NCBI GenBank assembly: GCA_009192285.1 | Contig: WBVU01000003.1 | Location: forward strand, 4,309,973 to 4,373,972 | Direction: 5' to 3' | Source: Morchella semilibera | Lineage: Eukaryota; Ascomycota; Pezizomycetes; Pezizales; Morchellaceae | DNA: 64,000 bases | In this document: piece after piece, positions 1 to 64,000 of the stretch | How positions within the stretch are numbered: position 1 is the stretch's first letter | Layout of the letters: each line of letters begins with the position of its first letter | Program-made: the position numbers and the translations under genes | Notes under the pieces: generated by a model | Databases searched by the model: none | What the model was told of the DNA's origin: nothing | Seen by the model: the letters and a program-made list of their open reading frames with translations, nothing else

Positions 1-286
1 GCACTGTGCCCTTATTGAGCTTGAGAGAGGACGTTGCAACAGTATCAACGACATTTAGGTGAATGTTGTTATCCAATAATCTCCTATAAAGAGGTACGAT
101 GAGGAGGTCGTAGAACCGGTGGTTTGTTTGAATGAGGTTGAAAAGTGCATCGTAGGCGAGATGGTGAGCAAGATAAACGATGATATCATTGGGTAGGGCG
201 CAAAGCGGAAATCGAACCACAGGAATATCCTCAATCTTTTTAGGCTGGGCCATGAAGAGCTTCCGGAATCCTTGTTTAAGAGGCAT
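1..286 (-). CDS. F-box protein, 5' part only (cut by left window edge)
   Basis: The minus strand reads open from an ATG at 286-284 to the window edge, about 95 codons. An in-frame ATG at 253-251 is an alternative start. The translation contains an F-box-like helix set, including FPLCALPNDIIVYLAHHL, followed by a QTNHRFYDLL-type segment and a VPLYRRLL motif. This is the same layout as in the two F-box/ankyrin proteins at 6.8-8.2 kb and 10.2-11.3 kb, where LP-E-I-x-IA-x-L is followed by TN-x-RL and a TP-x-LY motif. By that resemblance I infer that ankyrin repeats follow beyond the edge, but none are visible. Likely role is a substrate adaptor of an SCF ubiquitin ligase. No stop codon lies inside the window. 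Confidence 0.6.
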   Translation of the reverse strand, partial: MPLKQGFRKLFMAQPKKIEDIPVVRFPLCALPNDIIVYLAHHLAYDALFNLIQTNHRFYDLLIVPLYRRLLDNNIHLNVVDTVATSSLKLNKGTV

Positions 287-2667
287 CCTTTTATCAAGGG
301 ATTGGCCCAAAAGTTTCGTGGTTTCGTGTTTGAATGTGGGCGTGGTAAATGGAATTACTAACCGAAGTGCAGCTCTATATGGATGAATGTGAGGGGCAAC
401 GTAGGATGTGTTCTCTTTGCTTGTATGTCCAAAGGGTGGCTCATATATACATGTACATGTACTTATGTCACGCTAAGTATAAACGCCTTTGCCCCTCAAT
501 TACATGTATTTTTATCACATTAGGAAAACCAGAATTGACGGCCCTAGCCCGAAGAAGCACCACATGAGAACACCAGCACCACTCGTACTTCCGAGCGGAA
601 ATACTACATGTAGTAGGGTCCATATAGCAACCACTCTAGAGGCTGAAATGGTCAGAAGGGGCGTGAGCACAACGTTAACACACACCTACGTGCCCACGGT
701 GAAGTTCACAGTAGGTGAATGCGTGGGTTGGGAAGGGCTTAAAACACATGTACCTCCTCAAAGGTTGGCTCATAAGTACTTAGTATTTAAACCCCACATG
801 CGTGGTCAGGCGGTACTTGGGTCCTTTTTTTTTTTTTTTGTAGATGGTAGGGACTCGACATTGAATTTTAGCAAGGTGCGTTGCAATTGGCTACATGTGT
901 CCTTCTTGCCGGTTTCGACTAGAAGCGGAATGATTCTCCGCCAGAACCCTAAGACTTCTTGAGCTCGAAACCGAGTACTACATAGCAACGAGATGATTTT
1001 AACTCATTTTTGCATTCGTGGGAACGGTTTATATGGATCAAAGCCTCCGGTACGTACTACTGGGGTTGCAGTTTAAAATCAAACAGCTAGGTTAGTAGGT
1101 AGGGTAACAAAGTTGAAAGCCGGAATCCAATTTCCACCGCCTCCAGACTACCGAGTGATATACTATGTCTCACCCACCAATAAGACTCAAAATAACGCCT
1201 CCAGAGAAATACAGCGGGGAAATGACAACTGTAACTCAAATCAATTGTAGTTTTACGCCCCTAAAATTATCTTGAACAATTACTACGTAATTACTATGGA
1301 ATGAGAGGTTTGTGTATGACTGTGCATGTGTTGACTCTAGTGAGAATGGTTCCGGCGGGGCACTTCTATACCAGCTCCATTACAGCCATATCTTTAATTA
1401 CGTTTACATTAACATTAATATTTACAACTGACTGTTTGTTTTTGACCTCGAGCCATGGAAAAGCCACTGTGCCTAGGAGCATTGTCCGGTGCGTATATAA
1501 GTACATCTGTAAGTGACTGTTTTATATGAGTACATACTACAAGTATGCACACAAGACACCACTCCTGTACCCAAAGCAGTTATACCAATAAGCAACCCCC
1601 GTACCGCCCCTTCAAAAGACCAAACCCAAAACCGACCGAAAAAGTGTCATCAAGTGATATTTCAAGTACGGCTGATCTATGAAGTAATAAATAGATAAAT
1701 AAGTACGGCTGACCAGAAATCCCCTAAAACCGAGTGATCCGCCGTGTTCAGTCACAGAACGATGAAAGCTGGGCATCCCGTTCGCTCTGCCAGACATAAG
1801 CCTCGTATCGCCTAGTTAGTACTACAGTGGGTGACCATGTGGGAATCCTAGGTACTGAACTCACCCCTTCGTTTTTGTTTTCTTCCCTTTCCTCCCGATT
1901 TTGGTGGCGGTCTGGTGGTTGGGTGTTGTGTTGGGGGTGTGTTGAGGATGTGTGTAGAAGTACATGTTGGGAGGGGCGGACTGTCGTTCGTTGGCTTGGG
2001 ACGTGTAAAGCTAGCTAGCTACTACAACTGGATTGGATTCGGCACCGTTTTGCGGCCCTTTATAGCCCGCGGGGGTCTCTAGGGCTACATTCACTTGTTC
2101 AATGATACTAGTACTTTATACACCCGCAGGAAACAGCGAGAAGCGTGACAACGGGTGCCTCCAACTTGACATCCCGACCTGCAATACAACCCCACGAGCA
2201 CTGCATAGCCAGTCTTTGACAAAGATAGAGGCTAGTACTCTAAATGAAGACATAAAGGCTATTGAAGCCTACGCTAGGAACGGCCAGATTGGGGGGAGAT
2301 GTATACAACATCATCGACAGCAGTAGGAAATTAGGGGCTAGTGGGATTGTGGAAACAGTTTCTAATTTTGCATTGGGCTGTTTCTGCACTTTTTTCCGGC
2401 GGGTGTAGATGTAGTCAGTTAGACTGGTGCTTCTACAGCTGGTTCGAGACCACTACTGCGGCTGGAATCGACAACCCCAGGTCTCTATTGCTGGACTCTA
2501 CCTGAAGCGCTACAGGACCTATTCTATATTATAAAGAGCGGACGAGAGATTTTATATCTCCCGGGGTATGAATGGTAGCTGCAGGAAAGTTACAATACTC
2601 ATAGGAATAAATACTGAGGGCGGCGTTAGATTAACTATCTACCTACATGTAGCTAGCTAGCCAGTAC
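287..2667. other. Intergenic, no gene recognised
   Basis: About 2.4 kb. Open frames here are short and lack recognisable domains. It holds several TACATGTA-type palindromes (for example 604-613 and 2643-2652, both CTACATGTAG), a T-run near 823-839, and GCTAGCTAGC-type short repeats near 2011 and 2651. The right end should contain the 3' UTR of the omega-amidase gene. Confidence 0.6.
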
Positions 2668-3646
2668 CTACTTCCCCACCGTCGGCTCCGCGACCGCCAC
2701 ATTAGCGTAAACGTCGAACCTCCTCTGCCTCGTGACCGGAATCCCCTGCCGCACCTCCGCAATCCTCTCCGGCGCCAGCTCCCACTCCACATAGCCCTCC
2801 CCCTCCTGCATCCCCGCGACCACCTCCCCGTTCGGGTCCACCACCAGGCTGTGCCCCCACGCCGTGTACCCGGCCTCCATGCTGCGCGCAGGGCTACACA
2901 TGCCCACCCACAGCTGGTTATCGACCGCGCGCGCCCTCGCCAGCAGCTCCCAGTGCAGCGGCCCCGTCGTCATGTTGAAGGCGCCGGGGTAGAGCATCGC
3001 GAACGCGCCCCTCCGCGCCGCCATCATCGCCAGCTCGGGGAAGCGCACGTCGTAGCAGACGGCGAGCCCCACCGGGCCGTAGGGGGTGTCGATGAGTGTT
3101 GGCTCGCTGCCCGCGGAGAGCACCTCGCTCTCGATGAAGCGGATCTTGCCGGGGATGTCGATGTCGAAGAGGTGGATCTTGCGGTGCTTTGCGATGAGGG
3201 CGCCGGTGGGGTCGAAGCTGAGGGAGGTGTTGTAGAGGGCGTTGGTGGCGGGGTCGTGCTCGGGGATGGACCCGCCGATGAGGTAGATGTTGTTTTCGCG
3301 GGCGGCGGCGGAGAGAGCGGTGTAGGTTGGGGTGGAGGAGGCGGGGTAGCTGGTGGTGGCGCTGGGGATGGGTTCGGCGTAGGTGCGGAAGAAGGAGGTG
3401 CCGTAGGGCGAGTTGAAGCATTCCGGGAGGACGACGATGTTGGCGCCGCGGGCGGCCGCGGCGGCTACTTGGGTGCGGGCGTTGGCAAGGTTGGCGGCTT
3501 TGTCGTTTCCTGTGGGGTGTTAGTCCCTTTGCTGCTGCGCGGGGGACAAGACGGGGGGGTGGGTACTACTACTGACCGCTGGCAAGCTGGAGTAAAGCCA
3601 ATTTGCAGGGCTTCTTGAGCGGCGATGGGGGCGGTGCGGTAGACAT
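2668..3646 (-). CDS. NIT2: Omega-amidase / Nit2-type carbon-nitrogen hydrolase
   Basis: Nitrilase-superfamily enzyme, expected to hydrolyse alpha-ketoglutaramate and alpha-ketosuccinamate to the keto acid plus ammonia. Exon 1 is 3577-3646 and exon 2 is 2668-3509, joined by a 66-nt intron (GTCAGT...CACAG), giving 303 residues, the usual length for Nit2/yeast Nit3. The catalytic triad is visible: Glu in VVLPECFNSPYG, Lys in AKHRKIHLFDID and Cys in LAVCYDVRFPE. The start used is the ATG at 3646, which gives the N-terminus MSTAPPPSPLKKPCKLALLQ. The same frame is open upstream with ATGs at 3700 and 3790; those longer forms are basic and rich in Ser/Thr/Ala, like a mitochondrial presequence, so the true start is uncertain. 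The function call is secure at family level; exact substrate is inferred. Confidence 0.9.
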
Positions 3647-5243
3647 TTTTCTGCTGGTGGTGATGGTAGACTTGACGGCAGAGAGGAGCTGCCGGAACAT
3701 TCGTATATATGTAGATATATCGTGCAGCAAATCAATTAAGGTGACTGAGTACGTACGTACGGGCGGAGATGATGTCGCTGCCGCAGTCATCGATCGGGTG
3801 AGAGGTGATGCTCGGATAGCCGGGGTTAGGGCTGTGGCTAACCGTGACCCCACCTACCCTATTAAGGTGCTGCGTGCGGTGCGGGGCCCAGATAATATCG
3901 AGGGACTAACTAATCGGGGCGCCGGTAACCTAATACGGCGGGAATTAATACTGCAGGCATTAAGATTATTAGAGGTGCTGGGTCTAGCGGTACTACATAC
4001 ATGTAATAAGTGAGCCCAAGGACTACGTGTAGTAGACAGGATACCGAACCCCCCCCCCGCGGATGGTCATGTTCTAATAAGGTCGGGGGTAGTTAAGTAC
4101 ATATGTAGTACGTTGGCCGGTGCACTGGCCAGTTCGTTATCTTGAGGATTGTAGATGGATTAGAACTGATCGGTATGCGATGGGGTTCGTAGTAAGTCAC
4201 GTAGGTGAGTGAGAAGTTGTGTTGAAGTGCGCGTGCGGGCCATGACAGCAGTCCTTCCCTAGGCTTGTTCCCATGCTCAACTCAGCTCTCCTGCCGGCTG
4301 TCCATAGGGCATGGAAACGAGACTACCGGCCGCATCTACTCGGTACGTATGCACACACTCCTCTCTCCCGGCCCTAGATCCTCTCCCCCAACACCGGGCT
4401 TCGACTAGAAGAACCCCTGCCCTTTCTCCCGCTGGATTGTTGGAGAAAAGCCTCGTTTAGCCCATTCCACCCCCGCACGGAGCCGTATATAGAAGGAAGT
4501 AAACACACCGCCTTCTATCGTGTCTGGATCCTAAACTAGGCTACATAATTACTGGCTCTGGAATATATTGGCTACAGAGAACGCTTCAGCCTTTCCCAGC
4601 TAGCCCCATAAAACCTAGTGTTGCGCCCCATGCCCAGCGTTCTTCTAGATAGGACACGATCACGCCGCCAACACTGGATTCAGCATAACCGTATATATAT
4701 GTGACAACTGGTCACAGGCGTTAGTACCTGCTTGGCTGCCAGGTGTTGTTTTGCCAAAGAATTATCCATCTGCCCAATCAGATCCTTTTGCAGGCACTCA
4801 CTTTTTAGAATTCCCCCAAAATGGGCCCCTCAGTACTTACCCTTACACCTTGCTATAGAACCCCTCTCCTACCACAAGGAGATCCTTTCACGTACGGGAG
4901 CTTATCCTGCCGCTATAAATATCAACTGAGGTAGTATATACTCCGTTTGATGAGATATGGATCTACTGTCTAATATTTTCACCGCTGCATAGGCCAGAAC
5001 CTCTCCCACTGGGGCTCACGTCTGTTGGAGGGAGCACCGTGCGTGACGCTTCTATATGATATCTTCTATCGATCGGCTTCAGTGAGTAGAGACAGGCAGT
5101 TCAAATCTCAAGTGTCACCCATTGACAGATTGGGCGTGACATATATAGTTATTTAGATCGCATAACTAAATACAACCCGCTCCACGAGCTCGAGAACCCC
5201 CAAAAAAAACACAACTACACGGTGGGAAAGCTGAACCAGCACA
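3647..5243. other. Intergenic, no gene recognised
   Basis: The first ~150 bases may be 5' UTR or N-terminal coding sequence of the omega-amidase. The rest holds only short open frames without domains. A C-run lies near 4050-4059 and TATATA runs near 4692. The last ~50 bases upstream of 5244 are A-rich, as expected of a 5' leader. Confidence 0.55.
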
Positions 5244-6470
5244 ATGAGGAACCATTATGGCTATATCCTTCTTAGTTTGGTCTTCCTACAGTGCCTCTGC
5301 TTTGCCGCTTCCAATGGCACTGAGTTCGAACCTGCATTCGTTCCCGAGCCTAAGGGCCGCGGAACGATGGGTATTCTCTGGAGTGGTTTAATCACCCTTG
5401 GTCTCTGTATTTGGACCTCAATTCATCCCGATGTCATCCAGAACCCAACAACTTGGAGACTCCTACGTTATAGACTCGTGTGGATGGTTGTCGCGTTACT
5501 TGCTCCGGAAATCGTCCTTTTATACGCTTTTTATCAGCGGGAGAAAGCCACGGAGGTCCACAAAGCGTGGTGCAATCAATTCGGCATCATACGTGGAAGC
5601 CCTGAAGATAACATGGGGATGGAGGGGGCTTTCTTCGTCGTGATGGGCGGCTGTGTGGTTTTTTATGACAACCCGGAGAACGACGTGAGTATTGAAAATG
5701 ACAATCTCACAAGCTCTTCTTACCTCACTTTTACCTCAGAGGGTTTCCTGCATTATCTGGCGGCGAATAAAATCTCCCGGCATTGTATCAGCAAGAGAGT
5801 GATCATGGATAAAGGAAAGGCGGATATCATCGCAAAGTTTCTTGTCTGTCTCCAGGCGCTCTGGATGGTCATCCAGTGCTCTGCGCGCAAAGCAAGCAAC
5901 TTGCCAATCACCCTCCTCGAACTACATGTGGCCATACAAGTAATGTTTGTGTTGGTATCCTATATTCTATGGGGATACAAACCCCTGAATGCCCAAGAAC
6001 CCATAGTATTAAGTATCGATGGGATGGAAAATTCTCCACTTGATACCGATAAATTCACGACCGCGGAAACCAACCACTTCTATTTCTTGGGTAATTTTGA
6101 CGCCAGTGTGCGAACTTCGATATGTGTTATTATTTTTGTAAGTGCTGCTCATCTGACTGCTTGGAACTACCCGTTTCCAACACGCACCGAGGGAATACTG
6201 TGGAAGATATCATCCTTTTCCCTCGCAACACCCGTCTTTTTGATATTTCTCGTTTCTGTATACTATGTCCTTCAAGCGTCAATACGTATACCCAAGTGCG
6301 TGGAAGATTTTTTCTCGAATTATTTAGGTGGTGTTTCAGTTCTAGTCGCTCTTGCATGGTACTCCTTTGCTATCGTTTTTATAACTGTGGAATCCTTTAT
6401 AAGCTTGCGTAAGGCCCCTCTAGGGACTTACGAGTCTGTTCGGTGGATGGATTTCTGGCCTCATATCTAA
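5244..6470 (+). CDS. Fungal multi-pass membrane protein of unknown function
   Basis: Single-exon gene of 408 residues starting at ATG 5244. Residues 1-22 form a signal peptide or first membrane segment (hydrophobic core, then CFAAS). About seven further hydrophobic segments follow, at roughly 40-58, 72-92, 195-215, 225-248, 295-320, 325-350 and 360-390. Two motifs recall a widespread uncharacterised fungal family: RGTMGILWSGLITLGLCIW leading to TSIHPDV, and ILWGYKPLNAQEP (a W-x-KP-L element). The family is common in Dikarya and often expanded; its function is unknown to me. It is convergent with the F-box/ankyrin gene ending at 6823. No frameshift is seen. Confidence 0.8.
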   Translation: MRNHYGYILLSLVFLQCLCFAASNGTEFEPAFVPEPKGRGTMGILWSGLITLGLCIWTSIHPDVIQNPTTWRLLRYRLVWMVVALLAPEIVLLYAFYQREKATEVHKAWCNQFGIIRGSPEDNMGMEGAFFVVMGGCVVFYDNPENDVSIENDNLTSSSYLTFTSEGFLHYLAANKISRHCISKRVIMDKGKADIIAKFLVCLQALWMVIQCSARKASNLPITLLELHVAIQVMFVLVSYILWGYKPLNAQEPIVLSIDGMENSPLDTDKFTTAETNHFYFLGNFDASVRTSICVIIFVSAAHLTAWNYPFPTRTEGILWKISSFSLATPVFLIFLVSVYYVLQASIRIPKCVEDFFSNYLGGVSVLVALAWYSFAIVFITVESFISLRKAPLGTYESVRWMDFWPHI

Positions 6471-6822
6471 CACATATGTTCATTCTAACTGTCTTTTATC
6501 TTTAAATCTTGAGCAGAGAATGGAAGAATTGGGTAGAAATTTGCGGGGGATTGATTACTTCTCTTGGGTTTCCTATGTATCTGTTTCCTTCAATTATTAT
6601 TTGGACTTAGTGGGGGATAAAATATATATGGTATGGTCTAGGCCGGTAATAAATGAGTTCACTCGTACTGATAGCTGGGAGAACATCAGCTTTTGAGACT
6701 AAATTTTGCAAGTCCTTAACTGGAGGGAGTAGGATATATATCATAGCCTGTAATATCTATCTGCTTATAGATTAATCTATATTACTATGCAGCAACTCAT
6801 ATATAAACTATGTACGTATATG
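6471..6822. other. Shared 3' region of two convergent genes
   Basis: 352 bases between two stop codons pointing at each other. AT-rich with TATATA stretches around 6622, 6735 and 6800; must hold both polyadenylation regions. No gene seen. Confidence 0.5.
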
Positions 6823-8178
6823 TCATACATCCACCCTTCTCCTTGACCCACCGCCCTTCTTCATTTTTGCCTCATGACTCTTTACCAATTTCACCAGCAC
6901 CTCCCTCTCCCTTGGAATCATCTCCATTCCAGCCTTACTCCCCCTCCCCAAGTCAATCACCGCGCCATTATCCAGCAGTGCCTCCGCCATCTCCATCCCC
7001 CCACCGCACAAATGCTTCGCCACGACCATCTCCATCGCCGTCTCCCCAGACGCCGCCCTAATCCCCACATCCGCCCCCAGCTCCGCAAAGTTCCTCACGA
7101 AATGCTCCTCCCCGTGCTCGGCGGCATGGTACAGCGGCGTCCTGCCCTCATTGTCACGGGCATTGATGTCAGCGCCGCTCTCGACAAGCAGCGCAACGAC
7201 ACCCCTGTGGAGCGTCCTCGCCACATCGCGCCTCCCCTTCCCATCCCGCGGCAGGAGGATGCCCGCCGCAGGCTGGGCCCGCACCTGCGAGTAGTGCTCC
7301 CCGAACCGCCGCTGCGGGGAGTAATCCCCGCTCGTTGCGGCAAAGTGCAGCAGCGTTCTCCCCGCGCCATTGCGGCGCCCGATGTCGGCGCCGCTGGCAA
7401 GCAGCGCGATTATGATCGCGCTGGGGTCGATAGGGCTGCAGGAGGCCATCGAGCAGAAGTTCTGCAGGGCCCACTCGAGCGGGGTGTTTGCCGCGCCGTC
7501 CTTGGTGAGGGCGTCCGCGGCGGCGCCGCGGCGGAGGAGAAGCCTCACGACCTTCTCGTGGCCCCAGGATGCGGCGTAGTGGAGGGCTGTGGCGCCGTGC
7601 CGCGTTATTCCGATGTCGCTGGGGAGGTTGACGTCGACGCCGGCGGTCTCGAGGAATGTCTTGGTGACGCTGGCGAAGCCGTTGAGGGCGGAGAGGTGGA
7701 AGGGTGTGTAGCCGTGGGCGTCGACTAGGACTGTGGCCTTGTCGCCGTCCTCGTGCTTCAGCATCGTCTGGACAACTTCGACTTGGCCCTCGCGGGCCGC
7801 AATGTGTAGTGGGTTTTCTATGCCCGTCCAGGGGGTTGGGTCGATCATGCTGACGCCGCGGTCGAGGAGGTGCTGCACGACCGTTACGTGGCCGAGCTTG
7901 GAGGCACGGCATAGTGCTGAGGCCGCGGTGTGGCTGTATGGGAAGACGAGGAATGCAATGTCGTATAGAGAGGGCGTGAGGAGAGATGATAGTCGCCGGT
8001 TGGCGAGCAGTAGATGTGAGATGTCTTTTGGGTCGAGGTATGAAGCTATCTCAGTGATGAGAGCATCCGAAAGCGTCAAGAGGGGTGTTCCATGCCTCAC
8101 GGAAGAGCTCGATCGATTCCTTGATCTGCGGAATGACAGGAAGTTTAGAGAGGATAGTCGGCGGTGTTCACGGGCCAT
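6823..8178 (-). CDS. F-box protein with ankyrin repeats
   Basis: Single exon, 451 residues, starting at ATG 8178 (MAREHRRLSSLNF). A basic Ser/Arg-rich leader of about 30 residues is followed by an F-box at about 33-75 (LTLSDALITEIASYLDP, then ANRRLSSLLTPSLYDIAF). Ankyrin repeats run from about 85 to 430, with clear units such as NPLHIAAREGQVEVVQTML, GYTPFHLSALNGFASVTKTF, TALHYAASWGHEKVVRLLLR and TPLYHAAEHGEEHFVRNFAE. Role inferred: substrate adaptor for an SCF (Skp1-cullin-F-box) ubiquitin ligase, with ankyrins binding the target. The coding sequence is GC-rich compared with the second F-box/ankyrin gene at 10.2 kb, so the two are not recent duplicates. Confidence 0.85.
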   Translation of the reverse strand: MAREHRRLSSLNFLSFRRSRNRSSSSVRHGTPLLTLSDALITEIASYLDPKDISHLLLANRRLSSLLTPSLYDIAFLVFPYSHTAASALCRASKLGHVTVVQHLLDRGVSMIDPTPWTGIENPLHIAAREGQVEVVQTMLKHEDGDKATVLVDAHGYTPFHLSALNGFASVTKTFLETAGVDVNLPSDIGITRHGATALHYAASWGHEKVVRLLLRRGAAADALTKDGAANTPLEWALQNFCSMASCSPIDPSAIIIALLASGADIGRRNGAGRTLLHFAATSGDYSPQRRFGEHYSQVRAQPAAGILLPRDGKGRRDVARTLHRGVVALLVESGADINARDNEGRTPLYHAAEHGEEHFVRNFAELGADVGIRAASGETAMEMVVAKHLCGGGMEMAEALLDNGAVIDLGRGSKAGMEMIPREREVLVKLVKSHEAKMKKGGGSRRRVDV

Positions 8179-10190
8179 GGTTAATTGAGGTAAGTGCAAG
8201 TTCTACAGAGGTGTTCTTAAATGCTGACCTGTGGGCTGAAAACTCCTGAGACATTATTTTGTGGGGGTCGGTTGGTGCTTGCAATGGGTCAAGGATAGTT
8301 GCGCACTTTATGATTGACCCGCCCGCTAGCGTGCTATTATTGGTGGAACAGTGACAGGGCGGCGCCAAGGAGGGCCGCGTGTAACCAACAACGCACCGTT
8401 GGGCAGCGCCTAATGATAAACAGAAATAGCAAAATCACTACCATTACATGCAGTAAAACGTTCCTGAAGCCCTGAAGCAGATCTAAAGTTGACAGCTGCA
8501 GACAAGAACGTTAGATCCAAACATAGTCGACGGATATAGATCTAGAGGTGCTAATTGTTTGAGACGATGTTTTGGCGCGGTTGGTGTGACGGATACTGAG
8601 CGTTATTGATATCGGGTTTGAACAGATTTCTCGCCGCGCGGCGTGCATGTTGGTGCCCTGATTCCCCCTTGTAGTGGAAGAATCCAAGTCTGTGAATAGC
8701 TAGGTGGTGTGTATAGAGTTTGGAAACGGGGGGGTGCTCCAACGTACGGCTACTGCTGCAGACCTGGGCTATCTCATTATTATTCCGGTCATCAAAATTA
8801 GTCCATCAGTTTGTATATGACGCACCAGGAGTGATTGATATGGTCAGTTAATGGGACAAACACAACTATCAAAGTCCTCATATTGCTCCCTAAGCTCACC
8901 GCCGGGAACCTGCTCTTCCCTTTCTTTCCCCCGGAAGTAGTTCGCTCGGGCGGTCTACCATGCTATCAGCACCTCCGCTGTATTGGACTAGAAGTAACTC
9001 CTCTGGTGAGACTGCTCGATACACATGCCACCTGGTGTGGCTACATTGCCTTCAGTGAGAAATCCACTCGAAGGAGGTGAGTGTTAATGGGTGGTATAGC
9101 TAGCCCCAAGATCGTTCCAACTTTGTCATTGAACAAGATGGACGTGTCTTGGAGGATTTGTCTCTAGAAGGCTGAGTGTAGGAACTCTGTATTTGGCCGG
9201 GGTTGGGGTGGGGCTGCGGTGGGGCTGCTGTTTTTGATAAGTCGTGAATATCTAATGTTACATAGTATGGATGATGATGGGTAAATGGCAGTTTTCAGGT
9301 GGGGTGGATTTTCAACAGCATATCGAACTAGCTACACGTAAGCACTCTCTCGGAGCCCCCATTCAACCCCACCAGACTTGAGACCCTACAGAATCACAAT
9401 CACTAGCTTAGTCCAAGTATACCAAACTCAAGCTACGGTCTTTTCTACACCAAAAAACAATTATATCCCGCTTTAACCATCATGGTGAGGTGGGTTACTA
9501 TCAAATACTTAATTTGACCGCAGGTTATACATGTACAACTATTGCGATATTATATATCCAATCGGTTCCTAAACATCTACTCGGGGCAGGGATGAGGTAC
9601 CGGACAATAGAGGTTTTTGAGGCGCGCGCGCACTACCCGAAAGCTGGTGCAAAAAAGTCTAGAGACAAAACTTGCTGCTCAGTACTATTTGCAAGTATAC
9701 GCACGGGAGGATTGTTTGAGGGCTGATGAATTCGATGGTTCAAGCATACATTAAGTGGTATACGCCCCCGTGGTAGAAATAGGCGCTACGCTTTTGTGGT
9801 GATGAAGACATCGATATCATCTCACTTATCCCCACCGCCGAAGTACGTGTAGTACATGTATATATGCATCACAAATACTGAATTCCTATTGGCTAATATA
9901 ATTTAATTATAGATGAAGGCTAGTTATAAAGATCTGCCCACAGTAACTCTACCCTCCTTGACTTACCCACTAATTCAAATTATAATGGAAGCTCAAATGC
10001 TACATATATCAAAGTTTATAAGTATAGTTTGAGAACATATTACGTACTATAGTCGAAACTGGCTGTGTAGCGCCTAGCATGCTATGCGTAACACTCAGTC
10101 TTCTAGGATACAAGGATTCTCAAAGTGTGCCGGTACACCCCGCTTTATGGACGATCGGTTTGATCAATCCTAGCTTTCCTCACCTCACAA
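8179..10190. other. Intergenic between two F-box/ankyrin genes
   Basis: Two kilobases, presumably holding the promoters of both divergent neighbours. Short open frames only, none with a recognisable domain. Contains TACATGTA at about 9528 and 9855 and a GGGGTTGGGGTGGGG tract near 9198. Confidence 0.55.
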
Positions 10191-11282
10191 ATGTCACTCA
10201 CTAGTTTCCCCAACGAGATTATCCTTCTGATCGCCGAGGAGCTCCCACGTCTAAGAGATGTCTCCTATCTTCTCTGCACAAATAAGCGTCTTAATGTTCT
10301 CCTAACCCCACAACTTTACGCCCGTGCCAAATCCCTCCGCGTCCCCAAAAACCCGGTTAGGGGAAAGAGTGCAGAGACCCTTCTCAACTACGTTACTAGA
10401 AGCGGATTCATTCGGCCTGTGGCCGAGCTCCTCAATGTCGGGGCTTCAATCACTGAGGGTTACAGCAACGAACCGTACGCCTTCATTACGGCCGCAAAGT
10501 ATGGACATGAGGAAATTGTGAAGCTTATGATATCACGAAGCACGGAGAAGCTAGCTACCGTGTGCAAGCCAATGCCCGCTGGCCGCACCGTGCTCCACGT
10601 AGCCGCTGAGAATGGGCACGATGGGATAGTGAGGCTCCTGATTGAAAATGGGTTCAGTGAATTTCAACCGACAGATAGCGGGGAGACGCCATTGGTACTT
10701 GCGGTGAAGGGGTGCCAGCAACAAGTTGTTCAGACGCTGTTCGGTTTCGGGGCGTCGCCAAATACCAAACTGGGGGACCCGAATAGGAGGAAGTCTATCA
10801 TCCACTGGGTAGCACAGAACTCCTTTACGTTGATGACTCTGAGAGGGTACAATTTCTTGCCTATACTGCGAATGTTACTGGATAATGGCGCCAGCGTGAT
10901 GGCACGGGATTACTATCGAGCGACGCCGCTCCATTACTATGCTAGTTATGGCGAGGCCCTGACGTCCTGTGTTCTCTCTCCCCGCACACAGGAGCGTGAG
11001 CAGAGATTATTAGACGCAAGAGCCGCGCACAACGAAATGGTCCAATTGCTCATTGATAGAGGAGCGGATATTAATGCAAGAGACCAAGGGGGGAAGACCC
11101 CACTGCATGGTGCGGCCGAGCAGTTAGATGCATTTATGGTTAGGAAGCTGTTGGAGAACGGCGCAGATAGAAGGTTGGTGAATGGTGCTTCGAAGACGGC
11201 GCTGAGGATAGCATCTGAGAGAGGGCGGCGTGCGGGTGTGGTTATTACACTGTTGGAGGATTGGTCAATCGGGCCTTCATAG
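10191..11282 (+). CDS. F-box protein with ankyrin repeats
   Basis: Single exon, 363 residues, ATG at 10191. The F-box occupies about residues 4-47 (SFPNEIILLIAEELPRL, then CTNKRLNVLLTPQLYARA) and is followed directly by ankyrin repeats, for example GRTVLHVAAENGHDGIVRLL, GETPLVLAVKGCQQQVVQTL, ATPLHYYASYGEA and GKTPLHGAAEQLDAFMVRKL. A probable SCF substrate adaptor. It has the same architecture as the gene at 6823-8178 but low similarity outside motif positions. A stretch of about 35 residues (around 262-285) interrupts the repeat spacing between the ATPLHYY unit and the next. Confidence 0.85.
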   Translation: MSLTSFPNEIILLIAEELPRLRDVSYLLCTNKRLNVLLTPQLYARAKSLRVPKNPVRGKSAETLLNYVTRSGFIRPVAELLNVGASITEGYSNEPYAFITAAKYGHEEIVKLMISRSTEKLATVCKPMPAGRTVLHVAAENGHDGIVRLLIENGFSEFQPTDSGETPLVLAVKGCQQQVVQTLFGFGASPNTKLGDPNRRKSIIHWVAQNSFTLMTLRGYNFLPILRMLLDNGASVMARDYYRATPLHYYASYGEALTSCVLSPRTQEREQRLLDARAAHNEMVQLLIDRGADINARDQGGKTPLHGAAEQLDAFMVRKLLENGADRRLVNGASKTALRIASERGRRAGVVITLLEDWSIGPS

Positions 11283-12047
11283 CTGATGCAAAGTACAAGG
11301 GAAATTTTCCAAGGACTTCTATAGGATCACTTAAAAAAAATCTGGAAGCTAAATCCGTTTTTGGCTCACCACAGAAATTTACACAATCCTGTAATGTTCA
11401 TGATAATGCGGGGGTTGGCTATAATCTACTAGTGATTAGTACCATGCGCTTAGAGACGAGCTAAACACACTAGGACGAGACTGCAGAATCTTGAGGATGC
11501 TCCCTCTCCTCGCTGGATAGGTATGTTGGTTTAGTCCGAGCACGAGTGATGCGGTGTGACGAGTGAGTGCAGACTACTAATTTAGTAGCGATAGTAAACA
11601 TGGTGGTGCCAAGAAAAGGCATTACTAGTTAAAAAACTAATAATATTAAATCTGCATTTTGTAATAGGCCTAAAATGGTAGAATTTGATGCACTACCTCC
11701 AAAATCAATCCTCTCATAAACGTAGTTGTTGGTGTTATACATGCAAATGGCCTTTGTTGCTTCACTGGGCTCATAATTGGCAGATATTCCACAAAGGCCA
11801 TCGAAGCCAGTGAGTAAAATTAACATCGTTATCACCTACATACGAGAAAGCGAACGAAGAAACCCTTGGCAATCAACGACGGAGTTCTCAAAGAGCTCGT
11901 TTCAGGCCCACCCTGAACTCCACCATTCTAGAATCTCTAACAAAGAAACCCCCTTCAAGCAGGCAAAATAAATAATTCACACCTGCACCTGCACCTGCAC
12001 CTTTCCATATATCCACAAGCCCTTCTCCATCATCCCCAAACCACAGG
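11283..12047. other. Intergenic
   Basis: Contains no recognised gene. A short minus-strand open frame (11629-11826 from its ATG) has no known domain and is not called. A (CACCTG)n hexanucleotide run of about four units lies at 11981-12003, just upstream of the gene at 12048, within its probable 5' leader. Confidence 0.5.
11981..12003. repeat. Short (CACCTG)n tandem repeat
   Basis: About four copies of the hexamer in the probable 5' leader of the gene starting at 12048. Confidence 0.8.
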
Positions 12048-12716
12048 ATGTCTCTTCCTTTCTTCACAATCCCCTTCACCAGCTACACCGCCACCAGCGA
12101 ATGGACCTCCTTCCTCCGGCACCTCAACCAGCCCGGCATCTTCGCGCAGAGCAACCTGAACCTCATCCCGCAGACAATCTCCTCGCGCGACAGCCACGAC
12201 AAGCGCTTCTGGACGAACCTGTACACGACCAAGGCCGACGCCACCGACATCTCCTCGCCCGCCCGCGCGCAGCTCCGCGACTGGAAATGCACGCTCACGC
12301 TACCGACGGCGATATCCATGCTGCGCGATCACGGGACCTTGATGGTGTTTGTTGGGCCCAACTGGACGACGGCCGACCGCGAGGAAGCGGAGCGGACGAG
12401 AAAGTCGGAGAAGGTGTGGTGGCACTGCTTTGTCGCTTTCTGGAGGAACGGCGTCTGGGGCGTATACGACCCGAGTTTTGTGAGTGGGCCGCTGCAGAGC
12501 ATGGAGGGGCTGAGGCTGTTTAGATATATGCTGGAGGAGATGCAGGAGGATGGTTTGGTGGTGGATGAGGTGTGGGTGGGTGGTGGGGGTAATAAGAATA
12601 GTGATTGTTCCGAGATGAGTAGGCAATGGGTGCAGGATGAGGTGGTAGGTAAGATGGGAATGGCCCTTGGAAGATGGGAGGGGAGGGATGGTTGGGCAAG
12701 AGTTTATGATATATAG
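12048..12716 (+). CDS. Uncharacterised protein with possible C48/Ulp1-like cysteine peptidase fold
   Basis: Single exon, 222 residues, ATG at 12048. I do not recognise it as a named family. What is visible is a His/Asp/Cys arrangement like that of clan CE peptidases (Ulp1/SENP, adenain). His126 begins a beta-strand-like segment (HCFVAFWRNGVWGVYDPSF) with Asp141 15 residues later, and Cys187 lies in a GGNKNSDCSEMSRQWV motif. In Ulp1-like enzymes the order is H-(~17)-D-(~49)-C, with a Q/N preceding DCG and a helix following. Here the spacings are 15 and 46. The usual Gly after the Cys is Ser. If the fold is right, a role in cleaving ubiquitin-like conjugates or other proteins is possible, but activity is not shown. 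Alternative: an orphan protein with chance similarity. Confidence 0.65.
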   Translation: MSLPFFTIPFTSYTATSEWTSFLRHLNQPGIFAQSNLNLIPQTISSRDSHDKRFWTNLYTTKADATDISSPARAQLRDWKCTLTLPTAISMLRDHGTLMVFVGPNWTTADREEAERTRKSEKVWWHCFVAFWRNGVWGVYDPSFVSGPLQSMEGLRLFRYMLEEMQEDGLVVDEVWVGGGGNKNSDCSEMSRQWVQDEVVGKMGMALGRWEGRDGWARVYDI

Positions 12717-13314
12717 AGAGCTGTGTGATTTGGGACTGTAACTGTTGGAAGCTACATTTTGTTGTTTAAATTCTGCTTTATTTTTTTTTTATATTAGATG
12801 GGAATGATAGATATGCTGGTTTGTTGGCAGCTTGTTAGCGTTCTTGGCGTCTCAACCAGTGAGATACAATAATAGAAACCGGCCCAGGCTCGCCTGTACC
12901 TAAATGATACCCGGGTCCCTAGGGAACAGATGATCAAGAGCATAACATGTGACCATGGTTTAGCGGTACCCTCAACGCATGTTGAGGATAATAAATACTA
13001 TGGGTGGCCTGTTGTCTTTGAGCAGAAGTTAGCACTAATGGAGCAGAACAATGGTTTGGTTTTTTTGATAAATTGTTTGGGTTCGATTTACTTGTTAATA
13101 GCAATATCTAAGTATTCATCATAAGGATTGTATACAAATAGCTAGATATAGAATCACCAGAGAGCACACAGCTTAAAGATACAAAAGGAAGACAAACGAG
13201 TATATTCAAGGACTCAAAGCAAAAGACCCCACAAGACAGCCTTCGACCTTAATTAAGCAACCCTACAGCACAAGTCCCACCCTCCACCCACCACGTACCT
13301 CGCCCATCACCCAT
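12717..13314. other. Shared 3' region of convergent genes
   Basis: About 600 bases between the stop of the 12.0-12.7 kb gene and the stop of the SCP2 gene. T-run at 12780-12790. No gene seen. Confidence 0.5.
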
Positions 13315-13891
13315 CTACAACTTCGCCTTCGTCTTCTGCGCATTTTTCAACACCACCTGCCCGCCAATTACTGTAGTTAACATCCACACCCACCCCGTCA
13401 TAGCCCTCAGAGGGAACTCGATCCTTACCTCGGCCTTCGTCGCCTTCATCACGTCCCCCTTCACCTTCAGCTGCCCGCCCATAAACAGCTTCTGCGCCGC
13501 CGCCTTGCCATCAACAAGCTTCTGGAAGTCCTCGTCGCTGAGGCTCAGCACAACGTCCGGCTTTGCGCCCTCGGGCGCGAGCCCCTTGCCCACGGCACCC
13601 GTCTTCTTCAGGTCAATGTACCAGGAGTCGGAGTCCTTGGCGGCGTTTGTGAGCGTGAAGGCGAAGATGGCGTTGCCCTTCTTGATGGCGTCTTTCTTTG
13701 CTGCCTCGGAGGTGAGGGAGGAGGCGATCAGGTCGAAGGCTCCGGAGGAGGGGAAGGCATCTGGGGGAGGGGGCGTGTTAGTTTGTTGCTACTGCTATTG
13801 CAATGTGGTCTCTTGCGGTGGTGTGTCTCAGCTCGAGAGGAGAGGGGAATACTATTGTTATAAAGACAAACATACCAGATTTAAGAGACAT
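13315..13891 (-). CDS. SCP2 sterol-carrier protein, peroxisomal (PTS1)
   Basis: Small lipid-binding protein of the SCP2 family. Three exons: 13876-13891, 13429-13760 and 13315-13356, giving 129 residues, typical for fungal stand-alone SCP2. Exon 1 encodes only MSLKS and one base. Landmarks are FDLIASSLTSEAAKKDAIKK near the start, DSDSWYIDLKKTG in the middle and KGDVMKATKAE joined to VVLKNAQKTKAKL at the end. The C-terminal AKL is a peroxisomal targeting signal type 1. The last intron (13357-13428, GTAAGG...GGGCAG, branch GTTAAC) is 72 nt, a multiple of three without a stop, so the unspliced frame is also open; splicing restores the canonical ATK-E/L...L-KAQ end of the family. Likely role: transfer of fatty acyl-CoA or sterols in peroxisomes. 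Confidence 0.9.
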
Positions 13892-14149
13892 AGCGAAGGT
13901 TTTTGGTTGTATGGAAAGGGAGTAAAAGGAAAACAAATGGTTGGACGAGAAGAATGGGAGAGTGGTTGGTGACTTGTGGAGTAGATTTGGTAGTGAGGAA
14001 TATGGGGACGGTGGTCGACGCGGGTTTATGTACGGACCGGAGATGGTTGGTGTTGAATGAAGTCACGGCCCATGTGAAAGCTCGGTAAGCGCGCCTTATC
14101 CAATCAAATGCTTAGTATGATAAAGTCACTTCTTTCGGCAACCAGACAA

Positions 14150-14241
14150 GGTGGCGTGGCCGAGTGGTCTAAGGCGCTACGTTTAGGACATTGTCAAAAC
14201 CGTAGTTCGAAAGAGCGCGAGTTCGAATCTCGCCGCCATCA
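14150..14241 (+). tRNA. tRNA-Leu (UAG) with 12-nt intron
   Basis: Acceptor GGTGGCG (14150-14156) pairs with CGCCATC (14234-14240), discriminator A at 14241. Anticodon stem CTACG (14177-14181) pairs with CGTAG (14201-14205); anticodon TAG lies at 14184-14186 in the loop. The extra bases 14188-14199 sit at the canonical intron position after base 37. A variable arm of about 11 nt and T arm GCGAG-TTCGAAT-CTCGC complete the type II structure. Confidence 0.93.
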
Positions 14242-15578
14242 TCTTATCTTTTCTTTCTCTTTTTCCCATCTCATAGGGAGGATGGAGACTGTTTTTCCCC
14301 TCCCTCTTCTACGCATTCACACAAAATACAAAGGAGCCTGTGCAACCGTATCACTGCGGTTGCTGCAGGGATTGGGCCGAGATGACAGGCATGTGAACTG
14401 AATAGTGAACTTCAGGAACTCCATGTGATCCTTCAGTATGAGAGAGTGTGGGGGAAGCCCAGCCGACTACCCTGCATGAAAGTGAAGTGAATACATGTAC
14501 CTACATGTAGTGTGGGTGCGAGTGAGAACTCGTGTTTCTAGTGCTGTAGTGATAATCCACGGCACGCATCTAATGGAGTGTCTTTTGACAACCATCTTCC
14601 AAAGTACTAGCTAGTATGCTGGGCCATTGCGGTCTACATACGGCGTCGAAACGGACGGTTGTCGGATACGTACACGCTAAACTGTTACATCCTCTACGGT
14701 GGATATATCGTTCTTTTGTCACTACATACATGGCGGATATGACACATAATACGTATTAATACCAGCGGTTTGTATGTGGTAAGTCCAGTCCGGGCTTCAC
14801 ATGTCCGTGCAGGTTAGTATGTATGTACCTACATCCGCTTTTCTTTTTTCTCTTTCTTTTGTTTTTTTTCTGGCCCCAGGGTTAACATTTAGCTACATGT
14901 CCATGCACGCACAGTACCAAAAGGGGGGCGGGGGGCGGGGGTGGATCACTAAGGATAGGTACATAGGTATTGGCACAGTACAGTACTCTTCCCCCAACAT
15001 GTACTTACGGGCTAACCACCAGTTGCCTGCTGAATCGCTGCACACCTGTTCTCAGGAGGCGAACGAAGCCAAGCGAACCCCACTCAACACTCCGAGGGCG
15101 GGCGGCGTAAGTATAATACGGCACCACCATCTCCGCCGGGCAGATCGACCAGACCTCGAGTGAGAACCCATGCCCGACGCACCCTACCCACCCCCACCGC
15201 CCCCACACCCACTCGCCATAGCACTTCCCCCCACCAAAGTATTTGGCGAGTGACGGCCCATGAAGGATCGAGGTATCACAAGTTTCGTAATGGCCCCCAC
15301 TCTTGGGGGCGCCTTTGAGTCACAGGGGGAGGGCGGGGGCTAAAGCGTTGGCAACGACACTCGTGTTTCTTCTGCTTCTTCTCATCGACATCTTCAGTGT
15401 ATCATTAACTACTGCATCGTGTGTGTGTATGTACTATACTCTACCAGAACTATCTAACCACGCCGCCGCGCCACAGCTATTACCTCCTCCTCCTCCTCCT
15501 CCTCCTCCCTCTCCTCCTTCTCATCATCATAGAAGAAAACAAAAGAAAGAAAAAGAAAAAAACTCCAGCTCCACAAAC
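14242..15578. other. Intergenic
   Basis: No gene recognised. Contains CTACATGTAG at 14501-14510, a G-rich run near 14921-14942, a (TCC/CTC)n microsatellite at about 15484-15510, and a purine-rich run at 15535-15561. The last bases are the 3' region of the nucleoside transporter. Confidence 0.55.
15484..15510. repeat. (CCT)n trinucleotide microsatellite
   Basis: Nine or so uninterrupted CCT/CTC units downstream of the nucleoside transporter stop codon. Confidence 0.85.
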
Positions 15579-17200
15579 TCAAACCGTCGGCGTCGTAAAC
15601 TGCCTCTGGTTCGTGACCACCAGCCCCGCCACACTCGCACTCGTCAGCGTACTGATCGCGCCGGCAATGAGCGCGCTGAGCGCCAACCTACTGACGTCGC
15701 CCGCGCGGCCGGGCGCAACCTGGCTCAGCACGCCGATCTGCGTTCCGAGACTGCCAATGTTTGCGAACCCGCACAGCGCATAGGTGGCAATGAGCTTTGA
15801 GCGGTCGCTCATAGTCTGGAAGTCCGGCTCCTGCTGGAGCCTTGTGTAGGCCACGAACTCGTTCGCAATGAGCTTTGTGCCGATGAGCTGCGCAACCTTG
15901 TAGAGGTCTCCGTCGCGCGAGACGCCCAGCAGGAAGGCGATCGGGTAGCAGATGTATCCGACGATGAGCTCGACCGTGAGCGGCGGGTCGTTGATGTTGA
16001 GGTAGCGGCCCCACCATGTCAGTAGGCCGTTGCACAGCCCGAGCAGCGCAAGGATGCACAGCAGCGTCGACAGGATCATGCCCGCGATCTTGAGGCCGAG
16101 CCAGGCGCCGTTTGCGAATGCGTGCAGGGCGTTGGCGGGGCGCTCCTCGCTGCCGTCTTCGGGGACGACGACACGGCCGGCGGTCAGTGATTCTTCGGTC
16201 TCGGGGTAGCGCAGCTTGGAGACGGCGAGGGAGGCCGGGATGGACATGACGCAGGAGGAGATGAGCGCTTGAGGGTTGATGCCCATGCCGATGTAGGCGA
16301 CGAGGACGGAGCCGGCGATGGTGGCGAACCCGGAGGTCATGACTTGGTGGATCTCGGCCAGGGTCAGGTGAGGGACGAAGGGGCGGATGAGCATGGCGGA
16401 TTCTCCCTGGCCGATGAAGGGGGAGGCGGCGGCGACGACGGCTTCGGCGCCGGAAACCTGCATGGACCAGAAGAAGAATACGGCGAACTTGCCAATGAAC
16501 CATTGCAGAATTCCCCAGTAGTACATCTATGAGCGGATACTTGTTAGCAATGTGTGATATGACAGTGAGCCAGGAGGTCTGCGTACCAGCTGAACGAGAG
16601 CCACAAAGAAGATGATTGCTGGGAGAACGCTGATAAAGAACATTCCCATCTGCGAGATCTCCGTGCTTGTCAGGAACGCGACACCATCGCGCGCAAAGCC
16701 GAGCAAGCTCTCAGCGAGCCCCGAGATAAAGTGGAAGATGTCATACCCGACGCCCGTGCGGAGGACAAATAGCGCGATGATGAACTGCATCAGCATACCC
16801 ACGAGCACGGTGTGCCACTGTACATGGGCGCGGTGCTTGCTCGTCGCCCATAGCACGCCGACAAACACCAGCAGGCCAAACAGCGAGACGGCGCGGTTGT
16901 CGCGCGTGTTGTTGAGCGACTCCTCGGACACGAAGGCGCCAATGAGGTAGACGGCGATGACGAGGAGGGCCGCGAGCGGCGTGCGCAGCTTCGAGGGGAT
17001 CAGCGACACGAACTTGCCCGCCGAGACCTTCCAGAGTGTCTGAATCGGCTTGAAGAAGATGCTGACGGGGACGTAGATGGTGAGGATGCGCAGGACGATG
17101 CATAGCCAGAGGAGGAAGGGAACGACCCAGTTCCTGTCGTTGCGGTGCAGGACCAACGATGCGATCCACCATCTTTGCCGGGGGAGGGTGCGTTAGGATC

Positions 17201-17267
<67 letters not shown>

Positions 17268-17615
17268 GACCTAAGCAGATCGAAGGGAAGGGGAAGGGGA
17301 AAAGAAGAAGATTTACCCAGTGAAGAGGCAGAACACAAATGCATGCACATAGACCCTGTACTTCCTATAGAAGCCTCCACTTCCAGCTCCTCCACCGGCA
17401 CTCCTAACGCTGGCCGCGCTACCGGTCCTGCTCCCCTTCTCGATGTCACCAGCTGCGGGGGCACCCTTCACGTCTCCGCTCTCGATGTCCTTGTGCATAT
17501 GGCCCTCTGGTGCGCCTCCATTGGTGTAGACGGGCTCGTCGACCTTCGTGGTGGCGGTGGTGGTGGTCGTGTGAGGGGGATTGGAGATGTTGAGTGCTGG
17601 GTCTGCTTGAGACAT
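15579..17615 (-). CDS. Concentrative nucleoside transporter (CNT family)
   Basis: Plasma-membrane symporter for nucleosides. Three exons: 17317-17615, 16587-17172 and 15579-16526, giving 610 residues, typical for eukaryotic CNTs. Start ATG at 17615; the first ~85 residues are a hydrophilic cytosolic tail rich in Thr, Gly and Ser. The family signature GTKLIANEFVAY is intact, as are the preceding MQVSGAEAVVAAASPFIGQGE and PHLTLAEIHQVMTSGFATIAG segments (hairpin and transport core). Ten or more hydrophobic helices are visible. Intron 1 (17173-17316) contains a (CT)n followed by a (TA)n microsatellite. Intron 2 is 16527-16586. It is divergent from the adenosine deaminase gene at 19.9 kb, which would use its imported substrate. 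The exon joins keep the reading frame throughout. Confidence 0.93.
17205..17265. repeat. Compound (CT)n-(TA)n microsatellite inside transporter intron 1
   Basis: About 13-14 CT units followed by about 15 TA units, wholly within the 144-nt first intron of the nucleoside transporter, making that intron longer than its neighbours. Confidence 0.9.
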
Positions 17616-18200
17616 TGCTGGCTGCGTGGGTGAGACGGATGGATGGATGGATGGAAGGGAAGGAGGGAGTGAGGGAGGGAGAGCAGCCTACAGAGGAAAA
17701 GAATGGGAGGGGGGGGGTATAATAAGTAGATATAAAATTTCCGAGTCTCGGGTTTATTTGATGGTGGATCCTTATTTTTCTTCAGTCTGATAGTCTACAT
17801 ACTAACTAGCGCGGCGCCGGCCGGATTGGTTAACTGAAGTAGTTAGACCCGTAATTAAGCACCGGGTACATACAAAGTATAAGATATGTAGTAGAACAAA
17901 CTACATCCTATCTGATAGACGTTATAAACAAACTGATTGGACGTGGGAACAATTAATAACCCCCAGCCAATCTGAGCTGTTGGTCATGGTAGGTACATAG
18001 GCAGGCAGGGCTTGCACCACCTTCCGCTCTGATCCGCAGGATCAATAATATCATGCCAGGGCCAGTGATAGCCCCTCTAGTACTGGTAATAAGTAGCATC
18101 TATCGCCACTTTATCATTACGGGGGTCAGTGTCGAGTGTGGGACGTGGGAGCTGAGGGAGAGGAGGGTTTTTTCTTTCTCCCGCCCAGAACTCCGGTGTG

Positions 18201-18389
18201 CTTATCTACATCTAGGTTATGTAGGAAGTACATGTAGCTATCCACTTTTTTAATATACTTATCAGTGTGCCCCCCATCTCGCATCCCGACAACTGTGTTG
18301 GAATGGGATGGAATGGAATGTAGGTATAACGGCCATATCTTTGTATTATCGGTGTCGCGTGTGCTGTAACTACGGTAGTAGGTATACAC

Positions 18390-18424
<35 letters not shown>

Positions 18425-18513
18425 TGCCCCCCCCCCCCCCCGGGCGGCCAACTATCTACATACCTACCTACCTACCTACCTGGGTTACGCCCACAATTAA
18501 CTACCACGATAAG
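18201..18513. promoter_or_regulatory. Three GATAAG (GATA-factor type) hexamers
   Basis: CTTATC at 18201-18206, CTTATC at 18258-18263 and GATAAG at 18508-18513. The hexamer is the core of fungal GATA-factor sites such as those of nitrogen regulators AreA/Nit2. Roughly one would be expected by chance in the 2.3-kb region on both strands. Function is inference. Confidence 0.3.
18393..18481. repeat. (CAGA)n, C-homopolymer and (CTAC)n cluster
   Basis: Seven or so CAGA units (about 18395-18424), then a 16-base C run, then about four CTAC units. A cluster of simple repeats in the intergenic region. Confidence 0.9.
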
Positions 18514-19934
18514 CTCTCGATCCATCCCCCACCAAAAACTAAGGGTCCAACCCAATCTCCACCGCACTAACGAGACAGAAACGTTTTTTGCCATAAGGAA
18601 GGAAGGAGAGGAAGAGTCGTCTCCCCAGCACTCTACTACTAATACTGTACCTGTACCTGTTGTACTACCCGACAGGTGCCCAACCGCGGTATCACAGGTC
18701 CATCGCTCAGCGCAATTAACCCTTGCCTCCCAATCGATCAATCATCATCTCACGACGATCACTGTGTAACAACCCGCAGGCTGCTCCGTGTTAAAATGAC
18801 GGTTAGCTAGAGCCAAGACATCGCCCCTCCGTAAGAGGAAGGTTGCCCGCTCCGGAAGGTGTGCAACCCTGCAGGCAGGCAGGCAGGCGGGCAGTATCGT
18901 GATCGAGAGGTATGCAGGATTAGTTTGGTTCCTTTGGTCGTATTATTATCGGGTTCCAGATTGTGTAGGTATGCGATGCGGGTGGTCTGATTTATTGGTT
19001 GCTCGCAGTGAAATGATCAGTGGGGGCATTGAATTAATTAGTACTTGACTATCTGTATCAGACAGAGATTACTAGTACATATTCTAGGTACAAGTATTTT
19101 CCCAGGCTGATAAATACATGTATGGCTAGACAGTAGCAGTCTACCACAGTCAGATGCAGATATCGGGGAGTCTCAAGCTGGCCTAGCTGTCAGCTTGATC
19201 ATTGATATGATAGGCCCCAACCTTCGCGCAGCTCCGAGTGGCCCTACTCCATCCATCCAATGGTAAAACAATGGCATAGAGCACTACTACAGTAGGTCTG
19301 TATGTAGGTACATACAGAAAAATTCCCGAAACCTTGATTCCCTCCTTCCCCACAAATTACCCCACAAAAAAGAAAAGAGTTGCCCCTTATGTAGTGGATA
19401 TACCTACTCTACCATGTGGTCTGGGTTTTTGTTACGTACTCGCAGTGAAGGTTCGATGCATGGAATGCTACTTTACCAGCCAGGGTTTCGATAGAACCGG
19501 AAGGTGCGGTGCATAACTACATACGCTACATACTTAGGTGGGGAGGGGGGATTCGCGGGGTCGTGGGGCGAGATATCAGTAGAAGAAAGCAATCGGCTTC
19601 TCACCAAAGTCAAATGCTGCTTATAGATAGATGTAAAAATATATATAAAGAAAGGGCTCCCATGCTAAATGTGAAGAAGCTCTAGCTCCGCATTTCATGA
19701 AGCTCTTGCAAGCTCTTTCAGTCCTATGCGGGCAGTACCGGCATCACCGACATCAACGGGGTCCGCCGCCCGGCTCTTTGTTCGTGTACTGAGGACGACG
19801 GCCGTGTAGGGTAGGGTAAAGTGCAGTGTTCTAGGGTGATCTGCACATATGACTGAGAGGTCCTTGAATCCGTAAATACTTCGCCGTGGTCACTGAATCC
19901 AAAGAAAAACAACAACAGCCAAATATCCACAGCC

Positions 19935-21875
19935 ATGTCCACCAGTACTGACATCGAATCCATCGTTGCCACACAGCTTGAGGCCTATCATGCATCTCGC
20001 GCGGCCCTCATAGCTAAAGAGAAGGCACTTCGTCACGGTCAGTGATGGTGCTGTCTTTTCCCTCGCCCTCTCTGGCATCTCACTGACGTCATGTGTACAT
20101 GGTAGATTATGCGTTTCGCCAACGCCTCTCAGAAACGGCAAAGAGAGCGGCCATCATCGTGAATAATATCCGCCAATACGAGGCCGCAACGGTATGGACG
20201 AAGGAGGTGGAGGACGACGAGGGCGATGTGTACCCCGGGATGATGTTCACACTGGCAAAGGATCGTATGGAGAGTACGAGGCTATGGAAAATCGTCAAGA
20301 GGATGCCCAAGGGCTGTTTGCTTCATGCGCATCTAGAGGCTATGGTTGATAGTGGGTTTTTCCTTGAGGTTTTCTCTTTTAATGTTCTTTGATCAACTCA
20401 CTGTGGGTGGATTAGTGGATTGGCTGCTAAACCTCGCTTTGGAGACACCGGGACTGTGTATCTTCTCAGATGTACCGCTGGTTTCACCGGAGGCGTTGAA
20501 GACTGCTACAATACAGTTTGATTATTTGGCCGGGCCCCCCGCCGCATCTACTTCATTGTATTCGTCGGCCTATGTTCCGGGCGGGCTTATCCCCATCACT
20601 GAGGCCGCGGACACATTCCCAGCGAACCTCTTGATGGGCTCCGGACATATCGAGGGCACCGGTACAACCGCAAGGGAGGCGTTTCTAGAGTGGCTTATTG
20701 ACCGCACCACAATTACAGCCGAAGAGAGTCTGAAGCACCATGAGGGGATCAATATGGTTTGGCGGAAGTTCCAAGGCATATTCAGAATTATCTCGGGGAT
20801 AATTTACTACGAGCCAGTTTATCGAGCATTTGTCCTCCTCCTCCTCCTCTCTCTCCGCCCCAGTGCAAGGTTCTGATAGTAGCGCAAAAATAGGTCCGCC
20901 ACGTTCTCCACCACCTGCATCTGGATAATGTTCTCTGGGTGGATATGCGGGCAGCGTATGCAATGACCTTCCGCGCGGCAAACACAGGAGAGATACTCCC
21001 CCGCACTGACGTCATCCGGGTGTTTTCCGAGGAGGTGGAGCGGTATAAGAAATCCCCGGAAGGAGCTGGTTTCTGGGGCGCGCGTATGATATGGACCACC
21101 ATCAGGATTTTCGACAACGAAGCTATCAGAGCTAGCATGAAAGAATGCGTTGAAGCCAAAAAGCTCTATCCCCATGCCATCGCGGGTATGTCACCACCCC
21201 TCTTTCACACAGGTCCCTGCTAACATCCCCAAAGGCTTTGACCTAGTGGGCCAAGAAGACCTCGGCCGCCCGCACAAAGAGCTTATCCCCGAGATTCTCT
21301 GGTTCCGTGAATATTGCCGCCAGGAAGCGGTTGATATACCGTTCTTCTTCCACGCAGGCGAAACCCTCGGCGACGGCAATTCCACCGACGAAAACCTTTT
21401 CGATGCCATCCTCCTAGGGACCAAGCGCATCGGCCACGGATTCTCCCTCTACAAGCACCCCCACCTGCTCGACCTCTGTCGCGAGCGCAAAATCTGTCTT
21501 GAGGTGTGCCCCGTCTCGAATGAGATCCTGCGGCTCACCTCCAGCATCCTATCCCACTCGCTCCCGGCCCTCCTGGCACACGGAGTCCCCGTAACCCTCA
21601 ACAACGACGACCCGGGAGTCCTGGGGCAAAAGACGACAGCCAGCATGACGCACGATCACTGGCAGGTTCTGCAGGCGTTTGACAACGTGGGGCTGGAGGG
21701 GCTGGGGGACCTGGCGGAGACGACTGTCAGATATGCGGCGTTTGAGGGCGTGGAGGTGGGCGTGGAGGTGGGCGTGAGGCAGGAGAGAATGGCCATATGG
21801 AGAGCGGATTGGGAAAGGTTCTGCGAATGGGTTGTGACAAACTTTGGGGAGTGGGATGAGAGAGAAGGGGTTTAG
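19935..21875 (+). CDS. Adenosine deaminase, ADGF/CECR1 type
   Basis: Predicted to deaminate adenosine/deoxyadenosine to inosine. Five exons: 19935-20037, 20106-20351, 20416-20831, 20894-21185 and 21235-21875, giving 565 residues in one continuous frame. Metal and catalytic motifs: LLHAHLEAMVD (HxH), FFHAGETLGDGN, RIGHGFSL, and VPVTLNNDDPG near the C-terminus. The segment VLWVDMRAAYAMTF is typical of the ADGF branch rather than classical ADA. Two junctions are inferred: the exon 2 donor GTGGGT at 20352, chosen because it restores AMVD-M-DWLL, and the weak donor GTCCTC at 20832, chosen because it joins YRAF to VRHVLHHLHLDNVLW. Introns 3 and 4 have CTGAT and GCTAAC branch points. Unlike animal ADGFs, the N-terminus (MSTSTDIESIVATQLEAYHA) shows no signal peptide, so the enzyme is probably intracellular. 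Confidence 0.9.
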
Positions 21876-23955
21876 TGGGGCGTGGATATTATGTACGGGC
21901 CGGCACATATATAATCAAAGAGCTTTTGAATTTGAATCTTGTAGTGCATGTAGGAGTAATTTATTGTCATCCGCCTACAATAGCCGGGACCGGCACTTGG
22001 GTACTTGTCTTACGACCTAGAGCCCGTCCGAGACCAAAAGGTTTCGATTTCTTGGAATCATCTATTAACGGTGCAGGTAAGACACGGCAATCCTGAATCC
22101 GCGGCTCACTTTAATATTTAAACTGGTATTGGTTATGACGGACGAGCTTACTCGGACTCCTAAACCACGCCGTAATATGTTGAATAGTGATCTTTGACAA
22201 TAATACAATGTACTATGCAATCTCACTTGAAAAAAAAAAACCCGTCCTCCTTCGGTAGGCGGCGGTAGGCGGCGGGGGCGGCCTATCAGGGTCGGGGTCC
22301 CGTAAATCATACTCTATCACTCGCCGCTACCCCCCCCCCCCCGGCCAAAAAAAAAAAAAAAAAAACAGAACTTAGAGTACGATAATGGTAGGGCGTGGAA
22401 AACATTCCCCCAGCGATTGATTGACTGACTGATAACTTGAAAAGAGGCGATGTTCGCGGTGAAGCTCAAAGGCGTAATTAATTAAGCACCTGGTATGGAC
22501 TAGCTAGCCTCTTGGTTGACGGGCGGTCTGGATCATGCAGTGCAAATGGGAAAGTGGGGTCTGGTTTTTAACAAGTACAGCCACGCTCGAAGGGTCCTGG
22601 CATCCTCCTATCCCATCACCCGTAGCAGATCGAGGGCTTTGAAGCCCTCGCCAGTAGCCGATGGTGCCTGGCCCTCAACCGTATATTCTCAGACCGACCT
22701 CAGGACTCATCAACATGATTTTTGATGCGTGGAGCCCAGGCTTGTACCGTTTCATGAGCGGTGGGTTGCAGGAGAGGGCTGTAGTCAAAGCGTCAGGGCC
22801 AAGCTACGAGCCATGGGATGCTGAGTCTGTTTATGGATTGTAGCTCTCGAGATTTCGTCTAAGAGGGCAATCTTAGCTGACCAGAAATACGTTGGTGGAT
22901 TAGGTCTCGGCCGGCGTGTCATGGTATCTCACTCGCTATCTAGCTTCTTGGCGCCAAATAACATAGTTTTTTTTAACTACATCAGAGAAACCGGACCAAT
23001 AGTTTCTGACACCGGGTAGGAGTTGTGTTGAGTTAGTCCCTGCCTAGAGCATCTTACTTCCAAGATCCAAGCGAGCTACTGTTACGTTGTATACACTTAA
23101 CATCGCTTTATTAAGTCCAATATCAAACCTTTTCCTAAAGTAAGATTGGTCTTAATTGCTGGAACTTTGTAGTTGAATCATTATATAAGCCAGCTTGCCT
23201 TGAGCGTAATCTTGGAATGTGCGGATTCATATATATTGCTATGTGGTCACTTGTTACAGGATAGATAAGCTGAAATTTCTGCGACGTACATACATAGTGA
23301 TACAGATCCGTCCCTCGGGATCAGGATCTCGGGTGCCCCTCATGCAACGGCAAATTCTGAGATTGCTTTTCACAGTCGCCTTATCTCAAAAAGATCAAGT
23401 GCTTTCCCGTGTTGCAGCATGTCTGAATGCTTATCCAGCTGCAGGCAGGCCTATCATGAACTATCACGCAGGTCTCGGCTTGTTGCGGCTCAACCACCCC
23501 TAACCTTTAGCGCTGATCCAATAGACCCCACTATCGGTGCCAAGCGTTTCAATAATCTGGCCAACCAAACGGGAATCACACGACGCACGCGATTCCCCTA
23601 AGTTCAACTGTACGCGACAGAGCAGGTGTCCGACGTCAACCTCCGGACAGAACTTCCTCCAAGTGTTAGACTAGATTTTTCGAACACGATAAGGCATCAG
23701 CCCCTCGCTCCGATGAGTGTTAGTTACGTAAATTAGAAGAGCGGGGAATGATTGTGAAAGAAGAGTGAGGTGGAGGGAAGGGGGGATTTAAAGATGCTGT
23801 ATAGCCCCCAAGATTCTGAAAGAAAGCCCCCCCCCCTAGTTTCTTCTTTAGAATATCCCCGAGATACTATTTTCCGTAAATATTCTCCGCAAGTCCTTTT
23901 AAAGCCACCGTCATCACCACCACCACTGCTGCCTTTCTCTCTCAAACATACAACA
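21876..23955. other. Intergenic
   Basis: About 2 kb without a recognised gene. Holds a C12 run followed shortly by an A19 run near 22331-22365, an A10 run near 22230 beside two GGTAGGCGGC units (about 22255-22273), and a pyrimidine-rich leader just before the arginase ATG. A GATAAG hexamer lies at 23688-23693. Confidence 0.55.
23688..23693 (+). promoter_or_regulatory. GATAAG hexamer upstream of arginase
   Basis: Single GATA-factor-type core about 265 bases before the arginase ATG; consistent with nitrogen control of arginine catabolism but expected often by chance. Confidence 0.2.
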
Positions 23956-25143
23956 ATGACAACTCCACCCACAATCGAGCCCATATTCCTATCCTCAAAG
24001 GACCAACTCGGTGTTGTAGGTGTTGGTTTCTCTGGAGGCCAGGTATGTTATGCCATGTGGTTCTCGACTCCGCACCTGCTAATATCACATAGACCAAGCC
24101 AGGCGTCGATGCAGCCCCAGCAGCACTGATTGAAGCCGGTCTTCTAGAGTCCCTTTCAGAAGAGCTCGGATACACCATCTATCATGACGGCAAAGTTCAC
24201 AACTACACTGAACACATCCCATCTTCAGACCCACCACTCCAAATAGCTGGTGCACGTGCACCCATGTTGAAGCCTCTCACGGTATCAAACGTCACTAAGG
24301 CCATTGCAGACCAAGTATATGAGCAGGCTTCACAGGGACGTCTAGTCCTCACACTCGGTGGTGACCACTCTATCGCAATCGGTACCATCGCTGGCACAGC
24401 TAAAGCAGCTCGGGAGCGCCTTGGCCGTGAGATAGCCGTGGTATGGATCGACGCGCACGCCGACATCAATACACCGGAATCGTCGGGCTCTGGTAACATC
24501 CACGGTATGCCGGTATCCTACCTAACAGGCCTTTCAAGTGCACCCAAGGAAAATCCGGAGGTCTTTGGCTGGTTGAAGGACGAGCACAAGATCAATGTGT
24601 CAAAGCTTGTCTATATCGGCTTGCGTGACGTTGATGTCCCGGAGAAGAAGATTCTCAGAGAGAACGGAATAAAGGCGTTTAGTATGCACGATGTTGATAA
24701 GTATGGCATCGGTAGAGTGATGGAGATGGCGTTGGACCATCTCAATTGTGGACCAGGACAGGAGGGCATGCCGATTCATTTGAGCTTTGACGTGGATGCG
24801 CTGGACCCGCAAGTGTAAGTCTCCCGCCCATTTTAATTGCGAGGACTGTGACTAATAGATTTAATAGTGCACCAAGTACAGGCACTCCTGTTCGTGGCGG
24901 TTTGACATTGAGGGAAGGAGATTTTATCTGTGAATGCATTCATGAAACCGGGTGCTTAATAGCCATGGATCTTGTGGGTTTCCCCTGTGTCTCTAGAGAG
25001 GATTACGGCTAATGGTTTCGTCTTCATAGGTGGAGGTCAACACGATAGTTGAGGGGGTGGAGCATGACAGTTTTGGCTCCAGGGAAACAGTCAGGGCGGG
25101 ATGCAGTTTGGTTAGGTGTGCACTCGGTGAGAGTTTGCTGTAG
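23956..25143 (+). CDS. CAR1: Arginase
   Basis: Hydrolyses L-arginine to ornithine and urea. Four exons: 23956-24042, 24093-24814, 24868-24973 and 25030-25143, giving 342 residues in continuous frame, slightly longer than typical fungal arginases. Binuclear manganese motifs are intact: [35 protein letters not shown] and [10 protein letters not shown], followed across intron 2 by [14 protein letters not shown]. The last exon, VEVN...[16 protein letters not shown], matches the family's C-terminal helix. Introns are 50-56 nt with TGCTAAT and GGCTAAT branch points. The N-terminus begins the Rossmann-like [20 protein letters not shown] motif, so ATG 23956 is secure. Probably cytosolic; no targeting peptide is evident. 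Confidence 0.96.
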
Positions 25144-27081
25144 ATCAAGTCCGCTTTGTCTGTGCCGACTGTATTTTATTTTCTGCCCGATCAGTAGAAA
25201 CAGTAGAAACGGTGGAAATATAGACAATTATTTCTAGAGATTTAGAAGAACCAAGAGCACCTTTTATCTATATCAAGTCATTCAGAGATGTTAGATGTCA
25301 TTGATCCTGTCGTTACAAGTAAGAAGGAATATCTTAAGGCCCCGAGCACTATTTGTTCTGAACTCACCTGTTCTGGAAGATGTTGATAATATTGGTAAAT
25401 TGAGTAGGTACCTGGTTACATCACCTGGGCTGCCTGTATTCGTGGTAATTGGGGTTATGTACCTGTTCAAAAGCTTCCTACATCTAACGATCTGTGTAGT
25501 CCATTTTAGTTTAGAAGTCGTTCCGGGCGTTTGGCGATTACCGGAGTAGGCTGCTTCCCTCATATGTATAATCTAGGGGCTGGTCCGGTCCATTGACGAT
25601 TGAAAGTTTTGGATAAGGTTGCTTGGAGCTTGCAATTGTATAAATATGGGCCGGGGTAAGCTCGAGACAACTATTTAGTTATTAGCGATGCCCCCCCAAA
25701 TCATCATTAATTGAGCCTTAAGCCATTTCCTATTGGCACAAAACCGCATTTTTCCCAGGCTATTATGCGCGAATGGACTGATCTGGTCATAGATATGTGG
25801 GGGCTAAAAGTCTAGCCATAAATACCCCAAGCCCATCAAGGGGCCCATGATACTCATTAACCACCGGAACAAAGTTGTCACCATTCGTGGTCTCCTCTTT
25901 AATTTACCATGCTTCATAGCTAGACTTTGCCCCATAGGTAGTGTGGAAACTGGGCACGGGCGGTCAGATAAGTACCTCCATTTCGGAGGAGGATAAGAAA
26001 GCTTAACCATGTACTATGATAGACAATTAGCCATCGCCATATGACCTCTGTATCCATGTAAAGTTTCTCTATATTCCGGAACGGGAGAACAATCTTTCCG
26101 GGATTGTCTATAATCGTCCGGATCCTATATTGAAAACCTCTCCAATAAGTAAATCGACTCCAACTGCATTGGTGATTAGATACTTACCCACTAAACTTTG
26201 AATAAGTTCCTTGAAGGGCGTTTCGGCCGGGATACATAATTTGATCGAGCTCAACACACACAGGACCTAAGCCTAGGGGGTATAACAATAGCCTCTTATG
26301 ATCTCCCCCTGCCACCTGTCAGCCACCCACATGTCACTTTTCAGCCGGAAGTCGGCAGCCTGTCATGCTCGCTTCGTCCGGGGTAGGGTCGGAAATGAGA
26401 TCGTCATTCGCATACTCTGGATCCGTGCGGCCGGGGGTGTTTTAGGAGGTCGGGTCGCAAGCGAAAGCTTAAGGGGCGTGCGTGGGTGTATGACCAGGCA
26501 CATGTATGCGTAAGTGATGGTCCTTAACTGTCTACCCTGACCTGGCCCCCAGCCAATCTCGAGGTACGATAGTCTTCAAGGAAGAATTATTAATACAATA
26601 CCGAGGGCTGACTCCAAACGAAGTGTACTGACCAGCAGGGGGTGAGTGAGGGATTGGACTATTTGCTGTACCGAGCGCTGGGCCTAGGTGTCGAAGTGCA
26701 GGCAGATCAAGGCTTGTCTTGTTCAGCAGGATGGGGGTTTCCGAGCGTAGGGGAATAAAATCTGAACAATAGAGGGCCGGTGGAGACTAGGTCCCTCGAG
26801 CTCCGTGATCCGGGGTACACTGGGGTGCCAGTACACACAAGGAAGAAAGTTTGAGGGATTTACTCAGAGGTGATGTGAGGCATTATTTAGCACATAAGAA
26901 AACCTTATTTCATGCCAAGTCCGGGTAAGATAATTCTATGCACGTGTTAACGCAAGATTTTTTGGTTTCTCCACATTCGATTGAGGGCGTCTGCACCCGC
27001 CGAGTGATAAGCCGTGAACCATATTCACATTCCACATATATACATTATAATTACATTAACAAACCCTCAACAGAACCCTAA
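25144..27081. other. Intergenic between convergent arginase and 7TM genes
   Basis: About 1.9 kb. Only short open frames without domains; no gene recognised. The part after 25143 and the part before 27082 should be 3' UTR sequence. No repeats of note. Confidence 0.5.
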
Positions 27082-28459
27082 CTATACCTGCTGTTTCCCC
27101 TCCGCCTCCTGACTCCCTCTACTGCTACTCCTCATGCCCTCCTCTTCCTCCTCTAAGCCAAGCCCTAGCCTCCTAAACTCGATTTCGTCAATTTCATTTG
27201 TCTGTCTTCTTGCTGATCGGTTCACAGAGAACCAGTACGGACCCTTATGGGATGCGGAATCTGCAGATGTGGAATGTTTAGCGGCTTGTGCTTTGATGAG
27301 ACGGTACATCACCGGTGCGTTTGCGACGCAGCAGGCTACTAACATCTCGATGGATGCGAACTATGTAGAAAATGGTTTGTTAAGGAGTGTGTGGGATGCG
27401 CGCGGGAGGAATAAAAAAACATACGAGTGTACGCCAGCGCTGGATCGCGTGATTCTCAATCACGAAGGGGAGCCGAAATATGCTGACGAGAATGACAAAG
27501 AAGCCAAGTGAAAAGAGGATGTAGAGTTGGATTTTTCTATTGTTGTGTTGGTAATTTGGTAATCTAGAGAGACGAGGATGGGGGGGGGGGGGGGAGAATA
27601 CCGTTTTCGTGGCAGATTGGTGTTGAATATTATGGGAAGAGGATATATGATGAGGACTAAGTCTGTTGCGATATTGCAGGCGCCAGTTGTGTAGAGCTGA
27701 GCCTCGGCGAATGTGCACGCTTCTGTAGATCGAATTGAGTTAATGGTAAGTATAATAGAGTAGCTTTTGACTGAGAGATAACATACTTCCTGGATCTGGA
27801 ATGACTTGCCCTGGATGAAGTTAGTATATACAATTACTTAAAACACGCCCAGAGTTGCTTACAATAACTAGCGATTCGAGGTATTAGAATATAACAATCT
27901 TTTACTAAACTGGCAGTATCGAATGAACTTACTGATTAAATGGCCGGCACTCCAATAAAGTCGACACCATCACTGCCGCAAATGTCAAGAATAAAGAGGC
28001 CCATATATACTTGATAAACTTCCTGTAATCCTCCAGTAACTTAACAATTCTTGCGTATAGTGATAGCACACACGCTTTCATCGACCAGATGCTGCATGCG
28101 CATTTCTGTCAGCCATCACCCGAAATTCCACACCCAAGCCCAGGAGCCCATACATACAACGCAGCATAACAGGACCTAGCCACCAGCGCCATCTTACTCC
28201 CCATTTCTCTCCTATGCACCTCTTCCTTTTGCATCTCGTTCCTCGCCCATTCCCCTACATTGTTTGTATCCCACACTAACACCATATGGACCACCGTCGT
28301 CCTGGCGACCAGTACCCCGAGCGCCCCCAGCATCCAGTAATCATCGTTCCTCCATTTCTTCTCCCTTGCCCAAGTTGCGGAAAGTCGTATTATAATGATG
28401 AGAAAACAGACCCCATAGAAGAGATAACCTAAAACTAGCGTGGTGAAGTCGGAGAGCAT
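27082..28459 (-). CDS. Fungal rhodopsin-domain 7TM protein (PTH11-like/SAT20 type), with a 5-nt microexon
   Basis: Membrane protein of the large fungal family with the 'rhodopsin domain' found in PTH11-like putative receptors. Seven exons: 28158-28459, 27933-28091, 27863-27867, 27787-27810, 27602-27722, 27425-27536 and 27082-27360, giving 333 residues. Start ATG at 28459. Family landmarks: WRNDDYWMLGALG after helix 1, LLECRPFN then HYWQVIPDPGKACTFAEAQL, and ATDLVLIIYPLPIIF in helix 6. Frame can be kept from ECRPFN to WQVIPDPG only if a 5-base exon (27863-27867, TTATT) is used; it supplies H-Y and the first base of W. Both flanking introns have good ends (GTAAGT...CGCTAG and GTAAGC...CATCCAG). 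Intron 5 contains a 14-base C run on the coding strand. The acidic cytoplasmic tail has a run of five Glu. Ligand unknown. Confidence 0.85.
27863..27867 (-). other. Five-nucleotide microexon
   Basis: Bases TTATT on the coding strand, between acceptor CGCTAG and donor GTAAGCAAC. The upstream intron (27868-27932) has a TTCTAATACC branch-like motif and the downstream intron (27811-27862) an ATACTAAC branch motif. Inclusion joins CA+TTATT+GG to encode His-Tyr-Trp, completing the family motif RPF-x-x-YW. Confidence 0.8.
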
Positions 28460-29636
28460 TTGGTGGTGGCGGCATGACAGTGGTGAACATGTGGGGAATT
28501 GTCGCGGTTTTAAGGTCGCGGATGAAGCGGGACGGACAGCATATTACAGGGGGAGGGACCCTGGTATGGCGTATGCATCCACCGATGTCATACCCGAATA
28601 GTGCCGGACCCATGCAGGTAGGGATTAGATGGTAAGCTGGTTGTGGTAGGTTAGAAGCGGTAAGGGTTGCTGCGCAAAAGTCTTGGATCTTAATCTTGGT
28701 GTGAATATCGAATGGAGGCCACTTCTATAAATCTAACACTACATGCGTTGTGTGCCTATATATTACGCGGTAAGACATATATTACTGATGACATGTATTC
28801 GATCTCTGTCCCGATAGGTCACCATTTTTACCCTGGGCCTTCCTAGCTACATGTAGTATACTACTGCTCCTACTGCATACATCATGTACTTATATACGAG
28901 AATGCGGGTTTTTAGAAACGGGTAAGGAATGATAATTGAGAGACAGAGTGTGGCGAAGATTTCCAAAATACACCCAGTACTATATTTCTTGATGACCTTT
29001 AAAAAGATTCATGTTTAATTTGGGAGGAGGACATATATATTCTATCGTGAATCAAGTTGAATTATAATCGTGACGGTCTCACACGTGGCCATATGATTAT
29101 GTGAGCAAGGTCAATAATCAATTTGTCGCGATTCATGCCATATCACTCGGCCTTGGCGGCTGGACGAGGATACAAAAAAGGTCGGTCTTCAATGGAACTC
29201 GCGAGCGATAGAGCTATTTTATGACAAATGGATGTCCATTATATCCGTCGCTCGACGCGACTGGCTACAATGCCGACACATAAAAAGCGTAGAATACCTT
29301 TGTCGGGTGGCTTTGACTTTTCTTATTGGCAGGTGAATTTATTCGGGGAGGCGCGGAAAATGAATTCCATGTTGTGTGAAATGTAGAGGATAAACAAATT
29401 AAAGAATAACTATGAATATAAAATAGATTTAGAGCCATGTTATGAGAGATATGCCAGAGACGCTGATGCTAAGTAATTTTATAGATATCGGCAAGTAAGA
29501 ATGCAGGAATGATGAAATTGGAAAACTATCCGATCAGAACAGAAACTCGTCGGAGTGTTGCTACATGCGCAGGTGAGTAAGGAACTTTCAGTTGAAGAGG
29601 AGGCGGATGATGATGGGTGTCGCTAACCTTTTGGTG
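28460..29636. other. Intergenic, AT-rich
   Basis: No gene recognised. CTACATGTAG at about 28847-28856. The stretch 28880-29480 is visibly AT-richer than the flanking coding DNA. It contains the promoter of the 7TM gene on its left and the 3' region of the NLR on its right. Confidence 0.5.
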
Positions 29637-32600
29637 CTAACTGACGTTCTTTCTCTTAGTGATCCCTATGTTATTGACTGTGCGTAGAATCGAAGGGTGG
29701 TCCTCCCCGAAGCCGGCCTTCCGATACCCGGCTAGCGCCCGCTCAGACCACTCTAGTGCCTCCTCATACCGGCCCTGATTGCGGTAGACTGTTGCAATGT
29801 TATCGACTGTGCCCAGCGTCGAAGGGTGCTCCTCCCCGAGTGCCTTCTTTCTCCCGGCTAGGGCCCGCTCGTTCCACTCTAGTGCCTCCGCATACCGGCC
29901 CTGATCGCTGTAGATAAGTGCGATGTTATTGACTGTGTCCAGCGTCAAAGGGTGCTCCTCCCCGAAACCGGCCTTCCGATACCCGGCTACGGCCCGCTCG
30001 TGCCACTCTAGTGCCTCCTCATACCGGCCCTGATTGCGGTAGACTGTTGCAATGTTATCGACTGTGCCCAGCGTCGAAGGGTGCTCCTCCCCGAGTGCCT
30101 TCTTTCTCCCGGCTAGCGCCCGCTCATTCCACTCTAATGCCTCCACATACCGGCCCTGATTGCGGTAGACAATTGCGATGTTATTGACTATGTTCAGCGT
30201 CGAAGGGTGCTCCTCCCCGAATGCCTTCTGATACCCCGCTAGCGCCCGCTCATACCACTCTAGTGCCTCCTCATACCGGCCCTGATTGCGGTAGACTGTT
30301 GCAATGTTATCGACTGTGCCCAGCGTCGAAGGGTGCTCCTCCCCGAGTGCCTTCTTTCTCCGGCTAGGGCCCGCTCGTTCCACTCTAGTGCCTCCGCATA
30401 CCGGCCCTGATCGCTGTAGATAAGTGCGATGTTATTGACTGTGTCCAGCGTCAAAGGGTGCTCCTCCCCGAAACCGGCCTTCCGATACCCGGCTACGGCC
30501 CGCTCGTGCCACTCTAGTGCCTCCTCATACCGGCCCTGATTGCGGTAGACTGTTGCAATGTTATCGACTGTGCCCAGCGTCGAAGGGTGCTCCTCCCCGA
30601 GTGCCTTCTTTCTCCCGGCTAGCGCCCGCTCATTCCACTCTAATGCCTCCACATACCGGCCCTGATTGCGGTAGACAATTGCGATGTTATTGACTATGTT
30701 CAGCGTCGAAGGGTGCTCCTCCCCGAATGCCTTCTGATACCCCGCTAGCGCCCGCTCATACCACTCTAGTGCCTCCTCATACCGGCCCTGATTGCGGTAG
30801 ACTGTTGCAATGTTATCGACCGAGTCCAGCGTCGAAGTGTGCTCCTCCCCGAGTGCCTTCCGATACCCGGCTAGCGCCCGCTCATACCACTCTAGTGCCT
30901 CCGCATACCGGCCCTGATCGCTGTAGACAGCTGCGATGTTATGGACTGTGTTCAGCGTCGAAGTGTGCTCCTCCCCGAGTGCCTTCTTTTCCCCGGCTAG
31001 CGCCCGCTCATGCCACTCTAGTGCCTCCTCATACCGGCCCTGATTGCGGTAGACTGTTGCAATGTTATCGACCGAGTCCAGCGTCGAAGGGTGCTCCTCC
31101 CCGAGTGCCTTCTTTCTCTCTGCTAGCGCCCGCTCGTGCCACTCTAGTGCCTCCGCATACCGGCCCTGATTGCGGTAGACTGTTGCAATGTTATCGACCG
31201 AGTCCAGCGTCGAAGTGTGCTCCTCCCCGAGTGCCTTCCGATACCCGGCTAGCGCCCGCTCATACCACTCTAGTGCCTCCGCATACCGGCCCTGATCGCT
31301 GTAGACAGCTGCGATGTTATGGACTGTGTTCAGCGTCGAAGTGTGCTCCTCCCCGAGTGCCTTCTTTTTCCCGGCTAGCGCCCGCTCATACCACTCTAGT
31401 GCCTCCGCATACCGGCCCTGATCGCTGTAGACAGCTGCGATGTTATGGACTGTGTTCAGCGTCGAAGTGTGCTCCTCCCCGAGTGCCTTCTTTGTCCCGG
31501 CTAGCGCCCGCTCATACCACTCTAGTGCCTCCGCATACCGGCCCTGATCGCTGTAGACAATTGCGATGTTATTGACTATGTTCAGCGTCGAAGGGTGCTC
31601 CTCCCCGAGTGCCTTCCGATACCCGGCTAGCGCCCGCTCATACCACTCTAGTGCCTCCGCATACCGGCCCTGATCGCTGTAGACAGCTGCGATGTTATGG
31701 ACTGTGTTCAGCGTCGAAGTGTGCTCCTCCCCGAGTGCCTTCTTTGTCCCGGCTAGCGCCCGCTCATACCACTCTAGTGCCTCCGCATACCGGCCCTGAT
31801 TGCGGTAGACATTTGCGATGTTATTGACTATATCCAGCGTCGAAGTGTGTTCCTCCCCGAGTGCCTTCCGATACCCGGCTAGCGCCCGCTCATTCCACTC
31901 CAGGGCCTCGGTGTACTGGGCACATTCACGATATAAATTCGCAACACGAACCATTGAACCCAATGTTTTGGTTTCAGTATCGCTTAATTGAAAATCATTA
32001 CATTGCTGTTTGCTAAGATATAGAATAAAGTTGGCCATAATATTTACATCGACTCGAGGGTTTGGAGGCCCGCTTTTTACCCACTCTCTCAATTCGGCTT
32101 GCATTAAAAAAAGATGGCCATTGGTGATATTGTAATACTCGCACCGTTCGATCCACCGCCAGGCTTGTTTTGAGGAGAAAAAGCGAGTGGCCTCGTCTAA
32201 CAAATCATCGTCGTTGGGCTTGCTATTCGTAATATGATATATCCAATTGCAGGTTGAATATTCTAAGAATGGGTAGAAGCTATCATCAAAGGATTCGCTA
32301 TAAGGACTTTCCTGGAAACACGTAAATTGATTGTACAGGAGGCAGGCCTTGGCTAAGCCTTTGTGCATTTGCATTTTATTGAAATCTCTCGAGGATCCTG
32401 GGGAGTTGGGATTCGGTAGACTCAACGTATCGAAATCTCCATCCAAAAGATATTGTCTTAAAGATGTATGCACAAGTTGCACGCTGTCATCTCCAAGAAT
32501 AACGATCAATGAACCGCAGATCTTTTGGAGGAGCACCCTTAACTCCGCTCTAAGTTCAAGGCTATAATCCTCATGTGACTTTAAGCCTCCTGCAACAGCA

Positions 32601-34468
32601 AGTGCGAGGAGTAGCTCATTCACTAAGAGGGGCTGGCGTGCTATAGTAATCCAATGTAGAACTCTTCTGCACTTTTCAAAATGCTCCCCTTTCAGAGAGG
32701 ACATTCGGCGCTTGAACATGAGCCCGTATACGTCAGACAGCTGATTTGGCATCATTTCCAAGATGTTGTCAACTTCCCAGGGCTCAGCTGCAGAAATCTC
32801 ATCCAGCATCAGTTTCGCCCAAAGGATCATTCCTCCAGCCCCTTGCAAAGTTCTCGAGTGAACTTTTTGCCGGCGTCGTTGGTTGTCTCGTAGGGTCGCC
32901 GACTCTTCAATTCGTTTCAAAATAAAGGCATTGATGTCTCTCTTTACATTTTCTTCCTCAATCACAAACAAAGACCAATGCTCTTTTAACGTGGTTTCCG
33001 CCATATAGGATTCGTTTAGACGTGAAGTTGTGAAGACCTTTAGGACCATAGACCTTGATATTGAACACTCTGTGAGTTGTGTAAGAAACCTTGTCATTTC
33101 GTCGTCTTTGTTGTCGCACTCGTCAAGGCCATCGATAATGCAGTAGATAGGCGACGGGAGCATATCAAGAATTTTCTTTAACAGAGCCCAGAGTTTATGG
33201 GTAGAATCTGCAGATGGCGTGCCACTCTCGTCATAGGCTTTGTAAACGACAGGGATAAGCTTAGCCTTGTGGACTTGGTGCTTAAGTAGTTGGAAAACAA
33301 AAGTTCGTAGGATTGATAATGGGTTGTTTCTCACTTCATCGTTTTCCTTGCAAAAAAAGTATATTATCGATTCTTCTTGGCGGAGCTTGAGTGTTAAGTG
33401 ATTGATGACAACCGAGGATAACATTGACTTTCCAGAGCCTGGAATTCCTTGCACGCAAATTCGGCTAGAGGTTTCCGACACAGACCATGCGTCAAATTCC
33501 GGAGTTTCAAAGAACCAATGGCAAGAGTTCTCGAGATGCCTTTCCTGGTTTTTCTCCTGCTGGAGCTCTGGGCTGGTGCAGAAAAGCCATTTCGTAGCGG
33601 CTGAGTATCGCTCACCTGATTAGGGAATATCAGCTATGTTTGTCTTTGATCACTATCGGGGAGGAGGCTTGGCGTACTCTCGTTGTGAGATCTTGCTTCC
33701 ATCATTCCACCCAGAGCTGCTGCTGGACTAATCGTCTGGACATGGCGCTTCATATTGGACAATATTTCTTCAAAATCTGAATCAAAGGTCTTCACTACCC
33801 TCCGAAACGTGTATGCTGAAAATCTTAGTGTAAAACAATGAGGCTATCCAGTACAAATGACTTACTTATAAGACTAGAACGAAAGTGTTTTGCAACCACA
33901 AGCGCTAGGTCAACCACATCAACATAGAAGAGTGTCAATGCATCGCGCACTAACTCAAGCGCGCCAAGGTTCGAGGATCGAAAATGCTCCTCATATTTGG
34001 CAAACAGGGTCAGTTGCTCTAAAGTGTCCTGTAGAAAACCTGAAATTTTTTCGAATTCCCCTGCCGCAGTCATTACAATCTATTGTAACATTAGCATTCA
34101 CACTTTCCATTAGAATACCACTAAAGTACCTGGAGGATGATCTTTATTGGTGCCCAAATAGGACCTCCAAGGCCTGAGCCTGTACTGACCACCGATTCAA
34201 TAGTGCTTTGAAATTGTGCGAATGGCTGCATGACGGCTTGGTTGAACTTTATGAACTTCTTCAACGATGGTCGCGAATCTTCGAGTTCCTTTAATAGTGC
34301 AAGAACTTCAGAGGGGCTAACAGTTGCTTTGAAAAGCGCTTTCTCTTCAGGCTTTAAACAGTCGAACATCTTCTGTTGTGCGGGGGAAAGCTGCGAAAGC
34401 CGTTCAAGAGCTTTGCTCCACGCCGTTTGGTAGCTAGAGCTGTTTATTAGCTCCGTGAAACAAGGGGC
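29637..34468 (-). CDS. NACHT-TPR NLR-like STAND receptor (frameshifted in the repeat array)
   Basis: Fungal NLR-like protein. Exons: 34130-34468 (5' end uncertain, no clear ATG before it), 33866-34079, 33678-33815 and 29637-33615. The N-terminal ~230 residues (AWSKALERLSQLSP, GPIWAPIKIILQ, FRRVVKTFDSDFEEIL) resemble the DUF7708-type N-terminal domain of such proteins. A linker with HLENSCHWFFETPEFDAW leads to a NACHT domain: Walker A GIPGSGKS, Walker B IYCIIDGLDECD, then TTSRLNES. The C-terminal half is about 18 TPR repeats of 42 residues (kinesin-light-chain type), nearly identical at DNA level. One base is missing from a CCC run at about 30358-30361, which shifts frame in repeat 13; as read, the product ends at 30260. 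Counting one extra base makes all exons sum to a whole number of codons through the stop at 29637, so the shift is a recent mutation or a sequencing error. Predicted role: self/non-self recognition and cell-death signalling. Confidence 0.85.
29690..31915 (-). repeat. Tandem array of ~126-bp TPR-encoding repeats
   Basis: About 18 units of 126 bp (129 bp where KAGFG replaces KALG). Units share blocks such as CGGCCCTGAT and CTCCTCCCCGA at fixed spacing. Differences cluster at the same few codon positions in each unit (for example N/D/H/S before NIA, SDQ versus RNQ, and Y/N/H in EW-x-ERA). Confidence 0.95.
29861..30820 (-). repeat. Tandem ~507-bp internal duplication of four TPR units
   Basis: Sequence from about 29757-30320 is repeated almost exactly about 506 bases further on (30262-30820). 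Four units plus one codon equal 507 bp; the observed offset is 506, because one copy lacks a C at about 30358-30361. Confidence 0.9.
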
Positions 34469-36110
34469 CTAGATGATGTTAACATACTTAATGCCCGAAG
34501 AAACTTGGTTAGACATATTGGTTTCGTATATCTCGTTAGCTGTGGGTTTCGCGCGGGTATGTATGGGGTGGAGAGTAAGGGCCGGGGGAAGCCTTGTTCG
34601 TCGAAAGAGGGGTATGTATTCTGTGGCTGATGCTAGCCATAGAACCTCGATTCATGACTTGAGGCTCCAGAAGTTGGTTATGAGGATCCAGTGGTTGGTG
34701 GGAGGATAGGCGCCAATCAGCAAAGGGCTGCGCGCACGAACATCACATTGTCGAGTCAATTTGTGTAACCCAGCAACGCTTTCAGGATAAGGTTATGTTA
34801 GGAGTGCGCAATTAGAAAAATCGTGCCCCAGAGCCGGGTGCCGGGTACTGGAAGATGGCCTATTCGGTATAATATGATGTGTAGGCTGGTATAAGACCCA
34901 GTTTCATCGGCCATATATCTAGATCAGAATGCTTCACCCCGAAAGAACTCCTCTTAGCCTAGTGGTATGCATTGCTCGCTGTCGTAAGGGCGCTCATTCG
35001 AGCGTTGAGAGACCAAAACCACCTACCAAGTCGAAAATTTCAAAGTAGCGCTCTTGATATGATACTTGAACTAATATAAAGATAGTATCATTACTAAGCC
35101 TATCTGTGAAGTTTCGAATAACTACTGACTACCGAAACGCCACGTGACATCGGTCTCTAATATAGTAGCCCAAATATAGAGCACCGTCAATCTGTGTTCC
35201 TCAATATGAAGACATTCATGCCGGAGCCAGGTAAACATAGATTCTAAGTCCTCTCGCGAACAAGCATGAATGGTAGTAGTGTCTAGCAAGAGACAATTGT
35301 AGACTGCGCAAATAGGTGATATCGAATATGAGAGGATGTTAGTTGAATTCTAGATCTGAGGCCAGCGCGTGTTGTTTTTCGGCTCCTCGGAGCAAATATC
35401 TTCCGTACAGACCATAGTACCTCGCATCACATGTCTCGTAGTTATTGACGCATGAACACAGCTCATCTAGCCGGAGTGCCATGTGACATCACTACTAGAG
35501 ACATCTCTAACGGATATACAAGGTAACCTAGCCCCGTACCCATCCCCTACGAGCAGCTAGCATGCCCTGGTAGGGGAGCTGGGTACGAGCCTAAAGGTAA
35601 CCAAAGCTTCAAGAGGCCCGGATCCGCGAAGGCGACAAGGGCATGATCTAGGCCTCCGGCTCCCGTTCTTGGCTCTGCCCCCCCAGCTCAGGCTTAGGGT
35701 TATAATACCACCCCATTATTCTCCATAACCATCACTCGGTTGTCACGGGCCATGCCGCTCCCCAAACGGCATAGTGGAGGAGGGAATTCTCCTACCGAAT
35801 ATACTAGTTGCCGATCAACCGATATATGCAGGGGCATGAGGTAATAACACCCCGCAATTAATTAATGAATCATAGCAATATGCAATGTCTCGCCCGAGTG
35901 TATTCCGATTCCAATATGGAACCATTGGTACCTGGAAATAACCATATATCAAGGGTAGAAATTGACTCGGCCGGTACGTCGGTTTCTACTCGTGCGGGTA
36001 TCAATGGTAATAAATAGATCATGTCCACTTACTCTCCGGGGCGGCTTCTCACTCAATCCACAGACATTAATTTCCAATACACCAATTTCTAACTCCACAA
36101 CGCAACCAAG
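34469..36110. other. Intergenic; possible NLR 5' exon and a small foldback
   Basis: The first ~200 bases may hold the missing start exon of the NLR (minus-strand ATGs at about 34511 and 34641 precede an acceptor at 34469), but I cannot choose one. An imperfect inverted repeat lies at 35522-35602. A degenerate tRNA-like stretch near 34957-35023 was considered and not called. Otherwise nothing seen. Confidence 0.5.
35522..35602. repeat. Imperfect inverted repeat (foldback)
   Basis: Left arm 35522-35550 (GGTAACCTAGCCCCGTACCC...) and right arm 35570-35602 (...GGGTACGAGCCTAAAGGTAACC end) are complementary with small gaps, with a 19-base loop. Both arm tips read GGTAACC. Confidence 0.75.
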
Positions 36111-37821
36111 ATGGTCAGTTCAGAGCCGGCACACCGCCCATTGAACGTTCTCATATCCGGGGCGGGCATTGGTGGTCTTGCGGCGGCGGCAGCGTTGAGA
36201 CAGGCTGGACATCATGTACAAGTAGGTCTCTCTCCAGGAATTGAAGAAGGCCCTTGATCAATTGGTGTTTATCTGACCATTGCAGGTGTTTGAGCGTTCA
36301 AACTTTAAAAACGAGTACGGAGCTGCCGTCAGTATTTCTCCAAATGCCAATGGCATCCTACGTGAACTAGGACTGGCGCTTGAAGATGTCGGGGGCGTGT
36401 ATGCTGCAAAGGTCAGTCAGCCACTCACTTAAGCCCCTCCCCTCCCTTTCAATACTGACGATGAATTATCAAGTTAAACGAATATGGTGCCGATGGAGCT
36501 CTTCACCGCACCACTGATGCGGCATCATACGCACAGAAGTACAAACATGTGAGTTAAATATCAACCTCTCACCCCGTTCACATTTGGTAAACCTACCTAC
36601 TCACGACTTTATCCTCAAACAGCCCTGGCAATATATCCACCGTGTTGATCTCCATAGCGGCCTAAAAGACATTGCAACCTCACCCACAGGCAAGGGTACA
36701 CCTGTTGAAATCCGCCTCGGAAACCGTGTATTATCTGTCGATAACAAAACTGCCACCTTAAAACTTGAGAACGGGGACTCAATTCAAGGCGATATTGTCA
36801 TTGCCGCTGATGGTGTTAATGTAACTTCTCGCTCATATCTCCAACCATCTGTTGCCATAGCTAACGTCTTTTTTAGTCTGCTCTCCGTGAAGAAGTAGAT
36901 CACAGTGGCGTTCACCCATCACCATTCGGGCTGTCAAGCTACCGCTTCCTAATCCCCGCAGATGTCCTCTACGAAGATCCCCAAACCCGCCGCTTCATCG
37001 AGACCGGCGAGTTCGAGCTCTGGAGCGGTGGGAACAACAAGCTAGTGCTATATCCATGCCGCGCCGGGAAGGTCCTTAATTGTGCCTTCCTGATCGAAGA
37101 CTACACTCCACATGACAAGAAGGGTATTTCATACCACCAATCCCTCGGCCGAGGCACTTAGAGAGGCAGAGACTAACATCTAGTAGAAATGACCTCCGCC
37201 ACTATGAAGGAGATAGTACTGGACTGCGTTAAGGATTGGCACCCGGACATTACCGCGCTTATAAATAAGGTTGATCCTGGGGCCATGGGCTACTGGCCTT
37301 TATATGATATGCCCACACTCAGTACCTGGATCAATGGGCGAACAGCCCTATTGGGTGATGCTGCGCACCCCTTCCTGCCATGTAAGGGCCATCCCCGCCC
37401 CCCGCCTACCTCGTTACCCATGCAACTAACACACCGCAGTCCAGGGGCAAGGCGCAGCACAGGCCATTGAGGACGCCATTGCGCTAGCAGCCGTCCTACC
37501 ACTCGACCAGACGACGCCTGCTGACATCCCCGAGAGGCTAAGGCTATACCAGAAAGCAAGATTTGAGCGCGTGGGGCTTATCCAGCAACACTCCAGGGAT
37601 GTAGGGAGAGAAAATGAGAAGATTTTGAAATCTAATAGCGGATCAAGTGGGTTTCTCCAATCTCCTCCAAACGCAGTGTTTCCCTTCTCTTCCCCAGATG
37701 TAAAATACTGACGGATGGTGTAGCGGCTTTGCTATATATGGACTACAATTTTGGCCACGATGCGCGTGCCCATGCGACAGGGCTGCTGGCAGCAAATACT
37801 CAGATGCAGAGTGTTTGCTAG
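36111..37821 (+). CDS. FAD-dependent aromatic monooxygenase (salicylate hydroxylase-like)
   Basis: Group A flavoprotein monooxygenase. Eight exons: 36111-36221, 36286-36411, 36474-36548, 36623-36820, 36877-37123, 37187-37381, 37440-37646 and 37724-37821, giving 418 residues, the usual size of salicylate-hydroxylase-like enzymes. FAD-binding motif LISGAGIGGLAAAAALRQAG at residues ~13-32; DG motif IVIAADGVNSALREE (completed by splicing intron 4); GD motif TALLGDAAHPFLPFQGQGAA with AIEDAIALAA (completed by splicing intron 6). Intron 5 can end at either of two adjacent TAGs (37183 or 37186), adding or removing one residue. The last junction (37646/37724) is the least certain; it was chosen to restore an open frame through YMDYNFGHDARAHA to the stop at 37819. 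Substrate unknown; no biosynthetic partner genes are adjacent. Confidence 0.88.
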
Positions 37822-38146
37822 GTTTTTATACATCTTGGTAATGCACTGTACATCGGTATATACATGTTGTGTGTGTGGTTAGTATATTTTGTGTTGGTAT
37901 TTTATTGTTCTAGGCGTGCGTGACATCTCCGTTCATTATTATAGCGAAGTCATTGAAAGCAATGTATTTAAAAGGCAACCACCCCCCTTTATGTATCCAG
38001 CAATCTCTTGGAGTGCTAAATTAAGCACTTAACATCGCTCCCCGTACCCCCAAAAAGAAAGAAACCACACATGTGCGTTCCATATTAGCCACTTTACTCC
38101 TAAACGGCGATAATCGAAATACTACATGTAGTTATATAAAAAGATC
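37822..38146. other. Intergenic
   Basis: 325 bases between the monooxygenase stop and the tRNA 3' end; holds CTACATGTAG at 38122-38131. No gene. Confidence 0.5.
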
Positions 38147-38261
38147 TGAAAGGAGGGGGATTCGAACCCCCGCGGGCTAGGCCCATGAGAAACCTCGCTT
38201 TTGAAGAAGCAAGAAAGTAGAAAACTTGAGTCACACACCTTAACCACTCGGTCATCCTTCC
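38147..38261 (-). tRNA. tRNA-Leu (CAA) with ~35-nt intron
   Basis: Minus strand. Acceptor GGAAGGA (38261-38255) pairs with TCCTTTC (38154-38148), discriminator A at 38147. D arm ACCGAGTGGTTAAGGT. Anticodon stem TGTGA (38235-38231) with TCATG (38188-38184); anticodon CAA at 38228-38226. Intron about 38224-38190. Long variable arm GGC...GCC and T arm GGGGG-TTCGAAT-CCCCC support a type II leucine tRNA; tRNA-Ser has similar arms, but the anticodon reads Leu. Confidence 0.88.
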
Positions 38262-38925
38262 GCTGTTCATTGGTGATCTTGACCGATCTGGAGCAGGGTT
38301 GGGCTAGTGTTCTGCTGGGTACGTAGTATTGGGTAAGTGGGCTAACTGGAAATGATATAGTCCTGGGGTGTGCCTCTATCGTGATGTACTTACCTGCCTA
38401 GGTGGTCTATATGGTTATTTCGTGTGTGTACTTATAATAACTAGTGCATTCTGTATTCGGAGAGTTAGGGTTTACAGCAGTTTGTCTTTTTCTTCGCGTG
38501 AGAAGTCATGATCCTAATTTCTGGGGCTGCATGTATGTAAGTTTGGGGGTTTTCTTTATGCCATAGTTCATACTTTTTGCAATGATTTTGTGCCCGTAAA
38601 CTAAAATTCAATTGATTAAAAAAATGTATGTAGGCCTGGTAATAGGGTAATGGTCAATGATAATCTTGTAAGATTGCTTAACACCATACTACGGCCTGAA
38701 AACAATTTAGGTGCTAAGAGCCAACTCGCTCTGGGCTCTAGGGGTCGGGGTACATGTACATATTACAAAGGTCAGTTGGGCATTTGTTTAAAGTGCCCCC
38801 GACGGAGCACTTCCTACTACCGATAATGGTCCTGGGGCGGTGAAGGACAACCCACTCTAAAAGTCTTTAGATACCTATATTACAAAAGGGGCAGTTTTGC
38901 TGGGGGGGTAGGGGCCTCATCTCCA
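38262..38925. other. Intergenic
   Basis: No gene seen; GTACATGTAC at about 38750. The right end is the 3' region of the RRM-like gene. Confidence 0.5.
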
Positions 38926-39629
38926 TCATTTGGCATCCTTCTTACCATCAATGCCCTCCTCTTCTTCCTCCAGGCTGCCCCCCTCCCTCCTCAAGCTCTC
39001 CAATATACCACTCACCACCTCCCTCTCGCCAAAGCCAATACCGACGCCACCCTCCGCCGCAGCCCTCACCTTCTCCATATCCAGCCTCTCCTGCAGGTCC
39101 GCAAAGCCCACGAACCCCCCCGTGTACCGGCGGATCAAGCGCATGCGCATCGCGCGCGCCTTCATATCCGGCTCCATGCCCTCGTCGCGCACGGTAGTCA
39201 GGTCTTCGCCCGGGCCGACATTGCGCCCCCACGACGTGGGCATGTAGTAGTGCGGGCTGTTGTTGCTGATGTACTGCTCGTGGTTGAATATGGACTCGGA
39301 GGGCGTCACGGTGATGCCGGCGGCGGGGACGAACACGGGTGGCGACTCGAGGAGGCGCTGGGCCGAGGCGGCGCTGCGGAAGATGATGTGTGCGCGGGGC
39401 TTGAACTCTTTGGTTGTTTCTTCGTACTGGGTTTGGTGGGTTAGGTGGTGGTGGTGGTGGCGGGGGCGGGGAGACGTACGCGTAGGGCTTTGAACATCTG
39501 GATCTCGCCGAAGCGGGAGAGCTCGCGGTAGACGGCGCGGGACTCGCTGATGTTTTTGGGGGGCGGGTAGAGGTAGAGTTGGAGTTTGGCTATGACGGGT
39601 GCTGCTGCCTTTTGGGTACTCGCTGCCAT
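38926..39629 (-). CDS. Small RRM-like protein, fungal, function unknown
   Basis: Two exons, 39480-39629 and 38926-39426, joined phase 0 (GTACGT...ACCCAG), giving 216 residues from ATG 39629. Residues ~15-75 resemble an RNA-recognition-motif fold: a beta strand KLQLYLYPPP, helix ISESRAVYRELSRFG, strand EIQMFKALR, then HIIFRSAASAQRLLESP as a second strand and helix. The rest includes FNHEQYISNNSPHYYMPTSW, which looks conserved, and an acidic, Glu-rich C-terminus. RNP motifs are weak, so RNA binding is inferred only from the fold pattern. I cannot name the family. The intron contains a GGT/ACC trinucleotide run. Confidence 0.7.
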
Positions 39630-41073
39630 TTTTTGGGAGGGTGTGGGAGTTGATAGTCTAGAGTTCAGTCGTTGACTGGAGGTGAAATTCAGGATTATGG
39701 GTTAGGGTTAAGTGGTGAGGTCTTGGCGATGGTGGTAGTGGTGAGGTTGATTGTCACAGAATGTCACTCGAGTATTGGATGAGTTAGGGTCAGTAACTGT
39801 ATTGTAGCAGCATCACATGTGGACCTGATACCCGGCCAAAGAGGTGTTTTCGTTTGGCGGGGTTCTCTCAAGCCTTATTGATCTTCGTATATCTAGCAAC
39901 AACGGCTGTCGGTAAACCCGTAAAAGATGCGCACAAACCACTGCGCAAATTGCGAGTGAGTCATCACAGCTCACTCGAGTACTAAGTGCATGATATATGC
40001 ATAGTTTTACAAGCTTAAGGATACCGAGTGACTGATTGGCTGTCTCGGGAATCAAGTTGCACGGTAGTTGAAAACCACAAGAGTTGGTGACTTGAACCGT
40101 CTCTTTGTTTCCCGCAACCCGATCCCGCGACATAGACAAGGGACTTACATAAGTACATGTAAGTAAGTACATGTTGAGAACCCGACAGGCAACCCACTTA
40201 ATTACCCGGGCCATCCTTCTTCTTTGTGCTAGACACGGGTCACTCATGATCAACCACCTCTAGTCTTTGTCTGATACAACAAACACCACACAAGGACCAC
40301 TCCGCCTCCGCCTATCGTGAAGCCAGGCTCTTTGAGACGCACCTGTACTGAGTCGGTTAACAGCAACTGCATTATCCTTTAGCTTCTCCTGCACACGATG
40401 GCTGTTGATTGTTGCGCCGAGGGGAGAGATACTTATGTTTGTCGTGAGTAGCCTTCCGGGGTAGCGTTGGTTGGGAGATAGGAGGTACATACATGTAGCT
40501 ATCATGCAGGCATCGACATTAGATCGGCTCGGTTGTTTCGGGGGCCGGGTTAGCCGGATATAGTATGTAGTGAGTACTATCAACGCTTTAGTATTACAGT
40601 CGGTTTCTTGCACTGAAGAAGGGTTTTAGTCTGTAATAGTAGCCAGAACCTAGAATCGATGCTGCGAACAAAACGGCGCACTAGCCCCAATGAAAAGACT
40701 TGACGGATATCAAATTATGCCTAAAGGTACCGGACCCCCCAGGATCCATCAGACTTTTCAGTTGCCAATATAAAGCGGGGGTAGCCAGACTCCCCCCTCT
40801 ACCGCACTGGGGACGAATCCTGTCACTTTCAAGAAACATCGGTTCATGTTTGGCGGATTGAATCCTACTCGAGTGCCGGCCACATTCCTTTGTGTGTTTC
40901 ATTAAAATTCTATCTATGCGAGAGCTAGGACTTGGGTATTATAAGTACAGGACCGCTCAACAGTGTGTAACCAAAAGACTCCAAACTTTTTGAAGACACG
41001 ATAACGTACTTCTCATTATTATTATCCTCATAACCAACCACTACTTCCTATTATTACAGCTCCAACATTAACG
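39630..41073. other. Intergenic, divergent promoters of RRM-like and LPMO genes
   Basis: 1.4 kb. Open frames present are short and without domains. TACATGTA-type motifs near 40145-40174 and 40489. No gene recognised. Confidence 0.5.
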
Positions 41074-42189
41074 ATGCGCACCCTATACTTACTTGCTGCT
41101 TGCGCAGCACTTCTGGCCGCCCCATCACATGCTCACACAGCCATGGTCAAGCCCATCCCACTACGGTACAAGACAAACCCATACACAGATCCGGGCCGGA
41201 TAGACTACAGCTACAGCAGCCCTCTCTTCCCGGACGGCAGCAACTACCCCTGCAAGGGCTTCCACTCGGAATTCAACACCGCCGAAGGCACACCAGTCGA
41301 AACCTGGCCCGCTGGAACACTACAATCCGTAGGCCTAGGCGACGGGAGCGGCGCCAACCACAGGGGCGGCTCCTGCCAACTCTCGCTCTCAGAGGACGCA
41401 GGCGCAACCTTCAAGGTCATCAAGAGCTTCATCGGGGCCTGCCCCATGAACACCCAGCAAACCCTCGAAGTCGAGGTCCCGAAGGAGGCCAAAAGCGGAA
41501 AGGCCCTCTTTGCCTGGTCCTGGTTCAACAAAGCCGGCCAGCGCGAGATGTACATGAACTGCGCCGTGGTGACAATCACGGGCGGCGGCGCTGGCCTCTC
41601 CGGCACCGAATGGCCAAACATCTTCACCGCCAACATCGGCGGGAGCTGCACAACAACCGAGGGCATCGACGTCGTCTTCCCCAACCCCGGCAAGAACGTA
41701 GTAACCGCACAGGGAAACGTCAACCTCGGCCCCCCAGCCGGCGACTGCGGCGCCACCGGCCCCGCACCCCCAGACCAGTCGGTACCAGCTGCATCGAGTG
41801 CCCCGGCGGTAGCCCCCGCCGCCGGATCACCAGCAGCAACATCCAGTGTAGTTGCCCCCTCATCTCCTTCTGCGTCCCCCACGGCGCCCGCTGCGGCCGC
41901 CCCAGCCTCTGGCGGCGGCGGCGCTGGCGACCCTGCGTCCTGCTCGTGCGTGTGCGGCGGGCCGCAGGGGTACGTGGTCAATATTGTCCCCGCGGCCGCC
42001 GGCGTCTCCGAGGGCGCCATGGCGCCGCGGACTCCCCCCCCTGAGTACAGCGGCGCTGACGCGGCGGGTGTGGAAGGCCTTATTGAGCGCCGCGAGGTGG
42101 CGGAGCCGACGTGTGGGACCCAGCGCCGCGACCATCTACGCCGTCATGGCCTCAAGAGCCGTCGCGGTGCTGCTGATACTGCTTGCTGA
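41074..42189 (+). CDS. AA11-like lytic polysaccharide monooxygenase, secreted
   Basis: Single exon, 371 residues, ATG 41074. Signal peptide 1-20 ends SHA, so the mature protein starts with His21 (HTAMVKPIPLRY), as needed for a copper histidine brace. The second brace His is probably His96 in GANHRGGSCQLSLS. Further AA11-type motifs: FPDGSNYPCKG, FKVIKSFIGACP and LFAWSWFNKAGQREMYMNCA, with Tyr160 a candidate axial residue. The catalytic domain ends near 225. A Pro/Ala/Ser-rich linker (~226-285) follows, then CSCVCGGPQGY and a basic tail ending in Cys. The C-terminal part matches no binding module I recognise. AA11 enzymes oxidise chitin; that substrate is inferred from family resemblance. The coding region is strongly GC-rich. 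Confidence 0.85.
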   Translation: MRTLYLLAACAALLAAPSHAHTAMVKPIPLRYKTNPYTDPGRIDYSYSSPLFPDGSNYPCKGFHSEFNTAEGTPVETWPAGTLQSVGLGDGSGANHRGGSCQLSLSEDAGATFKVIKSFIGACPMNTQQTLEVEVPKEAKSGKALFAWSWFNKAGQREMYMNCAVVTITGGGAGLSGTEWPNIFTANIGGSCTTTEGIDVVFPNPGKNVVTAQGNVNLGPPAGDCGATGPAPPDQSVPAASSAPAVAPAAGSPAATSSVVAPSSPSASPTAPAAAAPASGGGGAGDPASCSCVCGGPQGYVVNIVPAAAGVSEGAMAPRTPPPEYSGADAAGVEGLIERREVAEPTCGTQRRDHLRRHGLKSRRGAADTAC

Positions 42190-42745
42190 TCACCTGCTGA
42201 CGGACGTGGAGTGGTGAGGCGGAGGCCTCTATCTTTTAATTGTTTCTCTTTTGTCTAATATTTTGTATGTACATGTATCTATGTCTATAGCTATTCGGCT
42301 TTTTGTTTATTTCCATTTCTTATTTTCTTGTATGTAGTGAAAGTGGTCCATAGTGTATTTTGGAGCTGTGCCCGGTATTTCTTTTTTCTTCTTCTTTCCC
42401 TCCTTTTTCCTTTCTTTTAGGGGCCTGTGTTTTGATATCGCGCTGGCGTTGGGAAATATAAATTGAGACCGGCCTAACTTCACCCTCTTTCCGGATTGAC
42501 CTGCGGGCTACCAGAATCAATGCGAGTGAGGTGCCATGAAGGACACTAAATAGATCTAGAGTTTGTAGTACTTTACGCACGCACCAGCTAACCACAATAA
42601 CTCCCATGACAGAACATCCCCAACAGTGTAGTTGCGCATGTGGTCCCGGATCACCTTATCTCACTCGTCCCTCACACCCTCACGCGCCACCCCCGCCCAG
42701 CCCCCACGCACCAACCCAGGAGACAAAAAAAACAAAGTGATAATT
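42190..42745. other. Intergenic
   Basis: 3' region of the LPMO gene and flank of the tRNA-Arg gene. T/C-rich stretch at 42380-42418. No gene seen. Confidence 0.5.
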
Positions 42746-42818
42746 CGACCGCGCGAGGACTCGAACCCCCAATCTTTGGTGCCGAAAACCAACGCCTTAA
42801 CCATTAGGCCACGCGGCC
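42746..42818 (-). tRNA. tRNA-Arg (UCG)
   Basis: Minus strand, 73 nt, no intron. Acceptor GGCCGCG (42818-42812) pairs with CGCGGTC (42753-42747), discriminator G at 42746. D arm GCCTAATGGTTAAGGC; anticodon stem TTGGT/ACCAA enclosing TTTCGGC, anticodon TCG; T loop TTCGAGT. One mismatch at the base of the T stem. Confidence 0.9.
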
Positions 42819-43242
42819 GCCTAGTTTCTGCACCGCGTTCAAGAAACTTGAGCTAAGCCTAACTTGGTGTGTGTTTATGTAATGAGAGTCTACAAGCTTT
42901 ATCGTGTCATCATGCCCCGCCCCCCTGCCGCTTCAACAACTACTGTAGTTTCCAAAAATGTTTGTAAAGACCCCCCCCCCGGCCAGAGGAAGAGGAAGAT
43001 GTGTATGTCATGGTGGTGGTGGTGGTGGGTTTGCAAAAAAAAAAAACTATTCAATAGCATCTGTATAGAAAAGCAAAAGAATAAGATACAAATAAACAAA
43101 AAAGCAATAGAGTAGGAAACGCTAAACAAATGGGACGCGCTGGAAAAAAAAGCTTGAGTAACCAAAAATAAATATAGGGAAGAAAAGAAAAGAAAAAGTC
43201 AATATCTTCGTTATTCCAAAATGCGGTCTGGGGGGGGGGGGG
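42819..43242. other. Intergenic with homopolymers
   Basis: Contains a C10 run (~42970), a (TGG)n run (~43012-43028), A-rich stretch (~43035-43150) and a G12 run at about 43230-43241 immediately before the stop of the F-box/WD gene. No gene. Confidence 0.5.
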
Positions 43243-45225
43243 CTAAAAGACGCCCAAGCCCGCCATAACCCTCACCCTCTCTGCCTCCCCCTGCAACACC
43301 TCTCTCATCCCCCTCAGATACGCCTCCTCGATATCCCCCTCGTCTCCCCCCTCCTTCACCTCCTCGGGCTCGTCAGCCCCATAGGTGCCAAGGACACCTA
43401 TCCGGTCCCCAGCCCACACAATCAGCTCCTCGCCGCCCTGTTTGGTGACAATAACCTTGCGCACGACCTCTCCGCTTCCCCCGCTGCCAGCCCTGGGGCC
43501 GCCGCCGGTGGCTGTCGTGGCAGCATCTCCAGTGCCCCATAAGCCTTCCCTTTTCTTGCGCCAGTCAGGCGCTTTGATGACGTATGCGCGTGCTAGCTTC
43601 CGGCCGTCGCGCTCAAACCACTTGATGGTACCGTCCGCGTCGCCAGTTACGATGCGTGCGCCGTGTGAGGCCAGGGTCATCACCTTGGACCGCGAGGCGG
43701 TCTGGCGGTTCTTGATTGCGTCCGTGGCGGCCGCCGCCGGGGAAGGCGCGCCGGGGAATGAGGATGGCGCAGAGGTGAGGGGGTAGACCTCGAGTGTTCC
43801 GCGCCCGTTGTATTCGCCGCCTGCAAGAAGGGTTGTCTGTCCATGGCCACCGATGGTCTCCTCGGCCTCGGCCTCTAGCCCCGTCGGGGGGAAGATGGGG
43901 GAGTGGTAGTATGGGATGCTGGCGAGAGCGCAGAGTCGGCCGCCGGAGTGGATGGTGCCGCGTAGTTTGGGCCACATGCGGCGGGAGTAGCAGAGGATGT
44001 TGGAGAAGCGGCCTGCAACATAGATTTCGCTGTCTCCACTGCCAGTGCCGGTTCTGGGGTCGCTGTGGATAATACTTAGCGGGCCTGGTTGGAAAAGGGT
44101 GGCGTGCAGATGGTAGTTCTTGCGGAACGGGTGGGAGGTGAAGGGGCGTGGGTTGATATGTACGGGTTGCACGCGTTCGTCATCTGTACCACCTGTACTG
44201 AATGTAACGGTGGAGGCGGGGACGGCAACCCGCGGGTCGTGGAGATGGAGGGTTAATGTGGTCCCAACTGTGAGGGGATGGGGATGTGACGTTTGTGAGA
44301 GCGTTGTGATCGAGAATGGGAAGCGATGAGTAGAGACCTTTTGGAGTGTGTTCAGGTCCTGAGCGCTGTTAGTGTGACATGCTGTCAAGAAAGAGTTTTT
44401 TGAATACCCACTATTTCAATCAAACCCTCCTCTCCTGCAACCCATACCTTCCTGTTCACATCATCCAAACTCACGCCATCTACAATTTCCGCTTCTCTTG
44501 CCTTTCTTCTCCCTTGCCATCTTTCGTCACCTTGGTCACTGAATACCAGTCCCGGCCTGGATCTTGCGACAACCTTCCTTCCCTTCCCAGAGGCGGTGTC
44601 CCTCAACGACCATATGCAGATGCTTCCGTCTGATAGACTAGAAAGTACCATATCATTCCCATTTCCACCACCGATAGATGAGAATACACCGACCCCCTTA
44701 ACCTCATCCTGCAGCCCCACCGCTTCATCCGACGGGTCCTCGCCCGCGCAGAACCACCGCATCTTCAGCGGGGCATGGCGGAACTTGTACTCGTTATACC
44801 AATCGATCTTATCAGCATCCCTTATCCCAGGGATGGGCCAAGACGTCGCGGTTGTCGGGACCGGGCTCCGCGGCGTTGTGCTATTATTATTATCCCTGGG
44901 CGGGCTCGGGGGCGGCGTATGGACAAAGGCAGGATGGGCGTCAGCCGCCTCCTGGTAAGCACAGAGCGACCGCCACAGAGCAGGATCCTGCCGGGTGAAG
45001 CCGCGGAGACGGCGGCATGTAGAGTGGAGAGGGATCGCGGATCGGGGAGGGAGATCTAGACGACGTTTTTTTTTCTTCTATCAGCAACGGAGAGGGGGAA
45101 TTGAGGGGTTGGGAGCTCTAACAAGAAACGATCTGGACAATGAGCTCGTCGGGGAGCTCGAGGAAATGGCGTCGCCCTCCGTTCAAAATCGATCCTAGCG
45201 GGGTTTGAGCTTGGGGTTGATTCAT
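43243..45225 (-). CDS. F-box protein with WD40-like propeller
   Basis: Three exons: 45123-45225, 44412-45055 and 43243-44358, giving 620 residues. The start ATG at 45225 begins MNQPQAQTPLGSILNG; splicing intron 1 (45056-45122) completes an F-box: FLELPDELIVQIVSYLPP, then HSTCRRLRGFTRQDPALWRSLC. The middle and C-terminal parts carry WD-like strands, such as LSSLSDGSICIWSLRD, VYVAG-type IEVDL..., EIYVAGRFSNILCYSRR, LLAGGEYNGRGTLEVYPL and ARIVTGDADGTIKWFERDG. Likely an SCF substrate adaptor using a beta-propeller. The linker around DPSDEAVG and the C-terminus (ADEPEEVKEGGDEGDIEEA) are acidic. Introns have ACTAAC or equivalent branch points. Target unknown. Confidence 0.82.
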
Positions 45226-46847
45226 GGTTGATTTTCTGCTCGATCGCGGGATGAAAATCTAGGACTAGTGTTAAAAATCCTTTCAGCTTGTGGTTTTCAA
45301 ATCACGTCAATTGACGAAGTAGCTGCCGCGGAACCATGAGATTTGGGGGGGGAGTTGGGGGGGGGAGAAGAAGGTTGGAAATTAAAATTTCCCCCAACGA
45401 TCGGGAATGGCGCGACGGGAAACTAACTGGATGGTAGTGGTTTCAAATACTCTGTATGGGTGAAATAATCAGAATTCTTACCAATCCGACCAGCTGTGGA
45501 TCGCCATTTTTAGAGGCTGATTGATATGATAAGCACGGGATCAATGTTGCCGAGACAAGCGGATGCAAGCACGGGTAGCCCCGCCACATACCGGGAACAA
45601 GCCGCGTGGCGCATAACGGTAGCATGCAATAGCTAACACATGTACTTACATACATGTATGTACATGTACACAGCTTCTGCTTTCACCACCTTTTATAGGT
45701 CAGTGGTATCTTATATATAGTCTGTTGGAGTTTTCTTTATCTCTCCTATCAATGTGGGCAACATCGTCAGGGAATGTAGAAGCTACTTAACTCGATGTGG
45801 TTAGTGTTATGTTCTTTTACTGCTTGTATTCTTTAATTTTTACTGTTATATATAATTATGCCTCTGTGTCTGGTGGGGGGTAATAGTAATATTAGATTAT
45901 CCCTGCGCTTCCAATTAAAACTCTATCTGTTGCATCATGTCCGTCCCTTTATTCCATATGCGCGTTACTGATAGCACTAACGATGAGAGAAATCATTGGG
46001 TCTCACCTCGATTGTCCTTCGCCCCATGCGAGGACCGCCAACCTGATATATATAAATCCATGTCCAGCTTGAGATCATGATTTCTATATAGCCATAATGC
46101 AAGGGTTTTCCCCCCCTCTTTTTTGAACCAGAGTCACACGACCAGAGGCATGGAGTCTTTGACGAGACTACAGTACCGGAAATGGGCAGAAATTGGCTAC
46201 CGTATTCTAGTCATTACGCTAGTGATTCTGTAAGAATACGGCATTGATGCGGTATCGATATGGTATTCTACTTACGGTGCTGGTTTAAATCGGTATCCCT
46301 GACTGAATACCGTAGCCCCACGGTTACATTTTTACCCCCATTTCCGAGACTGTAGTCTATTGTCTCGACTCTATTCATGAGATACAAGAAGAGAAACGAC
46401 TCGCCCGAGTCTCTTCTCGGCTCGTCTCATCTCGTGCCACCAGTAACTAAAGCAGTATTTAATGAGTTCTATCTGCTCTAGACATAATTGGAGGAATTAC
46501 ATGGGTACAGGTATGTGCGTATCACCTCCGAGTCCGTGTACTGTTCACGTGTTTAGAACTAGGAATATATACGTATCCCTATAGTGACTATAAAAATTAG
46601 GAACGAACCTACATGTGTGTACTACCTGACTATATCCACAACTACATGTACATGTAGTGCTTGCCTGTATAGGTGTGCTAAATGTTATATATATACGTGT
46701 ATCTTCACCCTGCATACATGTACCTTTCTCTCTTAAGCCACATCCACACACCAACACACGAATGTATACTACTTGCTGAGCCATTACCAGCTCTTCCACT
46801 CCACTCAACTCCTCAGTCTTATCGTGCTAGCTTGATGCTGCACTGAT
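45226..46847. other. Intergenic with a MITE-like foldback
   Basis: Divergent promoters of the F-box/WD and MFS genes. G-runs near 45344-45365, several TACATGTA motifs (45640-45670, 46640-46660, 46718) and the foldback at 46153-46371. No other gene seen. Confidence 0.55.
46153..46371. mobile_element. MITE-like foldback element
   Basis: About 219 bp with nested inverted arms: GAGTC 46153 / GACTC 46371; GACTACAGT 46166-46174 with ACTGTAGTC 46349-46357; GGAAATGGG 46178-46186 with CCCATTTCC 46337-46345; GGCTACCGTATTC 46195-46207 with GAATACCGTAGCC 46305-46317 (one mismatch). An inner hairpin CCGTATTCT 46200-46208 / AGAATACGG 46233-46241 is also present. No coding capacity. No clear target-site duplication found by eye. 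Confidence 0.6.
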
Positions 46848-49800
46848 ATGGACCTGCGGCCTGCTACCGCTCATCCCGTTCCAGTGGATGTAGTGGCTGG
46901 AGCTTCTCGAGTAAAGGGCGTATGTTTCAACTTTCTACTCACCATATCCTCTCACTAATATCATATAATTTCTAGATACCATGCGCACAGAAAGATAGGC
47001 TCATCTTGGATAAGCAGTGTCACACCCCTGACTCGATCGAAGAAGCTGCTGCTAGTCTTTTCACACGGGTCCGAGCACTTATCAATGAATCTCACCCAGC
47101 TGATTGCGGAACTCCAGTCTCAGATGTGTCTGCTCAGAAGCTTTGCTACTCTACATCTTCTTACGACGCAGATACCAGCTCCCCCGAAAATAACGATAAA
47201 CCAACGAGCAAGTCTGAAGGTGAAACAAGTAACTTCTATCATCTAAGTTCACCCTCCGTGGCTTCGTCGAGTGGAGAGCAAATTCGCATACAAACTGTCC
47301 CAAAGCACTCTGTTACGGGCTCAATCGTCAGGAACGATTCTCCTATGCCTGCACACTACTTACATTCATCTAATCCAGCAAATATTCACAAAAAGACAGC
47401 AGGAGACAGGTCCCCAAAGCTTATGCTTAGCCCATTTCTACCGTCAGAGCCAGTTGATAAAACTGAGAAGCAGATATTTGACCATCACTCCCAATCTTCT
47501 ACTTCGAGTTCTGATGTGGACGGTGAAGTTACAGACGGTGGAATTGACCCGGAAAGGGTTCGAGAACAGGTGCTTTTGCGTCGACCTTTTGAGCCAATTC
47601 CAATAGTCGATCCAATCCACAGTGTGATATACGACAGTTCTTCAAGCTCAAGGAACTCCCAACCCCAGACCCCAGACCTACTTGGAAAACCCCTCTTACT
47701 TCATAAGAAACCCCAAAAGCCCCCGTTAACGCCCGCAAACACAGTGGCTACGCCAGAGCCATTAATTAGTGTGGTTCCTGCAACACCATTGGTGATATCA
47801 TCTCCAAATAGTACGCACACGACACATAACAAAGCCAACATGAATAAAGGTGCCTATGCCACAAGCACGGTCATTGCACATACGGGGGCGTCGACTCCAG
47901 AGGAGTCAGTTGTTCAAAAGAGCTGTGCCATTGTGGGTATCTCGACAGTGGAAAAGGGTACGATGACTGACCCTGAGTGGGGTGAGAAGCTCGAAAATAG
48001 CCAGACGCAGTATCCTCCGTTGGAGACCTTATCGCGAATGAAATTTTCCAGGAAAATGACCGCTTTTCTTCCTATAGATGGTGATAGTGGCTCAGAAAGA
48101 CTAGCCAGAAATGAAGTTGTGAGATATTACACCAAAGAGCAGGCAGATGAAATCTCAACCTATTCAGACTCTGGTACAAACACGTCATCCCAAAAATATA
48201 TTCCCAGATCTTTATACGAGGAATATGTTTTATCTGAGCCCCACCCTAATAAGTTACAAGGACACAGTGAGAAACCAATTTCTCGTTTTCGGCACCGCTC
48301 CACCTCGGGAGGGCGAAAAAGGAGTTCCGCAGAGCAGACCCCTCTTCCAATGTCCACTGGCTCCTTTACTAGGATAATCATTGATCTAGAAGATATGTTG
48401 AACCAAGCCTTGGAATTGGCTGGCAGGGCCGTGACAGATTCGCATACAGCGCTTGAGCAAAGAGATGCTAGCATCCGTAGCATACGTAGTTTGCGTGAGA
48501 GCGTTCTGAGTGAAACTAATAGTATGAAGGGTAACGCAGAATCCCTCAAGGCCTCTAATGATGAAAGGGATATAGGAGGGGTTAGGAAGGGAGAAAGTCG
48601 ATCTACAGCCACTCGGACACGCCATAGGTTAAATGGGCATAACACACAGGAAGTCTCGGGGATTATTAGAAACAGCAACTCGAGGGGCGGAAGCGGGAAT
48701 GCACAGAGATTGGGGAGAACAGTGTCGGCAGAAAATGCCATAATCACGAAAGGATCACAGCAGGACAAAAGGGAAAGCCACGAGGGGCGGTCCAGAATAC
48801 CTATACCCAGTGGGAACTTGACCATAAGCAGTGCCCGAAGCGCAAAATCGCAGCTGAAGCCTGGGTTGGATAAGGATGAGCGATTGCTAGTCAGAGACTT
48901 AAATATTTCAGCTCATCAGGCTCAGCTCAATGATATTTACAGCGGAATATTTCCAGCAACCATAAAGTATGAGCCAGGTTGGGATTGGAGCCTTGGGAGA
49001 AAACGGTTTTGTGCCGGGGTTTCTTGTGCAATTGTTGTGTTGATTGGTTTTATAGTCGGCTGCTATGACGGAGAAGATGAGGTGATTAAGGAACATTTAA
49101 GAGCCACCACCACTGTTACCTCTTTGGGTAACATTCTTTTTATCATCGGTGTTGCAATACCAAGCCTGTTATTTTGGCCGTTATCACTTCTGCATGGCAG
49201 GAAACCGTATTTACTCCTCTCCATAGCGTTGACAATACCCTTGCAGATCCCACAAGCACTCTCTTTGCCCCCTCATACGGTCCAAACTCCAGAGCGTTCC
49301 ATGGTACCGTTCACTATCTGTATTTTGGTTTTCCGAGCGATATCTGGGTTTGTGCTAGGTTTTGCGAGCATGAACGCACTCGCAACACTTATTGACCTCT
49401 TTGGTCCAGACACTGGCGCCTGTTGCCGAGGAGGTGTAGTATTCAATAGCCAAATCCCCGTTGAGGGACAAGATCAGTTTTCTTTAGTACCAGGAGGTGA
49501 GGCTGGTGCCCGTACGGGGGTTTGGTTAGGGGTTTGGGCTTGGCTTTTCTTTGCTTTTGGGGGAGTTGGACTTTTTGCAGGTCAATTAGTTATTTCAAAA
49601 TCCGCACCAGCTTGGGGGCCCTGGATTGTGGCTGCTATAGCCACTGTTCTACTTTTTCTCATTTGGCTGGTACCAGAAGTTAGACCACCATGGAAGAGTC
49701 GGAAGGAAATTTCTCGAAAGAGAACCGGTTGGAAGGGCAAGAATGAACTGCAGCGAGTGGATCGTGGAGAAATAAAAATGGTTGTCTTTGGAAACTCACC

Positions 49801-50873
49801 TTATTGGTGGTGGGAGGAGGTTTGGGCGGGTATTGTCTTGAGCTTCAGAATGATTAATCAACTAGGCTTTTTCGTGATGACCATCTACGTTGGGTGGGTT
49901 GCGGGAGAAATGGCAATGGTTTTCAACGTTAGTTTCTCCTTAGTGAACTATGTGAGCTATGCTAATGGGATATATTCTACCTTAGGTTTTAGCGGTGTTG
50001 ATCTCAAATCATTATAAATTCTCCCTGATCGATACCGGACTTGCCGTACTCGCATTATCTGCTGGTGCCCTTCTATCCTCTCCTGTCCAACTTTCCAGCT
50101 TCTATATGCGAAACTTTCGTCATCGTGTCCATCATCGTGCAAACTCAACTCAGCATCATTACCATGAAGGGCAGCACCCCTACCGTACTGTCTTTTTAAT
50201 CGGTATCCTGCTACTGCCTATCTCTAGTTTGGCATTTACGATATCGGCTACTGGTCCTCCGACGCATTTCTTTATTCCCGTGTTTTTTGCCAGTCTAATC
50301 ATATTTGCTGGAACTCTTGTTATTGCGGAGTGTCACTTAATAATCATGGATAACTTTGATATTTCAAACCTTCCCGAGGCACTTCTCTCCAGCGGTTCCG
50401 GCTCGACTTCACGCGGTGGCAGTAAAGGGGGACGTCCACATGGCACACAGAGACCGACCAGCCTTGTGGATCCCAACGGCGACTTTACCACATGTCACCC
50501 AGCCATCACATCTGCGTTCGGAATCCTGCAGTTTGTATCACTCATAGCCATAGCTGGGGCGGTAGGATGGAGCAGATGGATCGACGAAGGGATTGGAATC
50601 AAAAATGGCCTTGGCATTTACACAGGCATAAGCTTTCTTGTGACTATTGCACTCGTGTCAGTCATATGGAGATGGAAAGAGGTAAGAATACTAGAGGTCT
50701 TTACCGAGACACATTCAGAGGATGGGGTAGAGCAAGCCACAGCTGCATTCATGGAAGAGATACGCCTGTGTAAAGTTTCGATTTTCCAAAGGGGACGGTT
50801 CACAAGGTGGAGTGAGGTCAACGGGATGATCTATAGAGTGGACGAAGAAGAGGATGCCTGGCGTGTAAGATGA
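46848..50873 (+). CDS. MFS-like transporter with ~690-residue N-terminal extension
   Basis: Three exons: 46848-46919, 46976-49927 and 49986-50873, giving 1303 residues. Start ATG 46848 (MDLRPATAHPVPVDVV). Residues 1 to ~690 are hydrophilic, rich in Ser, Thr, Pro and charged residues, probably disordered. They include one helical stretch, FTRIIIDLEDMLNQALELAG (~residues 485-505). From ~700 (KRFCAGVSCAIVVLIGFIVG) about 12 membrane segments follow with MFS-like features: LLFWPLSLLHGRKPYLLLSI, FRAISGFVLGFASMNALATL, WLGVWAWLFFAFGGVGLFAG, and across intron 2 KFSLIDTGLAVLALSAGALL. A charged central loop (RPPWKSRKEISRKR) separates the two halves. Substrate unknown; the second-half motif resembles fungal polyamine/drug MFS proteins. 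The extension, if confirmed, suggests regulation by phosphorylation or partner binding. Confidence 0.85.
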
Positions 50874-53800
50874 AGGGTGGTGGGATTAATGATTTTTCTA
50901 CAAGAGGCTTGACACTAGCGCGCTGGATCGTGCTAGCCTGAATTATGATGTATCCAGCGTAACCGTTAGCGGACCTGGTAGCCTCTATAGAAACCTTTTC
51001 ACTTGCTACCTCAAGTGCCCTAGCTTGATTTTCTATACACAGTGGTCTCTTGAACAAGCTGCCTCATATGTGGTCATGATGAATCACTCGCTGTGGCTGT
51101 GCAAGCGAATGATTGAGCGAATGATTGAGCCACAGCGGTAAATAGTCCCGAGTAACTAGTTGTAAAATTTGATTGACAGCCACTGCCTAGAAACCTCAAC
51201 TCGCAATGAAACACCGCCATGCTTTCCTCCAGACATCAGGCCTATGATAACCAAGCTCTAGTATCAAATGCACGGTCCGAGGTAAGAAAAGGTTACCCTA
51301 ACAGAGACACCCTGGGTATTTAGGGTTAGCTAGCGTCGATGGGTTCTAGGTGTTAGTTGATCACCTAAACACCTCTCGACGAACCCTATGCTTTGCTTCC
51401 TTCTGGTATATCTTTCGCAGTGGTAGGCATTGGCTGTCGCCCTAGTACTAAGCAAAGGGCAATTAGTTAGAATGTCGAGAAATAGGGAACTAACAGAACG
51501 CTAGATAAAGAGACATACCAAAGCTCTACCGATATCTAGGGCACAAAATACCACCGGTGTTATTTTCTGGCCGGTGTCTACATGTATACACCTGATTAGC
51601 CCAACCTTCCCTCCTCCGGCTTATGAATTGGACCATAACAGCCATGCAGCGGAGAAATCATCGTACGATGCCTCTAATTCCAGGCCATGGTACATACCAG
51701 GCGTCTTGTGAATGAAGGGGGGAATTGTGGACCATATTGCCATGGGTTTCGGTTGACTGGTTGGGCGCATGCAGACACTTATAACCACGGTTTAGGGCGT
51801 GGGTTTTGTTGGCTACACTACCGGTGGTGCGGCCCCCACATTGGAGAGGTGGCCAGACAGAGTAATAAAAATAGAGGAATGGGATGCAGCAAGAACCGGC
51901 CACCGCAGTTTCGCCTACATTATGGCAGACTAATCATCTCTTCATTGGATACAGCGGCTTGGCTCACCGAATTCAAGGTGCGGTATCTCACAGGATGCAC
52001 CTCTCTAGCTGCGGCATGAACTCTGGAAGGCCCACAAGCATCCGAAGCACGGGATCGTAATGGACCCGGGCTACATACATACGTACATGTAGTATCCGGC
52101 ACCACCACCAACCCCTCGGCCCGCGAGTAAGCCATATTGACACGTCAACATACCTACCCGTCAACACAATTCTCAACAACCATCGCGAAAATCACGCAAC
52201 GCACAACGGCAGGATATAAAAAAAAAGACCGATCCATAAATTAGTTGCAGCTCACATGAGGCCTCTGCCGCATGCAATGAGTGACAACAATTACAACACG
52301 AGACCTCTCTCCACCCGGCCAGGCCGAGTGACAGTTCATGATTCGTTAGATCCTGAGGTCATATCACCCCACATCAAGGTTATGAGACATTCTTGGTACC
52401 GTGAAAAGAGGGGCCTAGTAGCGCGGGAATAACCCCAGAAGGTGTGACGTCTTCCAGGTGGTTCTATTCTACATCGAAAGCTCAGGCCACGCCCCGCCAA
52501 ATAGCTCCATATGCAATCCCGATTTCAAGGAAGACTGGTAAAGAACCATCTGAGGCATATTCATGTTTAACCAGTCCATTAGCTAACACTATATGTACCC
52601 ATAGCTATTCGTTCTAGCGAGTTATTCGCCAAAGAAGCCGTACTAAAGGTAATTTTATTTTTAAGGATTGAGACAAAGTATGAGTCTAGAGAGATGACAT
52701 TATCTGCACTAGAATCCTTTATTTAATTTTTTTTTTTTGGGGGGGGGCCTATGGAGACAGATCTAGATGCAAAAACACCGAGTTATTAATAGAGCCGGGT
52801 CCCGCCTAACCACCCACCGGCTTTAAGATTTTTTTGCGGTTGGTACAGACAGGCACATCCGTGACTATTCGCGGAACACCGGTGGTGGTCCCCTGGCCCC
52901 GATGCCGATTTCGAGTGATTGACTATGATTCACCCCATAAAGACGTCATATTGTCCTATATTGGCTCTAGGGGGAATTGTTAGGGCGATTTTCGGGGATG
53001 ACCCTGAAAATCCCTTATGGGAGGGACCCTGTAGTGCCTTAAAGGGCGCCTTCTAGAAAATCCTTCTCTACATAGAAAACTCAGCCACCACATCGCCGAT
53101 ATCACCGCCCCCCAGCTTGTAATCGAAGATCACGTGAGTGGACGATAGGCCTTCCCTACAGCCTTGAAAGGCATGATAGTGCGCAGCTTCAACATTGAGC
53201 CCCCATAAGCCACAGGGGCTGAGAATGAAGCCCAGTATGACGGGTGGAATTGCGAATGACGAATCGCGAGCTGCGAAAACCGGCTTTTCTCCCTTCAAGA
53301 GAAGCGAAAACCTAAAAAAACCCTCACACCACATGAGCGAGATGATGGAAAAGATGGAACGTCGCACAAAAAAGAAAAACCCATGCCCCATCGCAGATCC
53401 TCCTATGCGTGGGGGGGTTGTGGTAACCGGTGTGGCATGTTGAACCCCAGATGCTCTATGCCACCACCCTAAGCGGAAAGGGTCGAAAACGAACCAAGCC
53501 GTCTCTACATAAAAAAAAAGGCTTGGTTTTCTAATGTTTGATAGACGCTGCAAGTTCTACTCTCCGGAACTGTGACCCCCAGTGTCACGCATCGACTAAC
53601 TCGCTGCCTTTGCATACGCGAGGGAACAATTTACGGTCTCAAGTACCGTAGAGTGCCTAGCTTAGATAAAGTGCCCATATCCCAGTGCGCTGGATGGGCT
53701 CTTTTCTACCCTAGACCGAACTAGAAGGTTTCCCCGGGAACTCACATTGAAGTTTTGAAAAGGTGTATCACTCACTTTAGAGTACCCATGCCTCTTGGTA

Positions 53801-56184
53801 TTCTACTTAAATCCCCCCGCCGCAGATGATGCAAATTAACATGCACAATAATATCCAGATGCATACATTTTTACCGTTCATGACGACTTCATCTCGGGTA
53901 TGAAGGGCGTGCATAACTACCGGGTAGGTACTAGTCTTAATTCACCCTGACTCCTGCTTCCCTTGACCTGGACGCACTCTCAGGGTGATGTAGGTACTTA
54001 TTTACCGTCGTAAATAAGCAATCAAACCCACAGAAATAAATGGGTAAAATAGCCCACCTACTCTACACTGGGCACTGGCTCGGGACGGGTCTCACCGTTT
54101 CTTGGTCAATCGCCGTTAGCTATCATCACGGAGCCCCGTACGGTACAAGCGTGGAAAATACCGGCATCCAACTAACTTCATAAAGTATTCTACGGCCCGA
54201 GTACATGCTGTCGAGGGAAAGTACTCTTGGGACGGATCATAATTCCATTGGTTCGGAACGTCAAAAAAGAAATTCATGCTTCTCCAGGTCAAAGAGCTTA
54301 AAGGGAGGTAGGGGGCAGGGCGACAAAAGGCCCGTGAACAAACGAAAGAACGCCCCCCTTCTTGTTGTTCTAGAAATATTGCCTACTTGTCCCCAGACTT
54401 ATTCTTCTTGTCGGGTCCTATGATAAGATAGGCAGAGTGGGTAGGGTGTGTGCTCCTGCTTTTTTGTTTTTTTTAATTTCCGGTAGGAATACCTACCGGG
54501 TGGGGGGGGAGGGGGTCGAACTTTCAACGGTTCTTGAAACGATACCAGGTGTGTTTTTGGGGACCTGTAATTTGCTAGCCAGGGCCAGGGATATACCGTC
54601 ATTGGGTATTGAAATCCATGGTAGAGTGCGTCTGTAGGGGGGAGGCATCAGCACTCAGGAACAGAGGCAACGCATTCCAATGAAGCAATTTGGGTATACA
54701 CGTTGGGATGAAATGCCACTGGGAATTTATCGTCATCACCGTCATCATCATCACAGTAAAAGAAGGAGAATTTTTATGGTTTCTGTTGGCTGGCGCGCGA
54801 CACCGACTGTATGGCTCTGTTCAATTCGAAACACATATTTCAACCCAGAAAGGCAGGCTTCGAGAAAAGCTGACACGTTCGCCGCTGGCTGGGGAGGGGG
54901 GGGCGAAAAATAGGGGAAGAGGAGGGGTGGGGGCACAAACTAACCCATATTTGGTCCGACAGGCGATAAGGATAAGATGAGGGAGGGGAGAGGTGCCAAC
55001 GAACTGGGAACCTGAATCGATTTCGATTCGAGGCGTGTTCATCTCAGAATGTTTTACCAACAGGGTTGGGTTTGTTCGCCTTACGTTGGCTGAGGGAAGC
55101 TGCATTTGAAAAAGGGGGGGTGGGTGTAATCAACAAATCAAAAGTATTGACTGAATGACTGACTGACCCCAGCCTGCGTAGTATTATCTTATCTTACCAT
55201 CCAGTTCAGTTCAGGTGAGTGAATTCTATGGTAGAACCCCCCCCCTCCAACCTTGTGCCTCTCCCGCTGGTTGTCACCGTCGTGTCCATGTGCTGACATG
55301 TCTGCAGCCGTATGCCAGATGGACCCTTGCAGGGCTGCCACACACAACCACACACACACCACCACACACACACCACCACACACACACTACCTCCAATGGA
55401 AACCTAACAACGCACTTTTAACAGCCCTGGGTGAGTGAGTAATTGCCACCACTCCCTTCCCCCCACCCTCGTGGCGCAGGCCGGTGTTACGCTCCCAATG
55501 GGGGAAATGGCCCATTCGCCCTGCACGGACTACCAAGCCTGTTCCTAACGCGGTTGCAGAAGGGGGATTCTGATTTCTCTGCTCAGAGTCGGTACAAAGG
55601 TGGTTTCTCTCTCCCAGGCAGCAGTGAAAAAAAGAAGCACAGGCACAGGCGCTGACTCGCACTGTGCTCGAAAGGGTAAGTAGGGCAGGGTTGAGGGGAG
55701 TAGTTAGGAACCTAGGACCTAGTATGTGGAGTAGTAGGGTAAGTGGAGGAGAGTGGACTCAGTAACACTTTGCAGGATGTGTGTGTGTGTGTTCGGAGAG
55801 AAGAATCGAAGTTGTGGGTGTGGTGTGAGAAAAAAAAAAAAAAACTGGGAAGGCTTAATGGGTCGGAGCGCAGCATCTTCAGGTACTTAAGGTTACGCAT
55901 CCCCCGCCCTGCTGCCGCCGCCTCGCGAATCTACAAAAAAGCTCAACTGCCCTTCGGACTTATTTTTGGGTACAATATCAACAAGGTTATACATAACACA
56001 AGACACACTTATCACCGAACGGTTCGGACATATATCAACCTCCTCAGCCTTGTTCAGCTTATATAAAAAACGGTATATATCAAAATAAACAAAACGAACT
56101 AGACGGAACAAAATAAGGATAAGGAGAGACAAAATTAAAGAAACATACCTAGATAACAGTCTTATCTCTACAACAATTTTAACA
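50874..56184. other. Gene-poor region, 5.3 kb
   Basis: No gene I can support. A 14-base direct repeat (GAATGATTGAGC-type) lies at 51107-51132. The block 52430-53560 has TE-remnant character: related phrases such as TACAT(A/C)GAAA(A/G)CTCAG at about 52475 and 53070 and an A9 run at 53511. An antisense open frame at 53068-53553 shows no domain. Around 55336-55390 is a (CA)n/(CAC)n run. CACATGTA-type palindromes are sparse here except near 51570 and 52085. Confidence 0.5.
55336..55392. repeat. (CA)n / CCACCA compound microsatellite
   Basis: ACACACA runs interrupted by CACC units in a roughly 18-base higher-order pattern. Confidence 0.85.
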
Positions 56185-56904
56185 ATGTTCGAGAACTTCT
56201 CCTTCGATGCCCCCAGCGTATCAGCTCTTCGGAGACCGGCCCTCATGTCGCCCCCCATCGCACCAGACTCATCAGAACTTGACCAACCCCCAACCTTCTT
56301 CTTCAACCCCTCATATTCCCTCTCTACACCTCCTCTCTCTCCTCTAGACCCCGAAGAGGACCCCTTCAAACGCACATTATCAACCTCCCTCTCCACTCTC
56401 TCCCTTGCCGACCCTACAACCACACCTATAACTACACCGACAAACCCGCTCCCACCAACCCCGCCTCAACAACAACAACCACAGCACCAGCCTGCCTACC
56501 TTGCTCCCCGCACGTGCGTCCGCTTCCAGCGCCAGATCCTGGCTCGTCTGCAAACCACCGACTCTCAGTTACGCTGTCTATCCTCGCTTGTTGAGGAGAT
56601 GATCTCTTCACGTGACAGCTGCAGTGTTTCCGCGGCGCCACCACTACACCATGGCGCTTGCAGCTCGCCGACCGCTTCAAGGAGAAGACGCAACTCTTTG
56701 CCGTCGGTTGTTTCAAGGGGCAGTGGCATTAAGAAGCCAGTGGCGGTTAAGAGAGGGTCTGCGGCGAAGGCCAAAGGGTTGAAAGGACTTGGTATTGGTG
56801 CATCGGCGGCGGGCAAGAAGAGGGCGAGGAGAGGTGCCGTGGTGAACGTCAATTGGAGACGGTGTAGTGGGAGCAGCAGCAGCAGTGGACATGTATCGGA
56901 TTAG
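56185..56904 (+). CDS. Small basic low-complexity protein, function unknown
   Basis: Single exon, 239 residues, ATG 56185 preceded by an A-rich leader. The N-terminal half is Pro/Ser/Thr-rich with a Gln run (~95-102). The middle has one well-ordered helix candidate, CVRFQRQILARLQTTDSQLRC then LSSLVEEMISSRDSC (~110-146), which is the part most likely conserved. The C-terminus is very basic (SRRRRNSLPS, KAKGLKGLGIGASAAGKKRA) and ends in a Ser/Gly run. Basic clusters suggest a nuclear protein, but I recognise no domain. The open frame is well above chance length for this composition and has no competing frame of similar quality. Confidence 0.55.
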   Translation: MFENFSFDAPSVSALRRPALMSPPIAPDSSELDQPPTFFFNPSYSLSTPPLSPLDPEEDPFKRTLSTSLSTLSLADPTTTPITTPTNPLPPTPPQQQQPQHQPAYLAPRTCVRFQRQILARLQTTDSQLRCLSSLVEEMISSRDSCSVSAAPPLHHGACSSPTASRRRRNSLPSVVSRGSGIKKPVAVKRGSAAKAKGLKGLGIGASAAGKKRARRGAVVNVNWRRCSGSSSSSGHVSD

Positions 56905-59551
56905 ATGCCTCCCTGGGCCTTTTTTTCCCTTCTTCTTTTGCTTTCTTTTCTTTTCTTCTTTTGGGATAGTGGGATAGAGGGAGGAGCTGGACTTCTTATT
57001 TTTCTCTCTCTTACTGTTCACCTTTTTATTATTTTACGCCGAAACCTTTACTTGGGATGTCATAGATCTTTTTATTTTCGTGATATTGATATATTCTTGT
57101 CGCTCATTTAACCACATTCTTTTGTTTAACATTTGCTTGTTTGTAATGGTTGGCTTAGCTTTTTGGTTGTTATCTCTTATGTCCATTTTTACTTCATGTC
57201 GTTCCTTCGTTTCTACATTTCCAACATCATATGGGAGTTTCTTTTTTTTGCCTTTCTATTCTTTCCGGTTCGGTTCGGTTCGGGTACGCGGTCTGGGTTT
57301 TTTCTTTCTTTTTTCTTTTTTCCTTTCCTAACTATCTGGCGGGGCGTTGGTTTTTCCTTGTTTTTCCTCTTTTTATTTATTTATTATTATCTTTATTCTT
57401 TTTTCCTCTACCGCCGGTTTTTATCTCGGGTAAGGCCGGGTGTGGGAGGGAAGGGGGGGGGGGTGGATTTACCCACCACGCACCAGATGGTAGCATACAT
57501 AGCATACGCAGGGAGCCATTCAGGAGGAGAGGGGGTTGTGTCTCCCCCCCTCCCCTGCTTCCTGGAAAATTACAAAAGAAATTTTAAGTCAAAGATCAAA
57601 AATCAAAAAAAAAAAAACAAGTCCATAGTTAGAGTGAAAGTGAGGTGACGTTGAGAGGGATTTAATTTTTGCTAGTGGGAAAAAAAAAAAAAAAAACAGG
57701 GCCTGGATCTGAGGTAGTTTAGGGGCTTACTTGATCTCGTGGTCAGTGGTTCGAGTCAAGTCGAGTCTAGTCGAGTCGAGTCGATACGCGAAGCAGCAGC
57801 AGCAGGAGGTGAGGTGAGGTGAGGCAAGACAGTTGCAGTTATGAAGCTGTACCTGCGCAAACAAGTACCGGCTGGCCCCCTACATAGACTAGCTAAGCTC
57901 ACGATGGAACATTCTTGGTGGCACTAGTCTGGTCAGGATTTGAATTTGTGATGTGGGGTAAAAGGGGATACTGGCGGGTTACTGTGACGTCAATAGACAG
58001 GGGAGCGGAAGGAATGGATTAAAGTAAAGAAAAGAAAGAGAAAGAAAGCATAGAATGTTTTTGGAGGCAAGGGGTGGAAAAGGGAGGAAACATTATGTAC
58101 TACATATGTATGAAGTATGTATGTATCTAAAAGTAACATCCACTTATCTTTCGGTGTAATTAATCACCTGCGTGTCTACCTACATGTAGATATCTATCTA
58201 TGAGCACCGGTAGAGAGTTGAGTATTCTAGAGCCTGTCTGCCGGTAAGTGAGTCGAGTCCCCACGCAAAGCAGAGCACGGTGTCGCCATTTCCCCCATTC
58301 CAAACCGGCCTGGATCCTGCAAATAAGCTTCATCAGATCGACCACGCACCACCACCACAAACCACAACCGCAAACCCACCCCACAGCAAAATCCACCGAT
58401 TTTACCCCTCCTACCACATTCACCCGTCCACACAAACCACACCCCGCTCTGCGATGGAGGAGCTCCGTTGTCACGAGTTGAGCTGCCCCTAACTATGTAA
58501 AGCGATCTCTCCACCCACCCTCAAAACCAAAAAACAAAACCAGTCGACCGACCGGATGGGCGAAACCCCCCCTTCTCCGGGATGGAATGGGAAGAAAAGG
58601 CCAGTTCTATGGATTTCTAGGTAGACCCATCCCGATGTCCACGATCACTGCCATCGCAAAAGAAACGTCTCGGACGGATTCGACATCCGCCCCCCCCCCT
58701 CTCTACCCCGCGATCGGATCACTCTGGTCGTCGGCCCGATTCTAAAACAGCCAGCGCAGAGGAAGGAAAAGAAAAAGAACCCCGGTTCATCCATGACCGG
58801 TCGCTATTTTTAGACTACATATTCCTATTGGATTTGCCTTGTAAGAGAGTAATCCGGGGAAAGGGGGAAAACGTGTCAGGGCAGAGGAGAGAGAACACGG
58901 GGAGAAAACGTGGTCATGACAGCTGACAGCTAATATAATCTAGTTTGAGTATTTAGGAGAAGACGCGAATCTGGAGTTGAGTAAGGCTCCAGGTCCAGGG
59001 TCCGGGAGAGAAGATGCAAAATGAGTTCAAATCTCGGTCGGGCCGATAACAAGGTGCAGGGATCAAAATCAGTAGCAACGGTATCCCGAGAATTGTAGTT
59101 CCATGGTAGACCTCTCGGGGAAACGGGTGAGATTCTTAGGCTTCAGATGACAAATTTAGTTAGTAGATGGGATGATGGGATGTCTTGTCTTGTGCTCGCA
59201 AGGGATCAGGTAGGGTCAGGTCGCGGGTATGGGGGACCCTATGCCATGTAGAAGGGATATGGAGGCCCTGCTATCTCCATATTTCCCGGTCTTCCGGATA
59301 TCCTTCAGCCTATAACGAGCAGAAACCTGGAAGCGGACCACCACTCGGGACTCTCTAATCTTGGTCACGAGACGTCTCTTCTTCAGCGGATAGGAGGCCT
59401 TTCGGGCCCGGCCGTTATGAATATGGAAACACTAGGCCAAACGTTAGAGCAGGGACAAACTCACCACTAAAATACTGCTAGATGGAATTATACCGTAGAA
59501 GGTCGTACCTCATGTTTCCTAGGAAGGCCCGGCAACTGATTGAAGCCCTTA

Positions 59552-59637
59552 ATGACTAATTAATTGACTAACTAACCAACTAACTAAGCTGACTAACTAA
59601 CTAATTGACCAACTAATTGACCAGCTAATTGATTGAT
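59552..59637. repeat. Degenerate (CTAA/ATTGA)n tandem repeat
   Basis: Runs of ACTAACTAA and TAATTGACC units over about 85 bases with slippage-like variants. Confidence 0.8.
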
Positions 59638-61015
59638 TTATTATCAGGGAGGCCATCGCCGTTCTTAACTTACTAGAGCAACATGTATCTAGCCATAGAT
59701 CTCGATTGCTTGCAAATTTGTAACTCCCGCATGTAACCAACCCATGAATCAACAACCAAATGCAAACTATTAGGTTTAGCGGATGACAACTTAATAATGC
59801 TCCCACAGCACAAGACACCCCCGGCCCGGCCAGTTTCCCTGCGGGCCAACACCTAGTGGAAAAGTTTATAATTGATCACTGTGGTAGGACTACGCTGCCA
59901 CAGGTAGTAAGAAGATATCTTTAACCATAATCCCATACATATGACCCGCAGTTTGTACGCCGCACTAACAATAGCGTGGGACGTTCAATTTCAAAAATTA
60001 CCCTGGTTGGAAGCCTAAGAATAATAGGCGCTTTGGAGATGGAATCTTCAGGCTCGGCCTAAGTGAGAGAGTCTTAGTGTTCCCACGAAAGTCGATAGCC
60101 TTGTTATCGTCCAGAGCGGTGTAACCCCCCTAGGCCTGTGAGAGGATATAGGAGTGATTTGCCCATGTATGAATCCAGGTGATTTGATACATTGGTCGAG
60201 TACATATTTAACGATTATTTTCATCAGTCTCCGAATTCCAGCCAGTAAGCCCTCTTACGACCTAGGGGCCCGGAAAGTGTGTATGCTGTGTAATTTACAA
60301 ACACAGAGCGCCTTCATTGATGGAACATTTTCCATAGTTTAGTTCACTGTCTCGGGAGAATATGGCCAAACTTTTGTTAGGCCACTCATCGAACGCAGTA
60401 ATATGGCTAAACCGTTGGGCCGGATATCTGATCAATTGGCTATCGATATATCCCTCATGTTGTCAGCTAGTAAATGATATATACCTCCCAGAGAAAAGCA
60501 GTGGTTAGCGGCTTTTACTAAAAGATCTTATTACAAAACTACTGATCTCCCACATATTCAAACTCTCCCTATTATGGGGGGCAGCAATTGACAGCTTAGG
60601 GGATAAGGAATAAATGCTATATGATTGAGATATCTGACCACCCTCTGTGACGTGTGATACAGAACCTTAGTGTCCGCCACGTGATGCCAGGAGCCTCTGG
60701 TTTGTGCTAATCATAATTCATCACTCGATGTAGAAGTTCCTCCACTGTGGTTATTTAGTGGTGTGTGGTGGCCGATGACATCATGAACCCCCATCCCTCG
60801 CAATGCCCTCGGCTTCAATGTCTGTGAAAGGCAGCTATTACTTGCTCTCGACTACTGGGTAAGTAATGCTAATGCCTTCCCTATATATAGCTATATATAG
60901 GGTTAATACGCCAACCACAAGTTAATTCCCGCTCGAGGTCTTACCAATTCCATTTCTCGAACCACTACGGAAATTGCTTACATCGTATCAAGGCTGTGTA
61001 ATTGAGCTTAGCAAG

Positions 61016-61440
61016 ATGCCCAATACCACCGACGAGGATTCAAGCACGGCCAGTTCCTCACAGACGGCTGAATCTTTCAAGCACCATCGCGCCGGGAGCC
61101 GCCCGCCTCGCCCGCCTTGCCCTAAAGGCAATACCCATGCATATGCCAGCCGGTGACAAGGCTACATATCAAAGCACTACGCGCTCCCCATAGGGCGGTT
61201 GACGCCGGGGAACTATGTGCTCGTGCACTCGACAGGGCATCAGCCTTCCCAGCTGCGCGTGTTCTGCTGGTACATACGGCTGCACGAGGAGCGAGATGCG
61301 CCGCTGTTCGAGAGATGGAAGGTCTCGCATCCGAGAGGAGTGGTGCAGAGGTCGTCGATCGTTTGAGTGCGCGTTTTGTGGGGAGAGCTTGGGTATGGAG
61401 TTTTGCTTCAGGGAATTTCATGTGGAGTATTGAGAGGATG
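61016..61440 (+). pseudogene. Possible decayed or misread small gene
   Basis: An ATG at 61016 opens a hydrophilic frame (MPNTTDEDSSTASSSQTAES) of about 45 codons. From 61195 a second frame reads RLTPGNYVLVHSTGHQPSQL, then RVFCWYIRLHEERDAPLFER, which looks protein-like, and stops at about 61366. A third frame directly after it reads FECAFCGESLGMEFC, with a CxxC pair. No choice of intron ends that I tried joins all three. It may be a frameshifted relic, or noise in a GC-rich patch. Confidence 0.22.
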
Positions 61441-64000
61441 GTTGGGGCAGGCGGGCGTGTGAGATACAGGCATAGGATTGGGTAGAAGGGGGAGATGGAC
61501 TTTCTGTGCCTGTTCCATGGGCTTGTGACTACTGGTCAATTGCAAGTGAACGCGCAGTTGGTGATTGGCTAGCCCTCTTATGTGTATCCTTGGTTTTATG
61601 TGGTTGGGCTCGCCGGGAGTGACAAGACCTATGGGGATAGCGATATATTTCGAAAGAACGGTTTGTCCATGAGAACCCATGTACAGGTGGGGCATCAGTG
61701 ATGTTGCCGTAATTCACAGATGAAGGTTCTAGTATCGGATGCATCACTTTCCTCAGTGGTTGGTAGGAGGCCGGTTCCCTACAAAAGTTTGGCCCGCGGG
61801 GGGACAACCTTTCAGCCCCAATGGGGATAAGGTACGTACAGGATAGATGAGCTATCGCCTCACCCACGTGTATGATCTATATCTATCTCACATTAAATCT
61901 ATGTAGTTTGAAACGCCATGCATTGCCAAACCCCCCCCCCTCCAAACACGTGCGCCAGTGGGATATGATTGAATGAGAATCCGTGACCATTCAGGGGAAA
62001 GTAACCTACATAGCGGTTGGGTGGATTGGATACAGCCCTATTATGTACCCCCCATCCTTTTATGATGAGATGGTTGTGTTGGTGGTGTTATGCCACATCC
62101 TCGCGCGCTGGGGCATACACCAGTGAACACGTGACCCAATCAGCGAGTGATTGACTGTGACTAGTAATCGACTAGCTACTTACTATTGATGTTTTAATTT
62201 TGTGGATCGGGGTGTAACGGGGCCGGGATACAAGTCGTAAGGCCATCAATATATAAGACAGTAGATTTCACCCCTGGGTTCCCCTGCCACTTGGCGGTAT
62301 TCTTCTCGGAGCTCGTATAACATCTCGATCTCAGCTCACACCCCTAGCACGTGCAAATTACAGGTGCACAAGGCAATCCAAAGACTTCCCCTTATCAGAC
62401 CCCCCATAGAGCGGTAGCACAGTCGAAGCTTCGATAGCAAATGACAGGGACGCGCGTATATCCAAAACTAGGTAAAATGACATAAGCTCATTTTCATCCC
62501 TCCTACCGAGGCAAAAGAATACGTTATACGTATAACGACACTTCCAGCCTTTAGCCGGGCCGGGCAGAAAGTGATATGGCTTAACCGGCATCTTTTTTAC
62601 CAACCTAAGCCCAAGATCGCAGGAATACAGGATGCCCTGTACACACTTCTGTTCTGTTACTGGGTGATTGAGTCAAAAAAGTACTGGGGTTTGACTGATA
62701 GAGATCGATCTCCCGGCCCCGAAAGGAAGCGAATTAAGCAAAGCACCCCCGAGAACCCGGCAAGCTGTGTCCTTTGAATCTCACACCCTATACGATGGCG
62801 GATAGCGGGCATGGATCACATACGTGCAGTTAAGTCTTCCTCCGTATTCCCTATCTTTCTCATAATCACCAAGATTATCGTCCTACATTGTTATCGCTAT
62901 ATATTTACGTTATTGGGCTACATCAGGTCTTCACTGGAAACTGCTCCTATTCAATATATTTCGTCCTATTTACCACTCTCATGAGAGGCGGATTTACTAA
63001 CGGACTGGACTGCTGGAGAATCAGAATAATCAACCAACGGCCCTTGAAAACAAATTAACGGAGGGTTTAAGGATAGCTAGGGTAGGAGATCAAAATCGAG
63101 ACAACTCTATCACGTAGGATTCTACCTAACGCGTGGTTTCCACAGAAAAACAATATCATTGGCCTAGACTCCCGGCTGCCGACTCTATACACGGCAGGAC
63201 ATAAAATACTCGCTCATGACTGGTAGTAGCGGTAAGTTATCATGGTTTATACAACTCAGTCATACTGGGTCTTAACTACATACCGGGTCTCGACTACATC
63301 CGGGTCTCGACTAGTTAGCGAGACTTTGATCTAAATCCAATGACTACATGAGTGGTTAAAAACCTGTGAGTCTAAGCCTCTATAGTCGAACTCTAAACCA
63401 ATTAGCTTTCTGAGAATTTGACCAATTGTGGTATCTCATTTGCTAATAGTTAATGCTGGGTACTATGATAGAATAAATAAAAAATGGCCTACAACGTCCT
63501 AGTGGGCTCTCATCATGAACTGGATACCCGATAGGTTGTTATACGCCAGGTCTCAGGCTAGCTGTCAACGCTACATCGAACGCTCCCCAAACTACTTTGG
63601 CTGAACTGATAGTGAAATAGTGCAGCATGTGACAGCGTAAGAGATCATGTAAGTGGTGGTTAGGACTTCCAAAGAGATTCCATCTGTTGAATCTATCTAT
63701 TATTCACAGCACTAACCTAGCAGTGGGTACAGTACGAGAGAAATAGTGTGTACAGATATTGATGTCCCTCTGCACATGGTCTTCTAGGTCTATGAATGAA
63801 ACTGGATGCGGGATCTGGAATAGATGTCGTGAAGGCCGGGAAACCAAGAGGGCAGGTAATTGTGAACCAAGGTAGGTGTCTAGACTTACCTGTATATCCC
63901 TTCGGTTAATAAAACAGCCGAGAAGTAGAAACGGTTTTTCGACCCTTTATCTCATCAATTGGGTATATAGGATGTAGTTTTGAGCTGACGAAGCTTAGTG

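Follow-up and report, generated by a model that had tools for sequence, protein, structure and literature searches.

How can a gene encode a full-length seven-helix protein when its second exon and its next recognisable coding segment are out of phase? This question is raised by a gene on the minus strand of the window, the whole 64,000-nucleotide stretch of Morchella semilibera DNA that was analysed. A preliminary description of the locus had proposed that a five-nucleotide exon, TTATT, is required to keep the gene in frame. This is still the best reading: a paralogue has a predicted five-nucleotide exon at the same place, and other relatives code the same stretch without interruption. We are highly confident that the locus (28459-27082, minus strand) is an intact seven-exon PF20684 gene with a predicted seven-helix product, in which TTATT is the third exon and lies between two ordinary short introns 5 nt apart.

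Gene structure

The gene was modelled as seven exons of 302, 159, 5, 24, 121, 112 and 279 nt (exon 7 counted with its stop codon), separated by introns of 66, 65, 52, 64, 65 and 64 nt. The joined product of 333 amino acids matched Pfam PF20684 (Fung_rhodopsin) with 117.7 bits over profile positions 1-236 of 237, the cut-off being 27. The intron-blind genome search reported one stretch of the window, with a score of 23.5 bits, below the cut-off. We take PF20684 to be linked to the Pth11-related class. Seven hydrophobic segments were recognised in the product (11 Kyte-Doolittle peaks above 1.3, with overlaps merged by hand), and the residues H-Y-W (154-156) lie between segments 4 and 5.

The exon boundaries were compared with those of two paralogues from the same genome, L039 and L040, whose identity to the window gene is 44% and 39%, respectively. 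Exon 1 (28158-28459) opens with ATG at 28459-28457 and ends in phase 2 before GTATGT; the same junction was picked when L039 was the query. The position of intron 1 (28092-28157, phase 2) is common to L039 and L040. Exon 2 (27933-28091) ends with RPFN and the bases CA, and is followed by intron 2 (27868-27932, phase 2), which reads GTAAGT...CTAATAC...CGCTAG; among 36 aligned family loci, its position and phase are common to L040 only. The microexon, a term used here for exons of at most about 30 nt, is exon 3 (27863-27867) and supplies the third base of H, the whole codon for Y and the first base of W. Intron 3 (27811-27862, GTAAGC...TACTAAC...CCAG) splits the W codon in phase 1 (T/GG, where the slash marks the junction) and is common to L039, L040 and L065, a locus from another clade. 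Exon 4 (27787-27810) encodes QVIPDPG; its 24-nt length and its phases are kept in the window gene, L039 and L040, and this exon adjoining TTATT is itself a microexon by common definitions.

Exons 5 (27602-27722) and 6 (27425-27536) encode hydrophobic segments 5 and 6, and exon 7 (27082-27360) encodes segment 7 and the tail, ending with the stop codon TAG. Intron 4 (27723-27786, phase 1) has a tandem acceptor, CAG and AAG, at window 27719-27725, by which exon 5 could start at 27722 or 27719 and the product could read PDPGKAC or PDPGTC; the choice varied with the query protein. There is some doubt about the model downstream of intron 5 (27537-27601, phase 2), because the donor of this intron, GTATTC, is weak (score -2.9). 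A run of 15 C on the minus strand (window 27580-27594) starts seven bases inside the same intron, and a C run is also present in the L040 intron at residue 163. Intron 6 (27361-27424) is in phase 0.

Requirement for the five nucleotides

Exact searches bore out the letters and coordinates from which the microexon had been proposed. Exon 2 ends with CA at 27933 before GTAAGT on the minus strand, in phase 2, and the QVIPDPG exon (27810-27787) starts with GG, which supplies bases two and three of a W codon, in phase 1, so that the two are out of phase. TTATT (27867-27863) is flanked as CGCTAG/TTATT/GTAAGC, with a branch-like site in both flanking introns, CTAATAC in the preceding one and TACTAAC in the following one, all of these being signals only. 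Inclusion of the five bases restored the frame and gave RPFN-H-Y-W-QVIPDPG. When they were skipped, the frame shifted, 75 wrong residues followed by hand count, and translation stopped in exon 6 with the last three hydrophobic segments lost.

The further claim that only TTATT keeps the frame was true of microexons, but not of every possible join. Candidates were taken as GT-AG exons no longer than 60 nt whose flanking introns were each 40 nt or more, and TTATT was the sole one in the 122-nt gap that kept the frame without a stop; no other GT-AG microexon was found within these limits. However, two single-intron joins that avoid the microexon also retained the frame in a survey that took introns of 40 nt or longer, donors of either GT or GC, and acceptors as far as the IPDPG codons. 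Both are GC-AG joins with the poor donor GCCGGC, deleting either CRPFNHY or CRPFNHYWQV, and both were rejected. Their existence speaks for a reading with no microexon at all, in which the gene would be a decaying copy, or a single GC-AG intron from 27949 would drop CRPFNHY, and TTATT would be a chance match. This reading is very improbable indeed: GCCGGC is not a splice-consensus donor, the product would be without the family motif, elsewhere the gene is open along its full length, and L040 has a predicted five-nucleotide exon at the same place.

When the splice sites of TTATT were masked in a copy of the sequence, the best score decreased from 240.7 to 186.0 when L039 was the query and from 196.6 to 132.9 when L040 was; these spliced alignments and the comparisons built on them are partly circular, because the L039 and L040 query proteins were read out using the window prediction, and inclusion of that prediction in the family alignment profile adds to the circularity. 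The splice sites were set beside those of 154 family introns, which are calls of a spliced aligner written for this analysis with hand-set splice weights. Among them, GTAAGT was the donor in 23 and GTAAGC in 14, and the acceptor was TAG in 85. The median length was 65 nt, and a length of at least 122 nt was seen in 7 of the 154.

Chance expectation

The 122-nt gap was shuffled 20,000 times with dinucleotides preserved and the ends kept. A frame-restoring candidate of some kind was present in 61% of the shuffled gaps, which is a point in favour of TTATT being a chance match, and a five-nucleotide candidate in 16.7%. A five-nucleotide exon giving x-[YLQFMWIHV]-W was seen in 3.2%, and one giving x-Y-W in 0.39%. 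The same test on the L040 gap returned 60, 10.8, 3.1 and 0.68% for the four classes in the same order. Restoration of the frame alone is cheap by chance; the correct residues are not.

The spliced-alignment score of the real window gap was reached by none of 400 shuffles with the L039 query and by none of 400 with the L040 query, the best shuffle in the latter case being near the real score (195.0 vs. 196.6). With a shorter query, none of 1500 shuffles reached the real score of the window gap (best 141.2 vs. 154.7) or of the L040 gap (best 128.0 vs. 131.2). In 441 of the 1500 shuffled window gaps and 520 of the 1500 shuffled L040 gaps, the aligner placed both introns at the same positions and in the same phases as in the unshuffled gap. 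Agreement in position alone therefore carries little weight, and the choice of the aligner alone is weak.

Paralogues and the conserved motif

The genome surveyed (56.8 Mb in 23 contigs) had 60 places matching PF20684, several per gene. A plain motif scan of the paralogues was too noisy, and our own spliced aligner was used instead to align 35 paralogue loci and the window gene, 36 in all. Places on contigs C10 and C13 were left out as mirrors of those on C9 and C12: the PF20684 places on C9/C10 and C12/C13 have nearly matching coordinates and the same E-values, which suggests duplicated or haplotype contigs. The tree and the intron statistics were limited to the 31 loci (30 paralogues and the window gene) with a profile score of at least 300, the five lower ones being poorly aligned.

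The strongest new support for the microexon is a predicted five-nucleotide exon in L040. That gene, at C4:98282-99438, reads AGG CCG AGT CAT AG/A CTT T/GG, translated as RPSH-R-L-W-QVKPDPG, so that its exon ACTTT occupies the same codon positions and has the same phases (2 and 1) as TTATT. The two L040 introns are 85 and 89 nt long and are followed by the 24-nt exon. ACTTT was the only candidate in the 179-nt gap of L040, and both query proteins, that of the window gene and that of L039, recovered it. Going by this same-place exon in a distant duplicate, the five-nucleotide exon of the window gene is very probably real. L039 reads RPFPVY T/GG QMSPNPG, with the T/GG intron and the 24-nt exon present and the upstream intron absent. 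The position of the five-nucleotide exon is conserved in two of the 36 loci, the window gene and L040; the intron pair was found in none of the other 34, as called by the aligner, the lowest-scoring loci being poorly aligned.

The residues coded across the microexon belong to a motif that is common in this genome, C-x-P-x4-W. Its P was aligned in 33 of the 36 loci (none was aligned in the other three), and W was found at P+5 in 27, the length from P to W therefore being nearly fixed. Eighteen of these 27 loci have no intron between P and W (hand count). The preliminary description had given the motif as RPF-x-x-YW followed by DPG/C, which is partly right; a Y immediately before W was found in 5 of the 36 loci (hand count). 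Outside this genome, a scan of viral_contigs gave 14 pattern matches, none of which was confirmed, and a PDB sequence search gave only three matches, all at chance level (E 1.6-1.7).

Origin of the intron pair

The window gene, L039 and L040 form a supported clade (96/94). Their next nearest relatives in the tree, L046, L048, L049 and L066, code C-x-P-x4-W without an intron and with identical spacing from P to W. The residues are therefore old coding sequence into which the introns were inserted later. Exonisation of intron sequence was also considered and was ruled out by the same four loci, which code this stretch with no intron there. The microexon would have arisen by intron insertion into coding sequence, and the upstream intron would later have been lost in L039, unless L039 split off before the gain.

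The trees do not fix the order in which the three genes split. In the printed tree, L039 was paired with L040 (97/90). In the alternative trees, the window gene joins either L039 or L040; these were 2.27 and 2.49 log units above the printed one, with p-AU values of 0.601 and 0.605, respectively. Should the window gene and L040 be sisters, a single gain of the upstream intron is enough; otherwise, one gain and one loss in L039 are needed. The intron at residue 203 is present in the window gene, L040 and L048 and absent from L039, in keeping with intron loss in that copy.

The unsettled order leaves some room for independent origins, in which the two five-nucleotide exons would both be real and the second intron would have been inserted twice beside the older T/GG intron, since the printed pairing of L039 with L040 needs either one gain and one loss or two gains. 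We consider this unlikely. Identical insertion points and phases arising twice seem less likely than a single gain, the trees with the window gene beside L039 or L040 score higher (with a single gain enough in the second case), and L039, lacking the residue-203 intron, may be an intron-losing copy.

Proposed splicing of the microexon

TTATT is probably an ordinary, constitutive microexon created by two introns 5 nt apart. In fungi, the unit of recognition for short introns is the intron itself, so that a pair of complete introns may stand only five bases from each other and be removed in turn. Here, the two short introns (65 nt in phase 2 and 52 nt in phase 1) would lie inside C-x-P-x4-W, shortly past hydrophobic segment 4. 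A donor, a branch-like site and an acceptor are present in each of them, and the spliceosome could remove them one by one by intron definition. Five bases would remain after both removals, giving H-Y-W when translated through the two junctions. The letters directly show the phases, the lone candidate, the splice signals, the matching arrangement in L040 and the unbroken coding of the stretch in relatives; that the transcript is spliced in this way, mostly constitutively, is what we infer.

A different possibility is that a regulated fraction of the transcripts lacks the microexon, which would then act as an on/off switch. Skipping would give a truncated product without the last three helices, and the message, whose shifted frame would end in exon 6 with one more intron still to follow, would probably be subject to nonsense-mediated decay. 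The outer signals are strong ones (GTAAGT at one end, TACTAAC...CCAG at the other) that could plausibly mark out all 122 nt as a single intron, and there is a precedent in the glucose-regulated 20-nt microexon of Xlr2 in Trichoderma virens (PMC11121469). However, the sequence holds nothing that separates regulated from constitutive inclusion, and the related L039 manages without the upstream intron; such a switch is quite improbable. A broader form of the idea, that the five-nucleotide exon is old in the subfamily, has been kept across many filamentous ascomycetes and is included in a regulated manner (full seven-helix protein vs. truncated, decayed message), is likewise doubtful, and we think it unlikely. 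In that case, this motif would be mispredicted in most of the subfamily's deposited models.

A neighbouring gene

A large P-loop/TPR gene, which we take to be NLR-like by resemblance, was found at window 29637-33619 on the minus strand. It contains a tandem array of a 126-bp repeat in 17.7 copies (29668-31909). A frameshift inside the array is suggested, because the TPR reading switches frame between 30431 and 30260.

Significance and comparison with known systems

Five-nucleotide exons are easily overlooked by gene finders, and the motif between helices 4 and 5 may come out broken or too short in predictions for members of this family. PF20684 is a large and poorly characterised family, and TTATT is of use chiefly in annotation and in studies of introns lying very close together. 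Two of the three related genes appear to have both introns and one has a single intron, which makes them a natural comparison for how introns five bases apart arise, are spliced and disappear. As a further case, TTATT suggests that splicing by intron definition can work with next to no exon. Among the matches listed for literature on fungal microexons and on fungal rhodopsin-domain, GPCR or PTH11 proteins, none described a microexon in a gene of the family.

By its Pfam match, the predicted window protein has the same domain as the PF20684/Pth11-related seven-helix proteins treated in PMC5526305 and PMC12842992. In the main texts of these two papers, the words intron and exon are absent and gene structure is not treated.

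Exons as short as TTATT had been called rare in fungi. They are rare, but comparable ones have already been published. P450 genes of Phanerochaete chrysosporium (PMC1184071) resemble the window gene in having very short exons (the shortest 6 bp) and frequent introns of 45-55 bp within a large gene family; unlike it, they are basidiomycete P450s, and their exons are not of five nucleotides. The Trichoderma Xlr2 microexon (PMC11121469) also belongs to a filamentous fungus, and a conserved domain is disrupted when it is missing. Unlike TTATT, it is 20 nt long, is glucose-regulated and is documented with RNA data.

The closest parallel in argument is the one-nucleotide exon of the cytochrome P450 genes CYP621A in Fusarium, which PMC12940212 describes in 20 orthologues, a number given as 24 genes in the paper's discussion, with reads from two species, and at which the models were wrong in nearly every deposited transcript. 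In both systems, a tiny exon was deduced from out-of-phase flanks inside a conserved motif, an uninterrupted relative served as the length marker, and an unusually long apparent intron was the clue. Here, however, the exon has five nucleotides and not one, the product is a predicted seven-helix protein and not a P450, and, unlike the read-backed CYP621A exon, the support comes from two paralogues of one genome by sequence alone. Fungal microexons of 1-20 nt are already in print, and TTATT, of modest novelty, adds one case of a known type.
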